From Eremomyces bilateralis CBS 781.70 (lineage: Eukaryota; Ascomycota; Dothideomycetes; Eremomycetales; Eremomycetaceae): 64,000 bases of DNA. The stretch covers positions 15,812 to 79,811 of the forward strand of contig NW_022985089.1 in NCBI RefSeq assembly GCF_010015585.1, written 5' to 3'. Positions 1 to 64,000 of this stretch are shown piece after piece. The notes under the pieces were generated by a model. That model saw only the letters and a list, made by a program, of their open reading frames with translations. It did not search any database and was not told where the DNA came from. Each line of letters opens with the position of its first letter. Position 1 is the first letter of the stretch. The position numbers were made by a program, and so were the translations under genes.

Positions 1-2693
1 TGCCATGCTCCGGATCGTGTCTGGATGTTTGTCGCCAAGCATTTCTCGCTGTAGGCCAATGACTTCGTTACACTTCCCCTCGGCCTTCGCGTACTTCCCA
101 AGTCTAACGTTACTCGCACTCACGTAAAAGAGAAGATGCGATGTGACTTTGTCCGTCATACTGTCTCGAAACTCTAACGCTTTCTCCGCATGCGGCAAAT
201 ACCTCTCCCAGATGACCCTGTTATTATTTGTCGGGAAAGGGAATACTTCGTCGAGTCGATGTATCACTACTCTGGCAATTTCCCCCCCCAACTCTTTCTT
301 GTATAACCAGCCTCGCATTGCCAATGAGACTAGTCTGTGCATGTCGTATGAAACTTCATCTAGCCGTTCACCGATGAATGCGTACCCTTTTAGCGTGCCA
401 ATTGCCTCCAAAACCTTCCGCTCCTGGTGATTTGGCGGTAGGAGAGATTTTGGAATGTTCTTCTCCGCAAGAAATGACATGAATTTGAGGTATTCGGCAG
501 CGAGCCGATCGTCCCGAGAGATGTGGAGGAACGAAATTAACCAAGTCCTTGCAACCGGATTTTGACTGGTTTTATAGCGATGTCGATCCTTGAAATCTTC
601 ACTTAGAAGCCCGATAGCCTCCTCTTCGCTCGACTGATATAACCCGAAGTACCTTTTGGTCGACATCCCATTTTTAGCCATGAAGGCCGCAGCCTGTCGT
701 ATAGCTAGAGGCAGGTAGGCGAGGAATTCGAGTAGCCTTGTCGTGCTCTCTGTATCGGCGACTTGATGCTCCACTAGGTCCGTCATCAACAGCTCGAGCG
801 CTTCGTCCTTGTTCATTTCCTCTACGACGATTACGTTCCTGTTTCGGATATCAAGTTCTCCTATGACTTTGTGATTCCGCGTTGTAAACAGGATCGAACC
901 TTTCTGGCTACGTGGGAGATACTCCGCAATATCGGTATCGCCGGAGAGGAGTTTAAGGTCGTCAACATTGTCGATAATCAGGAGCCAGGTTCCGGCGCCA
1001 TCTTCGCTTAGGGCTTTCCGAACGAGTTCCTTGATATCTGCCTCATCCTCATTGATCCCCGGAAGTTTGAGCTTTTGGCCGATCTCGCGGTAGGCATTCT
1101 CAAAACTGGCAGGATCTACTGCGGGAACCCAGAAGATAGAGCAGTCGGGGTGCTGATCGCGGACCCGGAAGGCAGCTTCAATGGCAAGTTGTGTCTTCCC
1201 AATCCCACCGAGGCCTTCGATGGCTATCCATTGGCAGTTGTCCTCGTCTGCTGCAGGGGGGATTTTCTCGAGGAGCTGTGCAATAATCGACTGTCGTCCG
1301 ACGAAGTACTTGTTCTTTCCGAACGGGACGGTGAAGTGGCCCTGGGTGGGGTTTTCTGGGACTATTGGGATTTAATATCGGGGTACAGTATAATTAAAAG
1401 CTACATACTATGAGATGCCAGATCCTCGGTAGTATAGCGAAAGCTTGGGATAGTCCCTTGGTTAGGTGGCCGTTCTAGCAGCCGAGCCGGACCCTGTGAG
1501 CTTCCTGCGCCGCTTGAACGGCAACTAGAAAGCTGAATGTGTCTGTTCGAGCCCTCTTTGCGGACAACCTTCGATGCTAGTAATGCCTTGACTACTCCGT
1601 CGACTTGTTTAGATATTGCGTGTTGCCTAAGATATTCGGTCGTGACAGTGCGCACTGTGGGCAAGTCTTTCCACTCTTCCAACCCTACGTGCGGGAGGCC
1701 ACGATCGACACTGAAGCGGAAATACATATCTTTAACGTCTTGAAATCGCCTGTGTATCTTTTCCGCCGTCGTGTCCGACTCCGTAGCCATTTTCTTGAGT
1801 GCATTGATTAGCTTTATTGGGCTCGTTTTTGGCGAGTCTGGAAAGGTGATGACGCTGGCGACGCCGGTTCCAACACTAACGACGCAGGCCACCTTCCGCC
1901 CAGGAAAGATGCGCTTCGCCTCCTCCAACACTTGTTCGACTGGGTTGTTGTAGCCTAGCCCGCCATCCACGAACGTCTCCTGCTCGCCGTCATAGCCTAT
2001 GGCGATGGGTTCGAAGTACGAAGGTGCCGCCGAGGTTGCGCGGCACGCCTGCCAGATCGTGCAGTCGAACGAAGCGTTTTCGCGCACCTTGTAAGTCCTG
2101 AACAACCGAGGCCCGGCTCGAGCCTTGACGTCTTGTTGTGGCACGGCGCAGACAAACCTGGACGGGTTAGCTGTTCGCCGGAAAAGAAACTCCGAATGCA
2201 TACACTTTACAGCTACCATCTTTGTCCAACATTCTCTCTTCGCGGCGACCATTCCCAAGAAGCCGCTTTACCGCCTCGTTTAGCTTCTGGCCTTCAAACG
2301 TGCTCGCCTTGAGGTATCTCGGAATGGAGAAGACTTCCTCCGCAATGCGGACATATTCCCTCCTGGCCTCTGGCACCGATAGGCGCAAACGGCCCACCAA
2401 CAACGCAATCAGGCTATAGCATGAGCAGTATTAGTTGCGACCTCGACAAGCTAACGCGATAGTGACCTTACCCTCCTGTGGATGTGCCGCCAATGAGGTC
2501 AAAGAAATCCGCAGGGAGTAGATCTCGGTCTGCGTCAAGGTCGTATTTGATCCGGTCCATAATCTCCTCGAGGACAACGAGCTCGGAGAGCCCGCGGATA
2601 CCCCCGCCATCTGCACGGCTGTCAGAGAGCACGACTGTGAGTTTAATCCATAAGCTTACCCAAGGCTAACAGGCATAGTGGCCTGTCGTCCAT
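1..2693 (-). CDS. Patatin-NB-ARC-TPR (NLR-like) protein, 3' end outside window
   Basis: Five exons are readable: 2660-2693, 2472-2610, 2217-2413, 1409-2170 and 1361 to beyond the left edge, with introns of 46-58 nt. About 831 residues lie in the window. The N-terminus has the patatin oxyanion motif DGGGIRG right after a short exon 1, the nucleophile elbow GTSTGG, and the Asp motif VDGG of the Ser-Asp dyad, so an active phospholipase/esterase is likely. After roughly 375 residues comes an NB-ARC module: P-loop GLGGIGKTQ, Walker B LLIIDNVDD, then FTTRN and LPLAIRQAA. It is followed by a helical region and the first TPR unit with the kinesin-light-chain-like signature GDKHPDT. This is the classic fungal NLR layout of effector, switch and repeats, implicated in non-self recognition. 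The repeat number cannot be seen. The start is fixed by the short first exon, which restores the canonical patatin N-terminus. Confidence 0.9.
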
Positions 2694-5345
2694 TTTCCAG
2701 TTCTCTGCAGTCAGCAATGAGACGACAGTTGCTTTCGTAGAATTCGAAGTCTTGTTAAATGCCGACTGTGAAGTTGGAGCAGAATGCCGCGATTTGAGGA
2801 CGAAGGTAGGGCCCTCTAGCTGATTTAATCCTCGATGTCGAGGTTGTCTGTGTGACTGCTAGAGATATGCGGCTTCGTCACATATCACATCTTGCCTTCC
2901 GCTGTTAGACAAAGCGGAATCTTAATGGTAGATCCCAACCCTAGCAGACTGGCCAATCCAAAGCTGTATCTTTGCATTGGGCTACGCCACAATTTCAGCC
3001 TTGCATACCAAACACAGGAATTGTAGCCTTGCGCTATTTTAAGCTGTATCGGCTCCAGCAACGAACGGGAGACCCTGCTCATCGAACCATTCAGCCAATC
3101 GATGCCTCTGTTTTCGCGCTCGTGTACGCCGTAGTTTCAACCTTGAGAGGGATGCACTGAGTCTTGTCCAACTGGCAAAGTCGAGGCTGGATGGTCCTAA
3201 AGTCCTGTTACCCTGCAATGAAAACCTAATTAACTAAATTGTTGAAACGTTATAAAAACAACTCGTCTCTGTCATGATGGAGTCGCTCCAGCGACTAGCA
3301 CAATCCCTGACCGGAAGGGATCATGCGGATACGAACTGCGGCACGCAAATCGGAGCTAAAAATGGGAATATTGAGAACAACTTCTAACCCTACCTAGCAG
3401 GTCCCTGTTCCTTTCCGTAGCTATCCTGCTGCTAATATTAGTCCACTAAGGAAAGCGTATCGCGACCAAGTTAACTTAAACGATAGTATCGCGGAGGTGC
3501 CAATATAGTCAGCAGGGAACATTTCACCCCTCTTTATAGCCCACGCGAAATAAGACTCTCACTTCTCGCAATATCAAGGCCGGTTTGTTCCCATGTAACC
3601 CGGATAGGGTGCCCCGAGATATCCAGAAGCTGCCTGCTGGATTGACCATTCGACAACCGATGTGTTACCAGGATATTACTGTAAGAAGGAACGAGCGAGT
3701 CGTGCTGCGAAAACAGCTGCAGGGACTCCAGAAAAACGGGTCAGAAGCGTAAAAGCACTGCGCCAGCGGGAACAAAGCCAAAAAGCCACGGAGGAGCGAA
3801 GTGGAAACTGCTAAGAACGACATTGCCGTAGGAGGGATGGCGAATTACTGCTCTTTCTTCCACCGCGAAGATGAAACCCTTTGATACTGGCCAGAAGGGC
3901 AGGCGCTCGCATTGTGATCCTTTGCCGTAGAGGATAAGTTTAGCATTCATCAGGATTTGGGGCAAAGACGTATAATCAAACATTATTCTAAGTCGATTGT
4001 ATGACGTCTTCCAGCATTCGCTACTGTATACACATCTCATTAGCTGTGGTAGGAAGTGGTGATATTGCTGGGGCTGGTTCTTCGTTCGTCTACACAGGAA
4101 TCCGTGATGTTGCTGGGCTGAGACGCTCGTTCCTGAATATAGGGAAGCCGCAAGAATCACCCAAGAGCGTTAGTCTGCCAAGCCCAAGCTTAGGGAGATT
4201 CACATGGCAACTTGGTAATTTACAATGAAATATTTGTGTCGTAATCACGTGATGTATAGATCGCAGAATGCGGAAGTTTAACCTAACGCAAGTACCGACC
4301 TACGTGGTGGAAATATTTATAATCGCTTCCAACACAACGTATGCTGCAGACAGAGAATCCTTAACATGATAATAGGATTTGTGTGGCTTTGATTTATTTG
4401 TTCATGTCCTTTACAAAAGGAAAATCGATGATGGTGGCGTTATATCATAGAAATATCGTTGCGGAGTCTAATGCTCATATCACGCTCTCTATAGAAAATC
4501 AATCATCTATCAGCCAAGCTACTGTAATTTTAAGGTAGACACGATCAAGGATAATGGCAAGTGGTCTAAGAGTACAGTTTCCAATAATTATAAGAATTTC
4601 AGTGCGTCTGGAGACTCTAAGTTAGATTGAAGTCAAAGTACCTTGAGTTCGTTCCAGCATGGCGGGTGTTCCATCACGTAGGGGGGGAGGTTAGTCAAGA
4701 AAGTGCTTAACCGACCTGGGAATCCAGAAATAGCAAGACTAGGAAGCACAAGAATATTAATCATTCATAGCGGAGGAAGATGACTGAGCGGTCCGTCAAG
4801 AATGATAAAGTTAAAACAGGGCCAAGAATATGGCATGGGTCGGTCGAAATAGCTTCCCAGAGCACCTTGTTCAGGGTCAATTTACTATGTAGTTTCCGGT
4901 TGTCGTCCGAACTGCGATACCAACCAGATCCGCAGATTGGTGCTAGTCCATACCTTGGCATTATTATTTATGCCAAGGTATGGACTAGCGGAAATTGGCA
5001 AATATTTCCACCAATAAGTGGAGACCAGAATCCCACATCCCTGCCACTGGGAAGCTATGGCTACCCTAGCGGGAGGGTAAGTGGCTCATACAAATTGATC
5101 GCGAGTCTACGGTACAGGTACTTGGGGCATATAGGAAATCACTGCTAGCCATAGAGTATATGGTACAATAAGCATGAATTTAAAGACTGGCTCTAGAGGA
5201 CGGCAATTCATTATGACTAGCTTTTCCTGCTCAATCATTTATCACTCCTCCCAAACACCAACTTCCGTCAACTTCCAGCGCTCTCGTCAAGCTAATACAC
5301 ACTCCACAGTATGGAAATAAGGATATCCACCTTCCCATTGCATAC
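2694..5345. other. Gene-poor stretch with one perfect hairpin
   Basis: No coding region with recognisable motifs or convincing splice structure was found. A 139-codon open frame on the minus strand (3741-4160) has no recognisable domain and a biased composition, so I do not call it. The only clear structure is the inverted repeat at 4942-4989. Confidence 0.5.
4942..4989. repeat. Perfect hairpin, 20-bp arms, 8-nt loop
   Basis: Positions 4942-4961 are the exact reverse complement of 4970-4989; the outermost bases beyond the arms do not pair. The core of each arm is CCTTGGCA / TGCCAAGG. It lies in non-coding DNA. A weaker hairpin with a similar core is at about 21741-21778. Confidence 0.9.
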
Positions 5346-6536
5346 TTAAGCCGACTTCCTGATAAGTTTCAACTGGAGGTACGCATCCCTTTTCGAGTTC
5401 AACTTTTCTCCCAAAGGCGGTTGCTCCTCCCCAGCCCAATCCAAGTTCCAATCGTTTCCAATACAATGGGCGAGTGAACCTATTAATAATGCAATCATTC
5501 TGAACCCAAAACCGGTCGATGAAGCTGGACATTCAAAGTTTCCAGCCCCAAAGGGCATGAATCCTGCTTCCAATTCAATCTTCTTGAGCTTCCTTTCCAC
5601 ATTTCCCTCTTCGTTGAACATCTGCCAGAGCTCCGGTCTAAAACGAAATGGATCATCCGAAAAGACTGCCATGTTATGATGACATCGTTCGACGTCAGCC
5701 ACCATTTTGCCCTCTGCTTGACCGTCGATGTCGGTGAAGTCTCGATAAATATGACGGGTAGGAGGATACAGCCGCAAGGTTTCCTTCACAATATCTTTGG
5801 CAGATGGATGTCCAGACCGACGATCCTGGAAATCGGCTCTAGAAAGATCTTGGCGCATGCGCTCCAAAGTTTGGAGCCAAATTTGTTGGTCAGGGGCATC
5901 GCGAAACTTGACCTCCAGCAAGCCGCGCAAAACGACTCGCCACATAGTCTCGTAAGCAGGGAGGATTTTGTTAAAGGGATTCGTTGCCTTATTAAGGGGG
6001 TCATGTTTCCCCTGATCTTGAAGCACTTTACGCAGAGCCTGGTACATCTCCACCTCATTCCCCCACTCCGAGTTGTTTTCCTCTTTTGATGTAATCCATA
6101 TCTCGTTGGTTCTTCGGGCGAGCAGCCTGATGGCGTCTTGAGCTGATTCGCTTTCGATATGATCCGTCTCGTCTGCGAAAAACATGCGGAATACGATCTT
6201 GAGGGTAGAGAACTGGATCAATGATGCCAAATATACCTTATCGCCATGTTTATGAAGCTCAGCGGCAACATAACTCTGACAAAGATCGCGGATTTGGCCC
6301 ATGTCTTGCCAGTCGTACTTCTTCATCACTTTAACTGCCGACCTTTTAAACTCGCTGTAAATCTTAGGATCATCTGTTGTGAATGAGTTCTGAATCCCAA
6401 ATGATTGAACTAGTCGTTTATTCGGTTGCATTCTAGCCGCAAGGCGGTTATCCCTTCCGAAGTCATTGCAAGTAATGATGCCGCGTGTGCGGTTGACCAA
6501 GCCGTTCGAATCTTGGTGATTGAGTGGTGTAGCCAT
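5346..6536 (-). CDS. Cytochrome P450-like protein (short form)
   Basis: Single exon, 396 aa. Around residue 250 it has the K-helix ExxR motif in the context KETLRLYPPTR, and around residues 325-335 the heme-ligand loop FGAGNFECP with its Cys, so the fold and heme binding look intact. It is about 100 residues shorter than typical membrane P450s and lacks the N-terminal anchor; the B-C region is also reduced. An I-helix AGxxT motif is not obvious. It could be a natural short P450 lineage found in fungi or an N-terminally eroded gene. The ATG at 6536 opens a frame without upstream support. No biosynthetic partners are adjacent, so the substrate cannot be inferred. Confidence 0.82.
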   Translation of the reverse strand: MATPLNHQDSNGLVNRTRGIITCNDFGRDNRLAARMQPNKRLVQSFGIQNSFTTDDPKIYSEFKRSAVKVMKKYDWQDMGQIRDLCQSYVAAELHKHGDKVYLASLIQFSTLKIVFRMFFADETDHIESESAQDAIRLLARRTNEIWITSKEENNSEWGNEVEMYQALRKVLQDQGKHDPLNKATNPFNKILPAYETMWRVVLRGLLEVKFRDAPDQQIWLQTLERMRQDLSRADFQDRRSGHPSAKDIVKETLRLYPPTRHIYRDFTDIDGQAEGKMVADVERCHHNMAVFSDDPFRFRPELWQMFNEEGNVERKLKKIELEAGFMPFGAGNFECPASSTGFGFRMIALLIGSLAHCIGNDWNLDWAGEEQPPLGEKLNSKRDAYLQLKLIRKSA

Positions 6537-6701
6537 TTTTGCGTAATTTCATGTTATTCTCCGTAAATGGTTTTCAAAAACTAAAGAATAACTTTCAAAT
6601 TTATTTACAGATGACTTCTAAACTCACTTTATACCAGCAAGTCTGATGACAGGCCAACGATGACCAGATATGTATTGAATCAAACAATCTACGATTGATT
6701 T

Positions 6702-6769
6702 GCTTCAATGACCACTTGTCTAGTTAAGACGGATAGCTTCAATGACCCCTTGTCTAGTTAAGACGGATA
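6702..6769. repeat. Tandem duplication, two 34-bp units
   Basis: Units 6702-6735 and 6736-6769 differ at a single base (ACCAC versus ACCCC). Confidence 0.9.
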
Positions 6770-6903
6770 GTGACAAACTGAAATCTTCTGGCAAACAGCT
6801 TGACATACAAAGAGACGCTAAGTTGATAAACACATATTGAGATGCTGACTCACAATCATTCGTCACTTATACACAACACAACGAAAGAGGACCAGAAAGC
6901 CCC

Positions 6904-6984
6904 AAACGGCACTTCCAGTGCTGAACGACATGAAATCACGCAAACGGCACTTCCAGTGCTGAACGACATGAAATCACGCAAACT
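6904..6984. repeat. Tandem duplication, 2.1 copies of a 38-bp unit
   Basis: Units 6904-6941 and 6942-6979 are identical, and the third copy breaks off after about five bases. Confidence 0.9.
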
Positions 6985-7147
6985 GTCCTGGAGAAGCTCC
7001 GAAATGGCAACTTAAAGTAATTAGCCTGTTGGATCGATCAATGATTAAATTAGATATTAGCAGAGCCTCAAAAAAACCGTAGACGGTTCTCTAGATGATG
7101 TCACATGAAATACTATCTCTTTGTTTCACTGACATAGACACTGACTT

Positions 7148-7290
7148 GAGAGGATATCTGAAAGCTTGTATTTCAATGGAACTGGAAATGAGGAAAATGA
7201 TTCCTATTTTCAGAAACCTGCCAAATAGGAACCCAAATTTAGTACCCATGTTCTCAAGCAAGGTTCTAATATTTCCAGAACTTTTTTAAT
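7148..7290 (+). repeat. Dispersed repeat, copy A
   Basis: It shares an ordered series of blocks with copies B (22422-22580), C (47548-47705) and D (32855-32945): ATATCTGAAAGCTTGTATTT (A and B only), GATTCCTATTTT, AGAAACCTGCC, and a CCCAAATTT block inside an approximate GGTTCCCAAATTTGGGATCC palindrome, followed by TTCTCA. This copy is diverged in the palindromic block. Confidence 0.75.
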
Positions 7291-7543
7291 ACTAGCGTGC
7301 AGGTATTTCTTGGCAGGATTTTGTTAGGGTAAAACGTGCTTACGACGGGGGCAGGTTGTTATTTTCTCACCAATAACCGATGATCTGGCCTCTGGACTTG
7401 ACACACAAAATACGCGATCACGTGTGAATATGCTGGGTGGCTGGACAATCGACAGCTCCGCCGTAAAGCGCGTTGTTCCAATGTTCTTACATTTCTCCCG
7501 AACTTATTTGCGATAAAACGAAGCTCATAAGAAGAAATTACTG

Positions 7544-8839
7544 ATGGCCTCCGAAGGTAATTCTTGGCGGCAGTCCAAACCGGCGAATTTGCTCAGTTTG
7601 CTGACCTACTATCCGGTATGGGGCACTCTCTTGTCATATTTATGCCTGGCCGACTTCTTGGTGCTGTTCCAAGTGAGCAAAGGAATCCGCCGCAAGCTCA
7701 AGGACAACCTAGGACGGAAATGCTTGAACATTGACATCCTACTGAGCAACTTCGTAACCCACCCTGATATATTCCGATCTCAGCTAGGAAAGCACGATGC
7801 CTTGATCTCAGGAGGGTTCGCCCTTAATTTCTTCGAGTTGAGCCGTTGGACAGTACTAAATATGGACGTTTTCGTCCCATCTGGGGTCCACGCGACTGAG
7901 TTCACAGACTACATATGCAAACATGAGGGTTATAAGGCAAGCGAGGAATACAGCCAGGAAGCTGAGACAGTAAGGAACTTGTTCTGTTAAAGGATCTAGT
8001 GTGAATATTGAATCATTGCTGACTCTGTTATGCAGGGTCGAGGTCATTTCAACTTCAACAGTGGCAAGCGGCCCGGCAAAACCCTTCGAGTAACAGTGAC
8101 AGATGGGCCCCCAATTCAAACTATTCTTGATTCCTCGTACACAACAGCGAGCATCAATTTCATCACATGGAATAAGGCGTACTCGATCTTCCCTATACAA
8201 ACCGTTATCCATCACAAACTCTATGCACTTAAGCCTATGGATGAGGACTTTGGCTCAGTCCTGAATGAGCTGAGCAATCAAGGCTGGACGACTCGAGATA
8301 TCATATGGCCGGAATTAGCTGCGGATGCTCAGTCCCATGAAATTAGTGGCTATCGCCGAGTCGGTGATCAATCCACTTTGGTTATCCTGCTGCATACCTA
8401 TAACGTCCAGAAAGCATCGACACCGGATTCCGTGACCGAGTATGCTCAGTTTGAAGTCTCTACAAACTCTGTACCACCATTCTTTGAACAGGACCGCTTG
8501 CCGAATACACAGATTCAATTGCAGCGGTTAGTATCACCTGCTTTGCGCTATGAATACACGTTTGGCAAAAGTTCATGGCATGATTTTGTGTCCAAAAGAC
8601 TACAACGCTGGGCCTGGGTCGAGCTGTATAAACTGGAACCGGGAAAGCGTCCCTTACAGTTCACGGATGGCATTCCGCACTACTTTAATATTTCCTTTCT
8701 ACAAGACTTTCAGACGCCGGAGACTTGGGACTACGCTGATGATCAAATTCCCGCATGGTATCTAGAATGGGAGCAAATTACGATAGACAGATCAGACAGA
8801 AAGGGTCGAAGCCGACATCAAGGTCGTCATATCTTGTAA
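7544..8839 (+). CDS. Nucleotidyltransferase-fold-like protein with F-box-like N-terminus
   Basis: Two exons, 7544-7969 and 8036-8839, with a 66-nt intron, give 409 aa. The first 60 residues have the Leu/Val-rich pattern of an F-box-like helix bundle. Residues about 85-110 read SGGFALNFFE then LNMDVFV. This recalls the fungal family with GSFALQFF...SDLDIFV, where the small GS/GG turn and the DxD pair are nucleotidyltransferase-like. Here the second acidic position is kept (MDVFV) but the first is Asn, so catalysis is doubtful. The C-terminal 270 residues contain no motif I recognise. Function is unknown; the family resemblance is from memory of motif shape, not from a search. Confidence 0.7.
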
Positions 8840-9506
8840 CCGAACGTAGCACATTCACGTCGCGCTTTAGCAGAGGTAACGAATTACGCGCCCTGAGGTA
8901 TATGCTAAGCCGTAAGCAGAATGAGAGTAGGTTTCGTCAGTGTAAGGGTCTCACTGTAGGGAATCTCCAATCGTGAGGCAAACATTGAATTGTTGCTATG
9001 AAGGAGGAATCTATCTAAAGTGTGCGAGGCGTTATGTCCTGATGCTGCACAGCAAACGGGCCACAAGGCATCCAGGTCCGCGGACCTCTGATCCATCACA
9101 GTCAGAGTTGGTACACTGTTATAGAGAGATTAGGGTTTCACGTTGTTTGGAGAACCATCTTGAGCGCCTGGGGCTTTCTGGCTCCGTTCTTAGACTGCGG
9201 CTGAGTGTTTGTGGGAGAATGTAGGACCAGGTTTGTGGGAAGAGTGGTCGTAGGGGAGGAGTGGTCGTGGGAGAGCAAGAGGCAGTGAGAATAGGATCGT
9301 GGGGATAGGTAGAGCGTTCGAACTGATATGTGCTGGCAAGACGTCACTCACCACACACTTGGGCGGAAACATTTTCGCCCATGCTCAACAGGATGTGGCG
9401 ACTTACTCCAACCATAACATCATTTCAGCTATTATGCAGAATCACGTTACTACCTCTTTGCGGCTGTCGATCCAATAGTCCTGCATTATAACATCATTCA
9501 AGAAAG
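8840..9506. other. Intergenic region up to the LINE insertion point
   Basis: No gene is supported. Open frames on both strands overlap without recognisable motifs. It ends in the left copy of the LINE target duplication at 9494-9506. Confidence 0.5.
9494..9506 (+). repeat. Target-site duplication, left copy (LINE)
   Basis: TCATTCAAGAAAG, identical to 14994-15006. The two copies bracket the LINE exactly. Confidence 0.85.
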
Positions 9507-9623
9507 AACACACGGATAATCGACGGAGAGTAGGTCCTGCTGACACTGATACTTCTATTGGATTATTATCAATTGAGACCCCTCCCCACAAGAGTGTAGC
9601 GCCCGAGCTCAGGCGAGCCCAAT

Positions 9624-10883
9624 ATGCCCCCTTCTCCTCTCAGGAGAATCCTGGGGGAAGCAATGGCACCCCCCCCCGAACCCCCCGCTATCACCACGTC
9701 GAGGGCTGGACGCCAGCTCAGGATGTCCGCGAGGGCCAAAGCCAGAGCCGCCGAGACAGAAGGGCTAGACGAACTGCCTCAACGCGAGGCTGCGAGAAGC
9801 CAGGAGGGAAGCCCGGAAGCGAGCGAAGCGAACATCACCCGAGTCCTCCAAAGCGCTCTTACGGCGATCGACCGGAAGATCGACACGCGGATGAACGAAC
9901 TAATAGATGAGAACCGTCTATTGTCCGGAAAGCTCGTAGATGCGACGGGCAAGCTCCATATCATGGAAAACCTCTTTGAGGACATGAAACGGACTATAGA
10001 AAAGCTAGAATGCCAGATAGCGAGCTTATCTGTCGCATCGAGCCCGCAACCTAGCGTGCAGGCGAGATCGTACGCAGCAGTCACTGCACCCGGATCGAAA
10101 AGCCAGTCGAGTGCACCGTCATTGCTGTCGCCGTCCATCGCCGTCACCCCACCAGACTCATCCCCCGGACTTCGCCCTATCCCCGACCATATCGTGGGTA
10201 GTGTGCCTACCATAAGGACGTCCTCGGTAAGACGAGCCCAACACCGCCCGCCGATGGTCAGCCTCAACCTGACGGATACACGTTATGGGTCATCCTCGCC
10301 CGGCGCGCTTAAGGAAGTAATGAACAAGGCTCTACAAAGTGTTACCGAGACAAAGAACTGCAAATGCGTAGCGGTGACAAACCGTCGTCTAGATAATGTC
10401 GGGTTCGCCCTCCGATCACAAGAAGAAGCCGACGCCGTCGTAGCAGCAGCTCCATGGACCAACGAACCAACCCTCCGGGACGCTAAGCTGGCGATAAGAG
10501 AGGAACACAAAGTTAAGGTGACGGGAGTCGACAAGCTGGTAGTTGGTGACCCCGAAGCTGGAAAGCGAATTAAAGCCGATATTGTGAAGAGTATCAATGT
10601 CGAAAATGGCGCCCAGATCCAAGGCATGCGGATACTCAGCCGCCCCTCCGCCCATCCCCGGATTCAACTTGTGGTATTCTGTAAATCCCAAGACGAGAAA
10701 GAACGCCTCCTTAACCAAGGGTTTATCTCGATTGAAGGGGAATACGCACCGATTGAGGAGTTCTTCGATTCGCCACGCAGCAGGCGATGCTTCAGATGCC
10801 ACGGACTTAACCACAACGCGGCGGATTGCACTATAGAAGTAGGCACTGGAAGCGTCTCCCAAGTTGAACCTGATGAACAGTAA
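9624..10883 (+). CDS. LINE ORF1, nucleic-acid-binding Gag-like protein
   Basis: 419 aa. Residues about 75-140 form a heptad-like, charged coiled coil (IDRKIDTRMNELIDENRLL and on). The central part is Pro/Ser rich. At the C-terminus is one zinc knuckle, CFRCHGLNHNAADC (C-x2-C-x4-H-x4-C). LINE ORF1 proteins package element RNA. Most Tad1-type ORF1s carry two or three knuckles, so a single one followed quickly by a stop is short for the family. The stop overlaps the ORF2 start. Confidence 0.9.
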   Translation: MPPSPLRRILGEAMAPPPEPPAITTSRAGRQLRMSARAKARAAETEGLDELPQREAARSQEGSPEASEANITRVLQSALTAIDRKIDTRMNELIDENRLLSGKLVDATGKLHIMENLFEDMKRTIEKLECQIASLSVASSPQPSVQARSYAAVTAPGSKSQSSAPSLLSPSIAVTPPDSSPGLRPIPDHIVGSVPTIRTSSVRRAQHRPPMVSLNLTDTRYGSSSPGALKEVMNKALQSVTETKNCKCVAVTNRRLDNVGFALRSQEEADAVVAAAPWTNEPTLRDAKLAIREEHKVKVTGVDKLVVGDPEAGKRIKADIVKSINVENGAQIQGMRILSRPSAHPRIQLVVFCKSQDEKERLLNQGFISIEGEYAPIEEFFDSPRSRRCFRCHGLNHNAADCTIEVGTGSVSQVEPDEQ

Positions 10884-13800
10884 ACCCCTCAAAGTACTAC
10901 AAGCCAATATGAGGAAGATGCCGGAAGCGCAACACGCGCTCCTAAACGACGACGCACTCCGAGACATCGGCGTTATACTAATCCAGGAACCATCCTGCTT
11001 TATCGCGAACGACGGCCGCATAATAGCGGCCCCGACCATGCACTCAGCCTTTCAACAGTTCCTCCCAAGCAAGAATCACGAGGAGCTAAGGTATCCGGTC
11101 AGGTCCCTTATCTACGCAAGTCATCAGCTACGCCCAAGACAGATAGCGGTCCCGTCGCCGGACATTACCGCAATCGAGGTGGAATTCGACGGGCGAAACG
11201 TACTCTTTATCTCGGTCTATATACAGCAGGACAACACAATAAGCGACAGTGAGACCACTGTCCAATCGGCGCTAGGTTTGATCGAACCGGTACTCGCGAG
11301 GCTCCCTACCCACGATGTCCTCGTTGCGGGTGATTTTAACCGCCACGATCAACTATGGGGTGGAGACTCAGTCATGACCAACGAAGGGGAGGCTATCGTC
11401 CAGTTTATGCATGAACGCGGACTTCAACTTACCCTCCCAAGGGGTACCCCTACGCATAACTCGGGCACGACAATCGACCTTACGATGGTATCTAGCCGTC
11501 TCTACGACGACCTACTCCGATGCTCCATTTGGCCAGTCGAATATGGATCCGACCATAGAGCGATCGAAACCCACTTCGACCTTAACCTGTACGATAGCAC
11601 AGATGAGCCGAGAAGGCTATTCCGAAAAACGAATTGGACGAAGGTAGCAAAGAACACTAGAGAAGGACTGAAAGGGTTGCAAATCCCACCGAATAAAAAG
11701 ATCTTAAGGGAGGGAATCGATAAGTTTAGCACCCAGCTGGTCCAGATCGTCTCAGACGCGGTCCTCCGGGACACCCCGGTCGCCCGACCATCTGCGTTTT
11801 CGAAGAGGTGGTGGACACTAGACCTCACCAACCTTAGAAACGCGTACACAAGGGCCAGGAACGAAGCGGCGGCAACGCGCCGGGCCAGAACCCCTAATGA
11901 CCGCCTCGAGGCGAGGTCCAAAGAGGCGAGGAAGACGTTCCACGACGCAACCAGGAGGCAACGGAGGACCTGCTGGAAAGAGTTCCTTAACGATAACGAC
12001 AACGTCTGGAAAGCTGCGAAGTTCCTCCATCCAGCCCAGTCTAGCGCGTTTGGAAGGATCTCGGCCCTCCAAACTAATAACGAGCTGGCAACGACTGACC
12101 AGGCAATATCGAAGGAACTCCTCACCCAGTTCTTCGGTCAATCGGCAGACGCCCCGGAACCCCCGGCAACAGAGAACGGGCGACAACACCCCTGGGAAGA
12201 AATCACCAAGGAGGAAGTACGCGCAGCGGTCTATAGAGCCAAGCCGTTCAAGGCACCAGGGCCGGACGGGCTCCCGCCGATAGTCTGGCAGAGGCTTTGG
12301 CCCGAAGTAGGCGACCACATATATGTGCTCCTCCAGGCGTCCGTCCGAGAATCGTACCTCCCGGAACAATGGAAGATCGCACGGATCGTCCCGCTCCGTA
12401 AGCCAGGCAAGCCAGACTACACCCTAGCAAAGGCGTACAGGCCTATCTCCTTACTTACTACGCTAAGTAAGGCGCTAGAGTCAGTACTAGCCGAACGCCT
12501 GTCCTTCCTTGACGAGAAGTACGGGATCCTCCCTAAGGCCCACTTCGGGGCGAGGAAACAGAGGTCGACAATTGACGCCCTCCAGCTAGTTACAGAACAA
12601 AGTCTACCAGGCATGGAAACAGAAGAAGGTTCTCTCATTAATTAGCTTCGACGTGAAGGGTGCCTTCAACGGGGTCAACAGAACGGTGCTATGCCAGAGA
12701 CTCAGGGAACGAGGGATCCCGCCAGAGATTGTACGGTGGGTCCACGAATTCTGTGGCAATCGGAAGGCGTCGATCATGGTCAACGGCACAGAGTCGGAAG
12801 TTATGGACATCGACCACCCCGGGTTACCACAGGGGTCGCCGCTCTCACCCATCCTCTTCCTCTTCTACAACGCAAACCTCGTCGCAGGGAGGATGGTGGA
12901 CCAGTCGGGAACCATGGCCTTCGTGGACGACTTCACGGCGTGGGTTACCGGCCCAAACATGGGAAGTAATATCCGACGAATCCAGAGTCAGGTCCTACCG
13001 AAGGTTGAAAAATGGAGCCAGGATAGCGGGGCACTGTTCGAACCGGATAAGACCCAATTTATCCACTTCACGAAGCGTTTAAGACAGGACGAGGACGAGC
13101 TCCAGCCACTGGTATTTATGGGTCGCGACGTACCGCCGGCCTCAGAGGTCAAACTCCTGGGGGTAGTAATAGACCAGAAACTTGGGTTTCAATCCCACGC
13201 GAGGAGGGCGGCCAAACGAGGCGAAAAAGCGGCTATGGCACTCCAGAGGTTGAAGGGGCTCACCCCGAAGGCAGTCAGGCAGATATTTACAGCGACGGTC
13301 GCGCCAACCACCGACTATGGTGCTCCGATCTGGTTCCCAGGCTCCGCAGGGACAGTAGCCCGTCATATCGAGAGGGCCACCAAACTGGGGGCGAGCGCAA
13401 TCACGGCCATCTTCAGGTCCGCGGCGTACGACGTGGTAACTGCCGAGGCCGGGATCGAATCAGTCCAGGATAGGCTCTACGAACTAACGAGGAAACACTG
13501 GATTAAGATGCATACGAAACCACCGAACCACTATAGCTGGCGACTTATCCGACGCCTGCACAAAACTGAAAGGCATAGGTCACCTCTAGAAGCTACAGCG
13601 GAGATCCTCCAACACGTCAAACTAGATACGCTCGAGAAGGTAGAGGCGTTTGTTAAGCCGCCATGGCAAGACCCACCTTGCGTTGTGATCAACGAGGAGG
13701 CGATTGCAATCGGGAAGGCCACCCAGCTCGGCCTTAGAACCATTTTCACCGATGGATCATGTCGGAACGGCCTAGCGGGTATCGGGATCTATGCCCCGAA

Positions 13801-14656
13801 TATCCCACGTCTCCGTAAAGCTCGCACAATAGGAATAACACCAGGCGTCGATGCCCTTTATACAGAACTGGCCGCCATCTCGGAAGCCATCTCGGAAGCA
13901 GCCGTTAATATCCCCGCACTAGGCCTCGGCCTCGACCACTGTTATATCTTATCGGACTGTAAAAGAGCCCTCGATACGATCAAGACGCCACAGTGGAAAA
14001 GGAGTAGAACCCTCCAAGAGATCTTCCGGAAACTTGCAGAGACAAAGGAAAATGGATTCACGTTCACCTTCCATTGGGTGCCGGCACATAAGGGCGTCCC
14101 CGGCAATGAAGAGGCACACTCCCTTGCCCAATCCGCTACCTCTGCGGGATCGCAGCCGGAGGGGTACACTGAAATACTTCGACACGTAATCCGGCAAGGG
14201 CGAAGACAGCAGGGAGCGAAACGCACGGCTTTCCTGGCCAGGAAGACAGGGCGCTTCGTAAAGGCACTCGACAACGCACTCCCAGGCAGACATACAAGGA
14301 AACTTTACGACAACCTAACGAGAGTCCAAGCAGCGCTCCTCGTCCAAGTCCGATCAGGTTATAGCCGCCTTAACGGCTACCTCCACAGGATCACGAAGGC
14401 CGAAAGCAGCGCCTGCGAGTGCGGGGTAACTGAGACCGTCCGTCACTTCATCCTTGAATGCCCGATATGGGAATCTCAGAGGCGGCAGATAAGGACAATA
14501 GCTGGACCCCGAGCCGGAGACTTAGCGTATCTCGTCGGCGCATACGAATCCGAGGCCAAAGACGGTCCGATCAGGCGGTGGTCTCCGGACCTGAAAGCAG
14601 TGATAGCGACGATACAGTTTGTTAAAGATACAGGAAGACTAGACCCGGGGGTTTAG
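10873..14656 (+). pseudogene. LINE ORF2: endonuclease, reverse transcriptase, RNase H (one frameshift)
   Basis: The first ATG is at 10873, in the overlap ATGAACAGTAA with the ORF1 stop. Endonuclease motifs are IQEPS, AGDFN and GSDHRAIE. RT motifs follow: AYRPISLL, then FDVKGAFNGVN, GLPQGSPLSPIL and the active site FVDDF. RNase H follows with FTDGSC, the Glu in YTELAAISEA, SDCKRALD and HWVPAHKGVPGNEEAH. The C-terminal motif is CECGVTETVRHFILEC. The frame is open to about 12600 and from there on continues in the neighbouring frame to 14656, so one single-base indel lies near 12595-12605, between the RT fingers and the first catalytic Asp block. This copy would give no full-length ORF2 protein unless frameshifting or a sequencing error explains it. 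Outside that point the coding sequence is intact. Confidence 0.92.
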
Positions 14657-14970
14657 CTACCCCTTTCCTCTCTAACTAACTTTCTATTCTACTAACTACA
14701 TGGTCTCCACCCTCTGACCCGACGCTGTGCCCGAGTAAGAGCAGCGTCACTCTAGAACAGAACCTAGAAGGACAGAGACGTCCAGAAACGGACCGTTTTT
14801 ATATACTACCCTTATAATACTCTCCTTTGTTTAATAGACGCGGAAAATGGAAAGCGGCAGGAAGGAACTATATTGACAAGGCCATAAGGACACAAGGCAA
14901 CCATCATGTAATTAGTCATCCTAGCTAGTTCCCCACATGGGCCTCGCAGAGAGGCCTGACGGGCGTATGA

Positions 14971-14995
14971 ATCTCTCTCTCTCTCTCTCTCTCTC
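14971..14995 (+). repeat. (CT)n microsatellite forming the LINE 3' tail
   Basis: An uninterrupted TC dinucleotide run that abuts the right target duplication; its last TC may be shared with it. Confidence 0.9.
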
Positions 14996-15006
14996 ATTCA
15001 AGAAAG
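14994..15006 (+). repeat. Target-site duplication, right copy (LINE)
   Basis: TCATTCAAGAAAG, identical to 9494-9506. It lies between the CT tail and the downstream gene, so the LINE inserted about 25 bp beyond the stop codon of the minus-strand gene ending at 15030. Confidence 0.85.
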
Positions 15007-15029
15007 TATTCATCATATTTCGAACGGTT

Positions 15030-15607
15030 TTAAAACTCCTTGCCGTCCGAAACTACATCCTCATCATTCCTCTGCATTTGGCATTTCTCGTGGTCCTTTA
15101 GGTATGATCGCAGGTGTCGGATACTACCAAGATGTTTGGGACATAGCATAAGCTGACAGCCAAAACGGTCCTTTTCCTCCCTAAGTATACGTAAAGGAAC
15201 TTCGTAGTACGAATCGATCTTGAGGTACGAAAAGAGCCGTAGTGCGGTTATGTTGATTATACGCATGTTATGAACGATCGACTCTGGGCCGTTTTGTAAA
15301 CGAAGCTGGATTGGGAAGGGCTTTTTCTTGGTGGGGGAGATAGGGAGGTATTCGCCATCGGGACGCAATTTAGAAGTGATCTAAAATGGTTAATCAAGGC
15401 TTTTCTCAGCTTCCAGATGAGAGTACTAACTGTCATAACCTTGACATAACCTTTTCGCTGCGGAATCCAATCAAGAACAAGTACCCTATGGCAGAGTACA
15501 ATGCTTGGAATATCCGGAAATACGACACCAAGCCCGGCGCATTCTGCTTCGCTTCGGAATGAATAAATCCTCCCTTCAACGCTGTTCCGTGGCCCCATTG
15601 CTGTCAC
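15030..15607 (-). CDS. Small conserved fungal protein of unknown function
   Basis: Exons 15431-15607 and 15030-15380 with a 50-nt intron (GTTAGT...TTTAG) join in phase to give 175 aa. Key stretches are CHRVLVLDWIP and YVKVM before the intron, then LRPDGEYLPISP, KKPFPIQLRLQN and YYEVPLRILRE after it. The order and composition match a fungus-specific family I remember only as hypothetical proteins, which are about 160-200 aa. No catalytic motif or signal peptide is visible. The C-terminus has CQLMLCPKH...HEKCQ, which could bind metal but is not a standard finger. The 3' end is only about 25 bp from the LINE target site. Confidence 0.68.
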
Positions 15608-16540
15608 TAAATAATGGCGATAATTTCGAGATAAAATAAAGCTGCGGGAACCGGTTAAAGACTCACTTCTCCATGTTATAAGGAATGGCCGATTTTAATC
15701 ATCAGCTGGATGCATAAAGAGCACAGGTTTATGCAACAACGTTGCACAGCATAACCAACCGGTGAGTTATTAGATTTCTAGAGCGGGTAGAGATACTTAA
15801 TGCATGTTGGCAATGTACCAGGCAGAGGAGAAGATTCCTAAAACCGAGACTTAAAAGCGAGTTCTCATGATTCTGAAAACTGCTCTCAGGTTCGAAACTG
15901 CTCCAGCTAAAAATAGAAACCTCCACAGTCGCCGCTTATCCAATACCATATAGTTGATTTTTCCAGTCTCTTTACAGTATTGTATCAGAACTCTGCATCG
16001 GAAATGACGTTGGGAAGTACCTATGATAGAGCTTGACCGGAAGAATCCTGGCGAGGAACCGGAGAATGCTCCCCGCTTCCTATTGCTGTTTTCAGATACA
16101 CCGGAATGCGAGACTTCGACGATTGGACAGCGTAGGACGGCGCTCTCCAGATAGTACAGCTGATACTATCAATGCAATGATATAATTTCTTATAACTGTC
16201 TCATCCTCGCCTGCATTCTGGGTTCTGTTGGAAATCAGAGTTTATTACTTAGTCATCACACAAGATTCCTTTCCTTATTTTGTACCTTACGTAATCCTAG
16301 TTATATCTACCTTGCAAGGTTTTCTACCTTTCACAAATACAAGCATCTCATTCCATCTGTCGGAAAACCTATTGTTTCCGTGGTCGATTAACACGTTTAA
16401 ACCAATCAACAGGTTCGCATCGTTCGATTGTACGTCTAAAATATTATCCGGAGCCATTTAAGACTTCTACGATCACTTAAATCCTCTACTACTTCGGTCC
16501 TAATTTGGCATAAACTCAACCAAGAAGAGCTCACACCAAG
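15608..16540. other. AT-rich intergenic region
   Basis: Divergent promoter region between the minus-strand gene ending upstream and the HET gene. No coding or repeat structure was found. Confidence 0.5.
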
Positions 16541-18337
16541 ATGTCGCAGGACCAAAAATGGCCTTCGCTTGAAACGATCCGAAACGAACGCGGGAGGTCC
16601 CTGAATCAATGCATCATTGACACCTATAAAAACCAAGACGAATCAAATTGGAAGTCTCTTAATTTCTCCAGAAGATTGAAATGCTTTTATCTAGGTCGGA
16701 GGAGGGGCTTAAGGACAATCACTTTAGATGCTTCCAAAGGCCAAGCAGATTATGTTGCCGTCTCCTATCCTTGGCATCCATCTCCAGGCGAAAATGACTC
16801 ACGAGGGGGATACTCACTCGAGAGCGGGGAACGCACTCAGGTTCGCGACATTGTTATCGATAGGATCATCGATTTCATCAAAGATACCGGAGAGATGATA
16901 CCTTTTTGGGTGGACCAGCTCTCCATCAACCAAAAAGATGAAAGCAAGAAAATGGTTGCCGTCAATTCTATGGATCTTGTATATAAGAACTGTCTGTACG
17001 CTGTTGGGCTCCTTGCGGCTAATATCCAAACCCAACAAGAGATGGATCTTCTTGCGCGGTTCATGAACGGTGACTTTTCCCAACAGCAAACCTGGAAGCT
17101 TAGATTGCTAGCCCTCTTGTTCCGCATTGTTAGTGATCAATTCTGGGAAAGAGCTTGGATATTTCAAGAAGATTACATGGCTGGAATGAAAATGTGGCTC
17201 CTTATCCGTCATAAACCTGGTCTTCAGAAACCTTCTCATCTGGGGACTCTCCCAGAGGATATTAAGATCCAATCATTTGATTTTAAAGACAGGGCCACTA
17301 AGTTCTGTTTAAGATATCGCAAACACCCAAAGATCAATGCCTCTGCGAAAGAGTGGTGTAACACCATTCTCCAAAAGGCACCCAAATATTCTGCGCTTCA
17401 CGACTATGGTTATGATGGCTATGGGAGCCGGAGCCAAAAATCCATGACGATCCGTATCCTAGAAGACTTGGGTAGTCGTGGCATCAGGCACCAAAAAGAC
17501 CTTTTGCCAATTATTGCCAATGTCTGTGGCTATGACCGTCGCATTAGTACCAAAGACAACACATTCTCAAGTGTCAGTCTGAGCCTCATGACTCAACATC
17601 TACTAAATGGAGAAATTATTAGGAACGATATAAGGGGTAATACTGAAAAGGGTGTTTTCGATTTCCTAGCAGGCCAAGCCCTGAATATAGATGTTCCTGA
17701 TTCCCTAGGTAGTGGAGCATCGACCTTTATTAAGCATTGCCGACTCTCGGTTATCAACCTTTCCCGAACTGGAATTCATGCTAGTGGGATTCTTTGGAAG
17801 TCTTACAAACGGATCCCACCATATAATCACTGGAATCGGTGGAGAGATCCAAAATTATATCTACTTGATTTCCTTCGCCGTGAAGGGCATCATCCACTTG
17901 CGGAAGATATTGAGAGAGTTTTCTTTCCAATAAATAGCACACCACCTGGATGGTCAGCTGGACGAGTGCAGGAAATCATGGCTGATCATATAGTCGATGA
18001 AGTCAAACAAGGGAAATCCCTCCGACTGGCACGTCCAGTTGGTGACGGTTCTCTAAAAAGAAGCCCCTACCGTGGTATCTTTACTTCAGATAACCCGGAA
18101 GACTCGGATACATATGTTTTCACATCTTGGGACCGGGCAGGGGAATATATACGACACGGTAGGAGTATGACGACTCCAGCCAATTTCGCCTTTTTAGAAG
18201 TCGAACATAACGGAACTCGATATAGAGCAACAAGATTAAGAACAAAACAGTGGGTAAATGGATTGTTCTTCTTCTCCGGGGAATCACTACATGAATTCGT
18301 TTTTCCATTGCCAGAGGCACTATTTGGTCGGCCATAA
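16541..18337 (+). CDS. HET-domain (heterokaryon incompatibility) protein
   Basis: Single exon, 598 aa. The HET signature is complete in order: YVAVSYPWHPSP at about residue 72, PFWVDQLSINQKDESKK at about 122, YKNCLYAVGLL at about 148, and FWERAWIFQEDYM at about 202. The third block usually reads W.R.WT.QE, so this protein keeps the aromatic/QE core. The remaining 390 residues have no recognised domain and no repeats. HET proteins trigger cell death after fusion of unlike strains. No partner gene of the het-c/e type is next to it, and whether it is an active allele cannot be told from one sequence. Confidence 0.92.
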   Translation: MSQDQKWPSLETIRNERGRSLNQCIIDTYKNQDESNWKSLNFSRRLKCFYLGRRRGLRTITLDASKGQADYVAVSYPWHPSPGENDSRGGYSLESGERTQVRDIVIDRIIDFIKDTGEMIPFWVDQLSINQKDESKKMVAVNSMDLVYKNCLYAVGLLAANIQTQQEMDLLARFMNGDFSQQQTWKLRLLALLFRIVSDQFWERAWIFQEDYMAGMKMWLLIRHKPGLQKPSHLGTLPEDIKIQSFDFKDRATKFCLRYRKHPKINASAKEWCNTILQKAPKYSALHDYGYDGYGSRSQKSMTIRILEDLGSRGIRHQKDLLPIIANVCGYDRRISTKDNTFSSVSLSLMTQHLLNGEIIRNDIRGNTEKGVFDFLAGQALNIDVPDSLGSGASTFIKHCRLSVINLSRTGIHASGILWKSYKRIPPYNHWNRWRDPKLYLLDFLRREGHHPLAEDIERVFFPINSTPPGWSAGRVQEIMADHIVDEVKQGKSLRLARPVGDGSLKRSPYRGIFTSDNPEDSDTYVFTSWDRAGEYIRHGRSMTTPANFAFLEVEHNGTRYRATRLRTKQWVNGLFFFSGESLHEFVFPLPEALFGRP

Positions 18338-18583
18338 AAGAGTATTCATTCATAGGAGAGTGTTCTTAAGAGAGCAAGTAGGTGTATATAGGAGAGCGGG
18401 TGGCAGAGCACTTGATTTGCAATATTTCTTTCCGCTATAGCGGCCTGACCTTGGTGTTTATGCTCCGCCTTCTTATCTACGGCACTCTAGTGTCTACGAC
18501 TTGATGACATCTACGACAATGATGGCCCTATTTCTCGGGTTCCGCAATTGAATGCTTGATAACTGTTCTTTCCATTATGGGGC
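18338..18583. other. Short convergent intergenic spacer
   Basis: Lies between the 3' ends of the HET gene (plus) and the DUF7587-like gene (minus). Nothing else is seen. Confidence 0.5.
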
Positions 18584-19224
18584 TCAATTGAAAAAAGGTA
18601 TGATTATCTCTGGTGGAATATGGTTTATAGCAAGCCACTCTGAGCGCTGGATGATTCGGAAATCAATACCAAACTTTCGCCCAATCTCCGTCATAGGGAA
18701 AAGAATTGTATATTCATCAGGAGACATCCAACCCTCCATTTGGACAATGCAGTTGTCGAACTGTATGGTCAGAGTGTGTGATTGAAATTTAGACGTATCA
18801 ATCTCAGCCACGAACACATCACGGTATCTCGACGCTCTAAAGAGTGACGCTCGTCTCCGGGCATGTTCTATGATGATGGTTAAATAAGTATCTCGCTAGC
18901 TTTAACGAAATCACCCCTACCTCGGTTATCAAATAGAGAAATGAATGGGCTTGGCTCCAGTGATGTATCCTTCCCATCGAGATGCCTCCGCACCTTTGTT
19001 GGATTGAACCAATGACAGAAGTCCATCCAATACCTGCCCTTTGCCACAAATCCGATGTCTGGCTCATAATGAGTGAATGAATTCCTATGTTGGGCACGCC
19101 AAAGCCTCGGCCTTGGCCGATGACTAGAATTCATGATATGTCGAAGAGGCTGAAATGCAAACTGTCCGAGCTGGGGGCGAGCAGAACGAACCTGTGCATG
19201 AAAAAGGGGAAGCTGATGTTGCAA
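18584..19224 (-). CDS. DUF7587-like fungal protein
   Basis: Exons 18921-19224 and 18584-18867 with a 53-nt intron (GTAGGG...CATAG) join in phase to give 195 aa. The pattern is LWRAQHRNSFTHYEP, then GFVAKGRY, PSPFISLFDN, and after the splice HARRRASLFRA, VFVAEIDTSKF and EWLAINHIPPE. This matches the layout I associate with fungal DUF7587 proteins: an R-x2-H-x2-S start, an FISxFDN turn, FVAEID, and an EWLALxxIP end. An alternative start is the Met at about residue 31. Function is unknown. The first motif resembles the start of some ADP-ribosyltransferase folds, but nothing further supports that. Confidence 0.7.
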
Positions 19225-19721
19225 GGTTCTGTAGTATTAAACCAAACGAAAGATAAAGATGAAGCAAAAGTGAAGAGAAGGAGGAGAGAAATCCCTCCTA
19301 TATAGTTTCTCGACTCTCTTGTGTACTCTAACCTCGCGTGTGCTGTCAATGGTTACACAACATACTTCATCTATAGTCAGGTCATAAGACCACCAACCTC
19401 CTCGCTTCTGGTATCGATCCCAAAGGAGTACAGCTCGACTTGTTACACGTACTGCATGTTGCTGACGCAGATTAATGTACCATCCAGACTAATGAACTTT
19501 GATTATGAACCATCAACGTCTATGTAGCTTTTGCTCACAGCTAGAGTAGTCAACCTGCTCCGACGAAAAGGAGTTGCGGAACTCATCCAAGTCTTCCCAG
19601 TTGAATATTACTAGGTCTGAGTCGAGCATATATAGAGGTCGAGCTCAACTCAGACGCCGGACTAAGGTATGTTGGAATACGCCACCGAGGCGTTGCAGCA
19701 GGCAGCAGCTCTTGGAAAACA
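19225..19721. other. Intergenic region
   Basis: No supported gene; the short open frames here lack motifs. Confidence 0.4.
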
Positions 19722-20265
19722 TTGGGAGAGCCACGGGTGCAGGGCATGCTCGCTCTTGGCGTTCCAACCCCCAAAGCATTCAACACAGAGCCCATCATCT
19801 CCATAATCACCAAATCAAAACACGTCCACTACGTCAATATGGTACGCTACCGAATATCTTTCTCGATTTATGCTGATCTTACTAGGGGCTTGAAATCTTG
19901 GAGGATAGCGAAGCATGGGAGCAGATGGACGATCTCCTTACATTTTCCCACACAAAGGTCATCCTCCGCGACGGCTCGCAGTATTTCTTTGCTATCACCG
20001 ATCGCCGTTATTCTCCTTCCTCCAAGATCGATCCATCCACTCTCAAGCTTCATCCGATTCCAATCTCGCGGATCTGGCCAGTATTTCCAGCGAACTATAC
20101 ACGAGCGGCGAACCCCCTACCTCCAAATTCATATGTGAAACGGCCTCGCTTGCTCTATTATGGAGACAGCGAGGCATCGACGGATATAAGTCTGCTGCTA
20201 CATGAAGCTCAAATTTACGAGGTTTTGGCGAAGTCCCCGCATCCAAACATTGTAAGATACCTGGG
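19722..20265 (+). pseudogene. Fungal kinase-like protein, N-terminal remnant cut by a transposon
   Basis: Probable exons are 19722-19841 and 19886-20265 with a 44-nt intron (GTACGC...ACTAG) joining in phase. The readable protein includes ISRIWPVFP, YVKRPRLLYYG and HEAQIYEVLAKSPHPNIVRYLG, the N-lobe (beta3 to alphaC to HPNIVRYLG) of a fungus-specific kinase-like family. The reading is broken by the transposon inserted at 20266. Right of the transposon the frame resumes with Cys-Glu, matching the expected LGC, but then ends within about 20 codons without a kinase C-lobe. So the gene had either already decayed or lost its 3' part. The ATG choice is uncertain. Confidence 0.65.
20261..20265 (+). 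repeat. Apparent 5-bp target duplication, left copy
   Basis: CTGGG, repeated at 21729-21733 directly after the right inverted repeat. Removing one copy plus the element restores a continuous kinase reading frame. The inverted repeat itself ends in GGG/CCC, which leaves a little ambiguity in the boundary. Confidence 0.6.
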
Positions 20266-20295
20266 CCCAGCGGGTGACACAAAAAGCGAGACTCA
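20266..20295 (+). repeat. Terminal inverted repeat, left
   Basis: Begins CCCAGCGGGTGACAC and matches the reverse complement of 21699-21728 without mismatch over 30 bp; similarity continues weakly inward. Confidence 0.9.
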
Positions 20296-20370
20296 CAAAT
20301 TGCCGATGTTTGCCCGCCCCCTTGCAAAGTACTCTGTAGATATCAACAATCAATAATTAATTCATCTGCC

Positions 20371-21546
20371 ATGGTTTATACACGCTCTCAAGCTCAAAAG
20401 GCTTCTAAAAATGCCCAAAATCCCGGTCCTCACCATGATACTCCAAAAAAGTCCCGTGTTCGCGGCGAAATCGAGCATGAACGAGTGCGACGGAGACTAT
20501 ATGGTTTCGAGACGACGCCCTCGAACAATTCAATATTCCACCGTAACGGCATACCTAAATCATCCGGTTATCGAATTATAAAGTCTTCTCGAGGAAACCG
20601 ACGAACTTGTGAAAAAGAAACACGCGGTCGGAAGCCAATCATCAGCCCTACGCAGCTCGCAATGCTCGATCAGTTGGTAGAAGAGATGGACTCTCAAGAC
20701 AGAGAAATGACGTGGGAAACCCTCGCTACAGAGGCTGATATTGATTGCTCAGGACGTACGATACAAAGAGCAATGCAATCGCTTGATTACCATAAATGTA
20801 TCGCTTGTCGAAAGGCCTGGGTTTCAAAGCAATTGGCTACTAAGCGTGTCGCATACGCGAAAAAGATGCTCGCCAAATACCCTACGCCAGAGCACTGGAA
20901 ACACGTCAGATTTAGCGATGAAGTTCACTTTGGCCTTGGGCCCCAAGGCAAGACTTTGATTATCCGGAAACGAGGCCAACGGTATTGTTCAAAATGCATT
21001 CAACGCGTCGATGATCCCGATGAGGAAGATAAGAAGAAAGTCCACGCTTGGGCAGCCGTCGGGTACAATTTCAAAGGGCCACTCGTATTCTACGAGATCC
21101 CGAGCAATACAAACGGGAAGATGACGCAGGAGTGCTATCTTAACGATATCCTAAAGCCTGTCGTTGGCGGATGGCTCGTAAATGGAGACTATTTCGTGCT
21201 TGAGGAGGATCAGGATAGCGGTCACGCACCACCAAGATCTACGAAGACAAAGCCTTCCGCCGCCTCGAGGTGGAAAACGGAAGTAGGACTTCATTGTTTC
21301 TTTAATTGCGCAGGATCTCCGGAGCTCTCGATCATCGAGGACTGTTGGCAACCGATCAAAAGATATGTAAGGAAATACAGGCATTGGGAACCCGAGGAAA
21401 CGGTACAATTAGCAAAAGAGGCATGGTACGAGCGTCTTAATCAGGAATGGATTAATAAACGGGTGCTTTCTATACCTGATCGGCTACGTAAAGTCATCGA
21501 GTCTGATGGGCAGCTTATTGGTTATGGCGGTGGAATGCCGGGCTAA
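20371..21546 (+). CDS. DDE-type transposase (Tc1/mariner-like)
   Basis: 391 aa, single exon, no interruptions. The N-terminal 140 residues form a helix-turn-helix-like region (GRKPIISPTQLAML, then GRTIQRAMQSLDY). The catalytic part shows the first acid in FSDEVHFGLGPQGK, the second in FVLEEDQDSGHAP, and the last in SPELSIIEDCWQPIK. This is the DDE_3-style arrangement in which SPELNPIE is common. An internal segment, HAWAAVGYNFKGPLVFY, is also typical. The length is in the usual 340-400 aa range. It would cut and paste the element using the flanking inverted repeats. Confidence 0.92.
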   Translation: MVYTRSQAQKASKNAQNPGPHHDTPKKSRVRGEIEHERVRRRLYGFETTPSNNSIFHRNGIPKSSGYRIIKSSRGNRRTCEKETRGRKPIISPTQLAMLDQLVEEMDSQDREMTWETLATEADIDCSGRTIQRAMQSLDYHKCIACRKAWVSKQLATKRVAYAKKMLAKYPTPEHWKHVRFSDEVHFGLGPQGKTLIIRKRGQRYCSKCIQRVDDPDEEDKKKVHAWAAVGYNFKGPLVFYEIPSNTNGKMTQECYLNDILKPVVGGWLVNGDYFVLEEDQDSGHAPPRSTKTKPSAASRWKTEVGLHCFFNCAGSPELSIIEDCWQPIKRYVRKYRHWEPEETVQLAKEAWYERLNQEWINKRVLSIPDRLRKVIESDGQLIGYGGGMPG

Positions 21547-21698
21547 CCGCCACGCTTTTTATATATATACAAAAGCTATGGGTGCGAATAGCTTCAAACT
21601 TGCTTATATTCAAATTGAAATTAATTTAGTTACGTGGTTGTTGAGATATCCTATATTGTATACAAATTTGTATGGTGTGGTGGTGCCAAGCCCAATTA

Positions 21699-21728
21699 TG
21701 AGTCTCGCTTTTTGTGTCACCCGCTGGG
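21699..21728 (-). repeat. Terminal inverted repeat, right
   Basis: Reverse complement of the left repeat, ending CGCTGGG, followed at once by the second CTGGG. Confidence 0.9.
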
Positions 21729-22655
21729 CTGGGGTGCGAAATCATGTCTTGGCATAAACCATCATGCCAAGATATGGAAAGCAAACCAATGGGAGGCAGT
21801 TGATAAGTTGATTTGAGACCAGGGGGTTCCATAGAAAGATGAACTGACCCTTTTGATTCCGTCCATTTTCAATATCCAGGGAAGGTTTTTTTGTGCCTGC
21901 CATCCTGCCTTCATCCCGCCTTTCATGCTATATACCCGTGACAGCCATCAATTCCTGACAGTTCCTAGATGGCCCCCCTTAAACGGCTGTTCTGCGAAGA
22001 TGACGGCTAATTCCTACGCTCCAGCGCACGCAACCCGTCACACGCAGTTCGGGTTCGGACGCTTCTTAGGGCACATGCTTCGCAACCATACGCATAGCTT
22101 CGCAGCCGAAGATGTTTGGCACAGCTTTCTCCACACTCTTCTTTGCGTGTTTTTCTTACCACACGCTATTTGATGGCAGGCACTTGGTCACACGCATACT
22201 CTCGCACACTTCCAGCCCCACATCCCCTGACTCTGCACGACCGTTACCGTAGACCTTCCGCGTTTGCAGCTTTGTTGTTGTAGGCTCCCCTAACTGGTAC
22301 GCCACTCACCGCACACTCTTGAGCTCACGCTCAGGAGCTGTTATCTAAGATTGTTCGTGGGCTAGGCTTTGGATTAAATTTCTTTTGCGTGTACATACAT
22401 GTATGCTCACTTCCGAAGATACATATCTGAAAGCTTGTATTTCCAGGGAATTGGAAATGTAGATGAGGAAATTGATTCCTATTTTTAGAAACCTGCTAAA
22501 TGGGTTCCCAAATTTAGGACCTATGTTCTCAGGAATCCGGAAAAGGGTCCCAGTGCGGATCCGACGCTAAATTTAGAACTACCAGTGTCTCCTTTTATGT
22601 CGCTCATCTCGCATTATAGTTTACGATACTAAAACTAACTCTCGGCTCGCTAAGG
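21729..22655. other. Intergenic region with weak hairpin and repeat copy B
   Basis: It begins with the leftover of the split kinase-like gene, then an imperfect hairpin at about 21741-21778 (CTTGGCAT / ATGCCAAG, 8-nt loop). Copy B of the dispersed repeat is at 22422-22580. No gene is supported. Confidence 0.5.
22422..22580 (+). repeat. Dispersed repeat, copy B
   Basis: Best match to copy A (ATATCTGAAAGCTTGTATTT, then GATTCCTATTTTTAGAAACCTG). It extends further right than A, sharing TTCTCAGGA and a GGACCC/GGTCCC block with copy C. Confidence 0.8.
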
Positions 22656-23010
22656 ATGGCTCGATACGATCAGAAAAAGGCAAGACCTAAGCGCGATAGG
22701 ACAAACGAGAATTTTAGAAAGGGAGTAAATGGATTCCTCCTGCGAGGGGAAAAACTTCGGCGGAAGTATCATGCCGACGTTTATATACTAGTACGTCGTG
22801 ATCGGAAGCTCTATTCCTATGACTCAGGTAGTAAATGCTGGGTTCCAACTCAAGAGGAATTAGTAAGTTAATACCTTTAATAACTTATATGGATTAACTG
22901 TTTTCTAGGAAAACTACTACCCTCTACCAGTAAAGAGGTCGCCAGCATATTACCTACATGATACTTCAGATGTAACCAGATCAGAAGAGCAGACAAATCC
23001 ATCTACTTAG
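22656..23010 (+). CDS. Very small MADS-like (SRF-type) protein
   Basis: Exons 22656-22862 and 22909-23010 with a 46-nt intron (GTAAGT...TTCTAG) give 102 aa. The N-terminus is basic (KKARPKRDR), followed by ENFRKGVNGFLLRGEKLRRKYHAD, then VYILVRRDRKLYSYDSG, and W-x-PTQEEL. This follows the MADS scheme: basic DNA-binding helix with F.KR...L..K..EL..L..ADV, then a beta-hairpin (V-x-I-x-R). Fungal genomes carry many such stand-alone MADS-like genes, and this is at the short end. It may bind DNA or be non-functional. There is no partner domain. Confidence 0.62.
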
Positions 23011-23619
23011 TTAGCTCAATAATTTCAACCATTGCAAGTACAGGCACTCAATACTCTTCTCCTCCTCTCAGGATCTTCACTTAAACCTAATCGCACCAAA
23101 CCACTCTACCGGATCAATCAATCACCATGCCAATCTTCGTGTCTTTACGCCGCTTAGTCCACGATTCTAGCATCTCCATTACCAATCCATACGTCGTTGA
23201 CTTTTTCGACCGCCTCGCCGCCTCCTACAGTATGGTTGGCCACCTCGATACACTGCCTTCTACCATCCCTTCCGCGACGGCGTGGACTACACACGAACTA
23301 CGCCGGAATTGAGAATTCCCAAATAGAGAGGAGAACTCGTACTGGACATGGGCCTGGTGATGATTCGAGATGCGGTAGTACGGGCCCTCGAGACAATGGA
23401 TGGGATATAGGTCTTGCTTGGAGAGGATAATCCACGGGCATATAAGGTTCAGGAGCTGCCTATAGCGTGTAATTCGTGCCTGGATAGCTTCGATGACTCC
23501 ATTTACTCCCCATCACCCCAGTTATAAAGCCGACTTATGATCTTAGTGGGTTACGCAATCCAAAGCATAGCTTGAATCGATTGATTACTTGAAGATAACC
23601 GAAGGGTAATATTCCCAAG
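23011..23619. other. Intergenic region
   Basis: A 61-codon open frame at 23127-23312 has no recognisable features; nothing is called. Confidence 0.4.
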
Positions 23620-24191
23620 TCACTGATCCAATCCTCCCTGATTGCGGCGCCCCAGCATATCTATGACAGCGTCGATACCGTGCATAAACCCTTTCTGAAG
23701 CCAGTACAATGACAGTGGATATAACCAAGAAGCTGTCACAACGTTCCCATTTTGCAGATGTCGCCCGCTAATGGCCATCGCTTGCGCGCCCAAGGCAAGG
23801 TACATGGCTGCGCTGACTCTGTGCCTGTGCTCATGCCGGTCCCGAGTTCCATTCACTTCCGCTTCCGTACATGGCATAAGTGTTTCCCGCCAAATCGTCT
23901 TCACCTGACGTTTCACTTCCGGATCATATTCCCATAAATCCGGCTCGAGCAAGATACAATGGGTCTCCCCTTTGACGACTAGCTTGGCGAGTATCTGTCC
24001 GTTCGATTCGTGTATGCCGGTAATATAGGCATCGTTCTACAGCATAAGTAGCTGCTCAAAGCTCTTTGGGGTTTCTCTCTTACCCTTGCCTGCAAGAGCT
24101 CTGTCCCTGCACTAATGTCTTGCTCATACTCGGGGGGGGTAGTGTCCGCTAATTTCCATCTGCCGCTGTCCTCAACGTACCACCTGCCCAT
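23620..24191 (-). CDS. Unassigned 174-aa protein
   Basis: Exons 24084-24191 and 23620-24036 with a 47-nt intron (GTAAGA...CTGTAG) join in phase. The protein begins MGRWYVEDSGRW and includes ITGIHESNGQILAKLV and HCILLEPDLWEYDPEVKRQ. The C-terminal half is helical with Ala-rich HRVSAAMYLALGAQAMAIS and an amphipathic YPLSLYWLQKGFMHG. There is no signal peptide and no domain I recognise. It is one of several small, single-intron, unassigned genes between 23.6 and 30.5 kb. Confidence 0.6.
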
Positions 24192-24804
24192 TTTCAGTCA
24201 GGTGTAAAATGTGGTAAATATCTTCGTTGCGTAAAATATCAGAAGTAAAGATTTGTCTGAATTTCTTCCAAAGGTGAGGTACCGCTTCTATTTAAGAAAC
24301 GACATTTAAGGCGTCCCAAGATTCAGCGGTTAGGGATGAGGAAATAAAAGATTCTTCTATATTTCCAGCTCCGGAGGTGTGAAATATCCTAGAGGACAGA
24401 ACTGGGTGGTTATCTAGTGAGCGTGTCTGCGACGGGTTGCAGATTCAGTGTGAGAAAACGATGGCACCACCGGCCCGCAAGAAATCACGATGTTGCAAAG
24501 TTCGTCTTTTCTATTATGACAATCCCTTATGAGCATTTTGCAAAATACCATTCTGCACTTCGCCAACTCTATGATTTCACTGGGGAGTATATGAAAGAGA
24601 CAGATAGCTCCAAAGTGAAGTCGACAGCATGACCCGATCAGATCTCAGAGAGCACTGAAACCACTTTGGGGAGAAAACGACGTTTGCTGATAAGAAACAG
24701 TTGCGTTATGCCATGTCATTTTCAATATGTTTGAGCCCAAGGATCTGCTTGAGCAATAGTATTGACGTGGCCTCATAGGTTCTGTATCAACAATCATGAA
24801 AGTA
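24192..24804. other. Spacer containing a decayed gene duplicate
   Basis: It holds the partial duplicate described at 24448-24720 and otherwise no supported gene. Confidence 0.5.
24448..24720 (+). pseudogene. Decayed partial duplicate of the gene at 27362
   Basis: DNA and translation match the first 280 bp of the 27362 gene in order: GTGTGAGAAAACGA at both starts; PYEHFAKYHSALRQLYDFTGEYMKETDSS versus PYEHFANQLSVLRQLHDFTGEILEETGSS; then the SGSTG/RTIFAD region with small indels. The copy then runs out of similarity. It has an in-frame stop and no continuation, so it is a truncated pseudogene. Confidence 0.8.
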
Positions 24805-25273
24805 TCAACTGACAGATGCTGCGGCGTCAGGCGTATGGCACTTGTTCACATCGGTAGCATTCTCTTCCTCTTCCTTGCTTTCCAAGTAGTTCAGCCAGAC
24901 CCAGCCACTGATATGCCTTGGTCTCTCCTCATTCCGATGTAGATGCCGGTATGCTTGAAAAAACTCCTCTGCAGCTTCCTGACCAATCTGAATCTGAGAG
25001 CTCTTTTGGTTCTCATCTATCATCACCGTCACAAAAGGCCCTCCTGTCCACTTTTGGTTTAACAAATAACGGTGCGGGCTATGATCGTACTGAAAGTAAG
25101 CCCAAATCTTGTGGGTACGATCAAAGAGAAGGATTCTTTTGCCAACAACAATATCGATGATCTATTCAAGACTTAGAATGATGTACTCTGCGGTGGTCGA
25201 TACTTACATATAGTTCTTTTGGAAATCCAGGTACACCCTCATCGAGGATTCGTTCCACTTCAGACGGAGCCAT
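24805..25273 (-). CDS. Unassigned protein, N-terminus possibly incomplete
   Basis: Exons 25208-25273 and 24805-25161 with a 46-nt intron (GTAAGT...AATAG) give 140 aa from the first ATG. The translation is hydrophilic and alpha/beta-like: RILLFDRTHKIWAYFQYD, WTGGPFVTVMIDE, EEFFQAYRHLH. The frame stays open about 30 codons upstream of the ATG (including KASFYLYRPFLP) without another Met, so the true start may lie in an upstream exon or may have been lost. Function is unknown. Confidence 0.5.
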
Positions 25274-25928
25274 GCGTTTCTGCCCCAAAAATCCGTACTG
25301 TAGTGTGCTCGTCGGCAAAAATGGTCGATAGAGGTAGAAAGACGCCTTTCCTAAACGAACCAGTGTTTGGATACTTGAAGGACGTGAGACCTTGAGTAGT
25401 CGTTATTGTCCGGTTTTATATCGGAGGAGCACATTGGCTGCACAAGCATCGGGGTACTCGGGAGACAAATGCCAGCGGTATTGGGTGTATAGCACTGATT
25501 CACGTTTGTATGTGCTTTATTATTTTAGCCAGAGCCAGAAGATCTCGTCTTCTCTCTTGACCCATCCACAGGAAGCCACATTCTCGGCATTATAGGAAAC
25601 AAAGCAATGGCTACGGTATGGGAAAGACGACTGAGACAGGGACTAGCTCGGGCCTTAAGAAACTTCGGGACAGTTCAGTGCTCCACGCTGCCGATGTCGA
25701 TCACTGAGACCATTACCGTGAAGATAGTGACGCGGGGTAGAGAACAGTAGGTGGCTCTTCACTGAAATTTCGATCTACCTCATGGACTGAGAATCAAGAC
25801 TTGCCTGAGGAGGGGCGGCTTCTAATGACAGGATCGTTCAGGACCGCACTGTTGTTCGCAGAACCGTTATGTGGGATGAGAGTAGTACATTTACATTCAT
25901 ATTGAATGATATCTGAATGGAAGGACTG
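25274..25928. other. Intergenic region
   Basis: It contains the open but Met-less extension of the upstream gene's frame up to about 25395. No further feature is seen. Confidence 0.4.
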
Positions 25929-26990
25929 CTAAGGCCGGGGCCTGATAGTCGCAGGCTGCGGTGTCATAAGGACAGTACCAGCGTGTGACTCTGGCATTGG
26001 CAATTTCCTGCTCTTCGGTTGGTTGTAATTTTGCCGCTCTCCGACTAAGCTCTCGGTAGAGCTGTTGCTGTCTTTTTGAATGAAACGTAGCATATTGGTT
26101 GCCACCACTATAGTCGAAAGTACAGTCAAAACGGTGAACTGAGTCTACGACGAGTTAGTTGAATATTGGACCGTCATTCATACACCTACAGAACTGGCGA
26201 TCTGGAACCAGAAATCAATCTGTTCAACTATGCCAAGTCTATTCATACGTCCTCGAGATACGGATATCCCTACCCATAACGCGGATACCACTATACCAGC
26301 AATTGGGCTAGCTAGAAACGGCCAGTAGACGTGATGCGCCATCTGTAGTATACATGCTCTGAACCATGAAAACAGTGCAAGGACGGCAAAACTGGAAACG
26401 TGAGACGTAAGCCGAAGTGGCTGATTCCGCAATAACCTATGAGTGTTAACAGCAGCTTGTAGGGAACCTGCTTAACTCACGAGAATGTCCATGCGACGAC
26501 CGCAGCCATCGCCAAAAGGATTACCGCCCACCATCGCCATCCAAAACCTTTAAGCCGGTTCACTAGGTCGCGAATCGGCCGTCGCCGTTCACTGACGTCC
26601 GGTTCGTGCACTTCCGGAATCGACCGACGCCATTCATTGACCTCTGGTTCGTGTACAATGTCGCGACTCGACTGGAATAATTGAAAGGCCAGAACGCTTG
26701 CGCTTCGAAGTTTTTCTGCCACTTCAAAGTCTTGGGCGATACCTGCCACACCCAGCGTGGCAGTAACAATGCAAAAGAAAATTCGTAGAGAAAATATGAC
26801 CTTGACCTCTGTGCTCTTCAAGGACTTGGAGAAAATAATAAGGACGCAATCAAGTAATAGGAGTGCGCTGCCCACTGCATGCAGCACAGCTAATGCAGTC
26901 CGTTGCTGCGGAATGGTCTGATACGGATCCATTGGGCAAGGCAAAACATGTCTGGAATAAACCCTCACTTACCTGAGCGACCGATCGCAT
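25929..26990 (-). CDS. Multi-pass membrane protein of unknown function
   Basis: Four exons (26973-26990, 26481-26917, 26190-26436, 25929-26144) with 44-55 nt introns give 305 aa. The 6-codon first exon is supported by a strong GTAAGT donor; otherwise the start would be the Met at 26932. Hydrophobic segments lie at about 12-34 (ALAVLHAVGSALLLLDCVLIIF), 45-68 (VIFSLRIFFCIVTATLGVAG), 133-152 (WWAVILLAMAAVVAWTF), 163-215 (two segments) and 235-255 (VLTVLSTIVVATNML), so five or six spans are likely. Between spans 2 and 3 is an imperfect charged repeat, EPEVNEWRRSIPE then EPDVSERRRPIRD. It resembles the many fungal 6-7 TM orphan proteins; no transporter motif is visible. Confidence 0.6.
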
Positions 26991-27361
26991 TTAATACCTG
27001 CGAGATTTCCATACTACGAAAGATGAAAGCGTTTGGCAGTATCAGGGAGAGTTATCGCACTGTCGCTCATGGGCTCCCGGTGGAGAGCGTGGTGGCATGG
27101 ATTGAGCCACATTGCGGCGGCCGGCAGAATCATTAGCCTTCGCCGATCGGTGATGGTGGTGACCCATGGCCATATGGTTTAATGTAGTGCCATAGGTGTG
27201 TGATATGCAATCCAATCAGGATGTGGACCGCTTAGAGCCCCTGGGGGCTCTAAGCGGTCCACATCCTGATTGGACTCCTTCATATTTCCGTTCTGTGAAA
27301 TAGAGCATGGCCTACGAGCCTTCTCATCATCAACTTCTCGCTCCTTCATGCTGCAAACAAA
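26991..27361. other. Divergent promoter region with perfect palindrome
   Basis: Lies between the membrane-protein gene (minus) and the 27362 gene (plus). It contains the 64-bp palindrome at 27211-27274, roughly 90-150 bp before the ATG at 27362. Confidence 0.6.
27211..27274. repeat. Perfect 64-bp palindrome, 31-bp arms, 2-nt centre
   Basis: Bases 27211-27241 are the exact reverse complement of 27244-27274 around the centre TG. Flanking bases do not pair. Arms run TCCAATCAGG at the outside to GAGCCCC at the centre. It is likely within the 5' leader or promoter of the plus-strand gene. Confidence 0.95.
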
Positions 27362-28767
27362 ATGAGTGTGAGAAAACGACGGCACCGCCGGGCCCCAACA
27401 CTGCCCATTTCAATGCTTGCCTTTACTCTTATGACAAACCCTTATGAACATTTTGCAAATCAGCTTTCTGTACTTCGCCAACTCCATGATTTCACCGGGG
27501 AGATTTTGGAAGAGACAGGTAGCTCCCAAAGAAACTCAAGAACATGCCTCGATGCGGTCTCAGGGAGCACTGGAACCAACCTTGACGAGAGAACCATATT
27601 TGCTGATCATACAAAGACGATATCACCCGCAAAATCAGCCCTGTTCATAAGCAAAAACGCTAGCAGGCTTTCGGAGAGAGAGCAGGATTTCCTCCGCGAA
27701 GTACTCGAGAAGGAGGGTCATGTTCGGTCTTTTTACAAGAAACCTCATGACATAACTTTTCTCCAAAGCAGAGAAGACCCAAGAGTCGTGGACTTTGGGG
27801 CCATCTTTGGATCTGAGCATAGGATTCCGAAGGGCGACTCGAGGGACGGGCCGAAAAGTGACTCGGAGGACAACTCGGAGGATAGAGAGAAGGTGGGTAG
27901 CCAATCCCTAACCTCATTGAAGGCATGCTTCGCAACCAGAAATTTGGCAGTAGCGTACCACGCTGCGAAGACGGCCGCAGGAGATGCTGCGAGAAAGGCC
28001 GCACAATCGAAGGGATGGTCGAAAGTGGATACAGACAAGGCTGCAGAAAAAGCGATGAAAGACGTGTCAGCAAGAACATATGTTGAGAACAGCCCACGGT
28101 TCTTGGACAAGGTGTTAGCACGAAAGGGCATTACGAACGGCGAGAAGCTCATCACACTTGAAAAGACCACCAAAACCAAAGGGATATCGTTGGTCGTCTG
28201 CCATATTCCAGGTATGCGCGATATCACAGTCAAATCGGTCGAACTTATTGGAGAATGCTTAACAACCCCACTGTGCGCGGGAGTCTTGGATTTGGCGAGA
28301 TCGTTAGATGAGACGTTTGAAAAGTATCAAAACAACTACGATCAAAGCATCAGTAAGGTGCTAGGACAGAACGAGGAAAGCTGTTCAGGAAAGTAATGTT
28401 CCAGATTGTCCCAACTCACTACTAACTCGTCAGCAGCTAATGCAAGTGCCGAGTCCCTTCATCAGGACAATTCTCCACTTTATCCGTCGCAATTCCGCCA
28501 TCGACTTTTCGGACGGCACGATAACTCCATTCAAACAGACAATGGGCTAGCTGGAGGGACAACCGAATTCGGCAATGGATTCATGGAGGGAAACCAGCCT
28601 ACTCAAGGGGAAGGTAATTATATGAGGGAATGATTGTTTTCTCTCACTGACTTGAAGTAGGCATCTCTAACATACTCGATCCTGGTAATATCGATTGGAC
28701 CTTCGAACAGGGACTGTTCTTAGATCCACCAACGGATTGGTTGCTTTCGGATGCTCTCATTGCATGA
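27362..28767 (+). CDS. Unassigned 434-aa protein
   Basis: Three exons (27362-28392, 28447-28613, 28661-28767). The introns of 54 and 47 nt keep frame, and the first has a clear ACTAAC branch site but a weaker AAG acceptor. Residues 25-45 hold PYEHFANQLSVLRQLHDF, the part shared with the decayed copy at 24.45 kb. The middle is acidic and Ser-rich (SDSEDNSEDRE). Residues 185-260 are Ala/Lys-rich helix (AKTAAGDAARKAAQSKGW). The last exon ends DWLLSDALIA with a Trp/Leu/Asp pattern like a short acidic activation tail. No DNA-binding domain is seen, so a role cannot be proposed. The first exon alone is certain; the later exons are probable. Confidence 0.58.
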
Positions 28768-29326
28768 GTAGGGCTACTACTCCGGGGGTCCAGAGGACCT
28801 TTTCATTCGGAGCGATGTAGAAGACGTCCAACCTGGCCATATTCTCCGACTGGTTTTTGATACCGATTGTACCTTGTTGTTGAGTGCCGACCGGGACGAA
28901 CAAGGTGAAATCGGTGGTACTAAGCCCATTCGATGTCGAGTTAGAGCGCACCAATGTGATCCCCTTCCTGAAATCCTGTCAAGGTCAGCGACGTACATAA
29001 GAACGGAGGAAAGATCGTACAATCGGAAGCTTGCTCTGACATGCAGCTTTAATATCTTTTAAAGTAGTCTTGTTGGCCAGATCCAGGTTTTTGCATCCAT
29101 CCATAGCTTGATCGGTAATCCAGGTGGCATTCTCATCAACCCATGCCTGCAACTCGTCCAGCAGCGGCACCACATCCTCATCGAGTGTGTAGCGAGACAA
29201 GCGTTGTTCCGTCATATGTGACGTATGTGTCAGGGTCTCTGAATCGAGGGAAGATAAATAGTCGCTGAGCAATGTCAGTTCGTCTCCTGCATATGGAGGT
29301 TCGGGATGGTTTCCATGCTGCGCCAT
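28757..29326 (-). CDS. Unassigned 174-aa protein
   Basis: Exons 29021-29326 and 28757-28975 with a 45-nt intron (GTACGA...GACAG) join in phase. The N-terminal 100 residues are acidic and helical (LTLLSDYLSSLDSETL, LDEDVVPLLDELQAWVDE). The C-terminal part is beta-like with FTLFVPVGTQQQGTIGI and ARLDVFYIAPNEKVLWTPG. There is no signal peptide or known motif. Its last 11 bp overlap the end of the convergent gene at 28767. Confidence 0.58.
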
Positions 29327-29764
29327 GTGGGATCGGCCTGCAGAAAAGTGAGTGGAGTAGCACGTGCGGTCCTAAAATCGGTCCAGCGTTCGAGATCCTT
29401 GGCACTCCACGTTAGTTTTTGCACTTCGAAATTGCGGGGGCTTAAATTACTCGAAATTGATCCCATGTTATTATATAAAACTAGAAACTGTGCGGCCTCT
29501 CCTTTATCGGAGCGAGTCATAATATTCTATGGTCTTCTGACATCATGGCACTTGTTTGTGCTGCTGGTTTCCGGTGTGCAACGATTGCGCGATTGGGAGG
29601 TTCCATCGAGCGAGCATGTACGGTGTAGCTCGCTGAATCTTCATGTTGCGATGGAGCCGATTGCCATATAAGAATGCCGAATCCTTAGTCTCTATGTTGC
29701 CAGGGAGGAAAATCTGAGACCCCAACCGTAGTGTTCACCCAGCCGTTCTAGGGACACGGCAAAG
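29327..29764. other. Divergent intergenic region
   Basis: Contains an 81-codon minus-strand frame (29275-29520) that could be a 5' exon of the preceding gene, but no in-frame splice could be settled. Nothing else is seen. Confidence 0.4.
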
Positions 29765-30491
29765 ATGGTGAATAGTGAGTCTCATCTACGATGTCTAGCT
29801 GTCCAATTGTTAATGCACAGATTTAGGACGGTTCTCATATCATCAGAATTTATTCTTGATAGCTTGCCTTCTGGAGAGGAACAGCTTCCTTTTCCAAACC
29901 GGGGATCAGAGGTCTTTCAATGATGTTCTCCGTCGAAAAGCGGCGGACTGGGAACCAAAGATAGGGAATGACACATTGGCCTGGAAGAAAAGGGACCAAA
30001 AAAATAATACAACTTGGGAGAAGATTGCACTTGCACTTACCGGAGGAAATTACGGGTTCCGAACGATTTCCTTAAAGGATCTGCGCATGCAACTGGCCTT
30101 CATCCTCTTGGAGATACAACGGATCTCTACCGATTTCGACATTCGAATAGAGAGAAGGGAACGAACTCAAAATCTCGACGCGCAGGAAACCCTACTCCTT
30201 CTTGGGGTCAGTCTTGGTATCAGGCCGCTTCGACTAGATCCACCTAATTTCTGGTCTTTTAAGGGTCTCGATGAGTTGGCTAAGCTTCTTGCTCAGTCTC
30301 CGGTATTTCTGGATGGCATCTCGGCGTGCGACCTGGAACAAGCAATAACATCGCTTGAACTGCTCTTCAGAACTTTAGACTCCCAATCTCACGAAGCAGG
30401 CCTAAATGTTCCGATGTCCCTAGGAAAGCGGCGATCCGATAGCGATCTTCATCGTATCTCCAAGAAACTGCGAGAGGACACGGGGATATGA
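29765..30491 (+). CDS. Unassigned 226-aa protein
   Basis: A 10-nt first exon (29765-29774, ATGGTGAATA) is followed by a 46-nt intron (GTGAGT...CACAG) and a second exon, 29821-30491. Without that exon the long frame has no ATG near its start, which favours the spliced model. The protein is mostly helical: WEKIALALTGGNYGFRTISLKDLRMQLAFILLEIQ, then ETLLLLGVSLGIRPLRL, LDELAKLLAQSP. It ends in a basic tail with KRRSDSD and SKKLRED. No domain is recognised. Confidence 0.55.
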
Positions 30492-30986
30492 GAGCTTGGG
30501 TGCGAGGCAATAAGCATAAGGCAGAAATGGGAGGAGAGAAAGGGTTACTTGTGTCTAGGGAGAGCTAAGGGGTAAGGTAATGACCTCCTTGTACATAGCA
30601 ACTTTTCTGTTTTAAATTGAAGGTAGTCAGCTTCTCCATTTTCGAATGTGTTTCACATGAATAAGTCACCCGTTCTCCTATGCCCACCGCGGCTGACGTA
30701 TCATCTTTCCTTTCTTCCGTACCTAGGACATTTAGAATATATATATATCACCGGGAAGTCTTGACGCATTTAGATGCATGCGCCAACACCGTCTCATTTT
30801 ACTTAACATGCCACCATTGGGAGAAAATGGGGAAACAGTGCCCCGCTGGACGGGTGAAAATATAAATTGAATGAAGTTGCACACTGAACTGGTCTTCTCT
30901 TTAATCAAGTCCTTTCTATATCCCAATATCTGTGAATTTTGAACGTTCGCTTTCATCTAGAAATTTCTTTCCCACTCCGATTCAAA
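30492..30986. other. AT-rich intergenic region
   Basis: No gene, repeat or structure beyond simple AT-rich runs. Confidence 0.5.
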
Positions 30987-31561
30987 ATGGCGACCAACCA
31001 TCATGAGCTGTGCCGGGAAACTATCACAGATCCAAGGTACTCAGGTTTACCCGCTCTGTGATTACGGTCGATAACATTCATAATAGTTCTACTTACTCCT
31101 TTATCTGTATTTTCCCTCGTTGTTTGAAGGTCTTTCACAGTAAAAGTGATTGGAAGCGACACCTGGCCTCGAATCACTATTGGCTCGAGCGGTGGCTCTG
31201 CGGCGACTGCGATACTCCACTTTCCTCCTTCTACGACGAGGCCTCACTACATAATCACCTTAAGGAGAAACACAGCTACAATGATGAGGCAAAGAGGGTT
31301 GAAAAGGCTGAACAAGGCCACCTGGGACAAAAACGGGAGTGGTGTGGTCTATGTAAGGCGGTTGTCGACATAGAGCCGAAAGGCGGCATAAGTGAGCATG
31401 TTTCATCTGAACATATTTCCAAGAAAGAGAATCTGGCGGCTTGGATGTGTTTCGCAGAGCGAAAAACGAAGGAAGAATTGCTCATGGAACACAGTGAGGG
31501 AGAATCATACTGTTCTGCATGTGGGAGCAATCTTTGGCAGTGGCTCAATGTAGCACGATAG
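30987..31561 (+). CDS. C2H2-type zinc-finger protein
   Basis: Exons 30987-31036 and 31087-31561 with a 50-nt intron (GTACTC...AATAG) give 174 aa starting MATNHHELC. Finger 1 is C-x4-C...H-x4-H (CIFPRCLKVFHSKSDWKRHLASNH, written here in two parts: CIFPRC and HLASNH). Finger 2 is WLCGDC followed by HNHLKEKH. Finger 3 is WCGLC followed by HVSSEH. A last CSAC pair has no visible His partners. The arrangement resembles fungal HET-neighbour C2H2 proteins and is probably DNA- or RNA-binding. An ATG at 31010 in another frame is excluded because it lacks finger-compatible upstream sequence. Confidence 0.75.
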
Positions 31562-31949
31562 ATGCAGATAACAGAATGTTAAATCTATGCCAGAAGTGTT
31601 GGTGCTCGACTTCAAAATCGTTCAGGGAGGAAAGTCCAAATAGGATCAGAACGCCGACAAAGCCTAGCCCCTTAGCCGGGCATATGTTTTGCCGAGCGAC
31701 ACAGACCATCCAATTGGGCGTGGAACAGCCTCAACAGGCAACAGCCTTGTAGTGCCTTCATGCCCCACCGACTAACGCCACAAGCAGATGTGAATTCGTC
31801 GTCGTAAAAAACTGCTGTCCATCATCACGTGACACTGTCATTGTGAGGGTATAAGAACATAGCAATTTTCCTGCTTCTCAACTGTGTTGTCTAGGCTGGT
31901 TAAATTCTAATCCCTACACAAACATGGCATTAGTCGGTATCCGTGCCCC
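31562..31949. other. Intergenic region and 5' leader of the RPA12-like gene
   Basis: No gene. The last 13 bp belong to the left arm of the palindrome at 31937-31999. An upstream ATG at 31924 is out of frame with the RPA12-like gene. Confidence 0.5.
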
Positions 31950-31999
31950 ATGGCCGCCCCACAACCAGAGGTTGTGGGGCGGCCATGGGGCACGGATAC
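31937..31999. repeat. Perfect palindrome, 30-bp arms, 3-nt loop, over the RPA12-like start codon
   Basis: Bases 31937-31966 are the exact reverse complement of 31970-31999 around the loop AGA. Both arms are GC-rich and each contains CCATGG. The ATG of the downstream gene (31950) sits in the left arm. In RNA this would form a very stable stem over the start codon. Confidence 0.95.
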
Positions 32000-32454
32000 T
32001 GTCCTCTTTTGTACCAGTTGTGGGAGTATACTGGATCGGCATTCTCCTGAAAAAACGACGATCACTTGTAATGTTTGCCATAGCCTGAATAAAAGTGAGC
32101 TTGATTCAATCCACGTTCTGTTTTCACTGCTAAGCTTAAGTGTAGATAACTGGCCCACCTCTGTTACAACTAAATCCAAACCTGATGCTTTCCCGTCGGC
32201 TCTCCTGCAAAAGCGGAGTGTGGTAAATCAAACGATGAATTTGGAAGATGCACAAACTTGGCCGTCGACGTCTCAATCATGCCCCTCCTGTAATAATCCG
32301 ACGATGTGGTTCAAAGACGTTCAATTACGTAGTGCAGACGAAGGGACCACAATCTTTTACCATTGTCCCAGATGCAATCACAGGTATGAAAGACTGCAAA
32401 TCTCCCTTAAGCTATAATGTTCTAATATTTCAAAGATACAATTCCGATAATTGA
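31950..32454 (+). CDS. RPA12: DNA-directed RNA polymerase I subunit RPA12-like
   Basis: Three exons (31950-32094, 32146-32383, 32436-32454) with introns of 51 and 52 nt give 133 aa, close to the family's roughly 120-125. The N-terminal zinc ribbon is FCTSCGSILD ... TCNVC. The linker KPDAFPSAL is typical. The C-terminal TFIIS-type ribbon is CPSCNN, the RNA-cleavage loop QLRSADEGTTIFYHC and CPRCNHRYNSDN. Using the second intron restores the usual short C-terminus after HRY. RPA12 gives Pol I its transcript-cleavage activity in the nucleolus. Oddly, residues 1-16 are encoded entirely by the palindrome, so the N-terminus is about 12 residues longer than expected, and no alternative in-frame ATG exists close by. 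Confidence 0.85.
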
Positions 32455-32854
32455 TGTCGGCTTCGGTGTTGGATCAGCCACTAGGACCATGCTCTGCTAG
32501 GACGCCTGCTATTATGGCAATTGTGGTACCGAGACACCGTCGCCCAGGACACTCTGGCTCCCAGGACACCTGAGAGACGGGGACACATATTATACTAAGA
32601 CACCCGATGCACTATGACGTCTCCAGTACCAGGACACAGCAGGAGACACCAGATAAACATGGCTGCGCTAGGATTGTGAGAACGTCAGATTTGCCGTGCC
32701 AGCATGGCTGGGCTGATAATGGGTCACTTGTGGGTGAGGCCAAAAATGACTCAGAAGTCCGCGCAGTGGGCAGTCTGCATGGTAGGCAGTCCGCAGGAAC
32801 TCTCTCAGGTATCCGAAAACATATACGCTGATATCGGGCGTGGTCAGTAATGGA

Positions 32855-32945
32855 CTCCCGAAGTCCGCAGATCCCGATTTTGGGAAACCTGACAATTAGG
32901 TTCCCAAATCTGGGATCCAAGTCCTCGAGGTCCCCAAAAAGGGCA
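32855..32945 (+). repeat. Dispersed repeat, copy D
   Basis: The shortest copy. It retains GGTTCCCAAATCTGGGATCC (palindromic core), then AAGTCCTCGAGG and a CCCCAAAAAGGG block aligned with copy C. Confidence 0.7.
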
Positions 32946-33079
32946 CTCTATCTTGATTGGCCAACTACCATGACATCAAATCGTGACAATTGGTGCCTAC
33001 CTCCACCAGGTACTAGCTCCCATTGGACTTTGCGCCGTGCGGACTAGTTACGGGTAGCTTAGGGAAATTCGCACGTTCC

Positions 33080-33658
33080 CGTGTGGCGGATCCGCTTATG
33101 CGGGACGAGCCTTAGCACTATTCTAGCTCCCGTACGAGCGCTTAGCCCGTATATACAATAGGATAATAATCTATAGTCTCGTGCGGCCGATCCATCAACG
33201 CGGGACGAGCCTTAGGCTCTCGCATGGCGCAGGTTCCCGTGTGGCCGAAAAAATCCACGCTCGCGTGCGGGCGCTTCGCCCGTATCGACAAGCAAGCCAA
33301 TGGTTCGGGCGGCAGATTGTGCCGTGCGGCGGATCCGCTCATGTGGACGAGCCTTAGCACTATTCCATCTCCCGTGCGAGCGCTTAGCCCGCGTACACAA
33401 TAGGACAAACCAAGCCACAGTCTCGTGCCGTCGTGCGGCGGATCCGCTCATGCGGACGAGCCTTAGCACTATTCCAGCTCCCGTACGAGCGCTTAGCCCA
33501 TGTACACAATAGGAGAAAACAAGCCACAGTCTCGCGTCGTCGTGCGGCGAATTCTTCGACATGGGCTGAGCCATGCTCTCGGCGGATCGAGCGCCAAGAC
33601 TGTCCTAGTCCTATTGTGTACGCGGACTAAGCGCTCGTACGGGAGCTGGAATAGTGCT
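33080..33658. repeat. Ladder of about 109-bp units with an inverted terminal copy
   Basis: Recognisable units start at about 33080, 33187 (diverged, with an insert), 33324, 33432 and 33541 (broken). Landmarks in each are CGGCGGATCCGC, GACGAGCCTTAGCACTATTC, GAGCGCTTAGCCC and CACAATAGG. At 33609-33658 the same landmarks occur as reverse complement. The strongest units (33324 and 33432) differ by few bases. It encodes nothing convincing. Confidence 0.85.
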
Positions 33659-34345
33659 TTTTGAAGTAAGTGATTGTATTCTTGTCTTGAGTACAGGCCG
33701 GCGAGATGCCTATATGTATATGCATTCCCAACTCTGTTGCATGTTTCATCCACCGTGATATCTAACGGGAGAAGTGCACCATACTTTGCAGGTACAAAGC
33801 CCGCACGGCCCCCGTCATTTCAGGCACTTTGGTGTCTAACGCGATTGGTTGAATAAACAGCAGAAACCAGTGGCGATGAATATCAGACTGCGGATGAAGA
33901 GAGCGATGCCAAGATTTTAGAACATGGAAATTGGAAGAGCAGAGGAATAAGCCACATGATAACGACTAAGAGGGCACTTCTCTTAGGAATTTCTGGATTC
34001 GATAGACTGATAATAAGCAAAATTCACTCCGACACTGATTCTGAAAACGAGCTGCCTCTGCTGAACGCTGTTCAGTGCGGGGTCCCAAAGTCCGGAAAGC
34101 GGTGGCATTCCTGCCGCAGCTTCGAGCTCGGCAGAAACTATAGAGATCCGTCCCCGTGGGCGCGTCTTGAGGTCACTGTAGATATGCTGTGATCGCACCG
34201 AAAGAAATAGGATATACTGAGGGTTCAGCATTGCTGTAGGGTTGAGCTTTGAACGAGCTGTTGGTCGTCCGCAAACTTACGCCCATCCAGAGCGCGATAT
34301 CTCTAGTCTACAGGCCATTAAAGCGTGGATAAGCGCATCATCTGC

Positions 34346-35875
34346 TCAGAGCAACTCATCATCCGCCTGAAGGGATCGACCTGTCTTACGCTTCCTACGG
34401 GCGGGTTGGTGCGTCCTTGCGCGTTTCGTCGGCAGATTCGTTGGCATTGCAAGCTCGTCCATCGATGTTTCGGATTCTTCGTGTACAGTGTTACCCGCGA
34501 AGAGCTCGTTCTGCGTAGACTGGCTGGTTGACGTGAAGGAGGTTAAGTAAGCTTCGGCTACGGCAATTTCAGGCTCATCCTCAGCATCAGCTCTCTCATT
34601 CGCACGCGCAATGAATTCTCCTCTTGTTTCCTTCGCCAAATCTTGCAGATTCCGGAAGCCACGCAGGCCTTGCCGGCAACTATCCGGATTATCGGTCAAA
34701 GCAAACGCCCTCGCCTGGGTTGTATAGTACTCGGGCTGCCCGTCCTGCTCTACCGGTTCGGTCGGATGCATCGTATACAACTGCAATGTGCCGGTCCCGC
34801 TGTGGTAGGTCGACCCGAATGCGTAGGCATTTCCGTCACACTCAGGCTCGTCCAGTCCGTACGACTGCATCTTGTGCATGCCGCGGGCTCCACACGCGAG
34901 ATCCTGCGTGATCTGGCGCTTGGCCTCTGACGCCTTCCCGTCTGGCCCCTTCGCTTCTAGGAAGAAGTTTGGAAGTGCCGGCCTGTGTCGCTGGCTCGTG
35001 GGGATGATGTATGGTGCAAGGTCATCCCGCACTTCGGAGCGGATCTGCGTTGGGCGAGAGCCATTGTAGTAGTCTGGTTTTGCGTTCGAAATGCGGTCGC
35101 CGAGTGGCTTGAGGTTATTGAACAACTGATTGTAGCCGGATGGTATGTTGGCCTTGCCTCTGATGATCGGGAAGACTTGGCTCATTACTTCAGCTTCGGT
35201 CATGGCCTCTTCGTTCTTCAGCTGGAATTCCTCGAAGGCCCCATCGGAGAACTGAGAGGGTGATAAAGATGGCCTAGGTTGTGCCAGCCGCTCTTGTATG
35301 TCCTCCCAGTTGTTTGGTTTGGGTCCTCGGTTGTATGGATATATCCCCTTATCAATAAGTGCCTGCTCAAAGGCCGGACCTTTTGACGAGATTGACGTCG
35401 CCCGCGTGTTCGAGTTCACCGTGCTAGACCGGTCGGTACCCTTGTCGGATAGAGCACGTCCTGAGCTCATCTTGACTTGTGCTTCCTGTTCTGGGTACTG
35501 AGATAATTAGCACCACTTCTCTATTGCATTGACAGGACTAACTCCTCGGATATCGCGAAGGTCTGGACCACCACGTCGGGCAAAGCGCTTGAGCTGTTTG
35601 ACGAGATCGCCTTTAACGACAGACTCTGCTCGCTGTTTCGAGGTAATAGGCCGGACTGCCCGTCGATTGAACTCTCGAAGAGCGCGACGACAGAGGGGCA
35701 CCCGCGAAAGATTGTCCCAGAACTCTGGTGGCGTCTTGCTGCGTGATCGTCGTAACCGTTTTTGGCATTTGGTAGGCGGTTGAGGTTGCAGTTCTGGCTC
35801 TGCCGTCGGCGCTGCTTCAGTTGTCCGTTTCCGTTTTCGAACTTGAGACTTTAACTCCTGTGCTAGATGCATCAT
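34346..35875 (-). CDS. DUF7924-like protein with PD-(D/E)XK-like signature
   Basis: Exons 35543-35875 and 34346-35497 with a 45-nt intron (GTTAGT...CTCAG) give 494 aa. The N-terminus is basic (RKRKRTTE, KRLRRSRSK) and then has PEFWDNLSRVPLCRRALREFNRR, shown here as PEFWDNLSRV and RRALREFNRR. The central domain carries PIIRGKANIPSGYN, NAKPDYYNG, ALPNFFLEAKGPDGKASEA and QDLACGARGMHKMQSYG, the pattern I associate with DUF7924. The PD...ExK pair (KPDYY and LEAKG) looks like a restriction-enzyme-fold active site. The C-terminus has a basic stretch KRARTHQPARRKRKTG, a likely nuclear signal. This family is widespread in fungi and of unknown function. Confidence 0.82.
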
Positions 35876-36211
35876 TGATCATGAACGAGATGGAGCGAAG
35901 GTTACATAGATATAAGTTATGCAGACACTCTTGTAAGCGCTGTGAAATGCGGAGGAGGGTGGGGTCTCGTTGGTTGGAGCGCGTGCTTGGCAGCAATGAC
36001 TCACAAAGTCACGATAACATCGCATCGATTGGCGGTCATTGCTGCTACCTGAGACTCCCAACATGGAAATGGGATTGTCGATCAGCGTGCCGAAGTCAGC
36101 GCATTTAATTCCTCTTCTCATATATTCTGTCCACGCTTGCAAGCTGCGTTGGCAAGCTAGTAGACTTTCTACGCTGCGCTACTCAACCATGTTTTTGCTC
36201 TCTTTTCCGTC
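35876..36211. other. Divergent promoter region
   Basis: Separates the DUF7924-like gene (minus) and the CK1-like kinase (plus). No other feature. Confidence 0.5.
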
Positions 36212-37201
36212 ATGAAGCCTATTGTTGTCCGGAACAAGTACCAATTGGACCTCCGGCTGGGCGGCGGCTCTTATGGCGAAGTGTATCAATGTTAGTACAG
36301 ATCAGAGGATATTTTAAGGGAAACCTAATCGATATCGCAGGTCACAACATCCAAACAGGACAAGAAGTCGCTTTAAAGCTCGAGTATAACCAAATAAGTC
36401 CTTCACACCTTGAGAATGAAGTCGAAATCTACAATGAACTCGCCGGTGTGCCGGGCATCCCTCAGGTATACTGGCATGGATACGAATGCGAGTTCAGGGT
36501 GATGGCATTTGAGCTTCTCGGACCAAATCTAGAGAACCTCTTCAACTACTGTAGTCGGAGGTTCTCGCTGAAGACAGTGCTGATGCTGGCGGATCAGCTT
36601 ATCCCTCGATTCCAGTGCATTCATTCCAAAGGGTACATCCACAGGGATGTCAAACCGGACAATCTGCTCATGGGCGACGGCAAGCAAGGAAATACAGTCT
36701 ACATGACTGATATTGGCCTGGCCAAGGAAATTGAAGGCGGAGATCGGCAAAGCTATCCTGTGGTTGGGACACTGCGGTACGCCAGCATCAACGCACACTT
36801 AGGGAAAGGTAAGACTAGCACGTTTGAAAGAATGACGCATCTGACGTGGCAATCTAGAGCAATCCCCTCATGATGACATAGAATCACTTGGATATGTCTT
36901 CCTTTATTTTCTTCGGGGTTCTCTCCCGTGGCAGAGCCTGAAGGCCAAATCACCGGAGAAAGAGACAATGATCTTGGAGAGAAAACAGCATGTGCAAGAG
37001 GACGATCTCTTCGATGGTGTTCCAGAGGAATTCAAGAAGTATTTCGAGCACGTCCGGTCCGGGGAGAAACTCGACTACAGCTATTTGCTCCGCTTGTTCC
37101 GCAATCTGTTCCGCCGTAAGGGCTTCGAGTATGATTATGTCTTCGACTGGACTATACTAAAGTTTCTAGAAGAACCTGAAGGGAAACAGAAGAGCAGTTA
37201 A
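36212..37201 (+). CDS. Casein kinase 1-family protein kinase
   Basis: Three exons (36212-36290, 36341-36808, 36858-37201) with 49-50 nt introns give 296 aa. The Gly loop is LGGGSYGEVY, the ATP lysine lies in EVALKLE, and the catalytic loop is YIHRDVKPDNLLMG at about residue 125. The CK1 hallmark TLRYASINAHLGK replaces the usual APE, followed by SPHDDIESLGYVFLYFLRGSLPW and YDYVFDWT. The magnesium motif is DIG (TDIGLAKE) rather than DFG at about residue 148. It is essentially a bare kinase domain with a short tail, lacking the long C-terminal extension of HRR25 or YCK types. It is probably a diverged extra CK1 copy rather than the core gene. Confidence 0.88.
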
Positions 37202-37265
37202 TATTTTCAAGGAATGTGCAGTGTGAGAAGGCGAGAGCAACCATTGCCAAGCTGGTTAAGAAAAG

Positions 37266-38749
37266 CTACGCAGTATGCACCCAAGAACCCTCCCGCTTTA
37301 GCTTATTCCCCCTTTCCTTCCTAACTTTAGCAATCCATGCCTCCACCCTGGCAACAGCGCTCCCTGGGGATTGCCTATTTTCCAACAGAAGTGAGAGAAC
37401 CTCTGCTGGGCTGAACTCCGACTCGGGCACTCGACTAGCAAAGTTTTTGGCATGTCGCTCGACGGCTTCGTTATCGTTTCCATCTGATCCTTTAAAAACG
37501 ATGCGGAATAGTTGGCAAATAATGTCTTTATCGGCCAGCCGGAACTGGATCTTCCAGTCCACGCGGCCGGGACGAATGAGTGCGTCGTCCAGTCGTTCGA
37601 TGTAATTGGTTGTCATGATGAGCACCCGGCCTTCTTGCGACCCTACTCCATCAAGAGCGTTGAGCAGCCCGGACAGCGTTACTTCCTTCCCCTGCTTTTC
37701 CGAAAGGCTTGACATAGGATTAGGGTGTTCCGTTTCCTTGTCTTGCGATCGGCTTTGGCTGGCTACGTCTACGTCTTCCAGGAGGATCACGCAGTGTTGC
37801 GGCAACTGGGCGAACAACATGTTTAGAGTACGGTCGTCGACGCTCGCCAGGTTCAGAATGTAAATGTCCAGGTCGAAATGCCCCGCAATCGACAGACTAA
37901 GGCTGGATTTGCCAGTTCCGGGCGGTCCGTACAGCAAGTAGCCCCGTCGATAAGGGATGCCGCGCTTGGTGTACCATTCCCGCGTATCCGGGTCAAGGAA
38001 GCTCGAGATATCGCTCAAAAGGGCTTCTTTCTCCTTGTCCTCGTGGAGGACGGTCGATATCTGTCGGATGCATCGCGCCTTGGACTGCTCCCACCTCCCG
38101 CTTCGAACTTCAAATATTAGCGTTTGGCCCTGGAGATCGTCCAGGTACCTCTGACGACATTCCTCCAATAGATCCTTCAGAATGCGTGAAGACCACCCGA
38201 GGCACGAAATCGAGACTTCTTCTCTGTCTCGGAAGAGATCTCCTTTCTTCTCCATACGGCGGTACACGAGCGGGTAGTTCTTGTACCAGAATCGAAGTTC
38301 TCCATTCCAAGGCGCATATTGTAGAGGCTTCTTCACTGAGCCGTTTGCACCCGGACCGTAGCCTTTCTTCAGGTCGATGTTGACAAGGAACGAGCGGCTA
38401 TCTTTGGCAAATGGCTGGTTTGACACCCAGGCGAGAACCATTTCGTGCACCTCGCTGTTGCATGAGACGTGGACGGTCGAAGCTGCTGATTGTAAGGAAG
38501 CTTGAATGACCTTTTCGAGAAAATGGACTGACAAAAAGATTTCTGCACCCAGTTCGATATGTCTTGATAGCCACGTTTGTATAAGAACACAAGAAATCCA
38601 CAGAGGCAAACCAAAGGAACGACTGCATCTAAGTTGATCCCCGTGTATCGTTGGATGACAGGGGAGATACGAGACAAGCCTGGGAAGAACAATTCCAGGA
38701 CTGACACCTGTCCTTGTGGGAGCGGTTGGAATGGTGAGCTACTGGCCAT
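37266..38749 (-). CDS. BCS1-like AAA ATPase
   Basis: Exons 38533-38749 and 37266-38482 with a 50-nt intron (GTCAGT...CAGCAG) give 477 aa; the tandem CAGCAG acceptor allows one extra codon. A membrane span lies at about residues 43-62 (VVPLVCLCGFLVFLY). The BCS1 N-terminal domain follows (HEMVLAWVSNQPFAKDSR...). The AAA core has Walker A LYGPPGTGKSS at about residue 257, Walker B VILLEDVDVA at about 308, and TTNYIERLDDALIRPGRVD. Yeast Bcs1 inserts the Rieske protein in mitochondria. Fungi hold many paralogues of unknown role, and this one is likely such a copy because the insert between the Walker B and sensor motifs is short and the tail is unusual. It is convergent with the CK1 gene (64 bp apart). 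Confidence 0.88.
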
Positions 38750-39401
38750 ATTGATGACGGATATAGAGAAAGGCAGAATTAGTTATAAACACTTCTTTCG
38801 GTGCCCGATTTGAAGTAAGGACTGGTAACTCAGCTTTCCATTCCCTTTTGTTCCCGTATTTATATCCAAGCATAAGTCGAGAGCATTATGATCGTCATGT
38901 CGGAGTGCCGACCAGCCCCTTCGCATATGAAGATATCCCTATTTTCGCATCAATCCGACATGTTGGTAACGATAAGCTAGTGAAGCTTATCTTCCATTGG
39001 CTGTGAGTATACCGTGAGGCTTGAGGCGTTAGTTCTCTAACACGTTGAAAAGCTTGTGCCGAATCATCACGCGACTGACTTAACAGCGTGCTTCTTCCAT
39101 ATGCGGAGGGCGCATTATAGGTAGTACTAGTGAAACGGGATGAAATGAAACGGGATAAAATGAAACGGAATGATATGAAACAGAATGAAATGAAATAGAA
39201 TGAAATGGAATAGAATGACATAGAACGATATAGAACGATAAAATATAAATACTGCACACTGGAATGGTGCAATATGAAGGACCAATCAGCATGGAACACG
39301 TAGACAAACCCACATAGAGGGGCTGATAAAGTATTTCATTTTACACCATTTCATATCATTTCAGTTTCTTCCATTTCGCGTGCTCAGCTCTTTTTGAAAT
39401 T
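38750..39401. other. Intergenic region with inverted low-complexity pair
   Basis: Contains GAAATG-rich DNA at 39131-39246 and its inverse (CATTTC-rich) at 39334-39379. No gene. Confidence 0.6.
39131..39379. repeat. Inverted pair of GAAATG-type low-complexity tracts
   Basis: 39131-39246 is a purine-rich tract built on TGAAATGAAA/TAGAATGAAA-like units. 39334-39379 is the pyrimidine-rich reverse-complement type (CATTTCATATCATTTCAG), with about 88 bp between them. Confidence 0.75.
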
Positions 39402-40024
39402 ATGGATCAGAACATGGCACCAGTCCTTGTCCACTCTAACGCACAGATCGAAAAGTTCATCAACAAGATCAACAAGAAAGTGACGCAATTAAAAATTAAC
39501 GATCTAACGCGGGGCGACCAAGATCTTTTGCGAAACCGGCTCAAAATCGTTTGGGCGGAGCCAAACGACCATGATGGCTCGGCAACAAAATGGCGAAAGG
39601 CTCGGGCCCATCGTGCGTACAAGGAAATTCAAGACGAAAGCGATCATTTACTTCTTGTTGTGGTGTTGGTCATCGCGCCAACAGAAATCGCTAAAACAAG
39701 TTTCGACGTCGTCCTGGACTACCTGCTCCGCCTGGAAACTTACAACCCATATCGTCTGCAATTGAGTGCAGGTACAAAGAGGTTCTTTGAGTCAATGGCC
39801 GCAGAACAGGGTTTTGCTAGCAACCGTCGCTACCTCAGTTTAATACAGTCTTTATTCCCTCAAAGTTTGTGGTCTTATTTTTCCACAAAAAGATATAAAG
39901 CTGACTTGAACAGGCGAAGAACTGAGACGTGAGTCATGTAGATCTTCTTAGCAGAGATACACTATTGATCTAATACTGCAGAAATACAACTGGCATACAC
40001 GAACATACCGCTCGAGAACATTGA
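39402..40024 (+). CDS. Unassigned 189-aa protein
   Basis: Exon 39402-39928, a 53-nt intron (GTGAGT...TGCAG), then 39982-40024. The unspliced frame would stop two codons later at 39932, so only the tail depends on the splice. Features are a basic N-terminal helix (IEKFINKINKKVTQLK), a hydrophobic run LLLVVVLVIAPTEI near residue 85, and a helical C-half (FDVVLDYLLRLETYN, YLSLIQSLFPQSLWSYF). No recognised domain; a 67-codon frame downstream (40029-40229) may be a later exon but its phase does not fit the best donor. Confidence 0.5.
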
Positions 40025-41487
40025 TAAATTGTTCTACATAATGCGGAAAGGAATCGAAACAAGTAAACAATGGAATTCAGAGAGGGAGCGGGGCGAGAAA
40101 ACCTCCAGTTTCGTGACCGGCCTAATACCCACCGGTGACAAAGATTGCTGCTTCACTATCACGATCGGCCGTGAAGATATAATGCGAGGTCTCCTGCAGC
40201 TCGGGCTCACACAACTTAAGCTCGAGTGAATTTGAACTCGCAGCTGCCCAATACTTCACAAGAATGCCATGGAGGAACATAAAACGACCTCTCCGTATCA
40301 CTAGCCCATCCCTCTTCACGGATCGTAACCCAGTCTTTCTCACGAACTCTCACGAATCCGTTTTTGAAGGATATCCATTTTGCAGACTGTCCGCCCTCAT
40401 ACAGTCCATCTCCCCGACACCATAAATTATAAATTGTCTAGTCGTTTATGTTAGCTGTGAGCTAAAGGAATGGAGATTAGTCTAACCGTTTGCCCTTTTG
40501 CTTGCTCCTCTTCTTGCGTCACTGTCTGCACTGTCTGCTCCTCAGTCATGTACTCTGCTTTTGTTTTGCTGGGCCAAATATTGGCCTAGGGTCAGTTAGA
40601 TCAGATCACGTATAGAATTTGATTTCCTCACCAAATGTCGAAATGGAGGAATCTCCACTCTCCACTTAGAGGATGAGCGGATATGAGAGATGAGTAGGCT
40701 TAGGGAGAGGTGCTCAAATTGCTGGAAGATGCCTTATTCTATGCGCATATGCCGTTTTCCGCACTGTAAGAGGAAGTGGAACCAGTGAAGTTGTCGTTTA
40801 CCACTTCAAAGGGTGTCGTGTCCCATGTGTTCAGCAGGTTCGAGGATGGAGAAGCTGGATGTAATTTGGCTTCAAAATATACGTTAACGAACTCATCGGG
40901 GAGGTGTAAAAGGTGTACATAGAAGAACATGCTTAGACCACTGCAAATGAAGTTGACTGTGTTGGAGTTAAGCAAGATCAGGTCTAAGGCGTGGGTGCCC
41001 GATGAATGAATAAACGGGGTGCTGCGTCAGATTCCCCCTGTAAATGTTCCTAGGGCATTAACAGGTCAAGTGACTTAAAAGTGGAACAAACCACAGGTAT
41101 GTGGCACCTCTGACGAACGATAATTAGATAATTTGCATTACTGCCCAACCTGAGCTATGTGGCAAATAATGTATCATGTGATTTGCTCTTCATTCGTTTA
41201 CCTGCGGATTATTTCGGGATGCTTCAGTTCTCGCCCGGAACGACGAACAGCGTCGGTCAGTTACCCAAGTCGAAAATGCCAGAGCTGTCAACCAAAAGGT
41301 TCAAACGGCACTACTCCTTGAGTGGGTTTGAGCGAGAGAGTAGTAGGTGTCACATGCCATTTGCTGGACGCGTCGCGAAAATTGCAAGCTGGATTACAGA
41401 ATCTGGTTATGTAATAGGTTCCCACAGCAATTCGAGGAACGGTCTTCGCGAATTGGTTTCATTAAATTAGCTCTCATTTGCGACACC
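40025..41487. other. Intergenic region
   Basis: Two short frames (40739-40975 minus, 41159-41470 plus) show no motifs or homology I recognise and are not called. Confidence 0.4.
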
Positions 41488-42402
41488 CTATGATGCAGGA
41501 CGTCTCGATGGTCCGCCGTTCTGCAGGAGCTCGAATCGGCGCCCGACTGGCCATCGTGTGAATTTCCATCGAATTTGTTCCAATACACTCGCCTCCCTCC
41601 GATAACGCCCAGCCGCGGCCCAAACAAATAGATTCCACCGCAATCGTGCAAAAAAGCCCCAGTTTTGAGGTATATGAAAGTTGTGTATAGATGCGTACTC
41701 GAAGAAAATTGGATAGAAGCCAGCGTAATCCCAATCTATCAACCACAGTCGGCCTGAAGGATCAAGGAGAATATTTCGGGGCGCAAGGTCATGATGAGTG
41801 AATACCAATGTATCAACTCTTGAAGGTATTCGACATTTAGAGTTTACCGAACCTTGGGTCGCTGCCTTCATCGCAGTCCGAATCGAGATAAAACCAGCCC
41901 AAAACCTGATGAAATATGTGATGTCCTTTGGGGATGCCCTCGCAGGGAGTCCGTAGCGATCTTCGAGCCAGAATGATCTGCACTCGCCAGTGGCTAGAGA
42001 GCCTGCGGTTGTCGAGGTTATCGACCTCATCAGATGGATAGAACGGCGAAGTTGTAGAGCCAGATTTGCAGTCGCGAGCCATCCTAATTTCGTCCACATA
42101 GCTTCTAGAGTTGTACCCTGGATACGGTCTATGATGCAATACGCATTGCCATTGTATTGAACTACCCTCTGAATTCGAGGAGCGGGAATGCCGAGTTGAA
42201 GGGCATTTTCAATAGCTTTCACAGTATCTTCTGCTAAGGGAGGTTTGTAATGCTTAGCCAGTAGATTCCTTGACAGTAGGAACACGCTGGAGATTGGTTC
42301 GATTCGAGGGGAGGCGACAATATACCGTGCCAGTTCATCGTCAGTGTAATCATGGAGACGATCTTCATGAAAGTCCGTATGCATGATCCGGGGCAAGGCC
42401 AC
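41488..42402 (-). CDS. APH-fold phosphotransferase family protein
   Basis: Single exon, 304 aa. The N-lobe is short, with LLAKHYKPP as the likely beta3 lysine segment and CIIDRIQGTTLEAMW as the hinge. The catalytic loop FTHHDLAPRNILLDPSGR is at about residue 200, with H-x-D-x4-N kept (HDLAPRN), and the metal Asp lies in WLIDWDYAGFYP. That makes it catalytically plausible. These fungal proteins are aminoglycoside-phosphotransferase-like in fold and usually of unknown substrate; antibiotic resistance should not be inferred. No pathway genes are adjacent. Confidence 0.88.
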   Translation of the reverse strand: MALPRIMHTDFHEDRLHDYTDDELARYIVASPRIEPISSVFLLSRNLLAKHYKPPLAEDTVKAIENALQLGIPAPRIQRVVQYNGNAYCIIDRIQGTTLEAMWTKLGWLATANLALQLRRSIHLMRSITSTTAGSLATGECRSFWLEDRYGLPARASPKDITYFIRFWAGFISIRTAMKAATQGSVNSKCRIPSRVDTLVFTHHDLAPRNILLDPSGRLWLIDWDYAGFYPIFFEYASIHNFHIPQNWGFFARLRWNLFVWAAAGRYRREASVLEQIRWKFTRWPVGRRFELLQNGGPSRRPAS

Positions 42403-43180
42403 GATCGGATATAAGAGAGCCGTTTAATGAGATGCTGATCGTGTGTTTAAGTGAAAATCGTGACGATGGCCTTGGATCCGTAAGCACGGCACTGCTGTGC
42501 CAAAGACGGGATAGTGACGCTCGCGAGAAATGGCTTTGTGAGCAACAGCTAGTGTCGTGTGCCTTCGTATGAGAGATTAGGGAGAGAGGAATACACGTTA
42601 GAAGGGAAAGGTGGAATAAATAAATGATTTATGGGGAGCCTGAATGCGGATAAACTTCGGAAGTGGCCAAAGACACGGGTGCTTACGTGAACGCCGCATC
42701 CCGGCATAAACTGATCTCTCGTCCAAATTCCATCTAGACACTTTTGGGAGTCATCGGGCACCATCGTCATGGATGCCCTTTTGTCACTCATGGCGCAGTC
42801 TAGCAGATTTGCTCAGCATTCGGTCTTGCGATCATTTGTATTGTGCAGCCTCTGCGGACTTATCTCAAGTTACGCCTCTAGCTACCATCTTTCTTGAACC
42901 TCTCCTCACAGGCTGGTTTCGGAATCTACCTATCAGCGCCTTCGTTCCTACTATTTCCCTAGACGATCGGTTCCTTGGGCACACTTGTTAGAATCGCGCC
43001 AAAGCACCGCTTACCGCCACACTCTGTCTTGTAAAATATCTAGTAGGTGAGACTAGCGCTTTAAAGTCCATACGTCGTTTACTGACAAGTTTCAGCAACG
43101 GAGCAGACTTCCTCGATCCCCAAACTACACATATAATTCGGCCTCTCAGCTTCTTAACCTTAAGGAACCAAATAACGACG
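42403..43180. other. Spacer, possibly holding 5' exons of the next gene
   Basis: Frames such as 42769-42895 (MDALLSLMAQSSRFAQ...) and an open Met-less stretch from 42990 to 43180 could be upstream exons of the gene at 43181. The frame runs continuously into its ATG, but I could not fix a splice between them. Confidence 0.4.
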
Positions 43181-43552
43181 ATGGATGGAGGACTTTCAGT
43201 GGATGATATTGCAGCCGATGATAAGAAACTGGAAGAGAAAGCCGAGGAATTGGTATATGGATCAGATTTCCTGCGAATGCCTATGTTAACAGCTTTATAG
43301 TGCAAAGAGCCAGTAGACATTGGGCCAGAAACCGTCGCAACAATACATGATCCTATCGACGCTTCCGTTCGTGCCATTCTGGTTAAGAAACACGGCAGTG
43401 GTGGCGCAGTCCGAGCATTTGGGGACAACATTACAAACGTAGTCACTGGTCAAGGCTGGGGTTATGTTATTGTTGTCGTAAAGCGTGGAGATAGCTACAG
43501 GATATTGGGAACCCCTTCAGTGCGATACTTCCGAGTTCGTGGGACCCTTTGA
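43181..43552 (+). CDS. Unassigned small protein, 5' end uncertain
   Basis: Exons 43181-43252 and 43301-43552 with a 48-nt intron (GTATAT...TTATAG, TTAAC branch) give at least 107 aa. The frame continues open upstream to 42990 without a Met, so the protein is probably longer. It shows DDKKLEEKAEEL before the intron and DASVRAILVKKHGSGG, then a beta-like GWGYVIVVVKRGDSYRI. No domain recognised. Confidence 0.45.
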
Positions 43553-44515
43553 AGCGAACAAATGTTTCATAAGAGCCTCGCTCAGCCGAAGAGAGAGTTC
43601 GAGTTTTGCTGTTAAACCAAGCGTGGGATCCAGCACTAGGTTAATGGATGGTAGCGGAACGCCATCCCAAGGACACTCCAGCCAGAAATTCGGAGAGCAT
43701 TCTTGATGTTTTTGGACTAAGCTAAGAAGCTTCTTCAAATCGAAAGCGGTAGGAGATAGCTCCAATTTCGCACTTAAACCCAGTGTTGGTTCCAGTATTA
43801 TCTCAGCCGGCGAAGACGGTTCTGAAGGACATACCGTACGATGAGAAGGGTAGGTCTTCTGGCATTCACGGAGAAATGTGGAGAGATCGGCTGACTTGAA
43901 GCACAACAATTCTTCGCGAGGAAGCTGCTGCAATTCAGTAGTTGCATGTGTATGTTCCGTTGTGGGTCGGAATTGTCCCTCGTCTAGATTGCGTTAGCCT
44001 TTTTCTACCACTATTCAAGGCGTAATACCTGGTATGTGCGGTGCCTCTTGATTATAGTCTACATGCGATTCTGTAGTATCTTTCGGGTTTCGATTTGGGA
44101 CGATTTGGGACACCAGGCGAGGGATCGATGCAGTCGAGCAGAGCTTATTCGCTTTTTCCACCAATCCTCGCGGATGCGGAACGGTCTTCCACCATTTTCC
44201 AATATGTTGAAGGAGGCCAAGCTGCCTTACTGTGGCTAGAGTTGTGATTGGTGCTGCCAGGGTGCAGAGGAGAAATGCCGCTGAGCCTAAGCTTGAAAAT
44301 ACATCCGCCAAAAAGAGACGCACCCGCCTTCGCCTGCTCGACCGCTGACCCGATCTGCTCGCTAGCGAGGTCTCACCTTCTCGAAGTAACTTAACACAAT
44401 CATTGAACCGCTTATTCTGGATAATGGATAGCGGGTACACGTCGTTATCGAATATTGTCCTTTCATCATCAAGTCTTTGGATTAACCAAGAAGACGCTTT
44501 CGCATTCGTTGTCAT
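43517..44515 (-). CDS. Membrane-anchored unassigned protein with internal repeat
   Basis: Exons 44029-44515 and 43517-43983 with a 45-nt intron (GTATTA...TCTAG) join in phase to give 317 aa. The N-half has RRRRVRLFLADVF followed by a hydrophobic span (SSLGSAAFLLCTLAAPITT, about residues 72-95). The C-half contains the same 12-residue motif twice, EPTLGLSAKLEL and DPTLGLTAKLEL, 57 residues apart, the second preceded by SPNFWLECPWDG. The 3' end overlaps the last 36 bp of the plus-strand gene ending at 43552. Function unknown. Confidence 0.6.
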
Positions 44516-45270
44516 GATTGATCGAAGTCGAGAGTGGGCGGACAGAACTCAAAACTGGATAGAGAAAGATGGATGGAAATGGATGGAGATGGATGGTAAT
44601 GGGTGGAGATGGATGGAGATCGGGGGCGTCTTGATTTTAACAGCAAAGATGGTGTGGTGGTCTAGATCCTGTCAGATGGCTGATGCCTCATCAGGCGTAG
44701 CACCGGGGTACCAAAATTGATGGCGCGGAGGCCAAGACCCGAATCCTCACCAAAATGGGAAACTTCACAAGCCAACATCTCAGCCAAAAAGAGCTCAAAT
44801 TCAATAAAATTATATCTAGCATTAACTTATAGTTAAGACCTTTCTTCTCTACTAATTATCCGGTATGGCTGGTTGGTTACCAGAGTTCTTACTAGCCTAT
44901 TCAGCTCCCGCCCATTTCTCCATCCATCTCCATCCACATCCATCCATCTCCATCCACCTCTATCTAGAGAACAGATGCAGATTCGTATTTAGAAACCCTG
45001 CAATGATATGCAATGATGCCAATTAATCACCGCAGAACCACATCCAGACAAAGCTGGCGGCTGACCGCAGGGAGTGAAATGCCCTGCTTGCAACATATTT
45101 GCATCCTACAAGATATAAACCTTAGGATCCCTCCGATGTCTCAAGAAATCTTACGCAGACATCTGATCATCCATTACCTCTGAGATTGACCCATCCAAAA
45201 TTGGCACTATCCGCAACAGGTTAGCAAATCCTTTTATGTGGACGAACTATCCTTACCTAACTTCTCAGCC
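44516..45270. other. Intergenic region with inverted GATG minisatellites
   Basis: Contains the inverted minisatellite pair at 44568-44620 and 44912-44960; the rest is the promoter side of the DUF7770-like gene. Confidence 0.6.
44568..44960. repeat. Inverted pair of GATGGA minisatellites
   Basis: 44568-44620 is built of GATGGATGGA(G/A)AT-type units and 44912-44960 of the reverse complement (ATCTCCATCCAC), separated by about 290 bp of unique DNA. Confidence 0.85.
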
Positions 45271-45798
45271 ATGAGTAACAATTACGACACGGACAACTTC
45301 AACACCGCAGAGCTTGCTCTTCAGGTTGTTGCCATACATATTTGCGGCTACCGAAACCCCAGCAACACCGGCGATGAAGACGGAAACCCTCCCACGAATC
45401 ACTGGGCTGCTTTCATGCAGCTCCCCACCGGTGGCTCTGTCAGACTCGACATGGCTCCTGGATACGGCTCAGACGGACGGAGAGGAAAGATAGAGCTTTC
45501 CTCCAAGAAATATACGTATACGCAAAACGCGATCAAGACATTGTCGTTCGGCGCCATTGCCTACGTTACGGTGCAGATGGTCACGGAAATGATCAATAGA
45601 AACGGGAGGGATAAGTACAATTTCACAGAGGAGTGGGAGGGATGTAGATTCTGGATCTACACCTTTATATCGGACCTGGAAGCTGCGGGAATCATTCCAG
45701 CAGGTAGCGCGCAAGCTACCTGGGCAGCGGTGTCTTATTATTGGCGTAGTCCGAGCGGACAGGAACTAAGAGACGTCAAACAGGGAGAATTTCGGTAG
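45271..45798 (+). CDS. DUF7770-like fungal protein
   Basis: Single exon, 175 aa from the ATG at 45271. It has ALQVVAIHICGYRNP, then NHWAAFMQLPTGGSVRLDMAPGYG, GKIELSSKKYTYT and EGCRFWIYTFISDLEAAGI. The order HW-x-FMQL...SVRLDM...GCRFWIYTFI fits the fungal DUF7770 layout as I remember it. It is an alpha/beta protein without signal peptide. Such genes are often found near HET and NLR genes, but no function is established. Confidence 0.72.
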   Translation: MSNNYDTDNFNTAELALQVVAIHICGYRNPSNTGDEDGNPPTNHWAAFMQLPTGGSVRLDMAPGYGSDGRRGKIELSSKKYTYTQNAIKTLSFGAIAYVTVQMVTEMINRNGRDKYNFTEEWEGCRFWIYTFISDLEAAGIIPAGSAQATWAAVSYYWRSPSGQELRDVKQGEFR

Positions 45799-46544
45799 GG
45801 CGAATGAAACTCGCATGAGCGAGGAGGATTGTGTCGGAACGGTACCACAGCGGAATCGGCCGACGATAGGTTGCAGTTGAAAAGGAAAACCTTGAGGAAA
45901 GGATTTGGGAATTTGATCCTGTAGCCAAGCATCATAGCAACAATGACGGAATTTGAAGAATCTAGCATATCCTGCTCCGCATGTTGCGTAATCTCCGCTG
46001 TGAGGAGACGCCGCCTCTCCTTCTCTTCCCCGAGAATGGGTCAAGAAACAGGAAGAAGTGATAGCAGAGCCGCCGCCTCAAGAATTGTGACAAAACTTCC
46101 AATGGATGAAAGAATCTTCGCGTAGCTGAGGGCTAGCTCCAGCCTTGCAGATGAGATATAAGAATGTTCCAGAGTTGTGCAGCAGGTCAAAGTAGAGCCC
46201 TTGAGTGGAAGGACTGAGGTGCCGTTTGAGGATTGGAGGAGGCGGTTGCATTGGTTGGCTCACCTGCATTGTCCACTAGCGCCGGGCGCGCCTGACCCTC
46301 CAACTCAGTCTCGGGATCTGAATACGGGCCGTACCGACAAAGCCGGTCACCTGCCCTGTTGGCAAGGCCATCCTCGCTAGTGAGCGGCCTCTTCCTTGGT
46401 TTCCGCTCTGGTGTCCTCACCAAACTCTAGCGCTGTCAAGGTCTAACGAGATCTGGACATAGCTCATTAACTCCATTTTTGATGGGTACGGCTTTAGGAT
46501 ACACCACAGAACCGAAGTGTTGAATTCTCAGGACAAAACTCATT
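45799..46544. other. Intergenic region
   Basis: Only motif-free short frames on both strands; no gene called. Confidence 0.4.
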
Positions 46545-47343
46545 ATGCCTGGACGGTATGAATCCTCCCGTTGGATTTTGAATTCCGCTGACTGGATGGA
46601 TACTAATATAGGGTCTCCTGCTCTCGCTGTAATCGAGGATTCTCCTCTCAAAAGGCGAGACAACAGCACTATGATGATTCTCCTCACCATAACCCATGCG
46701 ATGTCTGCTCCTTTGATGGCTTGACCTGGGAAGAGTTGCTTCAACACCATCGTCAGACACAACATCGGGAAGTGTGCCAGGGCTGTGATGATGGAGAAGG
46801 CATGATTTGGGTCCCAGGCTGTAATGAATATGTGGAGCATCTCGAGTAAGAGAACGTGTGCAAGAAATGCGAACGACATTTCACAAGCCCGAGCAACCTA
46901 GAGCATGTATGTGTACTCCAGTTCCTGCTACATTCGTACTGACGCGTAGTCCCTAGCACCAGATGGTACATATAAAGCCCTCGATAAATTGCTACGGTTG
47001 TTCTCAAACCTTTAAAATCTATCCTGGGATGATTATTCATCTAGAATCTGGCGCGTGTGACTCCGGGATCGATGCTATCGACTTGAATGAGTCCGCTGCG
47101 ATGTGCTACCAGTGGGTGTCATACCTTGACGAGGAATATCGAGACTAGCTGCTGGAACGTCGCGATTTAGGACTTGAGGACGTTGATGTCTATCCATTCC
47201 ATTGCCCTGGATGTGACGCGGCATTCTCGAAGCTGTCGGCCCTATTCCAACATGTGGGCAGTAAAGCGTGCGAACAGAGTTTGACTGGTGGAAAGGTGGG
47301 GAAATTGATCAGGTGGCTAGAGGTGCGACATAATGAGAATTAA
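46545..47343 (+). pseudogene. C2H2 zinc-finger gene inactivated by two stops
   Basis: It reads as a fungal multi-finger protein. Exon 46545-46555 is followed by a 56-nt intron, then fingers CSRCNRGFSSQ, CDVCSFDG...HRQTQH and CKKCERHFTSPSNLEH. An intron (GTATGT...CCCTAG) leads to CYGCSQTFKIYPGMIIHLE and CPGCDAAFSKLSALFQHV. The frame is interrupted by TAA at 46847-46849 and TAG at 47146-47148, and neither can be removed by a credible intron. The remaining sequence keeps the finger spacing well, so loss is recent. The real product is therefore at best a truncated protein of about 80 residues. Confidence 0.75.
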
Positions 47344-48298
47344 AGAACAACGCTCACAACGAAGCCAGAAAAGGTCTCTAGCACTTATCGCATGTACCAG
47401 TTCTGTATACGCCTAGCTAAGCTGCGGTGAATAGTTTCGTAGGGCGAATTTGAGTGCATGGGCTACTCCCGCTGAATGGTGAGTTTGATTGCAAAACTCG
47501 GGAGAACTGCGATTCCAAGGTGGTCGGCCGAAGAACCAAGCATCTTCCGCGCCATATAGGGAACTAAAAATAAGAAAAGTGATCCCTATTTTCAAAAGCC
47601 CGCCAAATAGGTTCCCATATTTGGGATCCAAGTTCTCAGGATTCCAAAAACAGGACCCAGACCAGATATCCGAGGATGCGGATCGAGACCCCACTTTTAA
47701 GTTTCACTAATCAGTGCTGTCGCATTACGAGGGGGTGATGATTAAGCATTCTCTGCATAAGCTTAGTTATTGTATAGACACAGCGCAAGTTATATTGACA
47801 ATCCCCATTGTCTCTCCAGGAGAGAGATAGCTAGCTGTTGAAGATATATGTAAATATATAGGAAAAGACAGAGCCTTCCAAAATAGGCTTAGCCTAGGGG
47901 TAATGGGCAGGAAAAGGAGTGTTAGGTGGCAGTATAAAACAACAGGGGCATCTTGCGACAGGCGCTACCTATGGTAGCGTCCTCAAAACTGAGGATAACT
48001 GGGTAATTAGTGGATAACAGGGGTACGCATAGGCGCCAAAATGGGATTAAGAAAGCGACGAGCGAATACCAATCGTTGCAGGCAATAAGACGTGCGTGGT
48101 ATTATGGCCATAAGTGATAAGACAGGGAAGGGAGCTCAATTTCTTCCACACCGTATGGTGGTTGAACATACCAGCCTGCCTTTTGCCTGGCTGTCTTCGC
48201 TTTCCCCCTCCTTTGAATCTCCCTTCAGCTTGATAGTTGCATTTGCTTCTCATTCACTCCCTGAAGAATTCGTGTCCTTGTCTCACTAGCTGCAAAAG
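47344..48298. other. Intergenic region with repeat copy C
   Basis: Copy C of the dispersed repeat is at 47548-47705. No gene otherwise. Confidence 0.5.
47548..47705 (+). repeat. Dispersed repeat, copy C
   Basis: Contains GATCCCTATTTTCAAAAGCC, GGTTCCCATATTTGGGATCC, TTCTCAGGATTCC and CAGGACCC, in the same order as copies A, B and D. Confidence 0.8.
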
Positions 48299-49631
48299 AT
48301 GGCAGAGCCGATCAGTTTAGCGTCAGGACTAATCACATTTGTGGTGTTCGCGTTGAAAACCAGCACGTCGCTCTACGAGGCTGTTGACAGTTTCAAGACA
48401 TCTCAGAGGGCTATTCGTGAGCTTAGGAGTGAGCTCAGCGGACTGCAAGCAGTCTTACTGTCTTTGCAAGAGGCGGCTTCCAACTCGACCGTGAAGCTGG
48501 ATGTTCTGCAGGTCCCATTGCAACGATGTGGCAAGGCTTGCCAGGAATTTGAAGAGGTCATTGCCAAATGCACGGCACATTCTGGCGGATCGAGGGAGAG
48601 TTTTCGGGACTGGGCGAAGATACGGTATATGGGAAATACTATTGAAGGGTTCAGACGGACGTTAGAAGTCTATAAGTCCACAATTACGATTGCACTTGGA
48701 GACGCGAATATGTAAGTATGACTTGGATCTTTAAAAGTAATAACTCATGTTCTTGCATAGTCGCACAAGCGTTGTTACCGTCGAGGTCCTTCAGGAGTAC
48801 AGACAGCTGATTGATGATACTGTGTCGGATCTGCGAGATCATCTCCAAGAAATCAATAACAAGCTGGAGAGTCTCACGTCTCAGGGCCCAAGTCTGTCCA
48901 TTGAGGATTCCAACGAGGTCCAACGCATCCAGGAGGAAAAAGAAAGCACCCAACAGTGTCTGCTTATCTGTGCAGATGTTGCCGCTCATGTTGATAATAC
49001 CCGACCGAAGGTACTTGAGAATCTCTCCACTCCAGACGACGGCTACCAAAGCCTGATGAACACGTCACGTGCTCAAGTTTCAGCTCGAGCGGCTACCGCC
49101 AAAACTCTCCAGGACTGCGGAAGAATGCTGCACAGCACAACCTCCAAACTCGAGAAATATCTTCGAGAGATCGAAAACCGACTCGATACCATGGATTCTA
49201 CAGCCATCAGACCGTCACAACATCAAATCTCTGAGGAAGCAAGCATAAGAGAAGAGCGAGACAGCATCCAAAAATGCATTGAGATTGTTGGCAACGCTTC
49301 TGATCAAGCTGACCAAACACGCACGAACGAATTCGAAGACATCACCATGGCTGATGACGGCCATCAAGTGATTGTGTCTACACTCGGAGATCTGATATCA
49401 GCCAGACGCATCACGGTCGGAAATCGATCAATACAATGGCTTGGACAAATGTCTGATGAGTCACTCCAGAAGCTCTCAGGCGACCATCGTCACTTTGTCC
49501 CCGAGAAATTTGAGAGAGCACAATCAGGAATTGTTGCAGAGTTTGGGGATCGGCATGGGCCTGGACGCAAGCTTGAACCGGATGCTCGAAGTGGAGCGAA
49601 CCCTGTCACAGCCAAAGAACGCCTCACCTGA
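48299..49631 (+). CDS. PF17111-type (HeLo-like N-terminal) protein, copy 1
   Basis: Exons 48299-48711 and 48761-49631 with a 49-nt intron (GTAAGT...CATAG) give 427 aa. The start MAEPISLASGLITF and the stretch SFKTSQRAIRELRSELSGL belong to the fungal N-terminal domain of PF17111 (often annotated as azaphilone cluster protein L N-terminal, HeLo-like). Further marks are LQRCGKACQEFEEVIAKC and SFRDWAKIRYMG. After the intron come two long helical repeats with CLLICADVAAHVD and CIEIVGNASDQAD. It carries no NB-ARC, ankyrin or WD domain behind this N-terminus, so it is a stand-alone form. It is a paralogue of the minus-strand gene 49936-51362 and lies tail-to-tail with it. An alternative frame is open after 49441, so the C-terminus is less certain. 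Confidence 0.8.
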
Positions 49632-49935
49632 CAATGGTCAGAGAGAAACTGTATTACTTGGAATTCGAGTTGCTACAGGAGAAGAAGAGAAAAGACGATT
49701 CTTCTACAGTAAGCTACACATGTCCTCTCCGTTGCGGTCCCTCATTATCATCTCTCAGACAATTACGGCACTATCATGCTCAGCACGAGGTGGGGACTGC
49801 GGGGGAATCAGCTATTGACGAGAGCAATTGAATTCATGCTATTGCTTTCCAAAATATTTGAATTAGAGTTGCCAGTGTCAAAATGAAATTGTAGAGCAAT
49901 CGAGCCTCTATCGTCAACAGCAGGCCATGCGGCTT
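49632..49935. other. Convergent spacer between the paralogues
   Basis: About 300 bp with a motif-free open frame in a different frame from copy 1; no gene called. Confidence 0.5.
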
Positions 49936-51362
49936 CTATCTCTTCGGTGAGCTACTGAGCCTGCCCACTGCCGACCCAGTAGAAGAAATGGGAATTTCCG
50001 CAGTAGTACTAGATGTGAGCTTATAACTTCGCCCATACCGTTCCCGGTATTGTGAGTCAGGTTTGTGCTCTATCCCATCATCAGGGACGGATGGTGTATT
50101 GCCTCGCGAAGACGAGCTCTCGCTCCCGGTGTTCTGGAAGCTAATGCTTGAAAAGTCCCGTGATATCTTTTGGACGGTGGCATCACTGAGGTGGCCTCCG
50201 ACCTGCCTCGTTCTCCACCCAAGTCCTCGATTAGTACCATGAAGAGTCTTACCATCAGTCGAAACCATAAACTGTACCGCATCTCCCGTGGCGTAGTTGT
50301 CAATGGTGCTGATATTTTTCTTCAAGTGGATGTCTGCTTTGGAGCAGATATCCCGGCACTGGCGGGCGGTATCCCACTCCTCCCGCAGCCTTGCAAGATC
50401 CGCAAGATCCTCTTCGGAGGTCGTCGCTGCCTTCGATTTTGCCACCAATCGGTCGATTAGATTTTTCATATGGTCTTCCAACTTTGCTGCAGTGAGAGCA
50501 AGGCTATTCTTGCATTCCTGCAGGCCATCCATGGTGAGCCTTTCAGGTACAGCACCTGGATCTATGTGCCCAGGAGAACTGCTATCACTCTCGGGTGTGA
50601 GCTGAATCTGATCAATGTGATCGGACAACCGGGCACAGATTTGAAGGCATTTCTGCGTGCTCATCTGCTCCTCCTTTATGCGTCGCAGTTCCGTTTCATC
50701 TGAGCCGGACTCGGTCACTGTGTGCCCAAATATGGTTTCGAGTTTTTCATCGATGCTTCGAAGATGAGTCTCCAGATCATCAGTAACAGTTTCGATAAGG
50801 TCCCGATACGCGTCAAGGCTTTCGGTAGTGACTGAGGACTTGCGACTAGTCAGGACAAAAATGGTTAGAGCTGCGATGAGTGCCAAGGAATACAGACTTA
50901 CAGACTTGCGTCCGTGAGCGCAATAATAATGGTAGACTTATATCCCGCCAGCAGTCGCCTGAAACCGTCGATGTCATCACCCATATACTTTAACTTGGCC
51001 CAGTCTCGAAAGCTCGTCCGATTACCACCGGACCGCGACGAACATTTCATAATTTCCTGCTCGAACTCTCTACAAGCATTGCCGCATCGCAGCAAGGGAT
51101 GATCGAGAGCAGAGAAGTCTACGTCAGTAGTGGCACTGACTGTCTCGGTGAGCGAGCGCAGCACCTCAGTTAAGGCCTCAAGCTCTTCTTTGAGATCGCG
51201 GACTTGTTTAGGATGAGATTGAAAACTCTGGACCGTCTTGACAAGGGCGATGCTGCTTTTGAAGGCAAAGATAGACAAAGTCAGCAGCCCGGAACTCAGC
51301 CCTATAAGTTCTGCCATTGCGGCAGTCAATTTGTTGAGATATAAGGCAGTCGAAGCAGGCAA
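49936..51362 (-). CDS. PF17111-type (HeLo-like N-terminal) protein, copy 2
   Basis: Exons 50902-51362 and 49936-50845 with a 56-nt intron (GTAAGT...CTAG) give 456 aa; a second in-frame Met (MAELIGLSSG) 15 codons in matches the start of copy 1 and may be the true one. Motifs are SFQSHPKQVRDLKEELEAL, LLRCGNACREFEQEIMKCSS and SFRDWAKLKYMGDDIDGF. The second exon has CLQICARLSDHID and CRDICSKADIHL, the helical repeats seen in copy 1. It ends with a Ser-rich tail containing YRERYGRSYKL. The intron is in the same phase and place as in copy 1, which shows common descent. Confidence 0.85.
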
Positions 51363-51719
51363 GAAGTTGATCCTTATAATTAATGAAGAATTCTGGTATC
51401 GAGATGTGTGAAGGCTGTGTACTCTACGGGTAGCTTATTAATAGCTGGAAACTCCAATCAGGTGAGGGTCGTAAGCGCCCACTTTGCCAGAGCAACATCG
51501 ATCGAGAGAGCAACCTGAATGGTATGAACGCGGTCGCCCATTTCTCCTTAGCCAATACCGTTAATTATGGGCACACCTTAATTATCTTACGGAATTTGAC
51601 GAGTCTCTGATCCAGCGTCTTCATTTCTTGCTTTCTCGATTACCGCCAGCCTTGGTCAGAGCAGTGGTTTCATTTAGATTAACTGACACATTTGAGCAAT
51701 CCGGTCCATCACTGTCGCG
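51363..51719. other. Intergenic region
   Basis: No feature seen. Confidence 0.5.
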
Positions 51720-53881
51720 CTAAGAACCCGTTGTCTCGTCCAGTCCTTCCCGTGACCTTTTAATCGTGTGCCAGCGGGTACATACGGCGCCCGGCGTCCT
51801 ACCCGGGAACTGTTTCGAGATCCACTCCCATGACTTTCCCTCTACTCTGTACGCCCACAAGCGCTCGTCCTCTAAAGGTTCCCAGCGCCGATTCTTCCGG
51901 CCATATACGCCTTGATCGATGTATTTCTCGTCGTCGATACGATAGTCGCTGACGCTACTATCGCTCCCGCTGATGCTGCCGTCATCCTCCGAGTCAGGAA
52001 ATTGAGCCACTGGGATGGCGGTCCCGGAGGCAACACCCTTTCGCCGGTTTGGCATGGTCTCGTACCATGTGGTGGCGCCGCCAATGATGCAAGGGCTGCG
52101 CAGAAAACCGGTCAGTAGCCATTGGCCTTCTAAGAGCGGTTTAAGCGTCACGTCTTGTACTTTCGCTGCATGGCCTAAGATATTCTCGATAAGAGTGAGC
52201 AGCGTGCTGCAAGAAATCGCCTCGATATTGCGATCGAACTTGATCGTAGCTGCTAGGAAAGTGTCCCCCGGCGTTGGACGAAGCGAAATATCGGTTACAT
52301 TATGCCGGGTCATGGCGAAGGGTGCGCTCTCGTCACTATCCTGAGGGCATCTATCGTCGCTTCTGGTTGCTGAGGAGTCAGGATGCGAGCTATTTAAGCA
52401 GCGTGGAATCTGCTGATCCCGTGCGAGCGTGGGTATGTTCCTCCTAGCATTCGATTGGAACGGCTGACCTCTGCGCTGGATCTTGCCTCGATGCCGTCGC
52501 GCCAATGGCGGTCTCGGCGGATTTGTTCCATAGTTGTCATCCACGGTATGCTCTTCGTCCGTGTCACCACCACAGCCACGACCATAGTCAGCAGTGTCTC
52601 CGATCCAGCCATGCCCGTGAATGGGATCGTTGGTCTCGCGTCGCCGATAGGCTCTTATTGTACGGGGAGACGGGGCTGCTTGTGGGCCAGTGCTGGCCAG
52701 CCTAGGGTTGCCAGAGCGGTCGCGGTTTGTATGCTCGCTGCGCGCCCTTCCTCTATTGTCTGCTGCGTCGCTCTCGTCACCGTCTTGGGGGGATGTTTCA
52801 GCATCGGCAGAGCCCGGTCGTTCCTTCCCTACACGATGAAACATGGGTGGTGCCTCGCGCCGCCCCAGACAGTCAAGCCCAGTATCGTGGACAGCGGCGA
52901 CGGATGGCGGCGCCTCACCGGAACGAGATCGTCTCGGTCGCTTCGCCGGACGTGGCTCCTCCAGCGGTTGCTTATCCATCTGGTGTGATCTACTGCCGAG
53001 CGCAGCATCGAGGTCGGTGGATAGGGTCGTGCGGGAGGAGGAACGGACCCGCTTCCTCTGTTCAAGGGACGACGGATTGATTGCAGGGTCATGGTTTTCG
53101 TCGGCGATGCTATCCGTTTCCTCTGTACAAAACTGTCAGTCAGGGTCATGCCCATTCCAGAGCACGGTGAGGCCATACCTGAAGGTTGCAGGCTGCTAGA
53201 TTCGGCCGTTTCGATAAATGGAACAAGGCTCTCGAATGATATTCGCGCATGGTCCGCTACTGAGACGTCGACTTCCAGAGCAGAATAGTTGGCTACCATT
53301 TGCGTTAGCATAGGGCGGAGCATTCGAAGGGATACACTGGCTTACATAAGTCGCTAGCAGCCCAGGACATGTCGACACCAGTAGACAGTTCGCCGTTCTG
53401 TCCAGACGGCGGGTTTTCGCCGCTCTCTATCACTTGTAACGAGCTCGAATCACGGACTCCATCCGCGGCCGGCGTCCCACCGACTTCTGGTTGGGAGCCC
53501 GCACTGAACAATGCGTTGAGAGAAGGCAGCTCATCTTCGGAACCAGTGTCCGATTCGCTGTCTTCGATGAGTATAGCTCCATCTAAAGAGAGATTAATAT
53601 ATGATCCTCTTCGGAAGCTGTTCGCGCAGCATCTTTAGTAACTTACCCGCACAGCTTCCTGTGAATGCCTCGCACGCTGGTTCCTGCGTGGGATTTGGCT
53701 CGGCCAAGCCTTCGCCCGTCAGAATATCATCAATATCGGTCCATGGGTCGTTAAAAGGGATATCAAGAATGGCATCAGCTCCGTATCTGCTTTTTGACGG
53801 GCCAGAATAATGGCGAAAGTTATCAGGCGACTGATTTTGCGATTGAGAATCGAAGGAAGAAGAGGCTGTCGTGACCGCCAT
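51720..53881 (-). CDS. SANT/Myb-like fungal protein
   Basis: Four exons (53647-53881, 53346-53582, 53179-53292, 51720-53122) with introns of 53-64 nt, all in phase, give 662 aa. The first 180 residues are acidic and Ser-rich (DIDDILTGEGLAEPNPTQE, EDSESDTGSEDELPSLNALF). The middle is basic and disordered with RPAKRPRRSRS (likely nuclear signal) and then Gly/Asp/Arg-rich sequence. The C-terminal 70 residues have RRWEPLEDERLWAYRVEGKSW followed by WISKQFPGRTPGAVCTRWHT, a single SANT/Myb-like helix triplet. The layout of acidic N-terminus, basic middle and one SANT repeat suggests a chromatin or DNA-binding role, but no known orthologue is claimed. Confidence 0.72.
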
Positions 53882-56176
53882 GTCAACTTTTACGCAGTTT
53901 TCACTCTAGAATGCGTATAATCTTTCAAAAGTGCAGAGGAGTCGCTAACCTTTAAAAGGAGGGAGTAGGGAGTAGCGAAACCTTTATGCCGGGAACCAGG
54001 CTCGCCTTGTTCATCTAGCTCACCCAAGCGGACCATCCGCTAGCTCCGGCTCGGCGCTTCTAAATCGGACCTTGCGAGAAGAGTGAGCCTGATAGGGCCG
54101 AGGCCATTAATTCAATCAAAGGGGTAGGAGGCATGAAACGCCCTCGCCTGCCCTAGACGAGCATACCCACTTCCTGGAGTACTTGCAGCAGCCTCCCAAG
54201 TAGAAGGATTGAACAAACATGCGAAGCTGAAGCGCAGAAAGCCAATCAAGCATAATACCGCCTCCTCGCCCATCTGCCAGAGCGAAGGAGGCTGAGCTGA
54301 CGTGTCCCCTTCTCGATTCTGAATTGCACCATTGCAGCCTTTCAACGAGGCACGCATTGTGCCTTCGGTCCCTGAAGAATCGCGCGTTTCAAGCGGCGCG
54401 AAAGCCCTCGTCATGCGATGATGTAACATGGAGCTCTAAGCCTCCGAACTTGCCGCTTCCAAAGGCGGCTCGGAAAATGGACGCTCAATCTTGGACCGGA
54501 ACAAGAGCTCCGTTCGCGCGAATCCACCATTCTAGGGTATTCCATCCGATAATCTCCCTCTTAACGAAGGGACGAGCGCGTAATCCGACACGTCGTCCCT
54601 AGCGTTCAGCCATACAATGGCCGGAGATACATAACGCATAAACGGCGACGTATGAATTGGTTCGTATTCGGTCATATGCGCTCTCTTAGGAAACTAAGTC
54701 CGAGATTCGCGCCTGATGGTGGTGCGGCCTTTCTGGGGTAGAACCGTGATCATGCTGTGTGTCTGCTGACAGCGTCATCATTCCATAACGTCCCAGATTT
54801 GGAGCGAGTCCCTCCGCCCCTTTCAATCCCCTGCACTCCAACCATACCTATCCTCTCGACCACTCCAGCTGCTGCCTAGGCGAGATGAGTAGGTCTTTCT
54901 TGGAGATCCTTCGGGATCGCCGAGTGTCAGATGGATTCCCAACTCACCAACCACTTCCAGGAAGCCAAGGAGCTAAAGATGGAAGCGTACCATGCGTGTG
55001 CCTCTCGCCGCCTCACCGTCTCACCGTCTCGCCCTATCACCCTCTCGTGGCCCTCCTTGAGCATGAACGCGACCGCCATTGCTCGCCTCGCCCTTGCCTT
55101 GCTTTTCCTCCCCCACATGCACCTCATCTAGACCGGCTCAGCCCACGAGCCCGGCAATGCCACGTAGGCAGCAAAGCGACCAAAATAATGATACAGGGAT
55201 CTAGGATCGATATAAGCCGTGGACCTTGTGACCGACTTCCATGACTCGGATTGAGGATGACGGTGGACTGAGGCGCTGGACTCGGCGTGACCGAACGGGA
55301 TCAGCGGCCCCCAATGCCGGGGTGTATGTGGGCCACCCCGAGCTCGCGAGAAGGACGTGAGCGAGATGGTCGGCCATCTGCTGAACTTGGGCAGGAGCGT
55401 GGAGAGGGAGGAGGTTGGATTCGGATTCTGGGAGATGGTCAGTCTCACGCTCGAGAGGGAGAGAAACGGTCTAGGGAAACGGGAGGTGTACCTGGTAATC
55501 CAGGCAGACGAGCTCCTCCAGAATGAAATGACCAGCAGAAGGGACTGCAGCGCTGTATAGAGAGAGTGCAACACTTGGGACGGCGATCCGGAGGGAGTGC
55601 GGCGGCTAAGGAACGCAGCGAAACCAGAGACGCAGGGGGAGCAGGGAGCAAGCGAAGAATGAAGAGCGGTCGTAGATTCTCGGTGGCCGCAGTTGTTGAG
55701 GGGTTTGAGAGGAGAGGGGAAGGGGAAGAAGACGAGAGCGACGAAATAAAACGGCAGAAGAAGGAATGGTGGAATGCGCGTTTTATATGTGACGTCGAAG
55801 CAGGCGGATTGGGCAGAGCAGCCGGAAAATCTTCGGACCATGGGAATCGACCAATGAGCGTGCACGGTTGGCAAGCCTGCCATTCTGGAGGCCGATATGC
55901 CGTCGTCTCTTTTACTAGTAAAATGAGCTGGGCCACTCGCTTGTATGGGCCACTCGCTTGTGGAATACGTTAGTTAACTTAACTTAACTAACTAACTAAC
56001 TTAGTTAGTTAACTAGTTAACTTAAGTTAGTTATTACTTTCTGACTTTGGGGATCAGACTCCAGTCTTGACTTCTTCACGTCCATCCAGGCTTGTGAATA
56101 CCAGTATATTATGATAATATTAGCATTCTGCTTGGAAAAATTAAAATGGTGGTTTAATCTGCAGCCTATTAAGGTC
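53882..56176. other. GC-rich intergenic region with palindromic tract
   Basis: Open frames overlap on both strands here, mostly because of high GC, with no motifs or splice support. A 17-bp unit is duplicated at 55930-55962 and a TTAGTTAAC-type quasi-palindrome lies at 55970-56034. Nothing else is called. Confidence 0.5.
55970..56034. repeat. TTAGTTAAC-type quasi-palindromic low-complexity tract
   Basis: Composed of TAAC/GTTA tetranucleotides in which the left half (AACTTAACTAACTAAC) is roughly inverted in the right half (GTTAGTTAACTAGTTAAC). It ends about 140 bp before the 3' end of the HET gene. Confidence 0.75.
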
Positions 56177-58510
56177 TCAAATAATTGTAATGGTATATTT
56201 ATGGCCTCCGTCTCCATCACGACGAAAATCGATCCCCTCCTCTTCCGCTCTAGAGTCGAACCATCGAAGACCTGCCTCAACAACATCCACAGCTTCCGGG
56301 CCCAACGCATGGAATACCCCCCAGCGCCGATATTGTCCACGTGGACCACATGCCTCCAACATAAGGCCGTGAAAATATGGGTCTCCGTTCAAGTCGGTAT
56401 CGAGTATTGGCAGACAATACAAGTTGTTGTGTTTAAAGGGCATCTTGAAACCGTGGATACTCTGCCTATCCATATAGCAGACAATATTGGCGGGCATCAA
56501 ACAATCCGCCCAAACAACCACTTGAAAATTCGGGCAGCCCACTCTCATTCGGAAGAGCCTCCCCTCGAGACAGACCGACCCGCCTTTGATCCGACCGAAG
56601 GCGTTTTCTCCTTCTAGCTCAACCCTAACACTCTTTATCGTAATGATTGCGGCGCGTCGACCCTCGGATTTATCATTGCTGACACCCTTGATTTTGCCAT
56701 TGACAGACGCCCAGGACCAAGAAGGGGCAAGGTATTGTTTCGGTTTCGAACTTTGGGAGTCGTCGCAGTACCACAGCAGTTGATATTCGAAATAACGACG
56801 CCAGAGCCCAGCGAGATAGGAATCCCCTAGTGCTCGATGCATCGCCTCTGCAACGCCTCCGATAGCGATTAGCTTATCGGTCTCGCGTTTTAAGCCAGCT
56901 TTTGTGTACCGCTCTACAATAGAGTTCCACAAATCATGTGCCACAATATCAAGTATTTTGGAGGAAACCATATCCAGGTCATGTGCGCTCTCATCCAAAA
57001 CGCTCTTATACGTCACTGTTAGCGCCTGGTCTATACTCGTCAGGGACCGGCTCTCAACACAGGGTGGAACTCCGAAAGGAAATGACTCGCATGCAAGGGA
57101 CTCATTGCATTCCCAGAAAACCTGCGTGGAAGCAAAATGGAGGATACGGGGTGCTAGTAATCGTTCTTGGCAAACCCAAGCCCTTTGGTTGAGAGGACCA
57201 CGCTCGACCTCTCTCTCCCACAACTGGTTATCGACGACATTGTGGGTAGACTTTCCTACTCTGACACGTAGAGGGTGAAGCGGGCGAGTATCGCGCGGTC
57301 TAAAGAGCCCCCCTGAGCCGTCCTTGGAGGCTGTGGCAGCGAGGTTGCAAGCTGAGTTCGAATACACCTGGCACATCTGAGCAGACTCTCTTCGCCAGTC
57401 CTCGTCAGAGTCAGAGTCTTGAATTATGCAGAGCGCATCAATCCATATATACTGGAACCCTAGTTCCTTGGTAATGATCAAGGCATCTTGAAATGATTTA
57501 GAGAGCTCCTTGAACCGGATGGATGTCATCATGTTTGTCAAGTCCCGTTGGAGTAGTCGTTTTGGGATATTTTCACCCCAGCAATGGCTCAGGGTCAAGT
57601 ATGGAGGTATTCCATCTATATCTGCTGAAATCCGAAGACGAGGCTGAATGTGTGCAGTGGTACCGACATCGACTAGCCTTGTAGGGAGTACAAAACCATT
57701 CTCGGCTCCTCGTAGACTCTTCAGGCATCGAGTATGGTACTTCGTACAGGTGGCTAACCAGCTCTGGGCTAGAGATATGGTCACAGGGGACCTGGTGGAT
57801 GACTTCAAACGCCGCGCATGTGCAGATAGGCCTTCGAAGCAAGGTTCTAAATTTAAATTAGCGTAGGATTTCCGTGAGAATAAAGCAAGTCAAGTACCAC
57901 CTGTGGACTCAGATAGATCGAGATGCTTGATTGCATGACCATTTAGTTCAAAATCATCATCATCATCCTGCCGGACTAACTTCCACGGAAGGAAGTAACG
58001 GAGTTCTAGGCTGAGTGATTCTACCCCAGCGAATTCGATAAGAGCTGCCGCGTAGTCGATCTTGAAACGCGACTGGTCCTCACCCATGATATCGAGAATC
58101 TGTTCGGTTTTATCGGTACTGTATCGGTGTCGGCGCATCAGGTCTCTCGTCTCTTTGGTAAGGGTTCCCAAGAACAGCAAGCATAGGGGACAATCCTTTC
58201 CCATAGTGTCTTCGTGCAATTCAGTGGATTGGATTAGATTTTCAGAGTAGAATTCCTCTCCTGCTGGGCGTCTGATTTTCCCACATCGTCGGAGTATTTT
58301 CCTGCACCTTGAGCACAGTGCGCGGTTGGAATACCTCTCGCGGAGCCGATACACAAGCCCTCTCGCCCTGGAAACCGGTATAATCTTCCTGGGTTCAGAC
58401 GAAGAGCTACAGAAGCTTACGTCTTTGCCTGACATTTTTGCGATGAACTCAGCCAGCGCGACCGGAGGCGACCTGCGACGGTCTTGGACAACGGAGAAAG
58501 TATATGCCAA
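56177..58510 (-). CDS. HET-domain protein with Cys-rich N-terminal region
   Basis: Exons 57901-58510 and 56177-57846 with a 54-nt intron (GTGGTA...TTTAG) give 759 aa. The N-terminal 200 residues hold LCSRCRKILRRCG and KDCPLCLLFLG, a two-part Cys motif common in front of HET domains. The HET domain begins at about residue 285 with YLTLSHCWGE, then YIWIDALCIIQDSDSDEDW, VYSNSACNLAATASKDG and LNQRAWVCQERLLAPRILHF. After it comes WYCDDSQSS...YLAPSWSWASV, usual for this subfamily. All HET signatures are intact. The protein resembles the large single-HET class rather than NLR-HET fusions. Confidence 0.92.
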
Positions 58511-59897
58511 GCGCAGCTATTAAAACGGCTAGCGAGACACACCCGTAAAGCGACTGGATAAACAAGTAGGAAGAAATCATCCCGCGACATGATCATAGTA
58601 GGTCAAAAAACAACGAGATCAAACTAGTCCGAAAGATCGAGGGCGACATTAATGAGGCTGTGGAGGGAGCACTCTGCCCTGACCGACCTCCATTTTGCCT
58701 CTGGAGGGCGACAGGGAGATCGTCCCAAGGTAGCGAATGCTGTAGCGGGTAAGTAACATCTTGTTCGCGTATCCAGGTATTATTCGTGGAACGGTGAAAG
58801 GCAACCATATATTCGGGATCAAGCCCCTGGCCAAAGGATGATAGGCAGGGGGCACCGCGCTTCCGAAGCGCTGTTGTGAGGGAGACCCCTGTATCCTGCA
58901 GCAAGCCGAGCGGTGGGCTGTACAGGAACAAAACTGCATAGTCAGTAATAAAGTCGTACTGACATGCATTCCAGGGTTGTTCATAATGAGCCTTGTGCCA
59001 TATAGGACTTGGTGCGAGGTGGAATAATCGTGGATCTATAGTCAAGGTGATCCTGCTTCGTAGATAACGTTGAGCCCCGAACCTATCAGTGACTTCTGTT
59101 TGTGCAAAACCAACTTCACACATTGAGGAAGAACGATCAAAATATGCCGGCGCTATACATGTTGTCGAGATATGCTGAAATATACTGTATTGTGACCGCA
59201 GCCGCAATGTAAACGTTAAGCTGGGGGCCATCGAAATGCATGAGCGGTTAGGCTACAGCAGCTCGAGCAAAAAAGTGCATCAGGTCAAGATGGGATGCCC
59301 TGTTCTTTCTGGCAGTGTCGCATTCTCCTCAACAGTTCGACGGAAAAAACTCGTAATCGCGACCTCCTATCGCCCCTGCTCTTCTGCCCTCGCACGCACT
59401 TTTCACGCGGATATTTTGAATAGAGCCCACATATACTTTAGTGGCAGAACTTCAACAGACCCGAACACTCCTGTGATTTTGAATGGTGCCAACCAACCGT
59501 GGTGTGCTTGGGACCACACCAGCTCGCTGTTTATGCTACCGGTGCATCAGTGTGGAGTGCTTGCAACAAGCTCGAATACCAAACCAGGGTAGGGCGGTCA
59601 CATCTTGGAGGAATCTTCGCCACCGACAGCAGCGCTGAGGACCACTCGAAAATCAGAGGTGATCCAGATTCCTTCTGCGGAGATAACAGAACGGAGCATA
59701 TGCCCCGCAAGCTACTGTGCTCGTCGAAGGTGACACTGCCCACAGGTGGTGTCACGGCAGTTGAATATCATAACTGGCGGATGGGTCCCGGGACGTCCGC
59801 ACTGCTGTGCTCTGATATAGGGACCACCTAAATGCAGAGCTGAGTTCGGTAGTAGCCCGAGCAACAAGTTTTTGGTCGCCTTGCCCTGTTATCCCCT
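58511..59897. other. Intergenic region
   Basis: A 212-codon minus-strand frame at 58593-59231 could be a gene but shows no motif I recognise, and plus-strand frames at 59236-59831 likewise. None is called. Confidence 0.4.
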
Positions 59898-61286
59898 TCA
59901 ATCGCGGTTCCTGTTTGGAGTCCACCGCTTGATGCAGAACTCTCTGACTTTGTACTGCCTGAGCAACCCGCCGACATCTCTATGCTCTTGGAATTCCTTT
60001 ATCACAGAAGGCTCAGGGACCTCCACGTAGGTGAGCACAAGCGTCTTGAACACATGGCTTTGGACTCTGTTGGTGCAATGCATCCGCCACCAATCTTTCG
60101 CTCTGTATCGCTTTGAGGACTGACCGTCCTCGCTATCCCAATGGACGCCTTTGTAATTGGGAACGATGACAATGGCAAACTCAGCATGAGTGAAGACCGG
60201 ACCCTTGAGATATAGCATGTAATCGCAAGCGAACTTCAGGCCTGGACGGACGACCCATCCCAGAGACCGGAAGTGATGGTAGGTAATATATTGAAGAAGG
60301 AATGGGTCGTCCGGAGAGAGTGTCTCGATAGGAGCGGGAGGGAAGTACGAGTGAGCCCGGAAGAGATTCATAAGCGAATAAGAATCCTGAGATGCTTCCG
60401 TAGCTTCGTTAGAGGATTCTAGGCCGTTTATCGCGGCTGAAGACACGGTACTGGGGACGTTGATTCGAAGTACGCCCAGTCCGTATGCGAGGAAGAATGC
60501 TTCCTCAAGGCTTAATTGGAGGTGCTCCTGGTCCAGTACTTCAATGCTGTCGGTCTGTTCGGTACTGAGAAGGGCAGCCTCGCGGCTGCTAGGAGTCGTG
60601 GATGGTGTTGTTTGCGCTGGTCCATTGTCAACCACCTGAAGAGGCGAGGTTACATCAGCGACAGGGGAGGGTTGGATATCGACTGCATCGGTTTCTTCCT
60701 TCACTGCGGTTGCGGATTGAGACTCGTTTGTTTGGTCCGCAGACGGCTCTTCTAGTATCTCGCCTCTCTCACGGCGTAGCTGATCCTCAAGGGCTTTAAG
60801 CTGTGCTCTTTGTCGGTCCAACTTGAACTTTCTCCTCTCCTTCCTTCTTTTCCCTGTCACGATCTCGCTGGTTCCCTTGAGATAAAGGCCTCTGCGATTC
60901 TTTTCCGTCTGGAGCCACGCGGGTTCCGATCGGCTTAGAGATCCCTTGCCGAAAAACCCACACTTCCACAATGCATTAATGGTTGTGGTGGCGGTGATCT
61001 GAACTGAGCGTGTTTCCGTCGAGAAGGAACCTTCATATACAGGAGAAGGAATGGATTCTGGCGTCGTGAAGAAGTGTTTGGCTAGAACTAACAAAACATG
61101 CACAACCGACAAAGGATTGGTTGTTACTGATGGTAGAGGATGGACCTTGATTGGCAACCTTTCCGAGTAGATGAGATGCATGTTAGGGCGCCCATTTCGG
61201 CGGTCAGATGGTTTGGAAACGGGACCATATCCGAGGAAGCTCGCAAGAGTGCGCCATGCTAGAGATGCCTGGGCGATAGTCGACAT
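59898..61286 (-). CDS. SEN2: tRNA-splicing endonuclease subunit SEN2-like
   Basis: Single exon, 462 aa, in the usual range for fungal Sen2. The N-terminal part has the SEN2 segment LIYSERLPIKVHPLP and ATTTINALWKCGFFGKGSLSRSEPAW. A charged, coiled helix (RRKERRKFKLDRQRAQLKALEDQLRRER) follows, and then a low-complexity linker. The C-terminal nuclease domain has YITYHHFRSLGWVVRPGLKF. It also has the catalytic triad: Tyr in MLYLKGPVFTHAEFAI at about 358, His at about 366, and Lys in SHVFKTLVLTY at about 412. SEN2 cleaves the 5' splice site of pre-tRNA. All three residues are present, so an active enzyme is likely. The shared C-terminal motif rules out the non-catalytic subunits SEN15 and SEN54. 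Confidence 0.9.
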   Translation of the reverse strand: MSTIAQASLAWRTLASFLGYGPVSKPSDRRNGRPNMHLIYSERLPIKVHPLPSVTTNPLSVVHVLLVLAKHFFTTPESIPSPVYEGSFSTETRSVQITATTTINALWKCGFFGKGSLSRSEPAWLQTEKNRRGLYLKGTSEIVTGKRRKERRKFKLDRQRAQLKALEDQLRRERGEILEEPSADQTNESQSATAVKEETDAVDIQPSPVADVTSPLQVVDNGPAQTTPSTTPSSREAALLSTEQTDSIEVLDQEHLQLSLEEAFFLAYGLGVLRINVPSTVSSAAINGLESSNEATEASQDSYSLMNLFRAHSYFPPAPIETLSPDDPFLLQYITYHHFRSLGWVVRPGLKFACDYMLYLKGPVFTHAEFAIVIVPNYKGVHWDSEDGQSSKRYRAKDWWRMHCTNRVQSHVFKTLVLTYVEVPEPSVIKEFQEHRDVGGLLRQYKVREFCIKRWTPNRNRD

Positions 61287-62276
61287 GTTGGTGGCCTCTC
61301 GCCTCTCCTAAAGAAGTTCCTGTGGCAGGTCTCGATGCTGATGATAAAAAATGTGGTATTAGAGTCCAAGTACGTGTAGCATTGTCCTCATCGATTTCAT
61401 CCAAGCTCTTCCAAGTATTCTTCAAACGGCTTGTCGAATCAACACTCAATTCAAAGTATTTGCATCGAAAGTATAACTAAACTGAGTTGGTCGTCATTGA
61501 ATTGTGCATCAAGAGAGTTCACCTGGACAGGACGGAGTCAATGAAATGAGGATTTTGTAAGGGCAATTTGACCCGGACGCTCGGACCTGCTCGCCTCCAA
61601 TTGCCCACTTTAGTGTCTCGCTGTATTACACAACATTCAATCTGGATTCACAATTGTCTGGTAAGGGCATCCTGTATTATTTCCGTGAGGGGAAGAAGGC
61701 TAGGCGGCATTTATTACCCCGGGGGAGCCAATTTCCTGGATGAGGGCCATGGCACTCAGGGGAAGACTTCGAAGTGCTTCCAGTCATCCGAACGAATCTC
61801 GTCAAAGAGGCGTGGTGAATTGCTGCTTCGTTACTTAAGCCGACAGAACACTCTAATCAAGTTCGGAGATTTAAGCAGCTAAAGCGAAGATACACCCAGC
61901 TTTGGAAATCCAGAGGGGTTGTAGCAGGCATGGGAAAGGCAGAATTGGTCAGACCATCGACCTTGTATACGACGCAATCGGCGCTTCTTATCTAAGTAAT
62001 GGCGTCCTTGGAGCTCGAGGAGTGGATGAAAGAACAAGTCATGAATTTATTGGAAGGGTTGCTTATTCGATTGGAGATTATCTTCAGGTCTTGATATATG
62101 GAAATCTGACGAACACCTTTCCCTTGCGGGTTTCGGCTGAAGCATATCCAAATCGGAATGGTATTCCATATACATGTTTACCGCGCCTTCGAAACCCCCT
62201 GTAAATGGATTTTATTATAGCAACCCGTTCCGAATGTATCCTTTCCCCCTCCTGCGTTCTGCTGGGGTGTCTCCAC
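61287..62276. other. Intergenic region
   Basis: No gene, tRNA or repeat was identified; a few short frames lack motifs. Confidence 0.5.
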
Positions 62277-63051
62277 CTACTTGTTCATCTGGTTCTCTCT
62301 GTGCTTTTGGTACAGTTGCTGGTACTCGGGCGTCGTATCCCCAATCAAATTACTCGCTAGACTCAAGCCACTCCATTTGGGGAGCCTATCATTGATATCG
62401 ACAGCCCGAGCGCCGTAGAACATATGGCACCTATGTGAGTGTTAGCCCCTCCCTGGTCCGACAGCATTGGACGGCATATACCTTGGCCTAAAGTTGGGTC
62501 TGTCTTTCTCGTCCATCTTGATCAAGGATGGGAACAAGAGGATCATGTTTCGGCCCTCGTCCATAATGGGAGTGTGGCAGAACGCGCAGCGGACTTTGCA
62601 GGGGAGTTTGTGATCGGCGGTCTTTGTGCTCGGGTCGTACCATTCGAGGTTATGGTGGCCGTGGACGAAATTGATGTCGTCCTTATGAAAGATTGCCGCC
62701 CATTGAAAGGGTGCCCCTGCATCGCTACGATTAGTTTGAGTCGCAGCTCTCGGCGGGCGAGCACTTACCGTGCTGGGTCTGGCAGGTGCTGCAATGACAG
62801 AACTTGACATCCAACGGCTTCTCTCGTGACAGTTGGTATTTCACTTCTCCACAATGGCATTCCCCCTCGTAGCGGGCAATGAAGTTCTCGCTTGGTTCAC
62901 GGGCTCGATATGGTGTCTTCTTTTTCCAGGCATTGATTCCCTCTGTGTTTTTGTCCGCTGAAATAGCATGCTGCATAGCCGTGGCCTCCGGTCGCTCGTA
63001 GTTCCCTAGCTCTAGGTGGTGGTCACTCCTGTCCGATCCTCTCGGTGCCAT
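62277..63051 (-). CDS. GFA (CENP-V/S-hydroxymethylglutathione synthase-type) domain protein
   Basis: Three exons (62769-63051, 62482-62716, 62277-62430) with introns of 51-52 nt give 223 aa. The metal-binding set is YEGECHCGEVKYQL at about residue 64, FCHCSTCQTQHG at about 85 (completed across the first splice), and CKVRCAFCHTPIM at about 140. The second splice leads to CHMFYGARAVDINDRLPKWSGL, the usual GFA C-terminal strand. The C-x-C, C-x2-C and C-x2-C pattern is intact for zinc binding. In bacteria GFA proteins handle glutathione-formaldehyde adducts; fungal members are mostly of unknown substrate, so the function is tentative. Confidence 0.9.
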
Positions 63052-64000
63052 GGTAGTAGAGAAAGTGCACTGGTTTTAGATCTGGGATGGAGCAGTACCG
63101 CGAGAGACCGAACCGAAGAAGGGGATGACGTCGGAGGGCTGAAGTAGCTAGCGGATCTGTACGGACGTAAGCCGTTTCAGGGTAGCAGTTCAGTCTGGGC
63201 AACAGTATTGAGAAAGCAAATGATTTGAAGAAAATGAAAACCTTTCGGCCATTCGAATCATATGAGCTAGATCAACCATGGTCTTGCTTTTCTGCACAGC
63301 ACACCGCGTGTCGCTGCGATGACTCCCCGCACTTCAGCAGGGCTGCAGGGGGTGAGGGCACACGCGAATGATACGACGCGAGGAATCACGCTGGCACGTG
63401 ATATCCTCCCCTAATTCCGGCCTTCCAGGTGCCCCGAATACGAGCGGGATGCTATGCTGATTCGGAGCGCCGATATTCGGTGCATGCGAAGTCCAGTGAC
63501 GGCAGCCATTGCATGCAAGGACGCAAGGAGCCTTGTTTGATACTGGAAGACAGGTCGTGGCATGACTAAGATCTACTTAGAATGTCTGTTTCAGGAATTT
63601 GAGACTGAGTCTACTGCATATTAAGGTGCTGGTGTATTTACCAGGTAAGGAGGTATGCCTGTGCTACGGCGGCCGTCCACATGAAACCACGCTCATCCAA
63701 AGTCGTAAGAATGCCCACAGTATGCTGCCGGTTATGCTGCTTTTGTAACGAATCAATATCCAGAACCCTATCTCCCCTGCAAATCCCGGTATCGCAACCT
63801 GACCGGATATCCCCTAATTGCGAGGGTTTCCACTACTGGCCACGTAGAACGATCGTATGTTCTCATTACCTCAACAGGCGCTCGGCTTCTTTGGTCGGAA
63901 GACCGAAGACATTCATCAAATAATCAAGTCTGTCATAAGCATCAGTAACAGTCGACAGCAAAGGGAGAAGGGCCGTACTTCGTATCACGCGCGACTCGTT
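63052..64000. other. Intergenic region at the right edge
   Basis: Promoter side of the GFA gene. No further gene is supported; an 80-codon frame at 63681-63923 has no motifs. Confidence 0.5.

Follow-up and report, generated by a model that had tools for sequence, protein, structure and literature searches.

How does a perfect palindrome come to lie across the start codon of an RPA12-like gene, and what becomes of the gene behind it? The question is raised by a 64,000-nt stretch of the Eremomyces bilateralis genome (the window; C23:15812-79811), which we compared with its own assembly of 26.6 Mb in 62 contigs. A first-pass annotation of the window had described a perfect 63-bp palindrome with 30-bp arms and a 3-nt loop, and the description is exact: the arms at 31937-31966 and 31970-31999 are complementary at 30/30 positions around the loop AGA. 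It had also stated that the palindrome encodes residues 1-16 of the protein and that no in-frame ATG lies upstream. Both statements agree with the open reading frame (ORF) from ATG 31950, whose residues 1-16 fall wholly inside the palindrome; the ORF listing gives 31950 as the frame's first ATG/GTG/TTG after a stop. As origins, an inverted duplication, an assembly artefact or a new 5' control had been considered. Here we argue that the palindrome, judged by its sequence, is a transposon scar formed by two joined terminal inverted repeats (TIRs), and that it is most likely no artefact of assembly and no dedicated control element.

A scan of the window for inverted repeats (perfect arms of at least 12, loops of 0-60 nt) found five (arms 31, 30, 20, 12 and 12), among which 31937-31999 ranks second by arm length, while first-order Markov surrogates (n=5) held at most one each, with an arm of 12. 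The longest is a palindrome at 27211-27274 with 31-bp arms and a 2-nt loop TG; searched against the own genome it matched only itself, and neither a target-site duplication in its flanks nor a transposon source was found. The third, at 4942-4989 (20-bp arms, 8-nt loop TATTATTT), likewise matched only itself in the own genome. Just downstream of the RPA12-like gene, 33114-33658 is occupied by GC-rich repeat units, possibly another repeat family: inverted arms of about 50 bp lie within this interval, and 33323-33549 is a 109-bp tandem array.

A Fot1/pogo-type element and its insertion site

A search of the assembly with 31900-32420 as query gave 47 matches. Apart from the window and a paralogous gene on contig C16, they were 29-54 bp long and fell on the palindrome, and pairs of such TIR matches lie 1.85-1.87 kb apart on C17, C2, C26, C52 and C3. 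Fifteen regions were compared, one of them the C16 paralogue and the other 14 loci of the element, and the TIR end TA-TCCGTGCCCCATG... recurs in 14/14 of these loci, themselves picked by TIR similarity, with at most 5 mismatches of 41. The copies on C17, C2 and C26 are identical to one another over 1,910 bp, the TA at both ends included, and each carries the same intact 563-aa transposase ORF. Its protein matches DDE_1 (PF03184, E 6e-22) and the CENP-B/Tc5-type helix HTH_Tnp_Tc5 (PF03221, E 1.2e-15), and its triad, with residues picked by eye, is of the DD35D kind, 35 residues separating the second and third D. The two ends of the C17 copy do not differ within their first 59 nt, TA included, and each TIR holds a small hairpin of its own with a 9-bp stem and a 3-nt loop (CCCACAACC-nnn-GGTTGTGGG).

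By its domains, DD35D triad, TIRs and TA target, the source is assigned to the Fot1/pogo-type transposons as an element of 1.9 kb. DD35D is given for pogo groups 33-40, with Fot1 placed in clade 37 (PMC7325037), and for Sclerotinia elements of 1.8-2.0 kb are described for which HTH_Tnp_Tc5 and HTH_psq are named (PMC4188875). The source element thus shares its length of about 1.9 kb, TIRs, TA target, HTH_Tnp_Tc5 with DDE_1, and DD35D with the Fot1/pogo-type DNA transposons of fungi, whereas HTH_psq found no match in the protein of the full-length copy at E 0.001 in the same profile search. What sets the copy at 31940-31996 apart from them is its reduction to 27 bp per end plus a loop.

Where, then, did the element enter? 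The C16 paralogue (reverse strand, start 243498) reads ACC ATG GCA CTG GTC GGT ACC GTC CTC TTT TGT, and the window reads AAC ATG GCA TTA GTC GG-TA-[57 bp]-TA-C TGT CCT CTT TTG. The uninterrupted ACCATGGCACTGGTCGGTACCGTCCTC of C16 therefore stands against AACATGGCATTAGTCGG-TA[57 bp]TA-CTGTCCTC, a single TA against a TA on both sides of the remnant; C16 is a paralogue of 81% nucleotide identity and not an allele or orthologue, and what carries the comparison is the close agreement of both flanks. Removal of 59 bp, that is the element and one TA, gives MALVGTVLFCTSCGSILD, colinear with MALVGTVLFC of C16 and MTSIGSCVFC of a further RPA12-like locus on C5. The palindrome reaches its 63 bp because the outer bases of the GTAC target, G and C, happen to pair; it can be divided as follows.

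31937..31999, no strand: 63-bp palindrome, composed of the 57-bp double-TIR remnant, the flanking TAs and the outer G/C of the GTAC target
31938..31939, no strand: left TA of the target-site duplication; a single TA (GGTACC) in the C16 paralogue
31940..31996, no strand: collapsed Fot1/pogo-type element, 57 bp, its loop AGA standing between 27-bp stretches of the two TIRs
31967..31969, no strand: loop AGA, shared with the right TIR of the full-length C17, C2, C26 and C52 copies
31997..31998, no strand: right TA of the target-site duplication, from comparison with the C16 paralogue and from the deletion product

These observations bear directly on the origins considered earlier. Perfect palindromes can arise by template switch, and a fold-back mutation of local sequence with no transposition would find some company in the palindrome at 27211-27274, in the same window and with no second copy found. 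Here, however, each arm has TIR counterparts elsewhere, and on both sides the sequence continues into that of the uninterrupted paralogue, with the TA duplicated. A template-switch duplication of local DNA is rejected, the arms being dispersed TIRs, and we give this origin practically no credence. The inverted duplication of the first-pass annotation has to be given up on the same observation: the arms are the two TIRs of an inserted, collapsed transposon and not duplicated local sequence. Perfect palindromes are also a known artefact class, but an inverted chimera from assembly or library would not be expected to produce a TIR pair with TA duplication at an otherwise colinear site, which makes an artefact extremely unlikely. 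For a new, dedicated 5' control we found nothing in support, and a regulatory effect as such may still exist.

Collapse to a double TIR

How did an element of 1.9 kb shrink to 57 bp? In a full-length copy CCCACAACC is present twice, once per TIR, and deleting in silico between these repeats removes 1,849 bp and leaves a 61-bp product. This was done for five copies with both ends (C17, C2, C26, C52 and C3), of a family with further copies and fragments, for example on C24, C7 and at C12:577124. The products of C17, C2 and C26 equal window positions 31938-31998 with 0 mismatches, and the C52 copy yields the same 61-bp sequence from either of its two repeat pairs; the diverged C3 copy gives a product with 3 mismatches to the window, so that the deletion is exact in 4/5 copies. 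Because each TIR holds its own hairpin, such a collapse results in a perfect palindrome. Joining at the alternative repeat GGTTGTGGG left 3 mismatches in C17, C2 and C26. Self-primed fold-back synthesis from the hairpin of the right TIR also gives the exact product in 4/5 copies (from the left TIR in 1/5), and either repair route may have operated.

Microhomology-flanked internal deletions of mariner-type elements have been attributed to abortive gap repair after excision (PMC5490172). The collapse at 31940-31996 resembles the internally deleted elements and MITEs described there for an aphid mariner, in which two ends are kept and the interior is lost at direct-repeat microhomology. It differs in that the present remnant is 57 bp long, was found in one copy, is a perfect palindrome and has no amplified miniature family. 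Could the 57-bp unit nevertheless be a self-standing minimal MITE that jumped as such? Both ends are present, with a TA on either side. Siblings would be expected, though, and a zero-mismatch genome search for the palindromic junction CGCCCCACAACCNNNGGTTGTGGGGCG found it at only two places, the window locus and C12:88333-88359, the latter within a longer, differently deleted copy; diverged siblings could be missed by such a search. The unit thus shows no sign of belonging to a multi-copy, length-homogeneous non-autonomous family, which is what defines a MITE, and we hold an independent jump to be very improbable.

At C12:88333-88359 a 15-bp fold-back at the same TIR hairpin is followed by a jump into the element interior, in a diverged longer copy. 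The region C12:88316-89074 is a deleted copy of the same transposon, which after the 15-bp fold-back jumps to element position ~1198. This copy suggests that repair errors can recur at the TIR hairpin.

The gene behind the insertion

The first-pass annotation had called the gene RPA12-like, and the best PDB matches are indeed chains named RPA12 (7aoc_I and 4c2m_I), which we take to be the S. pombe and S. cerevisiae proteins. It had placed the gene end at 32417; given two introns, predicted from splice consensus and from their same positions in three paralogues, the end moves to 32454, and the ORF from 31950 comprises 133 aa. The gene model and the frame of the upstream ATG are as follows.

31924..32088, + strand: ancestral start codon; its reading frame now comprises 54 codons plus a stop, leaves the frame of the gene after codon 5 and terminates upstream of intron 1
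31950..32094, + strand: first exon of the RPA12-like ORF as it now stands, the TIRs encoding residues 1-16
32095..32145, + strand: predicted intron 1, 51 nt, GTGAGC..GTGTAG; 52 nt in C16
32146..32383, + strand: exon 2, between the predicted introns
32384..32435, + strand: predicted intron 2, 52 nt, GTATGA..TTCAAAG
32436..32454, + strand: exon 3 and stop, C-terminus HRYNSDN (C16 YRFNTNN; C5 HSWNTNN)

Behind the insertion the coding sequence is intact. The C-terminal TFIIS-type zinc ribbon is present (PF01096, E 1.9e-14), with the acidic RSADEG loop and the cysteines kept in the alignment. The N-terminal ribbon is recognized from the alignment with the RPA12 chains and its invariant CxxC pairs, its Pfam match PF02150 being sub-threshold (E 0.039, 14.3 bits against a cut-off of 25.2). 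In these features the gene resembles the RPA12 subunit of RNA polymerase I; it differs in being one of at least three such loci and in having its N-terminus replaced by TIR-encoded residues.

The genome of 26.6 Mb contains at least three RPA12-like loci, C5:234019-234513, C16:243066-243498 and the window copy at 31924-32454. A weaker match with 35% identity lies at C9:36554-36748. The C16 and window copies are diverged paralogues, their predicted intron positions being common to C5, and C16 has RGADEG instead of RSADEG. A reading of C16 as a frameshifted pseudogene was dropped when its apparent 1-bp shift and TAG vanished upon removal of the two short introns. The window protein is 76% identical to C16 and 43% to C5, and the C16 and C23 proteins agree at 89/118 aligned columns. 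Over 117 codons the dN/dS of this pair is 0.13/0.65 = 0.20 by NG86 (bootstrap 0.10-0.34, 300 resamples) and 0.14/0.52 = 0.27 by YN00, which points to constraint on both copies for much of their separate history. The C5 protein matches an RPA12 chain end to end (E 8.6e-30); its gene looks intact and is probably the RPA12 orthologue, a likelier one than the window copy.

Which start codon did the window copy use before the insertion? In alignments with the two PDB chains named RPA12, residue 1 of the C16 and C5 proteins falls on residue 1 of the chain, whereas the window ORF joins in only at its residue 17, corresponding to RPA12 residue 6. For this reason ATG 31924 is, on the alignments, the ancestral start codon. 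That RPA12 orthologues start about a dozen residues later, as had been noted, fits the N-terminal extension of 11 residues relative to C16. ATG 31924 does precede 31950 out of frame, as also noted, but it is no incidental upstream distraction, as the C16 and C5 paralogues show it to be the original start. The net insertion of 59 bp is 3n+2 and puts ATG 31924 out of frame, and it bears out the proposal that the gene start was rewired, with the palindrome supplying the present in-frame ATG.

Could splicing rescue the old frame? Among 12 enumerated GT..AG pairs of at least 35 nt, with donors at 31925-31999 and acceptors no further than 32059, the frame of ATG 31924 is restored by 5, and no plausible single intron keeps it together with the whole zinc ribbon. 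Splicing of the palindrome as one intron was rejected as a way back to the old start: of the 5, a 38-nt candidate has the non-consensus donor GTCGGT, and the other four, of 44-56 nt (donors GTTGTG/GTGGGG), would remove at least one of the two cysteines in the first CxxC.

Expression and the course of events

Both AUGs have G at +4, but position -3 is A for AUG 31924 and C for AUG 31950, and the latter sits inside the stem. The palindrome hairpin has a predicted -68.7 kcal/mol and begins 13 nt after AUG 31924, and folding of the 151-nt context gives a z of -10.2. In Arabidopsis and human cells, stems downstream of an upstream AUG improved its recognition and lowered downstream translation, with stems of 12-20 bp and -19.9 to -34.1 kcal/mol (PMC10499604). 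The arrangement of AUG 31924 with a stem 13 nt later is alike. It differs in its longer and stronger stem (30 bp, -69 kcal/mol at 31937), the stems given in that report being weaker, and in that the upstream AUG is the gene's own former start. With AUG 31924 upstream, in better context and followed by a stable hairpin, most ribosomes would be expected on the 54-codon peptide, and most translation would run out of frame if the transcript begins upstream of 31924. A TATAAG at 31850 would fit such a start and is weak evidence for it; no TATA[AT]A was found in 31601-31960. The insertion thus probably lowers or abolishes expression of the window paralogue. Since C5 carries an RPA12-looking gene, the cell can probably spare this copy, and the paralogue is probably dispensable.

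An alternative is that the TIR-supplied AUG 31950 is in real use, through a transcript start after 31926 or leaky scanning, and yields an extended RPA12-like protein. The ORF spans both zinc-ribbon regions with RSADEG kept, the dN/dS values of the C16-C23 pair would fit a functional gene, and a transcript starting at 31927-31949 would have AUG 31950 as its first AUG. Against this stand the upstream AUG with its better context and the C at -3 of a codon buried in the stem. Moreover, no difference yet separates the remnant from the product of the youngest transposon copies, so the insertion is probably recent; selection has probably had only a short time to act on the new frame, and the constraint seen between C16 and C23 says little about the time after insertion. 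A protein with the 16-residue TIR-encoded N-terminus is a weaker alternative, unlikely though of some weight, and ranks below loss of expression. It is improbable, and a speculation, that the cell now makes use of the collapsed element, whose ends would provide the paralogue's start codon, a new 16-residue N-terminus and a switch of upstream AUG and hairpin on which translation would depend; the transcribed TIR hairpin could then also feed small RNAs directed against the young family.

With loss of expression as the preferred outcome, we infer the following course. A Fot1/pogo-type element would have inserted at the TA spanning codons 5 and 6 (GGT ACT), duplicating the TA. Later it was probably excised with incomplete repair of the break, its ends being joined through the 9-bp CCCACAACC/GGTTGTGGG hairpin of each TIR, whereby about 1.85 kb would have been deleted and the 57-bp perfect double-TIR palindrome left behind. 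The 59-bp net insertion would throw the ancestral AUG 31924 out of frame, and the CCATGG of the TIR would by chance give ATG 31950 in the frame of the gene, creating on paper an ORF with a TIR-encoded N-terminus. Most ribosomes would make the out-of-frame peptide, with probable loss or strong reduction of function. That an element of this type inserted into the RPA12 paralogue and then collapsed to a 57-bp double TIR, with this probable effect on function, we regard as highly probable.

A collapsed transposon is an event of a kind already known, and the present example is unusually tidy. Our literature search found, among the matches listed, none describing a collapsed Fot1/pogo element that supplies a start codon, which does not prove that such a case is absent. 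The locus offers a clear small case of a DNA transposon rewriting the start of a gene, in which the insertion site, the target duplication, the uninterrupted paralogue, the young source copies and the exact microhomology deletion are all readable from one genome. It also carries a warning for gene finders: choosing the longest ORF leads here to a start codon that looks secure but consists of transposon DNA and is probably misleading.
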